From: an uncultured cyanobacterium
GTDB lineage: Bacteria; Cyanobacteriota; Cyanobacteriia; Cyanobacteriales; Nostocaceae
Direction: 5' to 3'
Length of the DNA: 55,037 bases
Assembly (NCBI GenBank): GCA_903848645.1
Contig: CAINGU010000059.1
Location: forward strand, 1-55,037
Shown: in pieces, positions 1 through 55,037 of the stretch
How positions within the stretch are numbered: the stretch's first letter is position 1
How the letters are laid out: every line of letters starts with the position of its first letter
Translations under genes and position numbers: made by a program
The notes under the pieces: generated by a model
Told to the model about the DNA's origin: nothing
Databases searched by the model: none
The model's input: only the letters and a program-made list of their open reading frames with translations

Positions 1-306
1 ACGGGTGAAGTCACCTTGAGCTTCAGGACCCCACAGGAACAACAGGGAATGTCCCATGCTGTCCGCTGGTGTGGATACTGCTACTGTTAAAAAGTTAGCT
101 CCTTCTAGGTAGGAGGATGCTAGTCCGTGGGTGTACCAGGATGTGACGAAGGTTGTACCGGTCAGCCAACCGCCCAACGCAAGGAAGGCACAGGGGAATA
201 GTAATATTCCTGACCAACCTACGAATACGAAGCGATCGCGCTTTAGCCAGTCGTCTAATACGTCAAACCACCCTCTACTAGGGGCGCGTCCAACTGCGAT
301 GGTCAT
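1..306 (-). CDS. psbD: Photosystem II reaction-centre protein D2, N-terminal part (cut by window edge)
   Basis: The reverse strand encodes 102 codons beginning [20 protein letters not shown], the conserved N-terminus of D2. The first transmembrane helix region ([20 protein letters not shown]) and the lumenal segment ending in [10 protein letters not shown] follow, and the frame runs off the left end. D2 pairs with D1 in the thylakoid photosystem II core and binds the reaction-centre chlorophylls and QA. The ATG at 306 is preceded by a GGAG-type ribosome site, and a sigma70-like promoter lies about 60-95 bases upstream. In cyanobacteria psbC usually follows and overlaps psbD, but that part is outside the window. 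Identity is near certain from the sequence. Confidence 0.97.
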
Positions 307-372
307 GAGAGCAAATCTCCAAAATGTTTTATAATTACGGATTTTATGCGTCTATAAACGGCTAAACTTAGC

Positions 373-401
373 CTAATACAGAAATTTAACCAGATTGTCA
401 A
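373..401 (-). promoter_or_regulatory. Candidate psbD promoter
   Basis: On the reverse strand TTGACA (401-396) is separated by exactly 17 bases from TATTAG (378-373). This is a near-consensus -35/-10 pair and predicts a start near 366, giving a 5' UTR of about 60 bases before the psbD ATG. The rest of the 307-602 gap holds a short tandem repeat. Confidence 0.6.
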
Positions 402-526
402 CCTAGTTTACAATTTTTTACGCTTTCTATCATAATAGGTGAAAATCTCTAATTTTGCTAGTGCGTTAGAAAGAAAATTTTATTTGGGAACTGGAGGAGC
501 GGAAAAGCAAGAGAAGAAAATTCTTA

Positions 527-558
527 ACAACTGACAACCGACAACTGACAACTGACTA
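527..558. repeat. Short tandem repeat of the CAACTGACAA type
   Basis: Three to four imperfect decamers of the form acaactgaca stand head to tail between the divergent psbD and UPF0367 genes. The same unit recurs at 13173-13228. Such short tandem repeats are common in Nostocales intergenic DNA. Confidence 0.7.
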
Positions 559-602
559 ATGACGCTAGAATGGGTTTTAAAGTGAAAATTCATTAATTCT
601 AA

Positions 603-875
603 ATGTTTACCATTGACTTAAGCATCAGAAATACTGCTTTCCCCATATCAGTACAACGTAAGTCTACTGAAGATGCCGAAGCTGTCTATCAGCTAATTTT
701 GGCGGCAATGCGCTCTGGTAATCCTGATATTGTGGAACTCAAGTGCGAAGGCAAAACAGAGAAAAAAATTGCTGTCCGTGCTAGTGAAATTTCGGGAGTT
801 CAGATTATCCAAAAAGATAGTGCAGCTACTAGCAGTGGTAAACCACCCGGCTTTGCTGCTTTTACTGCTGAGTAA
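603..875 (+). CDS. UPF0367 family protein (function unknown)
   Basis: A 90-residue protein starting MFTIDLSIRNTAFPISVQRK, with a hydrophilic body and a short C-terminal tail rich in Pro, Gly, Ala and Phe (SGKPPGFAAF). It matches my memory of the cyanobacterial UPF0367 family in length and in the motifs SVQRK, EDAE and KKIAVRASEISGVQI. No signal peptide, membrane segment or catalytic motif is visible, so it is probably a small cytoplasmic protein. Its stop lies 14 bases before the ATPase gene, so the two are probably co-transcribed. I do not assign a function. Confidence 0.85.
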   Translation: MFTIDLSIRNTAFPISVQRKSTEDAEAVYQLILAAMRSGNPDIVELKCEGKTEKKIAVRASEISGVQIIQKDSAATSSGKPPGFAAFTAE

Positions 876-889
876 CCCAAGGTATAAAC

Positions 890-1558
890 ATGACAGCAGT
901 AGGCATCGAAGTTAATAATTTAAACTTCTTTTGGCCTAATGGGGAGCAAGTGATCAAATCTTGCTCTCTGCAAGTACCTAAAGGTGAGTTTTGGATGCTT
1001 CTGGGGACAAATGGCAGTGGGAAATCTACGCTTCTGAGATTAATAGCAGGTTTATTAGCTCCTCAATCAGGGGAAGTTATGGTTTCACCTCCTGTTGGTT
1101 TTGTGTTCCAAAATCCTGATCATCAATTGGTAATGCCAACAGTTGGTGCAGATGTGGCTTTTGGATTGGTAGCGGAAAAGTTACAACCTGCAATGGTAAA
1201 AGCTAGGGTGGAAGAAGCTTTGGGGGCGGTAAATTTATTGTCTCTCCAGCGACGACCTATTTATGCCCTTTCTGGTGGACAAAAACAGCGGGTAGCAATT
1301 GCTGGGGCGATCGCTCGTCACTGTGATGTTTTACTATTAGATGAACCCACTGCTTTATTAGATCCAGATAGTCAACTCGATTTAGTGGCTAGTGTGCGTA
1401 ATCTCGTTAAAAGTCGCGGGATTACGGCTTTGTGGGTAACTCATCGGTTAGAAGAGTTAAATTACTGTGATGGTGCTTTCTTATTGGAAAAAGGCTGTTT
1501 AGTTGATACTGGTGAAGCAGAACGGCTCAAACAGCGATTAATGCAAGTACATCATTAG
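890..1558 (+). CDS. ABC transporter ATPase of the energy-coupling-factor (CbiO/EcfA) type
   Basis: A 222-residue single ABC ATPase domain. The Walker A motif is GTNGSGKST, the Q-loop FQNPDHQLVMPTV is characteristic of ECF/cobalt-type ATPases, the signature is ALSGGQKQR, Walker B is VLLLDEPT with a D-loop LLDPDSQ, and the H-loop is WVTHR. ECF ATPases drive uptake of vitamins or metal ions together with an EcfT scaffold and a substrate-binding S protein. Neither partner is present here, so the substrate cannot be assigned. In many cyanobacteria the parts are dispersed. It directly follows UPF0367 and is followed by an intrinsic terminator. Confidence 0.88.
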   Translation: MTAVGIEVNNLNFFWPNGEQVIKSCSLQVPKGEFWMLLGTNGSGKSTLLRLIAGLLAPQSGEVMVSPPVGFVFQNPDHQLVMPTVGADVAFGLVAEKLQPAMVKARVEEALGAVNLLSLQRRPIYALSGGQKQRVAIAGAIARHCDVLLLDEPTALLDPDSQLDLVASVRNLVKSRGITALWVTHRLEELNYCDGAFLLEKGCLVDTGEAERLKQRLMQVHH

Positions 1559-1922
1559 AGGTAGGGGCGCAGGGCCTGCGCCCAATCAGGAAAAAGAAAG
1601 AAGGAAGAAGAAGTAAAAGCCGCAATTTTGAGAAATTTTTGACCAGATGCCAGAATACAGGATGCTGTATAGGTATCTGGTTTTTTAATATAGCGAAATA
1701 TAAAATTTTCCAGGCCGGGAAAAAATATTTTTTAGAGAAAACAATTTCAGCAATCCTTATTTTTATGGGCGTTTTCGGAATTAAGGCTTCTATCTTAGGG
1801 TCTAATTTTGCTTGAAAGCAGCATTTTTTATTTTTTGTAACATGGGGTTACAAGCAATGCTTCATTTACTATAAGTCTTATGAATGATTTTTGTTAACTC
1901 TAGATAATTGTGATTAAAAACC
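1559..1922. other. Intergenic region with a palindromic repeat and a terminator
   Basis: The gap holds a GC-rich palindrome (gtaggggcgcagggcctgcg and following, 1561-1583) that recurs near 44228-44250, then the terminator at 1643-1686. The remaining AT-rich 230 bases before the NYN-domain gene contain no open frame or RNA fold I can support. Confidence 0.6.
1643..1686 (+). terminator. Intrinsic terminator after the UPF0367-ATPase operon
   Basis: Outer arms CCAGAT (1643-1648) and ATCTGG (1675-1680) enclose an inner perfect stem ATACAG/CTGTAT (1655-1660/1665-1670) with a GATG loop. A run of six T follows at 1681-1686. Confidence 0.75.
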
Positions 1923-2471
1923 ATGTCTCGTTCCATAGTCCCGGCCGTTCTCTTAGTAGACGGTTACAATATTATAGGCGCTTGGCCTTGCTTGATAAAA
2001 ACCCGTGATCATTCTGGACTTGAGGCTGCACGGGGTGAATTAGTGGAAGCAATGACTAATTATAGTGCTTTCCAAGGTTATGAAACTCAGGTGGTGTTTG
2101 ATGCTCAATATCAGAACACTCCTAGTAACAGAGAAACTATTACAGAATTTTTAACAGTACATTATACGGATTTTGGCCAGACCGCAGACACATATATAGA
2201 AAAAACCTGTGCGTCTCTCCGTCACCAAATAGCCCAATCTTTACTTTCCCGCATGATTGTCGCTACATCAGATCGGGCGCAGCAATTAACAGTTCAGGGG
2301 TATGGGGCTGAATGGTTGTCAGCGCATCAACTATGCGGTGAAGTAGAAACTACTGTTTGTCGAATGCGTCATAGGTATCAGTCACATAAACAATCTAAAA
2401 GTAGATTTCTGGCTAATGCGATTGATGCTAAAGCCAGACAACGGTTAGCGGAATTACGCATGGGATTATAG
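1923..2471 (+). CDS. NYN-domain (YacP/Rae1-like) RNA endonuclease
   Basis: A 182-residue protein opening with AVLLVDGYNIIGAWP, the first acidic motif of NYN (PIN-like) nucleases. Further family acidic positions follow: VVFDAQYQ, TADTYIEK and IVATSDRAQQ. Length and layout agree with the YacP family (DUF901), whose Bacillus member Rae1 cleaves mRNA on the ribosome. Cyanobacterial members are uncharacterised as far as I know, so the RNase activity is inferred. The C-terminus is basic (QSHKQSKSRFLANAIDAKARQR), consistent with RNA binding. No strong ribosome site precedes the ATG. Confidence 0.82.
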   Translation: MSRSIVPAVLLVDGYNIIGAWPCLIKTRDHSGLEAARGELVEAMTNYSAFQGYETQVVFDAQYQNTPSNRETITEFLTVHYTDFGQTADTYIEKTCASLRHQIAQSLLSRMIVATSDRAQQLTVQGYGAEWLSAHQLCGEVETTVCRMRHRYQSHKQSKSRFLANAIDAKARQRLAELRMGL

Positions 2472-2630
2472 ATTTTATAATTCTAAAATCTCTGAATATC
2501 ACTGCTGGAAAGGGTTTGGGGTATTAAAAATGAAAGGTTTCAGCAGCGACCAAAAAAAAGTTAAAAAATTTTTCCAAAACCTCTTGCATTATTTTGGATT
2601 TCGGTTTATTATAGCTAAAGTTAAGAGCGT

Positions 2631-2702
<72 letters not shown>

Positions 2703-2716
2703 TTTAAATAAAAGAT

Positions 2717-2753
2717 AAAGCATGAAGTTAAAAATTATAGACTTCATGCTTTT
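2717..2753 (+). terminator. Hairpin terminator after tRNA-Asn
   Basis: A perfect 12-bp stem AAAGCATGAAGT/ACTTCATGCTTT (2717-2728/2741-2752) with a 12-base loop, followed by an interrupted T tract (TTTTGATTTT). Confidence 0.65.
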
Positions 2754-2834
2754 GATTTTCTATGCAAACAATAAAGAATTGAAGTTAAAAATATTTTCTC
2801 TCCCTTTTTCTTTTTCCTTGAACCGAAAAATATT

Positions 2835-3686
2835 TTAATTAGACTGGGAACGCCGGACAAATGGCAGTAAATCTTGTAAAATTACTTCATGATAATGTTC
2901 TTGGGGATAATGTCCCACATTATTCAGTTTGATTATTTCACCATTTGGTACAGATTTAACGAACGTTTCCGCCATATCTACAGATAACCAAGGATCAATC
3001 ATCCCCCATTGGACTAAAATAGGTTGTTGCCATTTTTTAAACCCATTTTCTATTTCTATCATCGCTTTTTCTAGTTGGAAATTGCGAATTGTGGTGAGGA
3101 GACTTCTCCCAGACGAAGAACTTTTCAAAAATGGTTTTCTATAAATATCTAAATCTTGATCTTCAATGCGGTAACGACTCCCACCCTCTAAGGTTCTATC
3201 AACTAACAAAGGATCTTGGGTAATGATATCTCCAGCCAATGGTAAACCCATTTGTTTGATTTTCCAAGGAATTTTGGCAGAAGTAGAAATCGGTGTATTT
3301 AAAATCGCAATATTAGCAATCTTTTCAGGATGACGTAAGGCATATTGTAACCCAACTGAACCTAAAAATCCTTGGACAACTAAGGAAAATCTTGCTAATT
3401 CTAAAGATTGAACAAATCCATCCAAAGCTGTAATAAATGCGTCGGGAGTATAAGCAAAATCCTGTTTTTCTGGTTTACCGGAAAATCCGTAACCAATCCA
3501 GTCAGGAGCAATAACTCTATTTCCCTGTGCTGCTAAACTAGGGATAACATTTCTCCAACTATAACTTTGAGAAACTATCCCGTGTAACAATAACACAGGA
3601 ATCAAATCAGTTCTCCCAATCGGTTCAGCTTCCCGATAATACCATTCTAAAGAATCTACTGTAATTTTATGTTCTTGAATTGACAC
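2835..3686 (-). CDS. Alpha/beta-hydrolase-fold protein lacking the catalytic nucleophile
   Basis: A 283-residue protein with a GTG start at 3686 preceded by AGGA at normal spacing. It shows the hydrolase fold: oxyanion-hole motif LLLHG (residues 32-36), then APDWIGYGFSGKP as in haloalkane-dehalogenase and epoxide-hydrolase relatives, a late acidic residue in WGMIDPW (Asp231) and the catalytic-type His in VGHYP (His259). The nucleophile elbow, however, reads VVQGFLGS (103-110) and puts Gly106 where Ser or Asp should be. It may be a non-enzymatic scaffold or use another residue. No signal peptide is visible. It is a single gene between tRNA-Asn and the ion-channel gene. Confidence 0.85.
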   Translation of the reverse strand: MSIQEHKITVDSLEWYYREAEPIGRTDLIPVLLLHGIVSQSYSWRNVIPSLAAQGNRVIAPDWIGYGFSGKPEKQDFAYTPDAFITALDGFVQSLELARFSLVVQGFLGSVGLQYALRHPEKIANIAILNTPISTSAKIPWKIKQMGLPLAGDIITQDPLLVDRTLEGGSRYRIEDQDLDIYRKPFLKSSSSGRSLLTTIRNFQLEKAMIEIENGFKKWQQPILVQWGMIDPWLSVDMAETFVKSVPNGEIIKLNNVGHYPQEHYHEVILQDLLPFVRRSQSN

Positions 3687-3881
3687 GCTATTTTCCTATT
3701 TGAGAATGCAACAACACTGTATAGGTGCTAAATTATAGCAGGAGTCAGGAGTCAATACTGCTATATCATCCTACAAAAAGAAAAAAATTCGCATTTTATG
3801 AGTTAAGGTAGTTGACTTGCGCCTGGAAATCTGCTATAGTTAATCTTGATAAGGAAGAACTATCTTGCAATAAAAAGTAAA

Positions 3882-5570
3882 TTAAACGCCAATACCTTGT
3901 CCTTCTTCTCGCCATAACTGATTTAACCTGTTAGCGGGCATGGTTAAATACAAAACATCTCCAGGGGCGAGAATTGTTTCCAATAAATCCCAGCCTTGTA
4001 CAGTTTCGTGGTTGATTTCCACATACAAAGGCACGAAATCCGCAAACTTAGCTACGTCTTTCACCCACTCATCACAAAAAGGGTGTATTGGTGTAATTGT
4101 AGTTGCAAAAGCTACCCATAGATTATCAGCAATAATGCCATTACCAATAATCCTACCACCGAGAGCCGCCGCAGCGAAGGCGGGGGCAGCGAGTTCAGCA
4201 GGACTAAGTACAGCTTCAAAATCAAATACCTGTTGTGCCATACTGGCAAAATCGGGATCAGCATAGTTGACAATTACAGGAATATTCGGAGCTAAAGCCT
4301 TAACTTTGAGGGCAATTTCCAAATTAGTCGCATCATTACTGGTGACAGCTAAGACTGCGGTGGCAGTATTGATATTACTAGCTTGTAGAGTAGCCCGAAA
4401 ACTGGCATCAGCAAGGATGACAGGAATACTCATACCTCTGGCAGTAGTCACATATCTATTATTAGCATCTGTTTCAATTACTACTACTTCATGGCCACTC
4501 AGATGCAATTGTTGAATAATTCTAATGCCGATACCACTTAAACCGCAAACAATATAATGATTATGTTGGGGAATTCTCGCTGCGTCTAAAAATTGTTTTA
4601 AGCGACTACCCAGGATAAAATCTGTCAGAGTAGCGTACCAAAGCCCAATTACCGCAGCCCCAATGAGCATAATGACAACGGTAAATAATTTGATGCTATC
4701 AGGTGCATTTTCTACAACTTTATCATTACCACCAGCCCCTGTAATCATCCCGACAGCAAAATATAAAGCATCAATAAAAGAGAGATTATGCTTACTGGCA
4801 ACATAGGTAAATGTAGAGAGTAAAATAATTACTAATAAAGCTATTGCCATGCCGACAACTGATTGGGCGTGTTTCTGAAATTCCCTAATATTAGCAAAAG
4901 CTTTGATTAATTTTCTAATAAATGATTTACGTTGTGGACGAATGCGGGGTTGAGTGCCGATAATTAATCGATCTCCTATCCTTAATTGTTGTTCTGATAG
5001 CACCGCAGAAACTACATTCATTTTTCCTTGTACAGGGACATAATAAATCAGCATCCGTGTGGGATCTTCCCATAAATCGCTGATTTTTTTACCCTTCCAA
5101 GGATGATTTTCGTGAATATATTCTTCTTGAATTGGCCAAGTTTGCTCAAGTAGTTTAATTTGGCCAATGGCTTTATTTCCTAAAGCGGCAAAGGTAAATA
5201 CTGGTGCGGCTAAACCGACAACACTCAAACTTAAATGATTTGACAAAGTTTGATCGAGACGTTCCCCTAAATTTGTATTATAAAAACGGTTAATAATCCT
5301 AATTTGGGGATTAAGTACCCGCGCTTGCATCATAATTGATAAATTTAGGGCATCATCAGAAGTGGCAATTACCAAAGTATGTGCTTCGGCAATTCCCGCT
5401 GCTTGTAAAGTAGAAGCTGCGTGTAACTCACCAATAATTACATTAGCAGCATTTTCACCAGAAACGGGTTTACGATGAATACCTACTACTAAAGCCCCAT
5501 GTTGTCTGAGTAACCGAAATATTTTATATCCTGTACGTCCTAAGCCACAAACAATAATTCGAGGTTTCAT
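3882..5570 (-). CDS. Two-TM ion channel flanked by two RCK (TrkA-N/TrkA-C) modules
   Basis: A 562-residue protein in the order RCK1, channel, RCK2. RCK1 is a Rossmann domain with CGLGRTG at 8-14, followed by a TrkA-C-like region to about 210. TM1 is at about 238-258, the pore helix and filter at 265-283, and TM2 at about 294-318. RCK2 starts at about 339 with CGLSGIG, where the second Gly of GxGxxG is Ser. This looks like the potassium-channel (Ion_trans_2) architecture with ligand-gated cytosolic domains. The selectivity filter reads ITGAGGND rather than TVGYGD, so potassium selectivity cannot be assumed. The gene appears intact and monocistronic. Confidence 0.88.
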   Translation of the reverse strand: MKPRIIVCGLGRTGYKIFRLLRQHGALVVGIHRKPVSGENAANVIIGELHAASTLQAAGIAEAHTLVIATSDDALNLSIMMQARVLNPQIRIINRFYNTNLGERLDQTLSNHLSLSVVGLAAPVFTFAALGNKAIGQIKLLEQTWPIQEEYIHENHPWKGKKISDLWEDPTRMLIYYVPVQGKMNVVSAVLSEQQLRIGDRLIIGTQPRIRPQRKSFIRKLIKAFANIREFQKHAQSVVGMAIALLVIILLSTFTYVASKHNLSFIDALYFAVGMITGAGGNDKVVENAPDSIKLFTVVIMLIGAAVIGLWYATLTDFILGSRLKQFLDAARIPQHNHYIVCGLSGIGIRIIQQLHLSGHEVVVIETDANNRYVTTARGMSIPVILADASFRATLQASNINTATAVLAVTSNDATNLEIALKVKALAPNIPVIVNYADPDFASMAQQVFDFEAVLSPAELAAPAFAAAALGGRIIGNGIIADNLWVAFATTITPIHPFCDEWVKDVAKFADFVPLYVEINHETVQGWDLLETILAPGDVLYLTMPANRLNQLWREEGQGIGV

Positions 5571-5910
5571 AAAACAGCAACATAAAATTTATATAAATGG
5601 CTACATATCAGCTATTAAGAAATAACTCAGGAGTCAGAATTGAATTTAATAATCCTTATTGTTGCTCAATTTGCGGCATAATAACTGTAGCTAAACACAC
5701 GATCTTTATATATAGGGTTACTATTTGATTTTTTGAACATATACGTAGGGTGGGCATTGCCCACAATATGCTGATTTTGGTGGGCATTGCCCACCCTACA
5801 ATATTCAGATAAAAAATTAAAAATAATTAGAAAATGCACATAATAATCCGACAACCCTCTAACTAATGTGGGAAAGCACAAGCAAAGAGGGGATGTCGAA
5901 AATGAAGAAA
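5571..5910. other. Intergenic region with a compound palindrome
   Basis: The gap separates two leftward genes. Apart from the palindrome at 5745-5799 it shows no gene. A 71-codon reverse frame across 5666-5881 is a by-product of the repeat and has no family resemblance. Confidence 0.6.
5745..5799. repeat. Compound inverted repeat (GTAGGGTGGGCATTGCCCAC)
   Basis: The arm at 5745-5764 pairs with the arm at 5780-5799, with 15 bases between them and one central mismatch pair. Each arm contains its own small palindrome TGGGCATTGCCCA. Related GTGGGC-type palindromes occur at 33484-33508 and 39390-39429. Confidence 0.8.
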
Positions 5911-7158
5911 TTATTTTACTAAATCGGCATTGTTAGAAGTGCGTTTCAGCATGAATACAGCCACAATAATTCCCACAATGGCTAATCCCGCAGTTGGATA
6001 AAAGAAATTAGTGTAACTGCCGAAAATGTCTCTAATTTTGCCAGCTAATAAAGTTCCACCCAAAGCCCCCATACCGTAAGCAGTGAAGACAATACCGTAA
6101 TTTTTGGCGTAGTCTTGGGATTGAAACATGATTAAAGTGGAAGTAGGAGCGATCGCTAACCAACCTCCCAAAGCCAAGTAAAATAGGGAAAAAGCGACTA
6201 TATAAGTGAGTACATTTCCCTCTTCCGCACTTAGCATCATAATCGAACCAATCAAAATTAAAACAAAGGAAACAATTGCCGCCAATTTTGGCGTAAATTT
6301 GTCTGTGAACCACCCAAAAAACAACCGTCCGGCACCATTAAAGACAGCGAACAGAGAAACCGTATTTGCGGCTGTAGCTGCATCTAATTTAATAATTTCC
6401 TGGGCTAGAGGACTAGAAATACCAATAGCTGCCAGTCCCGCAAAAGAACCAATGGTATAACACAACCACAAGCCATAAAAACTGGAAGTTTGCAGAATTG
6501 ATCCTGAAGTTGTCGTGTCAGTATTTACTTGAACAGATACAGGTGGAGTCCATCCTTCTGGTTGCCAATCTGGAGGGGGAGTTGTGAGGACAGTAGAAAT
6601 AGCAGTAATAATAGCTGCAAAAGCAATACCTAAAATAACAAAAGTTTGTTTGACTCCGAAAGCATCTATCAGAAACTTGGCCAAAGGTGCAGTAATTAAA
6701 GGTGACAAACCAAATCCAATTACAGTAGCGCCCACAGCCAAACCTTTCTTATCAGGAAACCACTTAGCCACCACAGCCAAGGGTACACCGTAAGCGATAC
6801 CCACGCCCATACCAGCAATCACACCATAGGTAATAGTTAATGTGGGAATATTGCCACCTAAACTAGAGAGAATATAACCTACTGCCGTAATTAACCCACC
6901 AACACCTGTAATCAAACGAGTATCAAAACGATTAATATAAAAGCCAGTAATTGGCATTAAAATTGCGAAGACGACCAGCAGCACTGTAAATGGCAATAGG
7001 CTATCAGTTGCACCCACATTGAGAAGTTTTTCCAAAGGTTTTCTAAAAATACTCCAAGAATAAACTGTACCCAAGCAAAGTAGGATAGTTATACTTAGTG
7101 GTATAAGTAGCCATCGCCCTTTTTCAGCGGGCATACCAAATAATTGTACTTTTTCCAT
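5911..7158 (-). CDS. Major facilitator transporter, oxalate/formate antiporter (OFA) family
   Basis: A 415-residue polytopic membrane protein with about 12 predicted helices. The opening LLIPLSITILLCLGTVYSWSIF and the segment GVGIAYGVPLAVVAKWFPDKKGLAVG (helix 4, loop, helix 5) are typical of the OFA family of MFS carriers. FGWFTDKF is the second-half MFS loop motif. These carriers exchange or import small monocarboxylates or dicarboxylates. The actual substrate in this organism cannot be read from sequence. The gene is single and divergent from the transaldolase-like gene, with a 188-bp shared upstream region. Confidence 0.88.
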   Translation of the reverse strand: MEKVQLFGMPAEKGRWLLIPLSITILLCLGTVYSWSIFRKPLEKLLNVGATDSLLPFTVLLVVFAILMPITGFYINRFDTRLITGVGGLITAVGYILSSLGGNIPTLTITYGVIAGMGVGIAYGVPLAVVAKWFPDKKGLAVGATVIGFGLSPLITAPLAKFLIDAFGVKQTFVILGIAFAAIITAISTVLTTPPPDWQPEGWTPPVSVQVNTDTTTSGSILQTSSFYGLWLCYTIGSFAGLAAIGISSPLAQEIIKLDAATAANTVSLFAVFNGAGRLFFGWFTDKFTPKLAAIVSFVLILIGSIMMLSAEEGNVLTYIVAFSLFYLALGGWLAIAPTSTLIMFQSQDYAKNYGIVFTAYGMGALGGTLLAGKIRDIFGSYTNFFYPTAGLAIVGIIVAVFMLKRTSNNADLVK

Positions 7159-7346
7159 TTGTTGTTATGTAAATATGTGAAATAATTTTTTTGCAGTATC
7201 TCACCTTTTGGCTAAATTGGGATAAATGTTTTTTTATATTGATGTGAATAAGTAGGATAGCGTTAAAAATTAGGTAAGATATTTCTGTTAATTCTTCTGG
7301 ATAAACTGCTGTAAAGTAATCCTGAGAAGAATTAATCACAATTAAT

Positions 7347-7985
7347 ATGGCACTTTATTTAGATTCAGCTATTTCCGCAGAAGCCGAAATCGTTAAACAT
7401 TGGGGTTGGGTAAAAGGTATCACCACCAACCCCACATTATTAGCGCAAGCTAACACCCCACCAGAGACTACCCTGAAAACATTAGTTGCCTTAACTTCAG
7501 GTCCGGTATATTATCAACTCCTCGCTTCAGATCAAGAGAAAATGATAGCCGAGGGTAGAAAAGCCTTTGCAATTATTGGTTCTCAAACTATCTTGAAAAT
7601 TCCCGCCACACCCCTAGGATTTGAAATAGTAGCCACCCTTTCACCAGAAATCACTTGTTCCGTCACTGGCATTTACAGCCCCGCACAAGCCGCAGTAGCC
7701 AAGGAGGCGGGGGCAAAAATCGCCATAGCTTACGTCAATCGGGCTGAACGTTTATTAGGAGACGGTATTGCCTTGGTACGAGATATGGCCAGCATTCTCA
7801 AAGGCAGTGATGTGGAAATTTTAGCAGCTAGTATCAAGTCACCTGGGGAAGCAGCCGCGTCTCTCCAAGCTGGTGCAAATCATCTCACCTTACCTTTGGC
7901 AATGTTGCAAGCCATAGCTACCCATGAATTTTCCCATCAAACCGTGGCTGATTTTGCGGCTGGAGGAATTGGTTTAACAATTTAA
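7347..7985 (+). CDS. Transaldolase-family (fructose-6-phosphate-aldolase-like) enzyme
   Basis: A 212-residue short transaldolase-type TIM barrel. It starts MALYLDSAIS, equivalent to the family motif in which an Asp sits on strand 1. GITTNPTLL is the strand-2 signature, TILKIPAT carries the probable Schiff-base lysine (Lys84), and ITCSVTGIYSPAQA and EILAASIKSP follow. The length fits the small TalC/FSA-like subfamily rather than classical transaldolase. It would cleave or transfer three-carbon ketol units in sugar-phosphate metabolism. The exact substrate is inferred only. Confidence 0.88.
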   Translation: MALYLDSAISAEAEIVKHWGWVKGITTNPTLLAQANTPPETTLKTLVALTSGPVYYQLLASDQEKMIAEGRKAFAIIGSQTILKIPATPLGFEIVATLSPEITCSVTGIYSPAQAAVAKEAGAKIAIAYVNRAERLLGDGIALVRDMASILKGSDVEILAASIKSPGEAAASLQAGANHLTLPLAMLQAIATHEFSHQTVADFAAGGIGLTI

Positions 7986-8035
7986 CTTGATATAACCTCA
8001 ATCCTATATAGAAAACACTGTTAGTCAATTCATGC

Positions 8036-8171
8036 AGGGTTTCACCCCTCATCCTTAAAGCCTTGATTTTACATAATCAAAATATTTTTGAATCGGTTTT
8101 ATAGTCATGGATTAAATGCCTTAAAAACCTGTGAAATCAATTTATATTAGGGATGATGGGTGTGACCCCCT
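8036..8171. repeat. MITE-like element with imperfect terminal inverted repeats
   Basis: The arm at 8036-8058 (AGGGTTTCACCCCTCATCCT then TAA) is complementary, with a few mismatches, to 8147-8171 (TTAGGGATGATGGGTGTGAC then CCCCT). The two enclose about 88 AT-rich bases without coding capacity. No clear target-site duplication is visible. Confidence 0.5.
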
Positions 8172-8343
8172 ATTAATTATTCCCGGAAAATATAGGTTGA
8201 AAACTGTTAGGGATGAACAAATAAAAAATTTAAAATAAATGCCAAATTGGCAACCATGATGAAATGAATCAGGCTAAATTATATGAGTCGAGCAAAAACA
8301 AGAGAGTTGTTAAGAGGCTGACTCAATCAGCAAAAGGTTCTTC

Positions 8344-8371
8344 TTGAGATTGCCTAAAAAATAAATAGAAT
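8344..8371 (+). promoter_or_regulatory. Candidate promoter of the structured small RNA
   Basis: TTGAGA (8344-8349) and TAGAAT (8366-8371) are separated by 16 bases. The expected start, about 8377-8379, falls at the first bases of the closing stem of the RNA fold at 8376-8492. Confidence 0.5.
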
Positions 8372-8375
8372 TAGT

Positions 8376-8546
8376 ATTTGCTGCATAGGAATACCTGCTA
8401 AGTATAGACGTTATCGTTAACCTGCAAATTACCCCCCTAATTAACGGTTTTCGTCTGTATGAATAAAGTTCCTAATCGCTTCAGCAGCAAATGGTAGAGT
8501 GGGAGAGAAAGGCGCTTGGTAATGCCTCCTCCCACTCTCTTTTTTT
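8376..8546 (+). ncRNA. Candidate structured small RNA, about 170 nt, identity unknown
   Basis: The fold is one long irregular hairpin. P1 is a perfect 9-bp stem (8376-8384/8484-8492, ATTTGCTGC/GCAGCAAAT). P2 is TAGGAA/TTCCTA (8386-8391/8469-8474). P3 is a 9-bp stem (8402-8410/8452-8460) and P4 is CGTTAA/TTAACG (8415-8420/8441-8446). The 20-base apical loop (8421-8440) contains ACCCCCCTAA. A sigma70-like promoter lies just upstream and a strong terminator (8496-8546) just downstream. The rod shape recalls 6S RNA, but I cannot confirm that. The C-rich loop could pair with G-rich ribosome sites. No reading frame competes with it. Confidence 0.55.
8496..8546 (+). terminator. Strong intrinsic terminator of the small RNA
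   Basis: A perfect 10-bp stem AGAGTGGGAG/CTCCCACTCT (8496-8505/8529-8538) with a possible inner GGC/GCC extension is followed by seven T (8540-8546). Confidence 0.85.
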
Positions 8547-8593
8547 GGGTACTTTTTGTCAGTTTTGTCAGAATAAAATTGACTTAACTGACA

Positions 8594-8747
8594 TACAGCA
8601 CTACAAGAGTGTTATCAGGTACATATCTAGCGGGCAAGACTTGTACTGAGCTTGTCGATAGCGCAGCGTGGCGTTAGCCATAGTATGCCCGCACTACAAG
8701 ATTTTCATGATTCAACTTTGTACCTCGTAAGAGCGGAAACCGCTGTA
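8594..8747. mobile_element. Dispersed palindromic element (TACAGC...GCTGTA), copy A
   Basis: Ends TACAGC (8594) and GCTGTA (to 8747). Inside are the family modules GTTATcAGGTACATAT, GGGCAAGA, TGCCCGCACTACAAGA and GAGCGGAAACCGCTGTA. It matches copies B (21509-21615, opposite orientation) and C (39110-39244). A 46-bp insertion (8640-8685) splits the core GGGCAAGATGCCCGC. It has no coding capacity, so it would be a non-autonomous element. Confidence 0.7.
8657..8682. repeat. 26-bp repeat GATAGCG...GTTAGCCATA nested in copy A
   Basis: This segment matches the reverse complement of 11269-11294 at 25 of 26 positions by my reading. It lies within the 46 bp inserted in the element at 8594-8747. Confidence 0.65.
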
Positions 8748-8797
8748 TTATTAAACAATTCAAAATTCAAAAATTAAGTATCAAACGAATTTTATTT

Positions 8798-11089
8798 CTA
8801 ACTCCTGGCTGATAATTTCTGACTTTTACGATAAAAACGTTTTCGTTGCAGTATTTGAATTGCTTCTACAATTGCTTCTACTTTTACAGGTTTAGAGATA
8901 TAATCATCCATGCCAACAGATAAACATTCATCTCTATCTGATTGCATTGCATTAGCAGTCAAAGCAATAATATAAGGACGATTACGTTCACCCCACTCTT
9001 GATAAATGGCTTTTGTGGTTTCAATACCATCTAATTCTGGCATTTGGATATCCATAAAAATTACATCATACATTTGTTGTTTTAATACATTTAATGCCTC
9101 AACTCCATCATTAACAATATCTGCTTGATAGCCTAGTTTTTCAAATAATTTCTTAGCAATTTTTTGATTAATAATATTATCTTCAGCAATCAATATTTTT
9201 AAAGGGAATTTCTGTGAAAAACTGACATCAAATTTAATTTCTTTTTTTTCTATTTCTTGAGTTTTTGGTGTAAGTAAATCTAGCTCTACACTAAATGTAC
9301 TCCCTTGAGATAATTCACTAATAACTTTAATTTCACTACCCATGATTTCAGTTATTTTTTGACTAATTGCTAAACCTAATCCTGTCCCTTGAGATTTTAA
9401 TTTACTTTCTCCTACTTGCTCAAATGGCAAAAAGATTTTTGCTAATTTCTCAGAACTAATCCCGACACCTGTATCTCTAACTTGAAACTTAATTTTAGTC
9501 AAATAAAATAACTCATTGCTTACTTCTTGATTAATATAATCAACAATGAAACTTACTTCTCCTGTATCTGTAAATTTAATAGCATTTCCTAATAAATTTA
9601 GCAAAATCTGTCTTAATCGTTTTTCATCCGCATTAATAATAACAGGTATTTTTGAATGAAATTTATAGTTAAAATCAATATTTTTTTCCAGTGCAGAATA
9701 ACTACAGATTTTTACTATACCTTTGATAAGCTCAGAAAAGTTAAAATTTTGCGGTTCTAATTCCATTTTTCCGGCTTCTATTTTAGAAATATCTAAAATA
9801 TCATCAATTAATGTTAATAAATGAACACCTGATTGATAAATAATTTTAATATCTTCTTTTTCTTTATTCGTTAATTTTGGTGAATCTTCAAAAACTTGAG
9901 CAATTCCTAAAATACCATTTAATGGTGTCCGCAGTTCATGACTCATATTTGTGAGAAATTTACTTTTAGAACGATTAGCATCTACAGCATTTTGTTTTGC
10001 CATTTCTAATTCTAAATTTTGCTGAGTAAGCTGTTGCTTTTGTCGCTCTAAAATTTCTGCTGTGTGCTGAAGTTCTGAAGATTTCTCTAATATTTGGATT
10101 TGTGAATTTTTGAGTATTAATATTGCTGCTTTTTTTTCAGTAATAACGGCATTTAATACAAGGGTTGTTAAAACCATAACCGCAATAAAGCATTGGAGTA
10201 ATGATAGAGATTCATTTAAGTTATAACGATTAAATACTCCTAGTCCTCGAACTGTTCCTAAAATAGCCATAATAGCTACAATTACAATTAAGTTAGTAGC
10301 ACCCAGTTTCCCAAAACGAAAAACTGCCCAAACTAAACAAGGAATAATCATGTACTCTATAAAATAGTTACTAAAAAAAGCATTTTCACAGATTAAAAAC
10401 ACAATTTTTAGTAAAATAAAAATTTCAACAATGCACAAAAAATTCCTGGCTTTTAAGTTAATTCTAAATTGTTGTTTATGAGTTAAAAAATATTCTGGAA
10501 ATAACTCCCCCAAACTTAGCAATGCTGGAGTAAAAATAAAAATTCCAGCTACATTAGATATCCACCAAGTCACCCATACTTCAGGATAGTTATCAAGAGA
10601 AATTTTCCCTCCTAATGTTAATGCTGTAACTCCCGCAGTTGCATTCACAATTGGTCCAATCATACCTGTGAATACTAAAAATATAGTCACATCACTGATT
10701 CGTTCTAAGGGAGAGCCTGTACCCACTAATTTGCGAAGCAGAAAACAACCTAATAATGTGCCAGCAGTTGTACCAATAGCAATTCCTAATACCTGCAAAA
10801 TCGAGAAAACCAGAGTAATAATGTTAGTTGGATTAATAAATGCCCAAATATTTGCTAGAAATGAGCCAATTAATACTCCTGGCCATATCCAATATCCTAA
10901 AAGTAACATAGCAGCAGTAGCAAAACCATCAGGTGGCCAAACTGGTGTGACATTTTGGGGAGTAGAAGCGAGAATTCGAGAAAGTTGTGCTGTTTCGTAA
11001 TACACTAAAGCTAAAACTAGGATAAATACTAAACGGATTAATATAAGCTGTAAATTAGACTTCATGAATTTAATAATTGTATTTCGCAT
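8798..11089 (-). CDS. MASE1-containing hybrid sensor histidine kinase with a receiver domain
   Basis: A 763-residue protein. Residues 10 to about 320 form an eight-to-ten-helix MASE1-type sensor (motif VTPVWPPDGFATAAMLLLGY). A coiled coil with several Gln/Glu runs follows. The dimerisation/phosphoacceptor box is [15 protein letters not shown], the ATPase domain has N-box LLNLLGNAIKF and G-boxes DTGVGIS and GTGLGLAIS, and the C-terminal receiver has VIFMDIQMPELDG (phospho-Asp) and ALTANAM...SKPV. It should autophosphorylate and pass phosphate to its own receiver. The signal is unknown, and no response regulator or output gene is adjacent. The gene appears complete and unlinked. Confidence 0.92.
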   Translation of the reverse strand: MRNTIIKFMKSNLQLILIRLVFILVLALVYYETAQLSRILASTPQNVTPVWPPDGFATAAMLLLGYWIWPGVLIGSFLANIWAFINPTNIITLVFSILQVLGIAIGTTAGTLLGCFLLRKLVGTGSPLERISDVTIFLVFTGMIGPIVNATAGVTALTLGGKISLDNYPEVWVTWWISNVAGIFIFTPALLSLGELFPEYFLTHKQQFRINLKARNFLCIVEIFILLKIVFLICENAFFSNYFIEYMIIPCLVWAVFRFGKLGATNLIVIVAIMAILGTVRGLGVFNRYNLNESLSLLQCFIAVMVLTTLVLNAVITEKKAAILILKNSQIQILEKSSELQHTAEILERQKQQLTQQNLELEMAKQNAVDANRSKSKFLTNMSHELRTPLNGILGIAQVFEDSPKLTNKEKEDIKIIYQSGVHLLTLIDDILDISKIEAGKMELEPQNFNFSELIKGIVKICSYSALEKNIDFNYKFHSKIPVIINADEKRLRQILLNLLGNAIKFTDTGEVSFIVDYINQEVSNELFYLTKIKFQVRDTGVGISSEKLAKIFLPFEQVGESKLKSQGTGLGLAISQKITEIMGSEIKVISELSQGSTFSVELDLLTPKTQEIEKKEIKFDVSFSQKFPLKILIAEDNIINQKIAKKLFEKLGYQADIVNDGVEALNVLKQQMYDVIFMDIQMPELDGIETTKAIYQEWGERNRPYIIALTANAMQSDRDECLSVGMDDYISKPVKVEAIVEAIQILQRKRFYRKSQKLSARS

Positions 11090-11659
11090 TAAGACGATGT
11101 TTTAAAAGTTTTTAATGTGTAAACAGACCCCTACCAGGGGAGAGGCTTTAAAACCCCCATTCCAGCTAACAAAAGTTTTTCCGCTTCCCTCTCCTCTTAG
11201 TAGAGGGTTAGGGAGAGGTAGGGAAGGGGGGTTAGGTTTTTGGAGATTATGGGTTTCATATAATACTTTATGGCTAACGCCACGCTTCGCTATCAAACAA
11301 CCTCTAAGATATAATCATCGGCTTATATATTAGTGTGATATGTCTCACTTTCATCAAATTAATATTAAAGCAGAATTCAGGAGTCAGGAGTAAAACTGGC
11401 TTGTTGTCTGGCTTTGAAGTTAGATTTTGTAGCTCATGGATTTGCAATCTGCTGTATTTATGTTAACTCAAGAAATCCCTCTTCCATATTTTATAAATGA
11501 TCAGGGAAGAGAGATAGAATCTAGTACCGCAGGGTGGAATTAAAAATTCACAATTAAAAATTAAAAAGCAGATGGTATAAGCTTTTCAGGGATTTTTAAT
11601 GGTTGCTTAACTTACGCCGTATTGTACTAGGTTATTGAGAATTTACTTAAATTCATCTA
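11090..11659. other. 570-bp intergenic region with repeats
   Basis: It contains a pyrimidine/purine palindrome around 11172-11225 (CCCTCTCC...GGGAGAGG) and a copy of the GATAGCG...GTTAGCCATA repeat (11269-11294). Low-complexity AT-rich DNA follows up to the rubrerythrin stop. Small frames on both strands here overlap the repeats and are not credible genes. Confidence 0.6.
11269..11294. repeat. 26-bp repeat, second copy (reverse orientation)
   Basis: Reverse complement of the segment at 8657-8682 with one mismatch. The TGGCTAACGCCACGCTTCGC-type unit is a frequent dispersed repeat in Nostocales. Confidence 0.65.
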
Positions 11660-12373
11660 TTAAGCTGCAACTTTTTCCTCAAGGGGTTTAAAAGTCTTCT
11701 TAGTTGCACCACAAATTGGACAATTCCAATCATCAGGAATATCTGCAAATGCTGTACCTGGTGCAATTCCCGAATCAGGATCACCTGTTACAGGATCATA
11801 AATCATACTGCATTGTCTACAAATCCATTTTTGAGTTTGAGGATCTTCACTCACAACTCTAATGACTGCTTCTCCACCATTTAATACTTCTAAGGCTTCA
11901 GTGTAGCGATCTGCATGATAATTTTCAATGAATTTCAGCAACCCAAAACGGTGAGCGGCAGAGCGAAATGTGTTAGCATGATCATTAGATTCCTGAGCTT
12001 GTTTGAGAAATTCTTCCGCTGCGGGATTATCTCGATCATTGGCGGCAGCAGCAGCGAATTCAGGATACATTGTTGTGTATTCGTAGGTTTCCCCTTCAAT
12101 TGCTAAAGATAAACAACGAGAAATAATTTCCCGTTTTTGTTCTTCAGTCAAAACCGCTGCATCTTTAACTACAAGTTCAGGATGTAATAATTCAAAATGT
12201 GCAAAAGCGTGTTCAGTTTCTTGATCTGCTGTTTCTTTAAAAAGTTTCGCTAAATCGGAAAAACCCAGTTTACGTGCTACCGCTGCAAAAAATAGGTATT
12301 TACGATTTGCCATTGATTCACCACCAAAGGCTGATTCTAAATTTTGTAGTGTAGTAAAATTGGACAAATCCAT
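11660..12373 (-). CDS. Rubrerythrin
   Basis: A 237-residue two-domain protein. The N-terminal ferritin-like four-helix domain (about 1-170) has diiron-type Glu/His motifs: AFGGESMANRKY, ETADQETEHAFAHFELL, EGETYEYTTMYPEFA and ESNDHANTFRSAAHRF. The C-terminal rubredoxin domain has CRQCSMIY and CPICGATK for the FeS4 site. Rubrerythrins reduce hydrogen peroxide in the cytoplasm using electrons delivered through the rubredoxin site. In heterocyst-forming species a rubrerythrin protects nitrogenase, but cell-type specificity cannot be inferred here. The gene is single and has no nearby partner. Confidence 0.95.
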   Translation of the reverse strand: MDLSNFTTLQNLESAFGGESMANRKYLFFAAVARKLGFSDLAKLFKETADQETEHAFAHFELLHPELVVKDAAVLTEEQKREIISRCLSLAIEGETYEYTTMYPEFAAAAANDRDNPAAEEFLKQAQESNDHANTFRSAAHRFGLLKFIENYHADRYTEALEVLNGGEAVIRVVSEDPQTQKWICRQCSMIYDPVTGDPDSGIAPGTAFADIPDDWNCPICGATKKTFKPLEEKVAA

Positions 12374-12599
12374 AATTTGTGAATCTCTATGAGAGGTTAT
12401 TGCACTATATTAAAACACATACTTTAAGATTTAGTTAAATGAGCCGATTTATCAAGTATTTATACAAGATAAATTAGCCCATTTTTAATTATCTGGTCTT
12501 TTTAGCTGTTTCAGGATAATTATCAAAATGTTAGCCCAAATCAAACAGTAATATTTCCCTTCAGGGGTATTTCATTCTCAATAATTTCTATTGATTACA

Positions 12600-12651
12600 G
12601 GTAATAGGTAATAGGTAATAGGTAAACTCCTAACTCCTAACTCCTGACTCC
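12600..12651. repeat. Two adjacent short tandem repeats
   Basis: Heptamer-like units ggtaata (about four copies) are followed by ctcctaa/ctcctga units (about four copies), directly downstream of the stop of the duplicated hypothetical gene. They resemble the short tandemly repeated sequences known from Anabaena and Nostoc. Confidence 0.7.
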
Positions 12652-12653
12652 TT

Positions 12654-13073
12654 CTACAAGGTATATCCAGTTTTTTGCTGAAGGTAGTATAAAACTTTTT
12701 CGTGGGCTTCTGGATTACTCACGGGGTTAATTACCATTGGGGTAGTCAGATGAGGCAACCAAAAGGTTAATCTATTATTGGGTTCATAGCAAAAAGAACT
12801 AATACAACTAAGATTAATTACATATTTATTTTTGTCGTAAGTTATTGTTACCCAATAAGAATTATCTAATTCTAAGTCCTGAACACATTCTAAATAGGCA
12901 ACTATTTTTTGATAGTCTTCCCAATTACTTTCAGGGTTAATTATTATAGGTATGGTACTATTAGGCAACCAAAATGTGACTCTGCCATTCTTTTCATAAC
13001 AAAAAGTATTCACAAAGTCCAAATTAATTACATACTCTTTCCTCTGATACTGAATTTTAACCCAGTGTGCCAC
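12654..13073 (-). CDS. Small hypothetical protein made of two tandem copies of a 60-residue unit
   Basis: A 139-residue protein with a GTG start at 13073 supported by an upstream GAGGGA ribosome site. Residues 3-62 and 73-132 are copies of one unit at an offset of 70. Shared positions are WVxIxY, YVINL, FCYE, RxTFWLP and TxPxxINPxSN. The unit is rich in alternating hydrophobic residues and aromatic pairs, suggesting a compact beta domain, possibly a domain-swapped or fused dimer. I do not recognise the family, and no signal peptide or catalytic motif is visible. The gene sits alone between rubrerythrin and pyrG. Confidence 0.8.
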   Translation of the reverse strand: MAHWVKIQYQRKEYVINLDFVNTFCYEKNGRVTFWLPNSTIPIIINPESNWEDYQKIVAYLECVQDLELDNSYWVTITYDKNKYVINLSCISSFCYEPNNRLTFWLPHLTTPMVINPVSNPEAHEKVLYYLQQKTGYTL

Positions 13074-13172
13074 AAAATTCCCTCAGAACTGACTACACAT
13101 TTTTGCCTATCTTAAAGTAATTTTACCCAGAATTATGGCAATTGTGTGTTTTAATTTAGGTTTTCCGAGGGG

Positions 13173-13226
13173 AACAACTGACAACTGACAACTGACAACT
13201 GACAATTGACAATTGACAACTGACAA

Positions 13227-13228
<2 letters not shown>
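13173..13228. repeat. Short tandem decamers (ACAACTGACA)
   Basis: Five to six head-to-tail copies with minor drift (CAACTGA to CAATTGA) run right up to the pyrG stop codon, the same unit as at 527-558. Confidence 0.8.
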
Positions 13229-14888
<1,660 letters not shown>

Positions 14889-15081
14889 CTAAATATAGAT
14901 TTTGCTCCCGAAGGAGAATTTGTGTAGACGATTTTGGAGGCTTGTATGCAGAATGAATCTTACCAAATAACTGCATTTTCTTGTTTGAGGCCAATGTATT
15001 GCCACCTTTACATCATTCATGTTTAATCCCATCTTGGCCATTGTGCCACAGTCCCTATCTTGAAATCTTCTGTGTTTGTCC

Positions 15082-16836
15082 ATGAAAAAACTCTTAGGAT
15101 TAGTATTATTTAATTTTTTATTCACCTCCTCAGTTGCGTTAGCACAAGAACCACTTTTAGTAGTTTTTCCCCCCACCAACTACCAAACCAGCACAGAAAA
15201 AATATTTTTTATCGGTACAGCGCCCTCTGACGGGCAAGTTTTAATTAATGGTAAGCTCGTTAACCGTAGCAAAGCCGGGCATTTTTCCCCTAGTTTTCCC
15301 TTGCAGTTGGGAGAAAATATATTTAAAGTCCGTTACCAAAATCAAGAACGAGAGATTAAGATCATGAGGGTGTCTACTCAACCTGAGTTACCCCCAGGCT
15401 TGGGCTTTGCGAAGGATTCCTTGACTCCTGCTGTCGATATTGCCAGATTACCAGGAGAATTAATTTGTTTTAGTGCCGTTGCACCACCTCAAGCCACTGT
15501 CTCGGTTAACCTGCTAAATCAAAATATTCCCCTTTTACCCCAACCGTCACAAGCACAATTACCTCCTAATTCGAGTATTTTGACGGGGTTAAACCAACCT
15601 AATCTATCTAGTCTTAGCAAATATCAAGGTTGTACAACAGTCGCAAATGCTGCTGATTTAGGAAAACCTCAATTTAATTTACAACTGAATGATCAAAGAA
15701 TAACTCAAACTGGTTTAGGAAAAATCGAAATCCTCGCGCCGACACAATTACCAGTTGCGGAAATTGCATCAGAATCAGGCGTTGCTCGCACGGGTCCGAG
15801 TACCGATTATTCACGACTGACACCATTGCCAAAAGGAACTAGGGCAACAGTTACGGGAAAAGAAGGTGACTGGTTGCGCTTAGACTATGGAGCTTGGATT
15901 AATAGCAAGGAGACTAAAATTATATCAGGTGCGGTTGCACCACAGACTGTAATTCGGAGTATCGGCTATCGGCAATTGGCTGAAGCGACAGAGATGCGTT
16001 TTCCTTTGGAAAGTGCTGTGCCGGTGAGTGTAGAACAGGGAAATAACTCCTTTATTCTCACTCTCTACAATACCACTGCTCAAACAGACACAATTCGCCT
16101 AGATGATGATCCGGTAATTTCTCGCCTATATTGGCAACAGGTAAGCCCCACACAGGTCAAATATACTTTTAACCTCAAAAATCTCCAACAGTGGGGTTAT
16201 AAGCTGAGGTATGACAATACAACTTTGGTTTTAACTTTACGACATCCACCCCAGCTTAAAAATAACAAACGCCTACCTTTATCTGGCATCAAAATTGTAC
16301 TTGATCCAGGACATGGAGGTAAAGAATCTGGTGCTAGTGGACCAACTGGCTATTTGGAAAAAGATGTGAATTTGGTAATTTCTAAATTGCTGCGGGATGA
16401 GTTGGTGAAGCGCGGTGCTAAGGTGGTGATGACTAGGGAAGATGATCGAGATGTGTCCTTAGTCGAACGTCAGACGATAATTAATAAAGAAGAACCTGCG
16501 ATCGCTCTTTCCATTCATCATAACTCTTTACCGGATAATGGTGATGCGGAAAAAACTAAAGGCTTTGGAGCTTTTTGGTATTATCCCCAATCACACAGCC
16601 TTGCAGTATTTTTACAAAATTACGCAGTCAAAAAACTCGGTAAACCTTCCTATGGAGTGTTCTGGGATAATTTAGCCCTGACTCGTCTTAGTATTGCACC
16701 TGCGGTATTATTGGAATTGGGTTTTATGAGTAATCCTAATGAGTTTGAAGAGATAGTTAATCCCCAAGCACAGAAGAAAATGGCTAATTCTTTAGCTGAC
16801 GGGATAACTGAATGGTTTAAAACGGTGAAAGAATAA
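15082..16836 (+). CDS. N-acetylmuramoyl-L-alanine amidase (Amidase_3) with an SH3-like domain
   Basis: A 584-residue exported protein. The start MKKLLGLVLFNFLF at 15082 fits a signal peptide ending near ALAQ, whereas a TTG two codons upstream is not needed. The middle contains an SH3b-like segment (about 240-285, SGVARTGPSTDYSRLTPLPK) followed by a beta-rich AMIN-like region. The C-terminal zinc amidase has DPGHGGKESGASG (zinc His and Gly-rich loop), GYLEKDVNL (zinc Glu), LSIHHNSL (zinc His) and LLELGFMSNPNE (catalytic Glu). It cleaves the peptide from murein glycan strands, important for septal splitting and cell-cell communication in filaments. It ends 60 bp from the convergent HNH gene. 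Confidence 0.92.
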   Translation: MKKLLGLVLFNFLFTSSVALAQEPLLVVFPPTNYQTSTEKIFFIGTAPSDGQVLINGKLVNRSKAGHFSPSFPLQLGENIFKVRYQNQEREIKIMRVSTQPELPPGLGFAKDSLTPAVDIARLPGELICFSAVAPPQATVSVNLLNQNIPLLPQPSQAQLPPNSSILTGLNQPNLSSLSKYQGCTTVANAADLGKPQFNLQLNDQRITQTGLGKIEILAPTQLPVAEIASESGVARTGPSTDYSRLTPLPKGTRATVTGKEGDWLRLDYGAWINSKETKIISGAVAPQTVIRSIGYRQLAEATEMRFPLESAVPVSVEQGNNSFILTLYNTTAQTDTIRLDDDPVISRLYWQQVSPTQVKYTFNLKNLQQWGYKLRYDNTTLVLTLRHPPQLKNNKRLPLSGIKIVLDPGHGGKESGASGPTGYLEKDVNLVISKLLRDELVKRGAKVVMTREDDRDVSLVERQTIINKEEPAIALSIHHNSLPDNGDAEKTKGFGAFWYYPQSHSLAVFLQNYAVKKLGKPSYGVFWDNLALTRLSIAPAVLLELGFMSNPNEFEEIVNPQAQKKMANSLADGITEWFKTVKE

Positions 16837-16850
16837 GACCCCACCCCTAA

Positions 16851-16874
16851 CCCCTCCCCGCAAGCGAGGAGGGG
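16851..16874. terminator. GC-rich hairpin between convergent genes
   Basis: CCCCTCC (16851-16857) pairs with GGAGGGG (16868-16874), with an inner CGC/GCG pair. No T run follows on the plus strand and only a short A/T stretch is nearby, so it may be a repeat acting as a weak bidirectional terminator. Confidence 0.4.
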
Positions 16875-16895
16875 GAATGGATTGAAGATTTTTTT

Positions 16896-17141
16896 CTAAC
16901 TATCAAAATAGCGTCGAAAACGGTTGTCAATGTTATTAGTTTTTTGCTGATTACAAGTTAAGCAGAGTGTTTGTAAGTTACTAATATCGTTTTTTCCCCC
17001 ACGAGATAAGGGGATAATATGATCAATGCTGAGTTGAGTTTCTTGGGAGATTTTACCGCAGCTTTGACATTGATATTTATCTCTTTGGAAAATGTAGGTT
17101 CTCACTTCTGGAGGTATGGGAATGCGTGGGGTTTTGTTCAT
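16896..17141 (-). CDS. Small HNH endonuclease
   Basis: An 81-residue protein consisting almost only of an HNH domain: zinc-type CQSC, then IDHIIPLSRGG (His of the metal finger), NDISNLQTLC (Asn) and CLTCNQQK. Both CxxC pairs and the DH/N positions are intact, so nuclease activity is plausible. Proteins of this size are common in cyanobacteria and may be solitary nucleases or remnants of mobile elements. The start codon lies only five bases from a large tandem-repeat array (17146 onward), and no ribosome site is evident there. Confidence 0.85.
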   Translation of the reverse strand: MNKTPRIPIPPEVRTYIFQRDKYQCQSCGKISQETQLSIDHIIPLSRGGKNDISNLQTLCLTCNQQKTNNIDNRFRRYFDS

Positions 17142-17145
17142 TTCT

Positions 17146-17565
17146 GTCAGAATCAGGATATCCAGGATTTGAGGATGTACAGGATGTGATTTGATATTGA
17201 TATTTTGGAATTTCTTGATTTGATTAATTGTCAGAATCAGGATATCCAGGATTTGAGGATGTACAGGATGTGATTTGATGTTTATATTTTAGGATTTCTT
17301 GATTTGATTAATTGTCAGAATCAGGATATCCAGGATTTGAGGATGTACAGGATGTGATTTGATGTTTATATTTTAGGATTTCTTGATTTGATCATTTGTC
17401 AGAATCAGGATATCCAGGATTTGAGGATTTACAGGATGTGATTTGATGTTTATATTTGGGGATTTCTTGATTTAATTAATTGTCAGAATCAGGATATCCA
17501 GGATTTGAGGATGTACAGGATGTGATTTGATGTTTATATTTTGAGATTTCTTAATTTGATCATTT
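17146..17565. repeat. Tandem array of five 84-bp repeats
   Basis: Units start at GTCAGAATCAGGATATCCAG and recur at 17146, 17230, 17314, 17398 and 17482, exactly 84 bp apart, with a truncated sixth start (GTCTGAATAA) at 17566. Differences are point changes, for example atgtac/atttac in copy 4. Although 84 is a multiple of three, all six frames hit stops inside each unit, so the array is not coding. Confidence 0.92.
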
Positions 17566-17668
17566 GTCTGAATAAAGGTTTTGTTTTTAATTATTTTTGT
17601 CTTCATAAATTATACTAATGAATTTATCGTTAATTATCAATTTTAACATAAATTCACTTTTTATAAAA

Positions 17669-17735
17669 TCCTGATTCTGACAATTAATAATCCTGCAAAT
17701 CCTTAAATCCTGGACATCCTGATTCAGACAATTAT
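17669..17735. repeat. Degenerate inverted copies of the 84-bp repeat core
   Basis: ATCCTGATTCTGACAATTAA (about 17667-17686) and a second block (about 17691-17733, ATCCTGcAAATCCttaaATC then CTGGACATCCTGATTCAGAC) are reverse-complement versions of the repeat core. The array is therefore faced by opposite-orientation relatives at its right edge. Confidence 0.7.
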
Positions 17736-17790
17736 GGCGATTATAAATCGCGTCTACACAAACAAAGTCCACCTGCGTGGACTAATTTAT

Positions 17791-18198
17791 TTATGATGTA
17801 GCTTCATTTATCATTCGACGTAAATCATCAAGCGGTGATTCTGGTTCTTTAATTTCTTCAATTTCTGGTTCGTCAATTTCAAATTCTAGAGAAATTTTGA
17901 TTCTAAATCTTGCATCTTGCCAACCTTTTGAGTTGATTTTGAGAATCTTACATTTTACATCTTCAGTCCAAGTCGCAGAATGAAATAAACTCCTATTATC
18001 TGAATCACAATATTTTATCTGTATTCCTTTATTATTAAGTGATTCATTTATTTTTTGAGAAAAGAGGAATCTATTACCCAAAATAGCCTGAGTTAAAAAT
18101 TCTTTAAACCTTCCAAATTTACATAAAAAAGAATCACCCAAATCCAAAACATCATTATCATTTCCATTCTCTAATTGACTATTTAATTCTATTTCCAT
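17791..18198 (-). CDS. KGK-family protein (cyanobacterial, function unknown) with a degenerate KGK motif
   Basis: A 135-residue acidic protein. The layout fits the cyanobacterial KGK family: VLDLGDSFLCKFGRFK near the N-terminus, then GWQDARFRIKISLEFEIDEPE, where the family normally has W-x-K-G-K-x-R, and a C-terminal acidic/PLDDLRRMI tail. Here the eponymous KGK is replaced by DAR. An AAGGA-type ribosome site precedes the ATG. The family has no known biochemical role. It lies between the repeat array and the dynamin-like gene, on the same strand as the latter (97-bp gap). Confidence 0.7.
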   Translation of the reverse strand: MEIELNSQLENGNDNDVLDLGDSFLCKFGRFKEFLTQAILGNRFLFSQKINESLNNKGIQIKYCDSDNRSLFHSATWTEDVKCKILKINSKGWQDARFRIKISLEFEIDEPEIEEIKEPESPLDDLRRMINEATS

Positions 18199-18294
18199 AT
18201 ATTTTGATCTTCCTTTTTAGTTATTTGTAAATAGAGTTCACGCGAAACCTCAAAATTAGGTGAACACAGAAAAACCCCGTATTCACCCAAAACA

Positions 18295-20679
18295 TTATAC
18301 CTCGTCTTCCCCAATTATCGGCAGTAAATGTTCATATAACTGCATCGCTTGTAAACAGTTATTAATTCCCGCAACGGCTGTATTATATTCCTCAATTTTA
18401 CCCGCAACTTGACTCAACAAACGTTGATTGTTAGCAATCTTTTCCTCAACTTCCTGTTGCAAAGTTTTCTCTAAATAAGCACGCGCATGAGGATATTGTT
18501 GTAATATCTCATCTGCTTGTTTTTCCCCCATTGGTAACAACTGAGTTTTGATAGTTTGGTTAATAGTTTGACGGAAAGATTGACGAATAGTATGAGAAAC
18601 TTTCGGTTCAAAGTCTAACTTTAATAATTGTCTAATTGCAGGTTCAGCTTCTATTATACTTTCTGCGTCATAACCTTGAGAAGTTTGTTCTAACACTTGT
18701 CGAAATTGATAGATAGAAAATGTTCCTTCATTATAAAATCTAGGACTTTCGCGTACAAATCTATCACACTCGACTCTAGCAGTATTTACCAAAGCTTGAG
18801 AAACTTGTTTTTCTAGCACTTTTACCTGTGCTTCTATTCCTCCATCATTCCCTAATAAGCGATACAATTGACGGTAATATTCTGATTTTCTAATCTTTAT
18901 CATTAACTGTTGGAACAGATTAGCAATTACTTGTTGACAAGACTCTATTAAAATGTCTTCCAACTGATTTGATAAGTAATAAAAAGCCTCTACCAAAATA
19001 GCTAATAAAGGTGCAGTTGCGTTACGAGGATGACTTAAAGTTGCGCGACGATAAGCTTCTGCAACGGAAAAGGTATCAAGTAATTCATCAAGACGACGAA
19101 TCATCCGTGATTGTAATTGTCGAAAGTCTGTTTCAAATTCTTCGCAATTATTATTAATTAATCTGTTAACTTCATCATGAATATGTTGATGAAAATCCCT
19201 CCCTACTTGCTGGAGTTGCTGATTTAATCTTTGCAACTCATATTCTTTCATACTCTCAATTTCTCGCGGTTGACTATCTAAGTCAATTTGCACACTTTGA
19301 TAGTGTTTTTTGAGTTTGATACAAATATTTTCTAAATCATCTGCGAGGTTTTTGAATAATTGGGGACGTTTTTCTTCTGTGAGATAGCGAGTAATCGAAG
19401 TGCGAAATTCTTCAATTCCACTATCTTGAATTAATTGGTTAATTAATGGTGTTCCCTGTTCGCTTAAAATTCTCACATAGTTGTCATTAGAAGTTTCATA
19501 ACCATGAAGGGAAATTCTAAATTGACTGGGAGAAAGTTTACCTGAAGCAACGCAGTAATTATTAAAAGCATAAACAAATTGTGGTGTTTCTTCTTTCCCA
19601 TTTAAACCTTTAACACTTTCTGCAAAAATCGAATCTAATCCAAATCTATCTAATCGCGTTGTCTGTTTAAGTTGACTTCCATAAAAACCTAACAAACCAC
19701 TGGTTTTATAAACCCTAGAAGTATCTCGAAATTGGCTATTAATTAAATCTTCTAAACGTTGTCTAAGTTGATTATTGTACCAAGTTTCATCAATGCGATT
19801 AAAGATATAAAAAACTCTGTCTCTTATCCCTGCATTTTCCCGCATTGTTTGTAACAGTTCAGTTTCTTCCTTTGTCATATCTCCTGCTGACGCAGGTTTG
19901 AGAACACAGACTACCGCTGATGTATCTGAATGTTGAATTTTTTGATATGTTAATTGTGCATCTTTTTCGACTGGTGCATCAATTCCTGGTGTGTCTATAA
20001 TGACGTTACCATCTTCTAAAAGGGGATGATAACAATAATATTCAATTCGTTTCAAAACCGCGCTATTACTACCTCTGCGTGCATATCCTGCGGCTTCTTT
20101 GAGGTTCGTAAAATTAAATTGTTCCATTGAATAGGTCGCATTATTAATTGTATTAATGCGATCTCGGTTTGTGACATATCCTTCTAATAGTAAAATTAAT
20201 GCTTTTGCTTGTTTTCCTCGTTCTGATTTACTCTCTCCTCCTTCTTGTTGAATAATTGCTGTACAACCTTGATGTAATAAATCAACTACATCTTGTTTAT
20301 TGATATTTTCTACGGTATTAAATCCCAATTGTTGACACAAAAATACCGCTTGTTCTTGAATTTCTGCTTCACTCAAAAAGGTTAAAACAACTCTTTCTGA
20401 ATCTACAGGTGCATATTCAATTTTACATTCTGTACCCGTTGCGTGTCCTTCTGCACTATATAACAATTCCCTCTCTAATAGGGCATTAATCAACATGGAT
20501 TTACCCGCACTAAAAGCACCAGCAAACACAATTTCAAACTTGGGAGAAACTGCTTTATCCAAAGAAATTTGTACAGATGTAATATCTTGAGAACGCAAAG
20601 CCGCTTCTTGGTGTAGAAGTTGGAGAATAGACTCAACTTGTGCTTGCAATTGCTGACACTGGGGCATTAAACTTGACAT
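18295..20679 (-). CDS. Dynamin-like large GTPase
   Basis: A 794-residue protein. The N-terminal GTPase domain has G1 GAFSAGKS (54-61), G2 region TGTE (81-84), G3 DTPGIDAP (about 220) and G4 NRID (about 290). Long helical stalk segments rich in Gln, Leu and Arg follow. A hydrophobic stretch (ATAPLLAILVEAFYYLSNQLEDILI, about 555-580) could be a membrane-binding paddle. Bacterial dynamin-like proteins remodel membranes by nucleotide-dependent assembly, and cyanobacterial members are mostly uncharacterised. It is not paired with a second dynamin here. It may share a transcript with the downstream KGK gene. Confidence 0.88.
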   Translation of the reverse strand: MSSLMPQCQQLQAQVESILQLLHQEAALRSQDITSVQISLDKAVSPKFEIVFAGAFSAGKSMLINALLERELLYSAEGHATGTECKIEYAPVDSERVVLTFLSEAEIQEQAVFLCQQLGFNTVENINKQDVVDLLHQGCTAIIQQEGGESKSERGKQAKALILLLEGYVTNRDRINTINNATYSMEQFNFTNLKEAAGYARRGSNSAVLKRIEYYCYHPLLEDGNVIIDTPGIDAPVEKDAQLTYQKIQHSDTSAVVCVLKPASAGDMTKEETELLQTMRENAGIRDRVFYIFNRIDETWYNNQLRQRLEDLINSQFRDTSRVYKTSGLLGFYGSQLKQTTRLDRFGLDSIFAESVKGLNGKEETPQFVYAFNNYCVASGKLSPSQFRISLHGYETSNDNYVRILSEQGTPLINQLIQDSGIEEFRTSITRYLTEEKRPQLFKNLADDLENICIKLKKHYQSVQIDLDSQPREIESMKEYELQRLNQQLQQVGRDFHQHIHDEVNRLINNNCEEFETDFRQLQSRMIRRLDELLDTFSVAEAYRRATLSHPRNATAPLLAILVEAFYYLSNQLEDILIESCQQVIANLFQQLMIKIRKSEYYRQLYRLLGNDGGIEAQVKVLEKQVSQALVNTARVECDRFVRESPRFYNEGTFSIYQFRQVLEQTSQGYDAESIIEAEPAIRQLLKLDFEPKVSHTIRQSFRQTINQTIKTQLLPMGEKQADEILQQYPHARAYLEKTLQQEVEEKIANNQRLLSQVAGKIEEYNTAVAGINNCLQAMQLYEHLLPIIGEDEV

Positions 20680-20797
20680 AGGAAGTAGTAAACAAGGTGC
20701 ATAAGTATTGTAATACTACTTATCACCATTTAGCTACATCATCCCCAACGCACCACGAGTCAATTGAGAATAGTTGGTTAATTTAGGCTGTGCTGTG

Positions 20798-21391
20798 CTA
20801 GTTACTTAAATTGCAAAGTAATAAAGAATTTAAAACTAATAACTCAGCATTATCGCTAGACAACTCTAAATAGTGAAAATTCTTGTAATTTATATCATTA
20901 CCCAAATTAACAAAGTCCAATTTTTGATAAAATTTCTCTGCTTTTTTCACAGAATGTAAACCTATCCTACCTTCAAATCCTAAGTCAATACTAAATGCAA
21001 CTGCGAATGTTATTAAAGTTGTTCCTATTCCTTTGTATTGAGGTGAAATATTAATATCTGTGCGATTCCACGGAGCTACAGTTAATATATTCAAATAAAC
21101 TAAATTTTTACCCAATTCTAATATTGATGGACCAGGAAAATAAAAGCCAATTATACCTTGAGTAACTAAGTTGTATTCCAGTGCATAGAATTTTAAATAT
21201 GGTTTTTCGTGTAAATATTTGCTAAGTTCTAAATCTTTGTCCCAGCAGTTATTCTGTTGAAGTTCAGGTTTCCAAGATAATTCTATTTCTTCAAGATGCT
21301 TCTGAGATAAAGGTAAAATTTTTGCATCAACATATTTATTGTCAAAACATTGTAATATCTTTAAATTTTCTTGCATCATGTTAATAATCAT
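20798..21391 (-). CDS. GNAT-like N-acetyltransferase
   Basis: A 197-residue protein. The segment ILTVAPWNRTDINISPQYKGIGTTLITFAV matches GNAT motif A, with the acyl-CoA-binding Q-x-x-G-x-G (QYKGIG), preceded by a beta strand. SVKKAEKFYQKLDFV is a typical motif B. The N-terminal third (with WDKDLELSKYL) is less conserved. The substrate is unknown. Three in-frame Met codons occur at the start (21391 and two within the next six codons) without a clear ribosome site, so the true start may be slightly shorter. Confidence 0.75.
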   Translation of the reverse strand: MIINMMQENLKILQCFDNKYVDAKILPLSQKHLEEIELSWKPELQQNNCWDKDLELSKYLHEKPYLKFYALEYNLVTQGIIGFYFPGPSILELGKNLVYLNILTVAPWNRTDINISPQYKGIGTTLITFAVAFSIDLGFEGRIGLHSVKKAEKFYQKLDFVNLGNDINYKNFHYLELSSDNAELLVLNSLLLCNLSN

Positions 21392-21712
21392 ACCCGTGAA
21401 TAAATAAATTTGTTAAAAACAATCAATAAGTCCTAAAAATTTCTTTAAGGTTTACCATTGCGTGTTTTATATTTCTTCACATGGTTATTTCTAAGTTTAG
21501 TTGCTATATACAGCGGTTTCCGCTCTTATGAGGTACAAAGTTGAATCATGAAACTCTTGTAGTGCGGGCATCTTGCCCGCTAATGGTGTACCTCATAACA
21601 TCGGGAAGTGCTGTATGAATAAAATAGTGAAAAAAGTCATGTTCCAACAGTTACTTTTGTCACTAATTACCCTAAATATCGTAATATTACTTATTATATC
21701 ATGATAATTGAT
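21392..21712. other. Intergenic region holding palindromic element copy B
   Basis: The gap between the GNAT gene and the U32 gene is occupied at 21509-21615 by the dispersed palindromic element. The flanks are AT-rich without recognisable genes. Confidence 0.6.
21509..21615. mobile_element. Dispersed palindromic element (TACAGC...GCTGTA), copy B
   Basis: A 107-bp element with ends TACAGCGGTTTCCGCTC and GGAAGTGCTGTA. Its core CTTGTAGTGCGGGCATCTTG then CCCGC is the uninterrupted reverse complement of the modules in copies A and C. This appears to be the full-length basic form of the family. Confidence 0.75.
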
Positions 21713-24199
21713 CTACATCATCCCTAAAGCTCCACGAGTTACACCTAGTTGGTTTTGTAACTTCAATTCTTGCCAAAGTTGAGAACCTGTAATTTCTCCT
21801 TGGAGAAGTTGATAATAATGATGTATTATTTTTTGCATTTGTTCCGGTGTTTCGTTAACAAATTCAATACGGAACTGATGTAAACCCAATCCTATCAAAC
21901 GTTGCACGTATTCTGCTCCAGTTTGTGCTGTAGCGTTATATACTGTATTTCTACATCCTGCGTCTGCTTTGAGAATGTGTTCACTACCTATCCTATCTCT
22001 AATTGTGACCGCTTGTGTATCGCAAGGTCTACCGCAATTGGTATAATCTGTTCCTACAGATAAGAAAGCGCAAAATACACAATGTTCCATGTGAAACATG
22101 GGTATATGTTGATGAATTGTCACTTCAAAGTTTTGCGCTGGATAATGTGTGATTAAATCTTCGAGTTGATTAATATTTAAATCGTAAGATGCTGTTAATC
22201 TTTCTAAATTAAAGCGGTTTTTAAAGTAATCTGCTGTTAAGGGGTTAGCGATATTTAGAGAGAAATCACCAACACATCTTTCTGTGGCAAAATATTCTAA
22301 TTGATCATAATTTCTAATTAAATAACCATCAGCCTGGGAAGCGAGAACTTGTTTTAAAATCCAGGTTTCTCCAGGTTTGGTTATTCGAGGTGGTGCGACA
22401 AAGATGCTAATTTCTTTTGTACATTCTCGCACTATTTTTACTGCTTCCTTATAGTTGCGAGGATCTTCAAATTCGCAATATATTGTTTTGATATCTGCTG
22501 TTAATACGGCTTTTAATTGTTGGATGTTTCTGACTAAAACAATCAGAGAAGGAGAAGCGGGAATTGCTGTAGATTGAGAACTAATTAAATCTTGCCATTT
22601 TCCCTGATGATTTAATTCCCAAAGTTTGGGTCTACTTCTTAATTCCTCTAATTTGCTGACTATTTCCCGACGCATTCGGTTTAACTCACTCACGGGTAAC
22701 ATAATATTACCGTTGAGGTTATTTATAAACGTGTCTAAATGAAAAGGTGTATTTCCTAACCTGCCAAATTGTTCTTTTAATCTTTCTGTAGAGAGAGGTT
22801 TGGTATGTGCTTCAGCTATCAATATTTCTGATTCTACTTGAACTATATTCCAAGATTGATCACGGGATATAGCTATTAATTTTTCGCCAATTTCTCCATG
22901 CACTTCTATATTAATTGGTCTGGTAAATTGGGGATGTTCTCCAGTATAACTTTGACGGATTTGTTTATCTAATACAGGATCATTTGTTTTCCAAACTTTA
23001 TCACCTATGTGAATATTATGGAAATTTAAATCGTTTCTACCAAAAGTTAATATTACATCTCGACCATTGGGAATAACTGCATATATTCTTCCTCCTTCTT
23101 CCCTCGTTTCTGGATGTCCACAATCAAAAACAATTCCGTCTCCCGGTTTAACAGGTGCTTCTAATTTCACTGCTATTTCTGCATTTCTAATTCGGGTAAC
23201 TTCTCCTAAATAAACACCGCGTTTTTTGCCAAATCTGGCGTGAACTAATTCTTGATTATTAATTCCCTCAAACCAACCTGTATATAGTCCGCGAGAAAAT
23301 GCCATTTCTAAATTATATTGGTCTTTTTCTCGACTAGAAAACGTCTCTACATTTGTTTCTAATAGTTGATTTAAAGCTTGACGATAAACGCGAGTTACGT
23401 TAGCAACATATTCCGGTGCTTTCAAACGTCCTTCAATTTTTAAAGAAGTCACTCCTGATTTAAATAACTCTGGTAAAACTTCCAACCCTGCTAAATCTTG
23501 AGGACTTAATAAATATTTGCGATTACCTAAATTAACAACTTCTCCATTTGCAATTAAATCATAAGGCATTCTGCAAGCTTGAGCGCATTCTCCCCGATTT
23601 GCGGAACGTCCTCCCAATGCTTCGCTAGTTAAACATTGTCCAGAATATGCAACGCACAAAGCACCGTGAACGAAAACTTCTAAAGGTAAGGAAGTATTTT
23701 TTTGAGATATTTGTTGTTGAATTTTATTAATTTCCGAAATCGAACATTCTCGCGCTAAAACTACCAATTGACAACCCAAAGATTGAGCAAATTCTACCCC
23801 CGCAGCACTGGTAATAGTCATTTGCGTTGAAGCGTGAATGGGAAAGTCGGGGGAAAGATGACGAATCAGCCGACAAATACCCACGTCTTGAACGATAACA
23901 GCATCAACACCCGCAGAAATGATGGTTTTGAGGTATTGCTGTGCTTCCGTTAGTTCCTGGGGAAAAATGAGGGTATTCAGAGTGATATAACCTTTGACTC
24001 CCCGCAGGTGCAGAAATTCCATTAATTCGGGTAAGTCTGCTTCTGTGAAATTCTCAGCCCGCATTCTCGCGTTAAACTTTTCTAAACCAAAGTAAATCGC
24101 ATCTGCACCATTTTCTACTGCGGCTTGAGCGCATTCCCAGTTACCCGCAGGTGCTAGGAGTTCGGGAATTTTGAGGGTAGGGGTGGAGATGCTTGTCAT
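21713..24199 (-). CDS. U32 peptidase-family protein with DUF3656 (RlhA-like)
   Basis: An 828-residue protein. The N-terminal half carries the U32 signature EVFVHGALCVAYSGQCLTS, with further cysteines in RGECAQACRMPY. The central part matches the DUF3656-type insertion (ARFGKKRGVYLGEVTRI). The C-terminal half repeats a TIM-barrel-like region with a second cysteine cluster (MEHCVFCAFLS...NCGRPCD). U32 proteins such as E. coli RlhA and TrhP act in RNA hydroxylation rather than as simple proteases. The four-cysteine pattern fits an Fe-S or metal site. An RlhA-like rRNA-modifying role is therefore inferred from family knowledge only. Confidence 0.88.
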   Translation of the reverse strand: MTSISTPTLKIPELLAPAGNWECAQAAVENGADAIYFGLEKFNARMRAENFTEADLPELMEFLHLRGVKGYITLNTLIFPQELTEAQQYLKTIISAGVDAVIVQDVGICRLIRHLSPDFPIHASTQMTITSAAGVEFAQSLGCQLVVLARECSISEINKIQQQISQKNTSLPLEVFVHGALCVAYSGQCLTSEALGGRSANRGECAQACRMPYDLIANGEVVNLGNRKYLLSPQDLAGLEVLPELFKSGVTSLKIEGRLKAPEYVANVTRVYRQALNQLLETNVETFSSREKDQYNLEMAFSRGLYTGWFEGINNQELVHARFGKKRGVYLGEVTRIRNAEIAVKLEAPVKPGDGIVFDCGHPETREEGGRIYAVIPNGRDVILTFGRNDLNFHNIHIGDKVWKTNDPVLDKQIRQSYTGEHPQFTRPINIEVHGEIGEKLIAISRDQSWNIVQVESEILIAEAHTKPLSTERLKEQFGRLGNTPFHLDTFINNLNGNIMLPVSELNRMRREIVSKLEELRSRPKLWELNHQGKWQDLISSQSTAIPASPSLIVLVRNIQQLKAVLTADIKTIYCEFEDPRNYKEAVKIVRECTKEISIFVAPPRITKPGETWILKQVLASQADGYLIRNYDQLEYFATERCVGDFSLNIANPLTADYFKNRFNLERLTASYDLNINQLEDLITHYPAQNFEVTIHQHIPMFHMEHCVFCAFLSVGTDYTNCGRPCDTQAVTIRDRIGSEHILKADAGCRNTVYNATAQTGAEYVQRLIGLGLHQFRIEFVNETPEQMQKIIHHYYQLLQGEITGSQLWQELKLQNQLGVTRGALGMM

Positions 24200-24273
24200 T
24201 TTGGTTAAGTCGAGGTTATGTCAGTTTATAGATTGTATCTAAATTGGGGGGTGATTGTGGGGAAATAACGCAG

Positions 24274-25023
24274 TTACAAAATTTGATGAATACTCTCAAC
24301 AACCTGCTCAATAAAGTTAACTGCATCATTAACCATTGATTCATCAATATTCAAGCGATTTCCTAAGCCATAAGTAGGATCTATATCTGCTTCATGAGCT
24401 ATTTTATTTCTGCGATAAACGATAGAATTTAATTGTTGCTTCACATCTTTAGCTGTTCTACTTATTTTCTTAGCTACTTCATCCCATAACGGCTGATTGG
24501 ATATATACCTAATTGCATCAGCAATACTATCTGGTGTTTGAAAACTTAATTTACTAAACTCTTTTCTCAGTTCATTTTCTAACCATAAGTTATTATTTAA
24601 TTGCTCTAAAAGCATATTAGCAATAACAGGCATTAAATCGGGAATGTGATGACACTGTTGTAAAAAATCATCACCATGATTTTGCTGTATCTCACTCTCT
24701 ATCCAAGAAGCAATATCTATGGCTATTTTTCTATCTTCACGCGCACTACCAAGAGAAACTTTAAACTTTGAAAAATTTGATTTAGTAGCATTACGATTCA
24801 CTGCTGGTTCAGGACGTGTTCCGCGATGAATTTCCAGCATACCCAATGTTACAACCTCATGGACATAATAATCCAAAGCACTCACACTCAGAACTAGAGC
24901 AGATCGTAAAATATCTGAAATATCAAGAGCAGCGGTAGCTTGAGCTTTGATAGAGTTATGCAGAGAAATTAAATCCCGAACGCGCTGAATACTAATACGA
25001 AATTGATCAAGGGCTGACTGCAT
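24274..25023 (-). CDS. HEPN-domain protein (RiboL-PSP-HEPN/MAE-type), putative RNase
   Basis: Taken from ATG 25023 (249 residues); an upstream TTG at 25041 would add six residues. The all-helical sequence begins with an N-terminal HEPN pattern, DILRSALVLSVSALDYYVHEVV. Near the C-terminus it has RNKIAHEAD, the R-x4-H motif (Arg205, His210 in ATG numbering) that forms the catalytic site of HEPN ribonucleases. The HEPN subgroup name is from memory. The gene overlaps the end of the ParA-like gene by 17 bp, indicating translational coupling. HEPN RNases commonly serve as toxins or antiphage effectors. A function with the ATPase is inferred, not shown. Confidence 0.75.
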   Translation of the reverse strand: MQSALDQFRISIQRVRDLISLHNSIKAQATAALDISDILRSALVLSVSALDYYVHEVVTLGMLEIHRGTRPEPAVNRNATKSNFSKFKVSLGSAREDRKIAIDIASWIESEIQQNHGDDFLQQCHHIPDLMPVIANMLLEQLNNNLWLENELRKEFSKLSFQTPDSIADAIRYISNQPLWDEVAKKISRTAKDVKQQLNSIVYRRNKIAHEADIDPTYGLGNRLNIDESMVNDAVNFIEQVVESIHQIL

Positions 25024-26068
25024 AACTGGATGATAATGCAATAATTTTGTCTGCTAAATGGGAAAATGTTGTTTTAAATTCGTCTTGCTTTTTTTGATTG
25101 GCTTCTAAAACTATACCGTGTTGGTCTAACTGTTCAGGTGTTAGGGCATAAATTGGCGTGCAGTGTTGCTGTGATAAAGCAATTAAACTGTTAAAGTTAG
25201 AAATTTTTGTCATGGTAAAACTACAATTTATACCTTGTTCAGTATAAACTTGATTAGGTAATAATAAATTATTTTTCTCCAGAACCGGTTTTAACTTATT
25301 CGTAACTGTATTTTCTACTTTTTCTATCCATGTTTGAAATGCTTTTGTTTCTTTACCTCTGATAATTCTATAGTTTTGAACTATAGTGCCTAAAAATTTC
25401 AAACTAAATTCAGGAAATGGATAGTTTGCTTCTTTCAATATAGGGTTTTTGCTTGCCTTTCTTGCCCAAGCACACCATTTTGGTAAAATTCTAGCTAGAG
25501 AATCTATTGCCATTACTGAAAAGAAATCAGCAGTTGTTGGAACTAAGAAAAAATCACTAATCATTAATAAATTTTGATTTATTGCTCCTAAACTGGGACT
25601 CATATCAATTAAAATGTAGTCAGCATTAAATTTATTAGCAGTTTTTTCTAAAAGATCAGAAATCGCACCTGGTAAGTTTTTAAGTGCATGAATTGATCCA
25701 GTAAGTTCTTGAGCTATACCTAATGTTACTTCGTATTCAGCAAAGCCCACATGACCAGGTAACAAAAATAGACCTTCTTGACCTTCAATCTGAATACAAT
25801 CTACAGCTTCAATAGCTCTTGGTTGTGACTCAAAAGCAGGAGCTAAACCAGTTTTAATATTGGAATGTGTATTGTAAATTGTTTCTATTCTTGCTTCATC
25901 GTCTTCTGTTTCTTCTTTTAGAGCCATCCCTGTAAGATTACATTGCGGGTCTGTATCTACAAGGATAACTCTTTTTCCCTTTGAAGCAAGCATCCAACCT
26001 AAGTTAAAAGTAGTGGTGGTTTTGCTAACACCACCTTTGTGATTAAACAAGGCAATTTTTTGAACCAT
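25007..26068 (-). CDS. ParA/MinD-family ATPase coupled to a HEPN protein
   Basis: A 353-residue protein with a deviant Walker A KGGVSKTT (11-18), the A' motif DTDPQCNLT (38-46) and a switch-II/Walker-B region ILIDMSPSLGAINQN (about 152-166). It lacks the N-terminal DNA-binding domain of plasmid-type ParA, and no ParB or centromere-like repeat is adjacent. The central and C-terminal parts are longer than in classical MinD. Because its 3' end overlaps the HEPN gene, the two form a two-gene unit. The ATPase may control, localise or sense for the nuclease. The gene starts about 280 bp from tRNA-Met. Confidence 0.88.
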   Translation of the reverse strand: MVQKIALFNHKGGVSKTTTTFNLGWMLASKGKRVILVDTDPQCNLTGMALKEETEDDEARIETIYNTHSNIKTGLAPAFESQPRAIEAVDCIQIEGQEGLFLLPGHVGFAEYEVTLGIAQELTGSIHALKNLPGAISDLLEKTANKFNADYILIDMSPSLGAINQNLLMISDFFLVPTTADFFSVMAIDSLARILPKWCAWARKASKNPILKEANYPFPEFSLKFLGTIVQNYRIIRGKETKAFQTWIEKVENTVTNKLKPVLEKNNLLLPNQVYTEQGINCSFTMTKISNFNSLIALSQQHCTPIYALTPEQLDQHGIVLEANQKKQDEFKTTFSHLADKIIALSSSYAVSP

Positions 26069-26285
26069 TGTAATTATTCTAGTAAGGACACTGTTTAATA
26101 ACCTGTATTGCTTAAATATAGTCTATCAAAAATAAATATATACTCTGCACCTATAGGCATGATTTCATTTGAAGTATTTTACTCTTATTCTTTATCGTGC
26201 TGATATTTGTTCACAAAAAATAACTTCAAAAAACACCAAAAAACCCACAAAAAAGCAGATATGCAAAACTACTGCCCTAACGTAC

Positions 26286-26310
26286 TAAAAAAGCGGGCTA
26301 TAATCCCGCT
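26286..26310 (-). terminator. Intrinsic terminator after tRNA-Met
   Basis: On the reverse strand AGCGGG/CCCGCT (26310-26305/26297-26292) encloses a 7-base loop and is followed by six T (26292-26287). It lies between tRNA-Met and the ParA-like gene, so that gene needs its own promoter. Confidence 0.75.
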
Positions 26311-26347
26311 ATTAGCAATGAAATATTAAATTTTTGAAATTTCAAAA

Positions 26348-26421
26348 TGGCTCAGGTCAGATTTGAACTGACGACCCCAGGCTTATGAGTCCCGTACTCT
26401 AACCAACTGAGCTACTGAGCC
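26348..26421 (-). tRNA. tRNA-Met (anticodon CAT), probably elongator
   Basis: A full cloverleaf on the reverse strand. The acceptor stem is GGCTCAG/CTGAGCC with discriminator A, the D arm is GCTC...GAGT, and the anticodon is CAT (26387-26385). The T arm is GTCAG-TTCAAAT-CTGAC. The G-C first pair excludes an initiator with the usual 1-72 mismatch. The alternative tRNA-Ile2 (lysidine-modified CAT) cannot be fully excluded. The anticodon stem has an A-G mismatch next to the loop (positions 31-39). Confidence 0.9.
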
Positions 26422-26549
26422 ACGTTGTTTTATCAACTTATATTAAGATAGCATACTAATTTGCATTTGACAACTATCAATTTCCAAATTCCTACCTCAA
26501 AAATCAAAAGAGGGAGGTAAACTCCCTCAATTAACCAGACAATCAGCAA

Positions 26550-28901
26550 TTACAGACGACTTGGTAAGAAAGCGATAGGGTTAACAGCACCCTTGCCAGA
26601 TGGGTGAACCTCAAAATGGCTGTGGGGACCAGTGCTGAAACCAGTGCTACCCATGGCCGCAATTGGCTGACCTTGTTGCACTCTTTGACCAGCTTGCACC
26701 AAAATCCGGCTGTTGTGGCCATAGCGAGTCAAGCTACCATCATCATGGCGGATATCCACAACGTTACCGTAACCACCGCTATTCCAGCCAGCCTTCTCGA
26801 CAGTACCAGCAGATGCAGCATAAATGGGTGTGCCGGTTGAGTTAGCAATATCAATCCCTCTGTGCATTTTTCCCCAGCGCCAGCCATAACCAGAGGTAAG
26901 CACTCCCTTAGCTGGCCAAATGTAGCCAGTGGCAACAGAATTAGAAGAGGGGAAACTGGGATTGTTTTCAGTAGACTGAGGCAAGTGTATATCTACTGCT
27001 GCTATAGGTGGTAAAGCTGGAGAAACAGAAGTTCCGCGCAATTTACCTAAAGAGTCAGAAGCACTGGTACGAGCAGGAGGTACTGTTAACTTAATCCCAG
27101 ATGAACTGCGGGGAGAATTCCAGCCAGCACCAGTTTGACTGGGTAGAAATTCTGGATTAATTGGCTCATTGCTGCGAGCAGATGCCGTGACCATGTTCTT
27201 GAGCGGTTGATTGCTGTAACTTGGCAATATCGCTCTAGGTACAGGAATCTGGACTGCATTGGCTTGAGACACTACTGGCTCACTAGATGGTTCAATCGCA
27301 ATAGGTACAGACTGACTATTGTTTTCAGAACCTGTAATAGCTATACCAGCTTGTTGAGAGCGGTACTTATAACGCAATCTCTCAATTTCTGCTTGCAAGG
27401 TGCGGATACGTTCATTGCCTTTGGCTTTAGATACCTTTTGTACGGGTTTTTGTGACCCATACTTTTGGGATACAGTTCTTGGCAATGGAGAATCACCACC
27501 TAAACCAAAAGATGCACTTGGAGTAGGCAAAGCTTGGGGGATAACAATAGGAATAGTAGTCTGCCCTTGTTTATCCGCTGCTATCTTAGCGATACTAGGA
27601 TTATTATGCCGTTCTTGCTCCCCTGTCACCATTGGGACTGGGATAGTCACATTATTATTAATGGCAGGAGGATTAGAACCTTCGGACTGCTCTGTTGCTA
27701 TGGGCGAAGGAACTGTAATATTGTTAGCAACGAATGAGTTAGTGTTAAAACTAGGAGTATTTAAAGAAGAATTATCTACCCTGCTAGAGTTTTCCAGGAT
27801 CTTCGCTGTCGGAATAATTAGCCTTTGACTAATTTGCAGTTGATTAGGATCGCTAATATTGTTAGCTCTAACTAGCTCTGAAACTGAAATACCGTAATTG
27901 TTAGCGATCTCTGCTAGTGTATCTCCGGGCTTAACTTGATATGTTGAAGGCGGCAATTGTGCGACAACTTTTGTTGAGGCTGATCCAGGCACGGTTATTT
28001 GCTGTATCGTCGCACTGCTTTCTTTGTTCTGTTTCAACCGAGAAATAAGTTCGGCTTGCTGGGAATCAGTCATATTATCTGACTGTTCTGCTACAGATTT
28101 ATTGGCTAAAGTGCTTGGCAGTGCTTCATTAATACCAGTTTTTGATAAATCCTGGGTTTGCTCAGACCGTAACTGTGCCAAACTAGTTCTTAAACGGGTT
28201 GATTTCTCCTGTAAGCGATTCAGTGCAAACTCTTGCTGTGCTTTGAGTTTTGCATCAACCTTACCCCCCGCTAATTCCTCCTCTGACAGATTTTGGGGTG
28301 TAATTGCACTACCAGTCACGCCTTCTCCGTTAGAAAACTGTTGTGTTGTTTCCCTCGGTTGGTTATTGGCTAGTAATGTAGGCTCGACTGGGCGATTACT
28401 CACTCCCTCTGCTACTTGGGGTTGTGAGTGGACAGAATTTTTCTCAGTTGCGTTGGTTGGGGAAATTACGTTAGATACAGTGCCTTCGACAGGTTTACTG
28501 TTGGTGGCAATTTGCCATTTAGCTTCAAGCCCAGGTACTTGTGAAACTACTGTTGGTTCCAATATGACGGGATTTGCCAATGCGCCTGCTGGTGAGACGG
28601 TTTGGGAATCCACCTTGGTGGCGGTAAATTTCATCTCAGTCTCAGAAACAACAGGGATTGTTGAAGCTGCTTTTTGACTGCCAACAGGAGCCGCTGCTTG
28701 GGCTTGATCGCTTTGTCGAGTCACCAAAAGGCTGGTTGCTCCCATGGATATTGCCAAGCCAATCATGGCGGCCCGATGACTCCGCGCCCGGCGGGTCATT
28801 TTGGGATTGATCTCATAATTTGTTTGCTTTACCGGGGCATCATCGCTGGTGGGGGTATTGTTCAACACAGCCTTCTCTCTTTTTTTCAATGCTCGTTTCA
28901 A
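26550..28901 (-). CDS. LysM and M23 peptidase-domain murein hydrolase
   Basis: A 783-residue protein with a TTG start (28901) supported by a perfect AGGAGG (28913-28908) six bases upstream. After a basic cytoplasmic segment there is one hydrophobic helix (AAMIGLAISMGATSLLVT, about 44-62). A long Ser/Thr/Pro/Gln-rich linker with a coiled-coil part (RLQEKSTRLRTSLAQLRSE) follows. LysM is at about 320-365 (YQVKPGDTLAEIANNYG...). The C-terminal M23 domain has HRGIDIA (zinc His and Asp) and HSHFEVH. It would bind and cut peptidoglycan in the periplasm. A very long non-coding region precedes it. Confidence 0.93.
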   Translation of the reverse strand: MKRALKKREKAVLNNTPTSDDAPVKQTNYEINPKMTRRARSHRAAMIGLAISMGATSLLVTRQSDQAQAAAPVGSQKAASTIPVVSETEMKFTATKVDSQTVSPAGALANPVILEPTVVSQVPGLEAKWQIATNSKPVEGTVSNVISPTNATEKNSVHSQPQVAEGVSNRPVEPTLLANNQPRETTQQFSNGEGVTGSAITPQNLSEEELAGGKVDAKLKAQQEFALNRLQEKSTRLRTSLAQLRSEQTQDLSKTGINEALPSTLANKSVAEQSDNMTDSQQAELISRLKQNKESSATIQQITVPGSASTKVVAQLPPSTYQVKPGDTLAEIANNYGISVSELVRANNISDPNQLQISQRLIIPTAKILENSSRVDNSSLNTPSFNTNSFVANNITVPSPIATEQSEGSNPPAINNNVTIPVPMVTGEQERHNNPSIAKIAADKQGQTTIPIVIPQALPTPSASFGLGGDSPLPRTVSQKYGSQKPVQKVSKAKGNERIRTLQAEIERLRYKYRSQQAGIAITGSENNSQSVPIAIEPSSEPVVSQANAVQIPVPRAILPSYSNQPLKNMVTASARSNEPINPEFLPSQTGAGWNSPRSSSGIKLTVPPARTSASDSLGKLRGTSVSPALPPIAAVDIHLPQSTENNPSFPSSNSVATGYIWPAKGVLTSGYGWRWGKMHRGIDIANSTGTPIYAASAGTVEKAGWNSGGYGNVVDIRHDDGSLTRYGHNSRILVQAGQRVQQGQPIAAMGSTGFSTGPHSHFEVHPSGKGAVNPIAFLPSRL

Positions 28902-29671
28902 AGACGACCTCCTATGATCACTAGCGTTTAACTGACCTTGATTTTTTTTAGTTGGATATTAATTCATGATTGATCTCACATCAAACCACATATCAAGATC
29001 ACATTCACCAGAGACACTTACGCAAGATTAACCTGCTTCTCTGATTTAGACAAGTTCATACACCTTAGTAAATCTTAAAGTTTTTTGGCGCTGACTTGTC
29101 TAAGTCACTCCTCACAACCCAGGAATGTTCGCTCTCGACAGTTATCTTGACTCCTAACAGATCCAAAAGCTCAGAACTAAACAAATATCATAACTTGGTT
29201 AGGTCTATTCTTGCTCTTAGCTGATGAGTTCCAAGGATTTCCGAAAAAGCGATCATCCTGCTGTAGATATTTTCAAGATTTTTTGAACTAATCCGTCTTA
29301 TCAACAGCAGACTTTACGTTTATTCTTCCCTAAAAAACAACCGTAGACAATACCTGCAATTTTTGCATTTTTTTGTTGTATGTTTGAATACAAAATCATA
29401 CAGATTATTGACAGTTAAGGTTTTCGGTGGTTTTATCTTCCTGGGGTAACAACATGAGAATTCACTAAAATCTATCCTTTCTGGTTAGATAACTCTCAAT
29501 ATATCTATACAAATTTCTTATGTCATCCTGAAGAGATTTATCAGTATTTATCACTATGCACCTCTCGTTGCAGTATGTTATACAACATTATTTTAACAAG
29601 TTTTGCCATGATCGATCTCATAAATATGTTTCTAGCACACTTGATCAAAAATTTTTATTGGTGAATATGAA
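28902..29671. other. 770-bp leader region of the M23 gene with a strong inverted repeat
   Basis: No gene is visible between the TrmL stop and the M23 start. A perfect 10-bp inverted repeat TTAGACAAGT/ACTTGTCTAA lies at 29046-29055/29094-29103 with 38 bases between. The length suggests a regulated 5' UTR, but I found no match to a known riboswitch class. Confidence 0.55.
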
Positions 29672-30133
29672 TTATTGTAAATAGCCTAACTGACGACGAC
29701 ATTCAAATAAACCTATGGCCACACTGACTGATAGATTCAAGCTGCGAACGCCAGGTTCATACATGGGAATATACAGGGTAGAGTCACAAGTCGAAAGCAT
29801 AGAATCTGGTAAACCTGCTGTTTCACTCCCAAATAACAGCCAGTCATCTGCTTGAAACTCAAAATTAATGTAGTTAAAATCACCACGAACAGTAAAACCT
29901 AGGGATCTGCCCCCTCGTTGTTGATGTACATTTTGAAATGCTTCTATGGATTCATGATAATGGAGTTTAACGTAAGGCCAATAATCTAAACCTGCTCGTT
30001 TAAGATAGCGATCACTAATTTCAAATCCTAAAGGACCCACTAAATGTAATTCTGTGCCTGTAGCGGCACAAGTACGGGCAATATTACCAGTATTAGGAGG
30101 AATTTGTGGGTTCACTAAAACTATCTGGGGCAT
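29672..30133 (-). CDS. trmL: tRNA (cytidine/uridine-34) 2'-O-methyltransferase, TrmL (SPOUT)
   Basis: A 153-residue SPOUT methyltransferase from ATG 30133 (MPQIVLVNPQIPPNTGNIAR); an in-frame TTG three codons upstream is less likely. Family motifs are NTGNIART, the knot-forming LLFGSETAGLP, and IPMYEPGVRSLNLSVSVAIGLFE. TrmL 2'-O-methylates the wobble base of specific leucine tRNAs, with S-adenosylmethionine bound in the trefoil knot. The reading frame is intact and of normal length. It is isolated from neighbours by long gaps on both sides. Confidence 0.93.
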   Translation of the reverse strand: MPQIVLVNPQIPPNTGNIARTCAATGTELHLVGPLGFEISDRYLKRAGLDYWPYVKLHYHESIEAFQNVHQQRGGRSLGFTVRGDFNYINFEFQADDWLLFGSETAGLPDSMLSTCDSTLYIPMYEPGVRSLNLSVSVAIGLFECRRQLGYLQ

Positions 30134-30142
30134 CTTTTTCAA

Positions 30143-30575
30143 ATCTCAGTCGTGTATTTAAGAAATTCTCGCTGTCTAAAAATCTACCAAAATCTAGAGG
30201 CGATATATAGTTTTTTTTTATATGTAGGAAGTATTTTCCGGTGATTAGTTTTTTTAATCACTCAGAGGTGATTCTATAAAGGTGTAGGGAACAGGGAACA
30301 GGGAACAGAAGAAATGTCAGATATTAATGACTTTGGCTCTTGAGTACATAATATGCAAAATCTGAACAAAAAAATCTCATAAAGCTTCCTATGTATCTAT
30401 GTATAAGAAATGAGCCATATTTTTGAATATTATGGCAAAATATTCTCTCTTTCCCCCTTTTACACGTTCCCTGTTCCCTTCTCTCAACTTCTCGGTTTAG
30501 CATAATAAGTACCGAAGAGCCATAATCAAATAATCAAATAGGATTCCTATATATAAATTCTTATTTTTTTATTGA
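30143..30575. other. Intergenic region with short repeats
   Basis: The gap holds a tandem gggaaca repeat at about 30287-30308 and its inverse (ccctgttccc) at about 30468-30480, which could form a large hairpin. No gene or terminator with a clear T run is seen. Confidence 0.5.
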
Positions 30576-31538
30576 TTATTTACTTTTAAGGTAGCCATGT
30601 TTCCACAAATAAAATGGGCTAACCAAACTGCTAATATACAATTGCATTTCGCAAGCAGCCACTAAATCAGTTTTCACTTTGGTTCGATACTTGAGTAAGT
30701 GTAATAAAATCTTCCGCAAATCATTAGCTAAATAAAGTAATAGCCAAAATGGTTGATGAATAGTTTTTATATTCACCATTCTGGTAACATAACGGCTACG
30801 TCCAATACCTTGGAAAAAAGGAATTAAATATTCTCTAGTTAAACGAACTTTAGGAATTTGATGATAAATTTCCATATCGGGATTATACCAAATTTCCCAC
30901 CCAGCTTTTTGAAGATAAGACACCATTTCTATATCTTCACCGGTGATCATATTCCCAGAGACTCTACCAGTTAAAATCGGTTGACTAGGGACACTTTCTA
31001 AATAAGCTTGACGACGAATTACTAGTCCAGCCGAAGGAGGAAGTATTTTTTTCTGGGCTTGATACAGTAGCGGTAAATTTCCTCGTTCTGTAATGGCTAA
31101 AAATGTCGTTATTCTGTGAAAATCTTCTGTTGGTTCTACTTCCCAATTAGGATGAATTTGGCTACCATAAGCCCCTACGTGGGAATGTTGTTGACTAAAT
31201 TTATAAGCCGCTGAAACCCAATTAGAATTGGGGTAATTATCATCATCGAGAAAACCGATAAGTTCGCTTGTAGCCTCTAATATTGCTTTTTGTCTAGCAT
31301 AGGCTGCTCCCTGTTTGGGTTCAAAGCAATAGTATAAAGGATAAGGACATTGCCAATTCTCTTGATAGCTTTGAACAACTTTGGCTGTATGATCTGTGCT
31401 ATTATTATCAACAACTACAATCGCCCAAGAAAATTGTTCTGTATTAATTTGGTTTTTTAGCCTTTCTAATAGTTCTGGTAAACGATGTTCACCATTATAA
31501 GTAGGAATAGCTACAATAAAATCAAAGCAATTATTCAT
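30576..31538 (-). CDS. hpsE: Hormogonium polysaccharide glycosyltransferase HpsE (family 2)
   Basis: A 320-residue protein from ATG 31538 (MNNCFDFIVAIPTYNG); an upstream in-frame start at 31571 is less likely. It is a GT-A family 2 enzyme with IPTYNGEHRL, VDNNSTD (nucleotide-binding), the DxD-like FLDDDNYP and GEDIEMV (acceptor/base region). The C-terminal part is basic with hydrophobic patches that could touch the membrane. It is the last gene of the hpsABCDE run and would build the hormogonium polysaccharide needed for gliding motility. The hpsF and hpsG glycosyltransferases known from Nostoc punctiforme do not follow here. Confidence 0.85.
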   Translation of the reverse strand: MNNCFDFIVAIPTYNGEHRLPELLERLKNQINTEQFSWAIVVVDNNSTDHTAKVVQSYQENWQCPYPLYYCFEPKQGAAYARQKAILEATSELIGFLDDDNYPNSNWVSAAYKFSQQHSHVGAYGSQIHPNWEVEPTEDFHRITTFLAITERGNLPLLYQAQKKILPPSAGLVIRRQAYLESVPSQPILTGRVSGNMITGEDIEMVSYLQKAGWEIWYNPDMEIYHQIPKVRLTREYLIPFFQGIGRSRYVTRMVNIKTIHQPFWLLLYLANDLRKILLHLLKYRTKVKTDLVAACEMQLYISSLVSPFYLWKHGYLKSK

Positions 31539-31682
31539 TGTCTTTTTTTGTAGACATTTTAGCTGGTACATTTTTAGAAATAGCTAAATAATTGCAACCA
31601 ACATCTATATATTGCTATGTGAAATGCTTTTTTATATACCGTTTTTTTACGGATATTTAATTTTTTATAGCTACTGATCAAC

Positions 31683-32408
31683 TTAACTACAGTTTGTGTC
31701 TTTTGCTGTTTGTATTCCTCCAATCAAGCCTCGAATGATAACGCAGCGTTTTAAACCACTAGGTGCACTACCTGTGGCTTGGGGTAAGGCTACCATGACT
31801 TTCAATGGTGCATCAGCGGTAGTATTATCAGATTTATTTGCCAATATACCTAAATAATCAAAAGTAATTGTGCCTGTTCCCGTTGTATTTGTAACTATAT
31901 TCTTGTCAGTGGTTGTTGTATTATAGGCTGATGTAAGATTAGTGTATAAAAAAACTTGTCTAGATTTTAACTCTAGACTATCACCTAAAGTTATCCAACC
32001 CGTACTAGGCGGAGGAGTAGTAGTAGTAGTGTTAGTAGTAGTAGTAACACCATCAGTAGTAGTAGTAGTAGCAGTAGTAGTAGTAGTAGGACCTTGATAA
32101 ATCACATACTCGGGTATATTACTGGTACTGTTAACGCGAAAACTGACACTATAAATACGTTTTGTATTTTTAGCTTGTTCCTGTGTTTGTTTGATAACAG
32201 ATAAAACTGCGTCGTTGGCTTTATTTACCCGTTGTCTATTCACAAATGCCACCCAACCAGGAGCAGCGATCGCTGATAAAATACCAATCATTAATACCAC
32301 TACCATCATTTCTATCAATGTAAAACCAGCATCTTGATGAAGATATCGTTTATTGTGATGCTGTAGTAATTTGACACTTAACTTTTCCCGTTGATAATTA
32401 GTAGCCAT
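31683..32408 (-). CDS. hpsD: Hormogonium pseudopilin HpsD
   Basis: A 241-residue type IV pilin-like protein. After a basic leader the class-III cleavage site DAGFTLIEMMVVVLMIGILSA gives Phe+1 and Glu+5, followed by a hydrophobic helix. The C-terminal half is a small soluble domain with a low-complexity stretch of Thr (with Ala and Asn) encoded by ACT/ACC triplets at about 32020-32095. The start has a good AGGAG site. Pseudopilins HpsB-D are thought to drive secretion of the polysaccharide with the type IV pilus machinery. Confidence 0.85.
   Translation of the reverse strand: MATNYQREKLSVKLLQHHNKRYLHQDAGFTLIEMMVVVLMIGILSAIAAPGWVAFVNRQRVNKANDAVLSVIKQTQEQAKNTKRIYSVSFRVNSTSNIPEYVIYQGPTTTTTATTTTTDGVTTTTNTTTTTPPPSTGWITLGDSLELKSRQVFLYTNLTSAYNTTTTDKNIVTNTTGTGTITFDYLGILANKSDNTTADAPLKVMVALPQATGSAPSGLKRCVIIRGLIGGIQTAKDTNCS
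32020..32095. repeat. Triplet repeat inside hpsD
   Basis: Runs of GTA triplets, interrupted by two short unique segments, encode three Thr-rich tracts in HpsD. Unit length three preserves frame if copy number changes. Confidence 0.75.
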
Positions 32409-32434
32409 TGCTTGCTCCTATATTTTAGATTATT

Positions 32435-33415
32435 TTATTTATACAAGTAACCTCGTCCTTGGACTCTCACACTGGCTGTGGAAAAATAACTTTTTTTACT
32501 ATCACTATAGTTAATTTGACTTGAATTATTGTTAATACGAGCTAAGGCATTACTACGAATAAATACCTGTGCTGTGGTATTGGCTCTATCTACACAAACA
32601 TAGAAACCAGTCATACTATTACTGGGTGTTATTGATGACCATGTATTAGTAGAAGTAGTAGGAGGACAAGTAGCTGTTGGTGGCGAAGTTGTAGTTTGAT
32701 CTACATAGTCAATCAACACTCTAGCAGTATTATTATTATCATAAGTTCCTGATTTCTTCCATTTGTTCATCCCTGCTTCTAACTTATCAGATGCAGCAAA
32801 ATAATCATTAAATGGAGCAAAACCGGAATCAGGACAATAAACAGTACTGACATATTTTTTACTATATGTCCCACAAGTTACACCACCAGTAGACACTTGT
32901 TCTACACCATCTTTAATTTGCCATCTAGCAATGCGAGCAGCGTTTGACCAAGTTGCATCACTATCTTTAATTAAATAGTAAGCAACTAAAGAATATACAA
33001 AAGTATCATCTTTTGTTGAACTTACTGTTGTTGAATTAGCTGCTGGAACTACATTACTAACTAGTTCTCGTTTCCAAAAAACTAGCAAAGGAATTTTAGT
33101 AGTATCACTGGGGTAACGTAATTGAGAACTTATGGCTGTAATACCAGTTTGATCATAAATATAAATAGCCTGTTGTAAATCACGGGAAATATAATTGAGT
33201 GCTGTTTGAATTTCTTGCTCAGAATTTGCCTTAGCTTGCTCCTGTGCATCTGTATTCATCACATCAAGCACGAAACCTAACAATGGTGTAATGATTAAAA
33301 ATGCCAGCACTAAAGCTACTAACAATTCAATCAGAGTAAACCCACCAGGTTTAGGAATAAATTTAGAGCTTTTGATCTGACTTTTGAGGATGAATTTGAG
33401 TGTTTTTGTAATCAT
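32435..33415 (-). CDS. hpsC: Hormogonium pseudopilin HpsC
   Basis: A 326-residue protein with a prepilin site PGGFTLIELLVALVLAFLI (Phe+1, Glu+5) after a basic leader, then an amphipathic pilin helix with many Gln/Glu residues (NTDAQEQAKANSEQEIQTALNYISRD). The globular part has scattered cysteines and a serine/threonine-rich middle. An AAAGGA-type ribosome site precedes the ATG. It lies 26 bp upstream of hpsD and 151 bp downstream of hpsB, all same-strand. Confidence 0.87.
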   Translation of the reverse strand: MITKTLKFILKSQIKSSKFIPKPGGFTLIELLVALVLAFLIITPLLGFVLDVMNTDAQEQAKANSEQEIQTALNYISRDLQQAIYIYDQTGITAISSQLRYPSDTTKIPLLVFWKRELVSNVVPAANSTTVSSTKDDTFVYSLVAYYLIKDSDATWSNAARIARWQIKDGVEQVSTGGVTCGTYSKKYVSTVYCPDSGFAPFNDYFAASDKLEAGMNKWKKSGTYDNNNTARVLIDYVDQTTTSPPTATCPPTTSTNTWSSITPSNSMTGFYVCVDRANTTAQVFIRSNALARINNNSSQINYSDSKKSYFSTASVRVQGRGYLYK

Positions 33416-33566
33416 GGAATTGTCCTTTTTTCATGTTTTTAAGAAATACAATACTTGCAAGTTTTAAGTTATTTTAAATTTAATCATTGTGGGGTGGGCA
33501 TCTTGTCTGCCCTTTATCTGCAAATTCATGTGGGGTTTCCTTCCTCAACCCAACCTACAAACCAAT

Positions 33567-34289
33567 TTATTGACAATTTTGGTTATTCCCAGCACTATTT
33601 TTTGCCATACCCAGACGGGAACATAAAGCCTGAAATGTAGTGCTACTGTTACCAATATCCACAGTTCTTTCTACTAATGGTTTTTGCCTATTACCCATGC
33701 TGGCAACGACGGGTGAATCTAACTGTTTTTGGCTATTTCCTGTACTAGCTAACAGAGTTTGATTAAAATTGACAGTTGACTGATACACCCGAATTGCTAA
33801 ACGATAGCCGTCATTTGGAGTGTCTGTAACTGCAATTCGAGCCGCTTGAATATAAAATTCATCAAAGGGACTGGTTGAGTCTTTTGTACAAGTTGAATCA
33901 CTGCTCTTACAGATGATGCCAGTTTTCTGAAAGTAATACAAATCTGTATCCGTTGCTGTAGGAACTGGCATTTGTGTAATGTTAATTAAATAGTCTCCTG
34001 GATTGTTTGTCACAGTTCTAGACACAGTTGAAGTTGGTGCTGTGAGTGTAACTTTTTTAGTTGGTGGTGCAATTGAGCCAGTTCTAATACCATCAATAAA
34101 TGTATTTGCAGCTTGAGTAGCTTTTTCTATCCGTCGAGATTGCACCCGGATAGCAGTTGACATGACTAGGACGGGGGCTATAGCTGCCAAGAGAATGGCA
34201 ACTATAACTATGCCAACTAGTGACTCAATAATCGTAAAACCAGCATCACTAGAAGATGACTTTTTTGGTTGTGGTTTGGGTTTCATCAT
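33567..34289 (-). CDS. hpsB: Hormogonium pseudopilin HpsB
   Basis: A 240-residue protein with a short basic leader MMKPKPQPKKSSSS and the prepilin cleavage motif DAGFTIIESLVGIVIVAILL (Glu+5 kept). The remainder is a moderately Thr/Gln-rich globular domain. The ORF starts 33 bp after the hpsA stop, consistent with co-transcription. A palindromic repeat related to GTGGGGTGGGC occurs just downstream in the hpsB-hpsC gap (33484-33508). Confidence 0.85.
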   Translation of the reverse strand: MMKPKPQPKKSSSSDAGFTIIESLVGIVIVAILLAAIAPVLVMSTAIRVQSRRIEKATQAANTFIDGIRTGSIAPPTKKVTLTAPTSTVSRTVTNNPGDYLINITQMPVPTATDTDLYYFQKTGIICKSSDSTCTKDSTSPFDEFYIQAARIAVTDTPNDGYRLAIRVYQSTVNFNQTLLASTGNSQKQLDSPVVASMGNRQKPLVERTVDIGNSSTTFQALCSRLGMAKNSAGNNQNCQ

Positions 34290-34322
34290 TGCTTATCACC
34301 CGCTTATTAGTATGATGGACAG

Positions 34323-37300
34323 TTAGGAGGAATATGGTTTACAAGAAGGGCGTTGATTAGCATCTATGGCAAAGTCAGTAGAATTAGTAACGGGAGTAGT
34401 AGCCGTAGTGGTAGTAGTACCAGTAGTAGTGGTGGTAGGACTAGCGTTTTTAGCACATAATAAAGTCTGTACCCAGTTGTCATCTCGACTAACTTCCCGG
34501 AAATATTCATCTGGTAAATTAGGTGGTGTTAGTACCAATTTGCTGGCAAATAAGTCAGGAGATTGAGACAGTAAAGCTACGTCATAACCCCACTGTCTTG
34601 CAGGAGCTATAAAGCCAGTAGTTTTACCGGTATTAGTCCCAATTTTATAATTTAAATTAAGATCATAAGGATCAGTGCTGAAGGTAGCAGCATAAGGACC
34701 TGTTGCATAGGCACTCTTTTTGACTTGCATGAAAGCACCACTAATCTTCAGAGTCAATGCACTTTTATTACGGTTCCAACTTTCCATTAAGCGGACAAAG
34801 TTATTTAAACTACCATTATCTTCGCTAGAGCCTGGATTATAACGAGCTGGGCTATCACCAGCAGCAATAATCAGGTTGAAAGTAGTAGTAGCGTCAGCTT
34901 CTTGTATCCAATTCTTGTTGTCGTTTTTTGATAGTAAAGAATTAACATCATTTCGGTTGGTAGCAGTAGCAAAGGGTTGTTGAATTTGTAGGACTGGTTT
35001 AAGTTCTGTGAGTGAACCGCTGGTGAAACTGGGACTTAACCAGGGAATTAAATCAGGCTTACTACAATAAGAATTAGCTAGGGTAAGTCCTAAGTTAGTA
35101 CAATAATCACTTGCTTTTATCCGCATAACAAGAGGTGTCGCAAAGTTATTAACGTAGGAACTAGCCTGGTATCCTATTGTTGCTGCTTGACCAGTAACAT
35201 CGGGAACAAAGTCTCTAGGATAACCAGTACTGTCAGCCCATGTACCATTTGCACCAAAGAAATTAAACTCTGAAAGCGATGAAATTGATGATGATCTTAT
35301 ACTATTATTCGAGTCATACTCAATACTATTATTCCAGTCATACTCACCCTCATCACGAAAACCCTCTCTAAAGCCACTAGAAAGTAGAGTCACAGCATCT
35401 GCTAAAACAGTGGCAGGTCGCCATTCATCACCAGTATTACAGTTTGGCAATCTGGGGTCGCCACTACGACAGGCAAAGTTATTGTTAAGTGTGCTGCGAC
35501 TGTAGAAATTGCTCCAAGTACTATCTAGTGCGTCAGTAAATTCTTCTTGTAATCCTTTTGGATTTGTCTTAGAAACATTATTATCATTAGAATGTAGATT
35601 AAAGTCACCTTTAACATACACTGGCAAACTGGTAGCTAAAATTAAACCTTTCTCTTCACTGCGGTAGGTTATTTGCCGCGAAAGTTTGCTCCCATTGATG
35701 AGCATAACACCATCAGGACGGCGCGTCGGATCGAGTTTATAATCTACAGGGCTAACTGACTTATTTGCTTCCGAGGGAATCCTATCACTTGCAGATAGGG
35801 GTGGTAGGGGGGGTAGTGTCGTGGTAGTGATATCTGCACTCATGTCTGGTAATGCACCATCACGAGCTACATAAATAATACCGCTATTGGGTAATAAATA
35901 TTCGGCTGGAGATGCTCCAGCAATAGGTTTTTTGCGGAGGAGGTCAAGGTCTAGAACTGTGGCACGAATTTCTAGTGGTTGTCTATCCTTGATAGGTAGA
36001 TCATAGGTTTGAGATGGAAGATTTTTCAGAACTCCTTTATTATCCACACTATTACTATTTTGCAGAACTTCTCTAGAAGCTAAAAAGGCGATTTCTCTAA
36101 TTGCACCATGCTCAATTATAGGTGTAGCACTGGTAGGGTTAGAAGCGGTATCGAGAGGGAGAAAATCTTTGTCATATCTAATCTGCAAGGCACAAATCTG
36201 AGCGTCAATGGCAGACTGCTCTGAGATAGTAAGCTTTTCATCTGCTGCTTTTTTTTCTAATGCTCTAAGTAGTAGTCCATCGTCTATTGAACGTCCATTT
36301 GGATAGGTTAATTTAGATTGGTAATCCAGCACGTCTTTATAATCAGAAACAGTCTTAGTAGGTGCGGGATAGACTATACCGTTATTTGAGCGTCCACTCG
36401 ATGATGGTTTAATTGATAGTCCATTTTCAAGAGTTGGAGGTAATGTTTTACCTGCAAATATGTCTTGGTTTTTGGCTGTATCGCTCTTACTAGGAACATA
36501 AAAACTACTTACACAAGCTATAGGTTTGGGTGTTGTAGCACTATAGTTAGTAGATTTGTAGTGATAAACTGCCGTAGCTCGCATTTGCAAATATGGTGTA
36601 TCTGATGGTGCATCTTTGAGAACACTGCGCTGTCTGTACGTAATTGATGAGGGATCTTTCTTTGGATCTGTAATCAGATCGGCATACATCGAATATGGTT
36701 TAGAATCAGGTTCAGTTGGTACTTGAGGGACTGGGTTACTATCTGGCCAAATTGTTGTGGTGCTGGGCAAAGTAGTAGGAATTTCCGTGCCAGTTAAATA
36801 AATTCCCGCCCCAGTAATAACGCGCAAACCACCAACTGCTTCTGTGGGGTCGCTGGGTACTTGAGCAGCGGCTAATTCCCAGTATCCATCTCTATCTGTA
36901 GAGCCGACATCAGCCAATGTCTGTACTAAGGAGTTTCGAGTCCGATTTATAGTTGTACCAGTTGGTAAATTCCAGTTAATGCCAGTAATTGATTGAGTAT
37001 CGTTAACACCTGATCCAACAAAGGCGTTTTTAGTTGTATCCCACCATAGTGCGGGTAAATTGTTACCAACTAGAACCCGATCACCTACTAACCCTTCAAC
37101 GCCGCTATTGGTTCTGAGTGTTTGTGGTTCTGTAGCCTGTGGTTCTAGGGATGTACCATTAGTATTGAGTGGTAAATTAGTGTATTTAGTCACTGTTATG
37201 CCATCAGTTGGCTTTGTAGGATAAATCCACAGATCATTAGGACGGAGGGTATTGGGATCATTGTTATCAGTTTGCAGTAATGGGTCAGGAGTTGAATCTG

Positions 37301-38822
37301 AATTAGTATTAGCAAAGGAAACTTCTGTATAAGGTACACGCCGGGTAACATTCTTAAAATAAAGTGTCAGTTGTTGACGACGATATTTATCTATTTCTGC
37401 TTGTGTAGGATTTGTTAATCCTAAATTTCTCAGTGTTGTATTATATCCAGTTGTAACCGTTGTTGGATCAGTGCTACTATTGTTAGCCATTTGTGCCGCA
37501 ACTAGTTTATTGATGCGATTCACATAGGCTAGGTTGTTATAGGCAATTTGGCTAGGAATACTGCTACTGGTAGAGTTGACCCAAGCACCAGTATTAACAG
37601 CAGGATTATTAGTATCAGGAATTATTTTACCGTTGTATAAATCAACAGTTGGAGGATTTGTTGCTAAAGTAATATCTTCTGTAAAACCACCAATTGCTGT
37701 ATTACCACCTACTATGATTTTTGCATTTTTAGGATCATAGTAACAAGATGAAGTGCTACTAACCTGATAAAATCTAACTGATCCACTATTTACACCAGAA
37801 GTCAGGAAGTTACTGTTAGTAAAAATTGCACCATTCAAAACAAATGCTCCACCAGGATTGAGCGCTATATCATCGTCATAAACAACAGCAGTGTTATTTG
37901 GTGGTATTTGGATGCGGTCTTGTTGATATTCTACGGCTGCAAAACCACTACCACCTTTATATTTTTCATAGTTAGTAGTGTCAGGAGGCGTTGTGATTGG
38001 GACTGTAGCTGTATACACAAAAAAGGATTTCTTGAGTGCATTATTTTGCAGAACCCAACCTGTATTACCTACTAAACTGGCACTGGTGGTAGCGCCACAA
38101 TTAGCATTTAAGGTCCCTGTTGCCATTGGTGGAGTTCTGGCTTCTAAGGGATTTCTAGCCCGTGCATATTGACCACCACTACTTACCTGGGGAGTTCTAA
38201 ATAAAATTGCATAGAGGGTATAACTATCAAATTTCCCGTTGTTGTCAGTATCAACAGGAAACCTCCAAGCTGTTTTGACTGTCTCGTTGTCATATAATGC
38301 TGTATCGGTGGTTGCTGGTGTTGTAGCAGTTGCTGCTGTAGCACTAGTTGGTGGATCAATTTTACCATTACCATCAATATCAAAACCTATTTGCAATTGG
38401 GTTTCATCACCAAGGGTAAAGGAATCTAGTTTATTAACGAGCAGGGTATACAATGCACTATCTGTTGGTGTGGCTCTTGGTAATGATGTATCCTGAAATA
38501 GTTTATTGATTTTCGCTCTACCACGATCAATGGCTGGGGTAGCAGCACTAAGCACAGCCTCATTCATGCGAACATTACTGGCATTTTTCGCCCGATCAAA
38601 AGAACGTAACATAATAGCAGTAGTCAGTAATATTACTACTATTGATACCATAGCTATAGTTGGCAATACGAAACCTGCATTAGCGGATATTTGTCTTTTT
38701 TGAGTGCCAAAAATAGTCCGCAATAACCAAATAATTTGTTTTTTTGCGTTTACTAGAAACCGCCGGCTAAATCTTGTAGAGATTTTGGTGATTGTTTTTA
38801 ATGGGTGACGTTTTCGAGACAT
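34323..38822 (-). CDS. hpsA: Large extracellular hormogonium protein HpsA
   Basis: A 1499-residue protein. The N-terminus is basic, then NAGFVLPTIAMVSIVVILLT (49-68) resembles a prepilin helix but with Thr instead of Glu at +5. Two calcium-loop-like motifs follow: DIDGNGKID (148-156) and DTDNNGKFD (191-199). The rest is Ser/Thr/Asn/Pro-rich beta-type sequence with few Cys, ending in a Thr-rich tail. In Nostoc punctiforme HpsA is needed for hormogonium motility and localises with the polysaccharide. A GGGGA site precedes the ATG and an ATTATA (TATAAT reverse) -10-like box lies at 38908-38913. It is probably the first gene of the hpsA-E operon. Confidence 0.88.
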   Translation of the reverse strand: MSRKRHPLKTITKISTRFSRRFLVNAKKQIIWLLRTIFGTQKRQISANAGFVLPTIAMVSIVVILLTTAIMLRSFDRAKNASNVRMNEAVLSAATPAIDRGRAKINKLFQDTSLPRATPTDSALYTLLVNKLDSFTLGDETQLQIGFDIDGNGKIDPPTSATAATATTPATTDTALYDNETVKTAWRFPVDTDNNGKFDSYTLYAILFRTPQVSSGGQYARARNPLEARTPPMATGTLNANCGATTSASLVGNTGWVLQNNALKKSFFVYTATVPITTPPDTTNYEKYKGGSGFAAVEYQQDRIQIPPNNTAVVYDDDIALNPGGAFVLNGAIFTNSNFLTSGVNSGSVRFYQVSSTSSCYYDPKNAKIIVGGNTAIGGFTEDITLATNPPTVDLYNGKIIPDTNNPAVNTGAWVNSTSSSIPSQIAYNNLAYVNRINKLVAAQMANNSSTDPTTVTTGYNTTLRNLGLTNPTQAEIDKYRRQQLTLYFKNVTRRVPYTEVSFANTNSDSTPDPLLQTDNNDPNTLRPNDLWIYPTKPTDGITVTKYTNLPLNTNGTSLEPQATEPQTLRTNSGVEGLVGDRVLVGNNLPALWWDTTKNAFVGSGVNDTQSITGINWNLPTGTTINRTRNSLVQTLADVGSTDRDGYWELAAAQVPSDPTEAVGGLRVITGAGIYLTGTEIPTTLPSTTTIWPDSNPVPQVPTEPDSKPYSMYADLITDPKKDPSSITYRQRSVLKDAPSDTPYLQMRATAVYHYKSTNYSATTPKPIACVSSFYVPSKSDTAKNQDIFAGKTLPPTLENGLSIKPSSSGRSNNGIVYPAPTKTVSDYKDVLDYQSKLTYPNGRSIDDGLLLRALEKKAADEKLTISEQSAIDAQICALQIRYDKDFLPLDTASNPTSATPIIEHGAIREIAFLASREVLQNSNSVDNKGVLKNLPSQTYDLPIKDRQPLEIRATVLDLDLLRKKPIAGASPAEYLLPNSGIIYVARDGALPDMSADITTTTLPPLPPLSASDRIPSEANKSVSPVDYKLDPTRRPDGVMLINGSKLSRQITYRSEEKGLILATSLPVYVKGDFNLHSNDNNVSKTNPKGLQEEFTDALDSTWSNFYSRSTLNNNFACRSGDPRLPNCNTGDEWRPATVLADAVTLLSSGFREGFRDEGEYDWNNSIEYDSNNSIRSSSISSLSEFNFFGANGTWADSTGYPRDFVPDVTGQAATIGYQASSYVNNFATPLVMRIKASDYCTNLGLTLANSYCSKPDLIPWLSPSFTSGSLTELKPVLQIQQPFATATNRNDVNSLLSKNDNKNWIQEADATTTFNLIIAAGDSPARYNPGSSEDNGSLNNFVRLMESWNRNKSALTLKISGAFMQVKKSAYATGPYAATFSTDPYDLNLNYKIGTNTGKTTGFIAPARQWGYDVALLSQSPDLFASKLVLTPPNLPDEYFREVSRDDNWVQTLLCAKNASPTTTTTGTTTTTATTPVTNSTDFAIDANQRPSCKPYSS
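34385..34437. repeat. Triplet repeat inside hpsA
   Basis: GTA/GTG triplets on the plus strand (ACT/ACC on the coding strand) encode a Thr-rich run close to the HpsA C-terminus. It is comparable with the run in hpsD. Confidence 0.7.
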
Positions 38823-39109
38823 GACTGCTTCCCCGTCAAATGATTAAAGTGAGTATTTTTTTGTTAATGATTACGAATAATCCTGACTGCCAAATTTAGG
38901 GCAGAACATTATATTGAGTGCAGCAACTACTGGGTTTTAATGGTAATAGTTGCGAATAAAAGTAGTTAATAAGCTCAAATACACTGAGCCTGATGATATT
39001 TCGGTTATAACACTGTTGATACCAAAGCTCTAAACTGGAAAATACTGAACTTTTTGATTTCTTCAAAAACAAATACTATCCGCTTGTAGATACTAGTAGT
39101 ATATTTACA

Positions 39110-39244
39110 TACAGCACTTTCCGGTGTTATGAGGTACATATATAGTGGGCAAGATGCCCGCACTACAAGAGTTTCATAATTCAAGTTATGAGGTACATAT
39201 ATAGTGGGCAAGATGCCCGCACTACAAGAGCGAAATCTGCTGTA
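39110..39244. mobile_element. Dispersed palindromic element (TACAGC...GCTGTA), copy C with internal duplication
   Basis: Same family as copies A and B, same orientation as A. The module GTTATGAGGTACATATATAG followed by TGGGCAAGATGCCCGCACTA is present twice (about 39126-39171 and 39185-39230, 59 bp apart), so this copy is a partial tandem duplication within one pair of ends. Confidence 0.75.
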
Positions 39245-39389
39245 GATAAATTCCGAGTTGAGTTAATCATGTTATGTCCTGACAAAGATAACATTTTTAT
39301 ACTACCCAGTTTTTTGACAAAAAATATCATTCGCAAATATAAAGTTGTAAAGGTGATAATTCGCACAAAGTGAAATGGGCGGGCTAGAA

Positions 39390-39429
39390 GCCCACCCCAC
39401 AAGAGTCATATATTTATTGTGGGGTGGGC
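39390..39429. repeat. Perfect 13-bp inverted repeat downstream of pcrA
   Basis: GCCCACCCCACAA (39390-39402) and TTGTGGGGTGGGC (39417-39429) with a 14-base AT-rich loop, 17 bases past the pcrA stop codon. It may act as a hairpin terminator even without a T run. Confidence 0.65.
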
Positions 39430-39446
39430 ATCCTGCCTGCCCATCT

Positions 39447-41774
39447 TTATATTTTCTGCAACTGTGCTACCCTAGGATCTATAATTTTTTGCCCTAAACT
39501 AGCGAATTTAATCGCTACAGACACTTTATTGCCTTCTCCAAATACGTGAGTAATTTCCCCAAGCCCAAAGGATTTGTGTAATACTCTATCACCTACCTGC
39601 CAAGTGCCGTTGGTGCTTTGTTTGCTAGGGGTTACCGATGGGGTTTTGGTAAAACTACGGGTAACTTTATTTTGGGTAGTTAATAATTCTGCTGGTAATT
39701 CATCCAAAAATTGCGATCGCATTGCTGGTTCTCTTGAACCATATAAACGGCGTTCTCGCGCATGGGATAAAAATAAACGTTCTTGAGCGCGGGTAATGCC
39801 CACATAACACAAACGCCGTTCTTCTTCTAATAATGAAGGATCTTGTAAAGAACGGTAGCCAGGAAAAAGTCCCTGTTCTAACCCGACTAAAAAGACTACA
39901 GGGAATTCTAACCCTTTAGAAGCGTGTAATGTCATTAAAGAAACTGCTGTTTGTCCCTCTTTTAAATTATCTAAATCAGAACTCAAAGCCGCACTTTGCA
40001 AAAATGCTTGTAAAGAAATATCTTCTCCCTCATTCTCTTCCTGGAATTGCAAAATAGCGTTATATAATTCATTAACGTTACTGATTCTATTATCAGCTTC
40101 ATCTGTCCCTTGATCTTGCAATTCTTTAATATAACCAGAATCTTCTAAAATCCCTTGTAAGATTTCTGAACCAGGAACTATGGTAATTTGTTCTTGACGA
40201 TTTTGAATCATCGCTGCAAAATTATTTACAGCTTTGGCTGAACGTCCTGCTAAGGTATTTACTGATGTTTCATCACTTAATATTTCCCATAATGTTGTCC
40301 CTAATTCCTGGGAAGCATTCACTAAAGCGTCAACAGTTGCTTTACCAATTCCGCGACGAGGTGTATTAATGACTCGTAATAAACTCACAGTATCGGCCGG
40401 GTTATTGATGGCTCTTAAATATGCAATAGAATCTTTAATTTCTTTACGATCATAAAATTTCATTCCTCCCACAACTGTATAAGGAATTTGATATTTAACT
40501 AATAATTCTTCAAATGGTCGAGATTGGGCATTAGTTCGATATAGAATCGCAAAATTACCCCAATTTAACTCCGGGTTTTGATGTTCTAAGGTGCGAATTT
40601 GATCAATAACAAAAGCCGCTTCTGCCATTTCTTCATCAGCTTTATGACAATAAATTTCTTCCCCTGGTTCTCTGGTGGCTTTGAGAATTTTATCAATGCG
40701 TTGAGTGTTATTTTCAATTAATTCATTAGCAGCTTGCAGAATGTTTTCACAGGAGCGATAATTTTCTTCTAATTTCACCATGGAGCGTGTATCATCATCT
40801 GGTAAACCATCACCAAAATTTTCCTGAAATTCTAGCAAAATGGTAAAATCTGCCATTCTAAAACTGTAAATTGATTGATCTGCATCACCAACAACAAACA
40901 CAGACCGATTTTGCCATTCCCATTCACTTTTACGGGTTTCACCATTTGTTACTAAAAGCTGAATTAAATCATATTGAGTGCGGTTTGTATCTTGATATTC
41001 ATCAACGAGAATATGACAAAATTTCCGATGCCAATAAGCTAAAACTTGCTCATTTTGTTGAAATAATCTGGTAGGAATTAAAATTAAATCATCAAAATCT
41101 AAAGCATTGTTTTGGGAAAGTTTATCTTGATAGCGATTATAGACATCAGCTATAACTCTACCTCGATAATCTGGTTGTTCATTTTCAAATTGATGGGGAG
41201 AAAGTCCTTGATTTTTGGCATTACTAATGGCATAGCGAACAGATTTAGGTTCAAATTTTTTACTATCTAAATTTAAATCTTTAGTAACTATTTCTTTAAT
41301 CACACTTTGCACATCTGATTCATCAAAGATGGAAAAGTTTTTATTCCATATTCTGCCTTTTTCATCTTGATACTTTTCGATATCCCAGCGGAGAATCCGA
41401 GAAAATAAACTGTGAAAAGTTCCACACCACATATCTTTAATAGTAGTGCGGTAAACCTGTGATTTTAGTAAGCTTTGTTCATATTCTGTCAACAAATCAA
41501 ACTTTTTACCATGTTTGCTTATGGCTAATTGTTCCGCAAATATCCTTTGAATTCTTTCTTTCATTTCCCTTGCGGCTTTGTTAGTAAATGTCACCGCAAG
41601 GATATTTTCGGGATTAACACGATGTTGAAGAATCAAGTTAGCAATACGGTAAGTCAGCGCACGGGTTTTCCCTGAACCAGCACCAGCGACAACTAGCAAT
41701 GGTCCACAGTAGTGTTCAACGGCTTGACGTTGACTGGGGTTAAGGTGACTGAGAAAATTAATACTTGTTGTCAT
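39447..41774 (-). CDS. pcrA: ATP-dependent DNA helicase PcrA/UvrD family
   Basis: A 775-residue superfamily-1A helicase from ATG 41774 (MTTSINFLSHLNPSQRQAV); the longer frame upstream adds 26 unlikely residues. Motif I is AGAGSGKTRALTYR, motif Ia TFTNKAAREMK, motif II LVDEYQDTN, motif III VGDADQSIYSFR, then LEENYRS, motif V MTLHASKGLEFPVVF and motif VI YVGITRAQE. The C-terminal tail (LHKSFGLGEITHVFGEGNKV) is the RNA-polymerase/UvrB-type tail of PcrA. It unwinds DNA 3' to 5' in repair and in displacing RecA. Confidence 0.95.
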   Translation of the reverse strand: MTTSINFLSHLNPSQRQAVEHYCGPLLVVAGAGSGKTRALTYRIANLILQHRVNPENILAVTFTNKAAREMKERIQRIFAEQLAISKHGKKFDLLTEYEQSLLKSQVYRTTIKDMWCGTFHSLFSRILRWDIEKYQDEKGRIWNKNFSIFDESDVQSVIKEIVTKDLNLDSKKFEPKSVRYAISNAKNQGLSPHQFENEQPDYRGRVIADVYNRYQDKLSQNNALDFDDLILIPTRLFQQNEQVLAYWHRKFCHILVDEYQDTNRTQYDLIQLLVTNGETRKSEWEWQNRSVFVVGDADQSIYSFRMADFTILLEFQENFGDGLPDDDTRSMVKLEENYRSCENILQAANELIENNTQRIDKILKATREPGEEIYCHKADEEMAEAAFVIDQIRTLEHQNPELNWGNFAILYRTNAQSRPFEELLVKYQIPYTVVGGMKFYDRKEIKDSIAYLRAINNPADTVSLLRVINTPRRGIGKATVDALVNASQELGTTLWEILSDETSVNTLAGRSAKAVNNFAAMIQNRQEQITIVPGSEILQGILEDSGYIKELQDQGTDEADNRISNVNELYNAILQFQEENEGEDISLQAFLQSAALSSDLDNLKEGQTAVSLMTLHASKGLEFPVVFLVGLEQGLFPGYRSLQDPSLLEEERRLCYVGITRAQERLFLSHARERRLYGSREPAMRSQFLDELPAELLTTQNKVTRSFTKTPSVTPSKQSTNGTWQVGDRVLHKSFGLGEITHVFGEGNKVSVAIKFASLGQKIIDPRVAQLQKI

Positions 41775-41875
41775 AGATATGTTAAAAAGCGATCGCATGG
41801 AATCACATCCATTGTAGCTATTACTCAGATATGTGAAACTGTCTATTATCAATTAACTTCCAACACATCTATTAA

Positions 41876-41930
41876 CCCGGCATCTTGCCCGTCCTGGTAT
41901 TATTAGCGGGCAAGATGCCCGCACTACCAG
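41876..41930. repeat. Core-only palindrome related to the TACAGC element family
   Basis: GGCATCTTGCCCG...GCGGGCAAGATGCCCGCACTA forms an inverted repeat with the same GGGCAAGATGCCCGCACTAC core as the three longer copies but without their ends. Confidence 0.6.
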
Positions 41931-42060
41931 AAATTTTGGGATATTTTTTAAATTGGAAGTCTCTTAGAGAAAATAACTTATGTACAAATAAATATATAAT
42001 ATTATATCAGTATATCAAAAATTAATTCCGTGATTCTTCCTATATTGTTTACTAAGAGTC

Positions 42061-42079
42061 TATAGCGGTATGCACTTGA
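42061..42079. repeat. TATAGCGGTATGCACTTGA repeat, left copy
   Basis: Nineteen bases that recur with one change at 44179-44197, on the other side of the membrane glycosyltransferase gene. Confidence 0.7.
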
Positions 42080-42210
42080 ATTAGGTACAGCATCTAGGGT
42101 AAAAGCCATACAGCAAGAGATTCTTAACTCCTGACTCCTGACTCGGTGACTCCTGACCCCTGCTATAATAACGACCAGATACTATTTTGTTCAAAATATG
42201 AGGTTATTAT

Positions 42211-44175
42211 ATGCTGGCTGTATTAGTTTTAATCCCATTAGTGATTCTTTTTTTGATTTTTGACAATCCTGAAGAAGATTGGCGCAGTTCTGTGTTATCA
42301 GTGGGAGTTATATGGGGAGTATTAGTCACATTTTTTGCTGAATTCTTAAGTTTGTTTCAAATCATCACATTTGGCTGGGTATTAGCCCTATGGTCACTGA
42401 GTAATATTATTTTGGGGTGGATTTATTATAGGTTAATTAAAACAGGAAAGAGAAAACTCTATCTCCCCCAAATTCCTAAAATAACTCCTCACTCCCTAGT
42501 TTTACTAGCTGGAGTCATTTTTATCGTATCTGCTATAAGCGTAATTGCTATAATCGCTCCTCCAAATAACTGGGATTCGATGACTTATCACATGACAAGA
42601 GTAGTTCATTGGATACAAAATCGCCACCTTGCTCACTATCCTACCTACTACTCAGCCCAGTTAGTTCATCCTCCATTTGCTGAATTAGCAATTTTACATT
42701 TACAAATCCTCAGTGGTGGTGATAGGTTTGCAAATTTAGTACAAACCTTTAGTATGATTGGCAGTATAATCGGTGTATCATTGATTGCCAAGCAGCTAGG
42801 GGCAGATAAACGTGGACAAATTTTTGCTGCTGTTTTTTGTGCTACTTTACCGATGGGCATTCTTCAGGCTTCTAGCACTCAAAATGATTATGCAGTTTGT
42901 TTTTGGGTAGTGTGTTTAGCCCATTATATTTTATTAACTTTACCCTATAGAAATCCTCCTATAAACTTAACTCTAGGTATTGGTGCTAGTTGCGGACTCG
43001 TTGTTTTTACCAAAGGTACGGGTTATTTCTATGCTTTTCCTTTTATGGTTTGGTTTTTCCTCTGGTATGTTAATCAGATGCGTTGGAAAATGTGGAAACC
43101 AATCTCTATTATTAGTGTAATTTTTTTAAGCTTGAACGTTAATCATTATTTACGTAATTTTAGTTTATATGGTAGCCCTATTTCGGCAGCAGAATATTTT
43201 ATAGAGTACAAACCAGAAATATACAGCATACCTACTTATATTTCCAATATTATCAGAAATCTGTCTCTTCATGCTGATATAGTTAGACATTTAGGATTGC
43301 AAGGTATTATTGAACCAACTATAGGTAAAGTCGCCAAATTAATTACTATAATTCATGGTTTTTTGGGTGTAGATATTAGTGACCCTCGCATCACATACCC
43401 TCCGAACTCCTATATTGGCGTTCCTGGTCTTTCTTTTGATGAAAATGTAGCTGGCAACCCTCTACATTTATTACTTATTTTCTTAGCTATAGGTATTTTT
43501 ATTTGCTATGAGAAACTGAGAAATAATAGAGAGGTCATGATTTATAGTTTATGTTTAATTTGTAGCTTCTTACTTATTTGTTTGATGCTCAAAATTCAAC
43601 CATATCAAACTCGGTATCATTTGACTTTTTTTGTATTGTTTTCAGCTTTTGTTGGTCTAGTTTTTTGTCAAATATGGAATCGCCATATTATTACAATAAT
43701 AGCGGTGATTCTCTTAGTAACATCTATGCAGTTTGTATTTCTTAATAAAATTCGACCGATTGCCTCAGAACAAAACATTTTTAATATGACTAGAAATGAA
43801 ATATATTTTAATGAACGGCCTCGCCTGATAAAACCTTATTTTGATGCAACCAAGTTCATAAAAAATACAAGCTGTAATCATATAGGTTTATCTTTAGGAT
43901 CTGAGAAAGTACCTGGTAGTAGTTATTGGGAATATCCCTTTTGGGTGTTATTAAATGAGAATAAAAATCGAGTAAATATATTGAAACATATTTTAAATCC
44001 TGAAAATTTTTATGCTCTAAGATCGGAAATGTATCCTTATAAAGATTTTAAACCTTGTGCAATTATTGCAGTAAGAACAGACAAAGAACCTCCATTAACA
44101 ACGATGAATTTTGAAAATACAACCTATGTACAAAAATGGTCATTAAAGCCCATTACTATTCTCATGCCTCAGTAG
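42211..44175 (+). CDS. Membrane GT-C-like glycosyltransferase (GT39-type/ArnT-like)
   Basis: A 654-residue protein with about ten to twelve predicted transmembrane helices and a C-terminal soluble part. The N-terminal region contains NNWDSMTYHMTRVVHWIQ, an acidic GT-C signature in the first large loop, followed by HLAHYPTYYSAQLVHPPFAEL. These are features of lipid-phosphate sugar-dependent transferases. A GAGG site (about 42197) precedes the ATG. Its role may be polysaccharide or cell-wall glycan decoration. It lies near hps genes but is separated by pcrA, and it is bordered by related short repeats. Confidence 0.75.
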   Translation: MLAVLVLIPLVILFLIFDNPEEDWRSSVLSVGVIWGVLVTFFAEFLSLFQIITFGWVLALWSLSNIILGWIYYRLIKTGKRKLYLPQIPKITPHSLVLLAGVIFIVSAISVIAIIAPPNNWDSMTYHMTRVVHWIQNRHLAHYPTYYSAQLVHPPFAELAILHLQILSGGDRFANLVQTFSMIGSIIGVSLIAKQLGADKRGQIFAAVFCATLPMGILQASSTQNDYAVCFWVVCLAHYILLTLPYRNPPINLTLGIGASCGLVVFTKGTGYFYAFPFMVWFFLWYVNQMRWKMWKPISIISVIFLSLNVNHYLRNFSLYGSPISAAEYFIEYKPEIYSIPTYISNIIRNLSLHADIVRHLGLQGIIEPTIGKVAKLITIIHGFLGVDISDPRITYPPNSYIGVPGLSFDENVAGNPLHLLLIFLAIGIFICYEKLRNNREVMIYSLCLICSFLLICLMLKIQPYQTRYHLTFFVLFSAFVGLVFCQIWNRHIITIIAVILLVTSMQFVFLNKIRPIASEQNIFNMTRNEIYFNERPRLIKPYFDATKFIKNTSCNHIGLSLGSEKVPGSSYWEYPFWVLLNENKNRVNILKHILNPENFYALRSEMYPYKDFKPCAIIAVRTDKEPPLTTMNFENTTYVQKWSLKPITILMPQ

Positions 44176-44178
44176 AGT

Positions 44179-44285
44179 TATAGCGATATGCACTTGAGTG
44201 AGATACAGTGAGCAAATCGTCAAGTCTGTAGGGGCGCAGGGTCTGCGCCCTCTGTTGTATTGCATCAAGCGCGATAACCGCTATA
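44179..44285. mobile_element. MITE-like element TATAGCG...CGCTATA with a nested GC palindrome
   Basis: A 107-bp segment that begins TATAGCGATATGCACTTGA and ends ACCGCTATA, with roughly complementary sides (ATATGCACTTGA / GCATCAAGCGCG). The GC-rich palindrome GGGGCGCAGGGTCTGCGCCC at 44231-44250 sits in its middle. It immediately follows the preceding gene's stop. Confidence 0.5.
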
Positions 44286-44323
44286 TTGAAAATGCGGAAT
44301 CTTTACAGCAGATTTCAACTTTC

Positions 44324-45997
44324 TTACTCCTGCACTGTTAAAGGTAGAACCACCGTAAAACTAGAACCAACACCAGATTGACTATTGACAATTATGTCAC
44401 CTCCCATCATCAGACAAAAATGGCGACTAATTGCTAATCCTAACCCAGTCCCGCCATATTTCCTGGTTGTAGAATTATCTCCCTGGGTAAAGGGTTGGAA
44501 TAATTGCGCTTGTTGACTGGAAGACATACCAATACCTGTATCAGTTACTATAAAACTAATTACGCCTAAAGGTGCTTCTTTCACCCTGCTTGTTTGATCA
44601 GTTTTGACAGTTAGGGTAATTTTACCGTTACTAGTAAACTTAGCGGCATTGCTGAGTAAGTTTAATAATACCTGTCTTAACCGTGTTTGATCTGCATAAA
44701 GTGTTCCCAAGTCTTGATCACAATTAACTACTAATGTATTACCATTTTTTTCAATGGATGACTTAATTGTGAGCATGATATTATTAATTAAATTATCAAT
44801 AGCAAATTTTTCTGGGTAAAGATTCATTTTCCCAGCTTCAATTTTTGATAAATCGAGGATATCATTAATTAGTTCTAGTAAATGTCTACCTGCGGAATTA
44901 ATAGTTTCTAAATCAGTGATGAAATCCGCGGATAAATCTATATCTATTGCGTCATCTTGGAGTAATTGACTTAAACCAATTACCGCATTTAGTGGCGTGC
45001 GTAACTCATGACTTACATTTGCTAAAAATTGGCTTTTGGCTTTACTTGCAGCTTCCGCTAGTTCTTTAGCTTGTTGTAGTTCTTTAGTTCTTTTAGAAAC
45101 CCGTTCAATCAAGAAATTGAGAGATTTAGCTAATAAACCAATTTCATCGTCGGTAGTGACAGGTGCGCGTAAGTCAAAGTTAGATTTTAGAGCTACTTGT
45201 TCAGCAATTTGGGTGACAGTAACTACTGGTTCAGCGATCGCTCGACTGGTACGCCAAGCTATAATAGCAGCAACGCCGGCTGATACCAGCATACTCAAAA
45301 TAATAATTGCTCTTTCAATAAATCTAGCCTGTTCTACCTGTAGTTGTCGAGCTTGTTCTTGGTCTTTAGCCGTTTGTAAAATATTAGTTAGCTGATTTGA
45401 TAAATTCTCTAGTTTTATGGCTACGTTACCACGCATAATTGCCAGTAACTCTTCTCGCACTAAAGCAATTTGAGGTGAAGAAAACTGTTGGGAATTTAAT
45501 TTTTGTAAAACATCTTCAATTTGATGGATATACAATTTTAAATTAGTAGAATAATCCTGCAATAAATTTTCTAAAGTAGCACTAGTAGCGGCCAACTTTC
45601 TCGGATTACTATCTATAAATCCACTAATGCGTTTTTCTAGTCTCTGAGCCTTAGCTACAGAATTAACAAATTCGACTTTTTTATAGTTGAGCTTTTGCGT
45701 ATCTTCTAATACAGCAACTAAATTAGAACTATATAATTGCGCTCCAATAATTGCACCTTGATACTCACTTAACAATTCTTTTTGCTCATTAGCTTGTTGG
45801 AATTGTCTAATTTCTCTACCTCGGTAGTAGTTCGCCAGTACCAATCCAGTCAAAGAGCCAAAAAAGCCAATACCGATAGCTATAAGGTATCCATAGCCAA
45901 TTTTCTGATGAATGCGCCAAGAACCAGCTTTGAGTTTCCCACGGGAGGGAAATTCGATAGTTGGGAGTTCGTCTGTCTTTAGTTCTTCATGTGACAC
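44324..45997 (-). CDS. Transmembrane sensor histidine kinase with HAMP domain
   Basis: A 557-residue protein. TM1 is at about 33-53, then a helical periplasmic or sensing region (CHASE3/4HB-like, about 55-230), TM2 at about 231-251, and HAMP at about 252-305 ([20 protein letters not shown]). A phosphoacceptor domain [19 protein letters not shown] follows. The ATPase domain has [18 protein letters not shown] and GTGLGLAIS. No receiver domain is present, so a separate response regulator is needed, and none is adjacent. The stimulus is unknown. Confidence 0.92.
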
Positions 45998-46359
45998 TTT
46001 TTTGCTTTCCGAACTGCTCTCAACCAGAATGAGCTTGTAAGTTGGTATCTATCCAAATTGTTACCCTATCTGGCATAAACCACCACACCAGTTTAACTCT
46101 TGCAGGTGCAATAAAACAAATCTGATCAACTATCGGACTATTATTTAATTTTTTTGAAAGTAGCCTCTTAACTCTTGACTTTTAGCTAACTAGCAACTTA
46201 TGTTACTAGATTTTGAGTCAAATTTTGTCATACTTGTCAACAACTCTAGATAAGATAAACCAATAATCTCTAATTTTCTCGCTTTTATCAGTGTGGGAAG
46301 TGTCAATTAACAGCCTTTTGGTTGGAAATATCTAGGTAATAAACTCAACTTTCAAAATT
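45998..46359. other. Divergent upstream region of kinase and CAAD genes
   Basis: About 360 AT-rich bases between divergent starts. I see no gene, repeat or fold I can support. It must hold the two promoters. Confidence 0.5.
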
Positions 46360-46809
46360 ATGGAAACAAAAATGCCAGAACCAGAATACTCAGAAACCCC
46401 ATCCAAAGAAACAACCATCCCCGAAATTAACACCCAGACTGGAAATCTTACCAAACTTCAGCCTCCTATGCAGTCTCAAGAACAATGGCTGAAGTACGGA
46501 CAACAAATTTCTGGTTTTATCGGTACATTACCAGATTACGTAGGTAAATTTTTTGGTCAATATCAGCAGCCTATCGTTAGCATTGGTTTAGTTGTGACGG
46601 CAGTAGTTACTGTTAAGGTGTTATTAGCTGTATTAGATGCTCTTAATGATGTTCCTTTGGTAGCACCTACCTTTGAATTAATTGGAATTGGTTACTCTGT
46701 CTGGTTTATCTATCGTTATTTACTCAAAGCTTCCAACAGACAGGAGTTATCCAGCGAAATTACCACTCTCAAATCCCAAGTTGTGGGTAAGAAAAAAGCA
46801 GAATCTTAA
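46360..46809 (+). CDS. CAAD-domain membrane protein
   Basis: A 149-residue protein with a hydrophilic N-terminus (about 1-60, rich in Pro, Glu and Thr) and an amphipathic helix (GQQISGFIGTLPDYVGKFFGQY). Two transmembrane helices follow (PIVSIGLVVTAVVTVKVLLAVL and APTFELIGIGYSVWFIYRYLL), then a charged C-terminal tail. VPLVAPTFELIGIGYS is typical of the CAAD family, found appended to some cyanobacterial aminoacyl-tRNA synthetases and related to CURT1 thylakoid-curvature proteins. It probably sits in thylakoids. A strong terminator follows. Confidence 0.9.
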   Translation: METKMPEPEYSETPSKETTIPEINTQTGNLTKLQPPMQSQEQWLKYGQQISGFIGTLPDYVGKFFGQYQQPIVSIGLVVTAVVTVKVLLAVLDALNDVPLVAPTFELIGIGYSVWFIYRYLLKASNRQELSSEITTLKSQVVGKKKAES

Positions 46810-46839
46810 CTAACAATTTTAGATTAGATCCCCAAATTT

Positions 46840-46877
46840 AGATCCCCGACTTCTTAAAGAAGTCGGGGATCTTTTTT
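46840..46877. terminator. Perfect 16-bp hairpin terminator shared by convergent genes
   Basis: AGATCCCCGACTTCTT (46840-46855) and its exact complement (46857-46872), with six T to 46877. The T run overlaps the stop codon of the convergent hom gene (46876-46878), so both genes end at the same structure. Confidence 0.9.
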
Positions 46878-48165
46878 ATAACACTCGTAATACACTAGGA
46901 ATGCTATCTATGGATTCCATCGCTTCAATTTCTGCTAAAGCCTGTCTAAAGTCCCCTTCTCGGACATCGTGGGTAACAACGACAATTTCTGCTAGTTCTC
47001 CCTGAAAACCAGTTTGTACTACTGATTCTAAACTCACGCCATAATTACCAAAGCACGTTCCCAATCTACCAATAACTCCCGCTTGATCCTTACTAAGAAA
47101 ACGGGCATAAAACCGCGTCACTAACTCGGAAATTGGGGTAATTTGCGAGTAATGTTGATGTCTACAAGCTAGGAGAGGATTTGGTTTAGCTGTATTAGTT
47201 TTCAAGGTGGCAACAAGATTTAAGATATCTGATGATACAGCACTAGCCGTAGCCCCAGCCCCAGCCCCAGGACCGAATAACATCACTTGACCGATGGGTT
47301 CTCCTTCCACCAGAATGGCATTGTAAACACCGTTGATACTAGCTAAAGGATGGGTTTGCGGTACTAATGTCGGATGAACTCTCACGGAAAGTTGGGAGTT
47401 ATCTATATCTAAATGTTGAGCTATTCCTAGTAATTTAATGACAAATCCTAATTTAGCAGCATAGGCAATATCTGTTTTTGTAACTTGGCGAATTCCTTCA
47501 CAATGGACATCTTCCCGATTAATGCGCCCATCAAACCCTAAAGATGCCAAAATAGCAATTTTATCGCCGGCATCTAAACCATCCACATCAGCAGTGGGGT
47601 CAGCTTCAGCATAACCCAATTTCTGAGCATCTGCTAAGACATCATTAAATTCACTACCTTCTGTTTGCATCCTGGTGAGGATGTAGTTAGTTGTACCATT
47701 GACAATGCCCATGATAGCGTTAATGCGGTTAACGCTTAAAGATTGTTTGAGGGGTTGAATTACAGGAATACCACCACCCACGGCGGCTTCTAGCAGCACA
47801 TAGACACCTGCTTGATTAGCCGCGGTGAAGATTTCCGCACCAAACCGAGAAATTACAGCTTTATTAGCAGTAACTACGTGCTTACCATTTTTAATAGCTG
47901 TCAGCATGAGTGTGCGGGCGGGTTCTAGTCCCCCCATCAACTCTACAACTATATCTACGGCTGGATCATGAACAATTGCCTCTAAATCCGTAGTTATCAC
48001 CTCTGGAGATAATTCTACAGCACGGGGTTTCGTGAGCGATCGCACACCTACTCGATAGATTTCAATTTCCTGTAACAGCGGATGACGACCTACTTTGTCT
48101 TGTAACAGTTGTACTGTCCCCGTTCCCACTGTACCTAATCCGAGTATTCCTAATTTAACAGCCAC
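46876..48165 (-). CDS. hom: Homoserine dehydrogenase
   Basis: A 429-residue protein if read from the GTG at 48165 (V/M-AVKLGILGLGTVG), which fits family N-termini best. The ORF can also begin at ATG 48216, adding 17 residues. The Rossmann motif is GLGTVGTGTVQ, the catalytic domain contains VNGTTNYIL and EADPTADVDGLDAGDK, and the C-terminal ACT domain (GVIGRLGTCFGNYGVSLES...) senses amino acids. The enzyme reduces aspartate semialdehyde to homoserine for methionine and threonine synthesis and is likely feedback-regulated by threonine. The start choice is uncertain. Confidence 0.95.
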   Translation of the reverse strand: MAVKLGILGLGTVGTGTVQLLQDKVGRHPLLQEIEIYRVGVRSLTKPRAVELSPEVITTDLEAIVHDPAVDIVVELMGGLEPARTLMLTAIKNGKHVVTANKAVISRFGAEIFTAANQAGVYVLLEAAVGGGIPVIQPLKQSLSVNRINAIMGIVNGTTNYILTRMQTEGSEFNDVLADAQKLGYAEADPTADVDGLDAGDKIAILASLGFDGRINREDVHCEGIRQVTKTDIAYAAKLGFVIKLLGIAQHLDIDNSQLSVRVHPTLVPQTHPLASINGVYNAILVEGEPIGQVMLFGPGAGAGATASAVSSDILNLVATLKTNTAKPNPLLACRHQHYSQITPISELVTRFYARFLSKDQAGVIGRLGTCFGNYGVSLESVVQTGFQGELAEIVVVTHDVREGDFRQALAEIEAMESIDSIPSVLRVL

Positions 48166-48283
48166 AGATTTTGCACCCACATTAAATTTGCATAAAACAA
48201 TTGTAGGCAGAGCCATAAGCCCTACCTACTAATTATCTTCTCTTAATTGTCCACTGACTACTGACCAATGACCACCGACCAAA

Positions 48284-50465
<2,182 letters not shown>

Positions 50466-51470
50466 ATGACAACTAAGCCGGAACGCGTGGTACTAATTGG
50501 AGTAGCTGGGGACTCTGGATGCGGTAAATCTACATTTTTACGTCGCTTAATTGATTTATTTGGCGAAGAATTTATGACAGTTATCTGTTTAGATGACTAT
50601 CATTGCCTAGATCGCATACAGCGTAAACAAACAGGAATAACAGCACTTGATCCTAGAGCTAACAATTTTGACTTGATGTATGAGCAAATAAAAGCTCTTA
50701 AAGAAGGTCATGGAGTAAATAAGCCGATTTATAACCACGAAACCGGCATGATTGATCCACCAGAATGGATTGAGCCAAACCATATTATCGTAGTGGAAGG
50801 ATTGCATCCTTTATATGATGAACGGGTAAGATCACTGCTGGACTTCAGCGTTTACTTTGATATCAGTGATGAAGTCAAAATTGCTTGGAAAATTCAACGG
50901 GATATGGCTGAAAGAGGCCACCGCTATGAAGATGTTTTAGCACAAATCAATTCTCGTAAACCCGATTTTGAAAAATTCATCGAACCACAAAGAGAATTTG
51001 CTGACGTGGTTCTGCAAGTATTACCCACAAACTTAATTAAAAACGATACAGAACGTAAAGTTTTGCGGGTACGGATGTTACAACGGGAAGGTAAAGAAGG
51101 CTTTGAGCCAAGCTACCTGTTTGACGAAGGTTCATCAATTCAGTGGACTCCTTGCGGACGCAAACTGACCTGTTCTTACCCCGGTATGCAGCTTTACTAT
51201 GGTTCTGATGTTTACTATGGTCGTTACGTCTCAGTTTTAGAAGTAGATGGTCAATTTGATAACCTCGATGAAGTAATTTACATCGAAACTCATTTGAGCA
51301 AAACATCCACTAAATATCAAGGTGAAATGACTCACTTGTTACTACAACACCGTGAATACCCCGGTTCTAATAATGGTACTGGTTTATTCCAAGTGTTGAC
51401 AGGTTTGAAAATGCGTGCTGCTTATGAGCGATTGACAGCTAAGGAAGCACAACTAGCGGTTCAAGTCTAA
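50466..51470 (+). CDS. prk: Phosphoribulokinase
   Basis: A 334-residue protein with Walker A GDSGCGKST, the first regulatory cysteine in that loop (Cys19) and its partner in VICLDDYHC (Cys41), DPRANNFDLM, and a C-terminal pair in WTPCGRKLTC. It phosphorylates ribulose-5-phosphate to ribulose-1,5-bisphosphate in the Calvin cycle. The cysteine pairs allow thioredoxin control and, with CP12 and GapDH, dark inactivation. A GAGGA site precedes the ATG. The gene is single and ends in a terminator. Confidence 0.97.
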   Translation: MTTKPERVVLIGVAGDSGCGKSTFLRRLIDLFGEEFMTVICLDDYHCLDRIQRKQTGITALDPRANNFDLMYEQIKALKEGHGVNKPIYNHETGMIDPPEWIEPNHIIVVEGLHPLYDERVRSLLDFSVYFDISDEVKIAWKIQRDMAERGHRYEDVLAQINSRKPDFEKFIEPQREFADVVLQVLPTNLIKNDTERKVLRVRMLQREGKEGFEPSYLFDEGSSIQWTPCGRKLTCSYPGMQLYYGSDVYYGRYVSVLEVDGQFDNLDEVIYIETHLSKTSTKYQGEMTHLLLQHREYPGSNNGTGLFQVLTGLKMRAAYERLTAKEAQLAVQV

Positions 51471-51495
51471 AACAGCAGTATTTGTGTCAAAGAAC

Positions 51496-51528
51496 AGGGG
51501 GGACAGAGAAAATGTTCCCTCTTTTTTT
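51496..51528 (+). terminator. Intrinsic terminator after prk
   Basis: A 10-bp stem with two G-U pairs (AGGGGGGACA/TGTTCCCTCT, 51496-51505/51513-51522) and seven T (51522-51528). Confidence 0.8.
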
Positions 51529-51649
51529 GTGGATAATTAATTAAGTCTAAAATTGACAAATAATCTGACTTATGGACTGGGAAATACACCCCATGTTGCT
51601 GCATTTTTTATACATTTAATCTTTTAGATACTGGGATAAAAGATACTTA

Positions 51650-51677
51650 TTGCGAAAACTGTAAATATTGTTATGAT
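51650..51677 (+). promoter_or_regulatory. Candidate metK promoter
   Basis: TTGCGA (51650-51655), 16-base spacer, TATGAT (51672-51677). The expected start near 51684 gives a short leader ending in the AGGAGG ribosome site. Confidence 0.5.
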
Positions 51678-51719
51678 TTCATAAATTAAGTGAAAAAATT
51701 CTCTCAGGAGGAAATTCCT

Positions 51720-52958
51720 TTGTCTCGTCGTTATTTATTTACTTCCGAGTCAGTTACAGAAGGTCATCCAGATAAAATCTGTGATCAAATTTCGGATACG
51801 ATTATTGATGCCCTACTCACAGAAGATCCTAGTAGTCGGGTAGCAGCAGAAGTAGTAGTTAATACTGGTTTAGTGTTAATTACTGGAGAAATTACGACCA
51901 AAGCTCATGTCAACTATGTCAATCTTGCCCGTAAAAAAATTGCGGAAATTGGCTATACTGACGCTGGTAACGGTTTTTCTGCGGATAGTGCTAGTGTTCT
52001 CATTGCCTTGGACGAACAATCAGCCGATATTGCTCAAGGTGTAAATACTGCTAAAGAAACCCGAAATCAGGATAGTGAAGAACTATTCGATAAAATCGGT
52101 GCTGGTGATCAAGGGATCATGTTTGGTTTTGCTTGTAACGAAACCCCAGAACTGATGCCTTTACCCATTAGTTTAGCGCACCGCATTGCCCGAAGATTGG
52201 CAGGAGTTCGCAAAGCTGGTATTCTCCCTTACTTACGTCCCGATGGGAAAACTCAAGTTACCATCGTTTATGAAGATGGCAAACCTGTAGGTATTGACAC
52301 TATCTTAATTTCCACTCAACATACAGCTACCATTGGCGATATTACCGATGATGCTGGGGTACAGGCTAAGATTAAAGCTGACCTCTGGACAGAAGTAGTA
52401 GAACCTGTATTTGGTGACATTAGTATCAAACCAAGTGAGGAAACAAAGTTTTTAGTTAACCCCACTGGTAAGTTTGTTATTGGTGGCCCCCAAGGTGACT
52501 CCGGCTTAACAGGACGGAAAATAATTGTTGATACCTACGGTGGTTATTCTCGCCATGGTGGCGGTGCTTTTTCTGGGAAAGACCCCACGAAAGTAGACCG
52601 TTCTGCGGCTTATGCTGCTCGCTATGCGGCGAAGAATATTGTGGCGGCTGGGTTAGCAGAAAAATGTGAAGTCCAGCTAAGTTATGCCATTGGTGTAGCG
52701 CGGCCTGTGAGTATCTTTGTTGATACTTTCGGTACAGGTAAGGTAGATGATGAAATTCTGTTGAACTTAGTCAAGGATAACTTTGAACTCCGGCCAGCGG
52801 GAATTATCCATGTATTCAATTTACGTAACTTACCAAGTGAAAGAGGCGGACGTTTTTATCAGGACGTTGCAGCTTATGGTCATTTGGGAAGAACAGATTT
52901 GGATTTACCGTGGGAACGCACTGATAAAGTTGATGTTTTAAAGCAAGCTGTAAATTAG
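51720..52958 (+). CDS. metK: S-adenosylmethionine synthetase with TTG start
   Basis: A 412-residue protein beginning at TTG 51720 ([20 protein letters not shown]), with AGGAGG at 51706-51711 eight bases upstream. The upstream in-frame GTG at 51690 would place the ribosome site inside the coding region and is rejected. Conserved parts are [60 protein letters not shown], and the loop around [11 protein letters not shown]. It makes S-adenosylmethionine from methionine and ATP. A terminator follows. Confidence 0.97.
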
Positions 52959-53002
52959 GCTGAATTGCTGAATCAGTAGTTTGATAACCAAATTTGTTTT
53001 GA

Positions 53003-53038
53003 GGTTATAGATAATTTAATTGTCTGTAACCTTTTTTT
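53003..53038 (+). terminator. Intrinsic terminator after metK
   Basis: A 9-bp stem GGTTATAGA/TCTGTAACC (53003-53011/53023-53031, one G-U) and seven T (53032-53038). Confidence 0.8.
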
Positions 53039-53196
53039 ATGAACTAAGTAGGTTGGCGTTAAAAATTGTCGTTATGACAAGGGAACAGGAAGGATCAGGG
53101 AACAGAGAAGAGGTTTTGGGCAACTTTACTTTTCGTTATATATTACTCTTCGAGAAGCCGCTCCGCGTCTACGGGTTTTTTCCGTCCACCTACTTA

Positions 53197-53223
53197 CCCC
53201 ATCTTACTTCGTTGAAGATGGGG
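53197..53223. repeat. Perfect 9-bp hairpin CCCCATCTT/AAGATGGGG
   Basis: Arms at 53197-53205 and 53215-53223, 14 bases beyond the ispH stop on the reverse strand. No T run is present. The preceding GCCGCTCCGCGTCT segment is a repeat-type sequence common in Nostocales. Confidence 0.55.
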
Positions 53224-53236
53224 TTTGCACATCCCC

Positions 53237-54445
53237 TTAAACTAAAGCTGCTGTTGCTTTAAGGGCGAAAATTTTCTCAATTATATCTTCAACTACCTTA
53301 TCCGGTGTCGAAGCACCAGAAGTAACACCAACTTTAATTTCTCCTGGTGGTAGCCAGTTTTCTGTCATTACCAAATCTCCTGTTAATTGCCGATGTTCAA
53401 TGTTATTAATTGATTGAATTCGTTCAACACAATCAATGTGATAGGAAGGAATATCACGATCAAAAGCTATTTGTTGTAATTGAGTAGTATTCGATGAATT
53501 AAACCCACCAATTACTATCATTAAATCTACCTTTTCTTCCACTAATTCCAACATAGCATCTTGACGTTCTTGGGTGGCATCACAGATGGTATTGAAATTT
53601 TGAAAATGCTGATTTAACTCTGCTGGTCCATATTTCTGCATCATCGTGCGCTCTAGCATTTTCCCGATTTTTTCGGTTTCATCTTTGAGCATAGTTGTTT
53701 GGTTAGCAATCCCTACCCGTTGTAAATCTTGATCAGGATCAAATCCCGCAGAACAAGCTTTAGCAAACTTGGCTAAAAATTCCTCACGATTACCACCATT
53801 GAGAATATAGTTAATTACATATTCTGCTTCTTTCAAATTCAGAACAATCAAATATTTCCCAGCAAAAGAACTGGTAGCAACGGTTTCTTCATGCTTGTAT
53901 TTTCCGTGAATAATTGAAGTGTAATCACCTTTTTTGTGCTTTTCTACAGTGTTCCAAACCTTAGATACCCAAGGACAGGTAGTATCAACAATTTGACAAC
54001 CTTTATCATTCAAGATTTGCATTTCTTGAACACTTGCACCAAAGGCTGGTAAAATCACCACATCACCGCTACCAACAACAGAAAAGTCTTTTACTTTGTC
54101 AATGACGGGAATAAATTCTACCTGCATTTCTTGCATTCGTTTATTCACAGATGGATTGTGAATAATTTCGTTAGTAATCCAAATGTGTTCTGTGGGGAAA
54201 TGCTGACGGGTTTCATAGGCCATGGCTACAGCCCGTTCTACACCCCAACAAAAGCCAAATGCTTGGGCTAGTTGAATGGTGACATTACCACGTTTGAGAG
54301 TGTAATTGCGATCGCGGATTTCCTGAATTAAGTTACTCTGAAACTCAGACTGTAACTGGGTGGCAACTTCTGCTTGATGACCAAAACCCTTACGATTGTA
54401 ATTGGCTGAATGTTGGAGGCTGCGTTTAAAAGCTTTTGTATCCAT
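53237..54445 (-). CDS. ispH: 4-hydroxy-3-methylbut-2-enyl diphosphate reductase
   Basis: A 402-residue LytB-family enzyme of the cyanobacterial/plastid-like long form. The three Fe-S cysteines lie in [10 protein letters not shown] (Cys66), [11 protein letters not shown] and [15 protein letters not shown]. The active-site His appears in [10 protein letters not shown] and [12 protein letters not shown]. The terminal step of the MEP pathway supplies isoprenoid precursors, with electrons normally from ferredoxin in cyanobacteria. The gene is isolated and appears complete. Confidence 0.97.
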
Positions 54446-54518
54446 TTGAAATTGGCCACTAAAATTACTATTTTTGATTTTCTCGCGCCTGGAGGCGATT
54501 TAGATGGGAAATTTTGAT

Positions 54519-55037
54519 TTATATCCTATTTCCTGAGTTTACCTTTTGTGGTTGGGGAGTCGGGGAAGGTTGGGGCGCTACTTCTTGGCTAGTATAAATT
54601 TGCAAAGCAGTCCGCCAAACTAGATAACCTGGGGGACTCAAATGTAAACCATCAGTAGTAAAATCTGAACGAAGATTACCTTGTTTATCGGTGAATAGGG
54701 GATGTAAGTTCAGATATCTTGCACCTTTTTCGACAGCGATATGATTTAGTTCTTCATTTAACTTGCGAATCCGAGAATTAGGAATAGCTAGGAGTTTTTC
54801 TTTTGCTTCCCAAGTTGATCCTTCCCCACCATGGGGCAAAATTGACTGAACGACAATTTTTGATTGCGGGTGTCTTGTTCGCAAAGAACTGATAATTTGC
54901 TGATAATTACCTAAAATCTCCTGATCACCTAGTCCCCGAATTAGATCATTAATTCCTACCATAACTAAAATCATATCTGGCTGGGTGCGGTCAAAGAAAT
55001 CTAATCTTTGTAACAGCCCATTGGTAACTTCCCCAGA
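54519..55037 (-). CDS. SGNH/GDSL-family hydrolase, cut by the right window edge
   Basis: The frame is open to the right end (172 codons visible); its true start is outside the window. SGNH motifs: the block III Asn region VMVGINDLIRG and block V DGLHLS (catalytic Asp and His). The N-terminal block I Ser is not in view. Members cleave esters of lipids, sugars or platelet-activating-factor-type substrates. The Pro/Gln-rich C-terminus is unremarkable. The ATG at 54974 should not be taken as the real start, because coding-like sequence (SGEVTNGLLQRLDFFDRTQPD) precedes it in frame. Confidence 0.85.
   Translation of the reverse strand, partial: SGEVTNGLLQRLDFFDRTQPDMILVMVGINDLIRGLGDQEILGNYQQIISSLRTRHPQSKIVVQSILPHGGEGSTWEAKEKLLAIPNSRIRKLNEELNHIAVEKGARYLNLHPLFTDKQGNLRSDFTTDGLHLSPPGYLVWRTALQIYTSQEVAPQPSPTPQPQKVNSGNRI

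Follow-up and report, generated by a model that had tools for sequence, protein, structure and literature searches.

The window, the whole 55,037-nucleotide stretch of cyanobacterial DNA that was analysed, contains a transaldolase gene at 7347-7985 and, further along, a convergent gene for a MASE1 hybrid kinase at 8798-11089. Between them lie the features of a structured RNA and its putative promoters, listed here by coordinates and strand.

8240-8254, + strand: operator, consisting of the palindrome TGCCA-AAT-TGGCA (8240-8252) followed by AC; palindrome exact before 98 of 98 distinct copies, with AC in 97
8275-8280, + strand: predicted -10 element TAAATT of the conserved promoter P1, placed by a 29-nt spacing, with a start predicted at about 8287 (+/- 2)
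8287-8546, + strand: predicted full transcript of about 260 nt, running from the start that P1 implies through the T-run
8287-8374, + strand: 5' domain (head) of the predicted transcript; match to model R2 at 8234-8335, E 1.2e-6
8344-8371, + strand: TTGAGA-N16-TAGAAT, a possible secondary promoter P2
8375-8493, + strand: rod, seen in the fold; match to model R1 at 8373-8543, 154.6 bits
8375-8384/8484-8493 (closing), 8387-8391/8469-8473, 8402-8410/8453-8461 and 8413-8420/8441-8448, + strand: rod helices in the fold
8431-8440, + strand: C-rich apical motif ACCCCCCTAA
8497-8546, + strand: terminator hairpin GAGTGGGAG...CTCCCACTC with T7, seen in the fold and in stem pairing across alignments

Much of this architecture had been described in a sequence-only reading of the locus, and its elements are indeed present: a perfect 9-bp closing stem (8376-8384/8484-8492), three more stems nested inside it and a 20-nt apical loop (8421-8440) that includes six consecutive C at 8432-8437. 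The terminator proposed there is likewise visible in the fold as a hairpin (8497-8537) followed by seven T, though a simple terminator scan did not list the hairpin. Rod and terminator together fold at -57.3 kcal/mol (positions 8370-8550; z -4.0, with 1 of 200 shuffles equally good), and the predicted transcript (8287-8546) folds at -71.2 kcal/mol (z -2.8). The absence of an ORF also holds, the longest closed frame in this copy having 12 codons. A coding gene was rejected because the frames are short and differ in length between copies, from 3 to 46 codons.

Related copies provide evidence that the rod is maintained as a structure. Using 39 hand-picked copies of 58 aligned (alignment A1; one copy without the 5' part and two duplicates were dropped, and two more were missed by the search pattern), we built a covariance model of the rod, R1, with 167 positions and 48 pairs. 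For the A1 pair counts the structure was assigned by hand, and the count was then repeated on a model-fitted alignment. Standard pairs make up 90.9% of pair cells in A1, as against 38-49% with partners slid, and 21 of the 48 pairs change on both sides; for one measure, that of further pair types, 38 of 500 shuffles attained the A1 value. The second alignment, A2, comprises 65 matches (64 distinct, one partial), all except L058 from copies that were not used in R1. Here 93.5% of cells are standard pairs (36-53% slid) and 34 of the 48 pairs show double changes, amounting to 182 cells compared with 62 in shuffles; A2 was fitted to R1 and leans towards it. The terminator stem is paired at 98.9% and 99.1% in A1 and A2, respectively, and both the loop and the terminator arms are conserved in sequence. 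RNAalifold recovered only the outer helix and the terminator from a MAFFT alignment because gaps were misplaced in it. These observations strongly support the rod as a conserved structured RNA family with marked compensatory change.

BLASTN matched the window RNA sequence in 41 of 100 relatives. R1 matches 134 of 145 Nostocaceae genomes in a first set and 202 of 217 (93%) overall, including 195 of 206 among those of good quality, and this distribution joins the covariation in bearing out a small structured RNA. When R1 was run on 195 genomes from the order, 11 matched, ten of them from the family plus G241; at least two family genomes without a match were among those listed, so that about 183 of the 195 lie outside the family. 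The match in G241, outside the family, reaches 34.5 bits and covers a tail-like piece only. Searching the 15 rod-less family genomes again with laxer filters returned nothing above 24 bits, and plasmids gave no rod match. A single match among viral contigs proved on inspection to contain no rod.

Most genomes carry one or two copies. Within the window's genus, which we take to be Dolichospermum-like, two matches are present in 13 of 16 genomes and a single one in the other three. Larger numbers occur in G033, with nine R1 matches, and in G042, G120, G124, G127 and G149, with four each. In G033, a tandem array of the RNA and its operators extends over approximately 5001-9626 of L050 at about 570 bp per unit; a tandem repeat finder with a longest period of 500 did not report it. 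Many copies have ddl plus a membrane-protein gene on one side and, on the other, a convergent alpha/beta hydrolase plus DUF4112, a position that we refer to as the ancestral locus. The second copy in the window's genome sits at this ddl / alpha/beta hydrolase locus, and the window copy is the extra one. Across genomes the RNA adjoins different genes, which fits a trans-acting gene, and the next gene downstream is often convergent, an arrangement that argues against a riboswitch.

Several genomes record loss or degeneration. Trichormus variabilis (G399) has lost the rod and kept the flanks of a relative's rod; a plasmid of this genome matches strain 0441 and the ATCC 29413 plasmid at 100%. This loss in T. 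variabilis of the ATCC 29413 type may explain why work on Anabaena-type models missed the RNA. Only half of the terminator remains in Nostoc UHCC 0870 (G154). The rod in G188 (L281) is divergent, has only CCC in its loop and lies about 1.1 kb downstream of a head; it looks like a copy in decay.

A palindrome shared upstream was first seen in both paralogues of the window's genome. An exact TGCCA-N3-TGGCA precedes 98 of 98 distinct copies (distinct cores from 119 loci, with partial matches left out), a sample that includes many close relatives, 16 of them from the window's genus and several from one array. The same palindrome occurs in 0 of 98 shuffled upstream regions and in 14 of 93 downstream regions, these 14 probably belonging to the following copy of an array. 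AC directly follows the palindrome in 97 of the 98 copies, and a TAxxxT hexamer stands exactly 29 nt past the palindrome centre in 96; the next commonest distance, 24, accounts for 17 copies. If TAxxxT is taken as the -10 element, the palindrome is centred at -41, the position of a class II activator site. This position is established for NtcA-type promoters. Two claims of the sequence-only reading change as a result. A complete transcription unit of about 200 bp is not confirmed, given a conserved promoter further upstream with its operator at 8240-8252 and its -10 at 8275-8280. The proposed start near 8377 is probably either wrong or secondary, the P1 geometry predicting about 8287.

The head that would follow this promoter is a conserved block in copies at the ancestral locus, where it would form the first transcribed stretch. 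TGCCA-N3-TGGCAAC is invariant in 43 of 43 aligned heads (alignment A3, 43 of 65 heads, which were chosen for the palindrome and not for AAC, with window-type and array copies left out). A candidate head hairpin formed by GATAAACGAC and GTTGTTATC was convincing by eye, yet none of its 9 pairs shows a double change. Window-type copies have three candidate stems in their 5' domain, which are 94% paired with a double change in 1 of 18 pairs; some of these pairs are broken in the window copy. A model of operator plus head, R2, was run on 38 chosen genomes and matches the window's genome twice, at its two RNA copies. A strong head is retained in six of the 15 family genomes that lack a rod, all from one genus (G018, G141, G160, G173, G183, G190). 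Of the other nine, G394 and G399 have a degenerate head (48 and 45 bits), G021 a doubtful one (36.8 bits, without AC) and six (G017, G135, G154, G192, G345, G380) none.

Head and rod can thus occur apart, as the six strong heads and the separation in G188 illustrate, and this keeps alive a reading in which two RNA genes lie side by side. The operator promoter would then yield a short head RNA, and a separate rod RNA of about 170 nt would start at a proximal promoter, with TAGAAT in the window copy and a TAATAAT-like element in others. This comes near the proposal of the sequence-only reading. A TAGAA motif does precede the rod in the 17 nearest copies. The proposed TTGAGA-N16-TAGAAT is present as described, but its -35 hexamer recurs in only 2 of these 17 copies, and promoter-like matches over 1.4 kb are not above chance (7 found versus 5.5 +/- 2.3 expected in shuffles). 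Moreover, operator and -10 are kept before every tested copy, including duplicated and tandem copies and those with an altered head sequence. We regard two separate genes as a possibility to be taken seriously, albeit an unlikely one, and prefer a single transcript that starts at P1.

The operator itself appears, from its genomic occurrences, nearly dedicated to the RNA in its TGCCA-N3-TGGCAAC form. The 15-base operator occurs twice in the window's genome, each time before one of the two RNA copies, and in G030, G039, G056 and G109 a hand comparison of positions places every operator match before a rod. TGCCANNNTGGCAAC is present in 59 of 60 family genomes, and further operator sites exist in most genomes. 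Within 40 hand-chosen stretches around operator sites, mostly away from rods, AC-type sites with the 29-nt spacing number 6 of 44, one of them the head in G018; this rarity indicates that most other sites are unlike the P1 promoter. In six genomes TGCCAAACTGGCAAC or its mirror precedes a Ser/Thr protein kinase gene, without the 29-nt spacing (L391, L394, L398, L404, L405, L406), and the factor that binds the operator may have its second target in this gene.

Outside the family, R2 has weak matches of 34 to 47 bits in 5 of 12 genomes (G060, G065, G070, G079, G241). In G060, G065, G070 and G241, small peptide genes (MIISDLN... and similar) are preceded by the operator with its 29-nt spacing, as is a presumably RTX-like gene in G241. 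The small peptides are of the GG type (L446, L447, L449, L451), and HetP-family or HetP-like genes adjoin in three of these loci: a HetP-family gene in G060 (102.9 bits) and HetP-like genes, identified by eye, in G065 and G070. No NCBIfam model matches the six peptides tested, and no Pfam model matches the one peptide tried. The operator sites before GG-type peptide genes perhaps constitute an undescribed peptide regulon. We tentatively suggest that filamentous cyanobacteria have a transcription factor governing the genes of small peptides, probably secreted ones, and that the Nostocaceae reused the operator-promoter of this factor for a regulatory RNA that is now its main, and in some genomes its only, conserved target. 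If true, the RNA would link a regulon of peptide signalling with post-transcriptional control in filaments that form heterocysts.

In the region of the apical loop, the longest run of C comprises at least five C in 99 of 103 distinct copies; its length varies from 3 to 9 and is mostly 5-6. Its mean predicted unpaired probability is 0.86, compared with 0.38 for whole RNAs, and exceeds 0.5 in 98 of 103 copies. The proposal that a C-rich loop binds G-rich translation starts is thus plausible as far as a conserved run predicted to be unpaired is concerned, but a conserved perfect complement does not accompany it. Searches for perfect complements of the loop, of 10-13 nt, showed none to be conserved. 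Across 99 genomes the matches numbered 29, fewer than in a reversed control, and the RNA itself accounts for some of them; in the window's genome the one other match is antisense to a predicted ORF. For the 10-mer TTAGGGGGGT, 70 of the matching stretches, from 16 genomes, were examined; a single group of 25 combines loci of the RNA itself with others, many from G008, and the remaining groups have at most five members. Several TTAGGGGGGT places in G008 (L341-L347) group by similarity and are perhaps a repeated element. A pairing seed, if pairing occurs, would be short or imperfect. The idea that the C-loop pairs with a GGG of the head loop was dropped because this GGG is missing from several copies.

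An alternative function would be for the RNA to bind or titrate a protein, with no antisense pairing; the binding site would be either the C-loop or the hairpin of the terminator, which is strongly conserved. Sequence conservation of the loop and terminator arms would be expected of such an RNA, as would the missing complement. A C-run whose length ranges so widely nevertheless suits pairing with G-runs at least as well, and a short seed would escape complement searches. Protein binding as the sole function thus seems rather improbable to us. That the locus is a mobile element, a MITE-like hairpin and not a gene, is very unlikely: extra copies and arrays such as the nine in G033 would fit, but most genomes have one or two copies, many at one syntenic place, with compensatory changes and a fixed operator geometry. 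Least credible of all is a 6S or second 6S RNA, since the likeness noted in the sequence-only reading is confined to the outline of a long single-axis rod, 6S (RF00013) gives no match to the RNA region up to E 10, and the canonical 6S of this genome lies on another contig (100.6 bits).

We therefore favor, with moderate confidence, a stand-alone trans-acting small RNA of the Nostocaceae that is controlled by an activator and pairs through its C-loop with G-rich mRNA. A DNA-binding factor, probably an activator, would occupy TGCCA-N3-TGGCAAC centred at -41 and help RNA polymerase at the TAxxxT -10 in class II geometry. The transcript would measure about 260 nt in the window copy and about 330 nt at the ancestral locus, ending at the conserved terminator, and its covarying rod would present, within a conserved loop, a C-run mostly 5-6 bases long that would most likely pair with G-rich stretches of mRNA. 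While the structure, operator, promoter geometry and distribution are computed, we infer from them transcription and its start site, activation rather than repression, the factor, the pairing and its targets, and the mechanism as a whole. Presence in most of the family, combined with the same operator before every tested copy, suggests that the RNA should serve something central. The operator provides a direct handle on the transcription factor and on the condition that switches the RNA on.

The sequence-only reading could not match the RNA to a named cyanobacterial one, and no Rfam family matches it. Rfam at gathering thresholds reports only two tRNAs in the whole window, which contains tRNA-Asn at 2630-2703 (+ strand) and tRNA-Met at 26347-26422 (- strand). 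With Rfam 15 at a loose threshold, no family reaches its threshold in 8250-8650 or in six related loci; a mir-483 hit of 22 bits over the terminator falls far below it. A description of this RNA was not found in the open-access literature, which is no proof that it is undescribed, and Table 3 of selected RNAs in PMC3610870 does not name it. Yfr1 is recognized by an unpaired CACUCCUCACACC motif (PMC4734099), which is absent by inspection from 8225-8560. Table 1 of the same source lists predicted small RNAs of Nostoc PCC 7120, among which 6274486f (169 nt), 2462444f (258 nt) and 268249f (340 nt) would fit in length and in restriction to heterocystous strains; T. variabilis lacks the rod. NsiR1 of Nostoc is a small RNA of heterocystous cyanobacteria that forms a tandem array; the window RNA can also be tandem but usually has one or two copies.

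RepG exposes a C-rich loop, and an exposed loop of the GsrN/RepG type is likewise found in the window RNA, as the predicted unpaired C-run indicates. GsrN of Caulobacter meets G-rich mRNA with a C-rich loop (PMC5869019) and RepG of Helicobacter is a small RNA that meets G-rich mRNA (PMC8295292). The likeness would be in working only; relative to both, the window RNA has a longer covarying rod and a different kind of operator.
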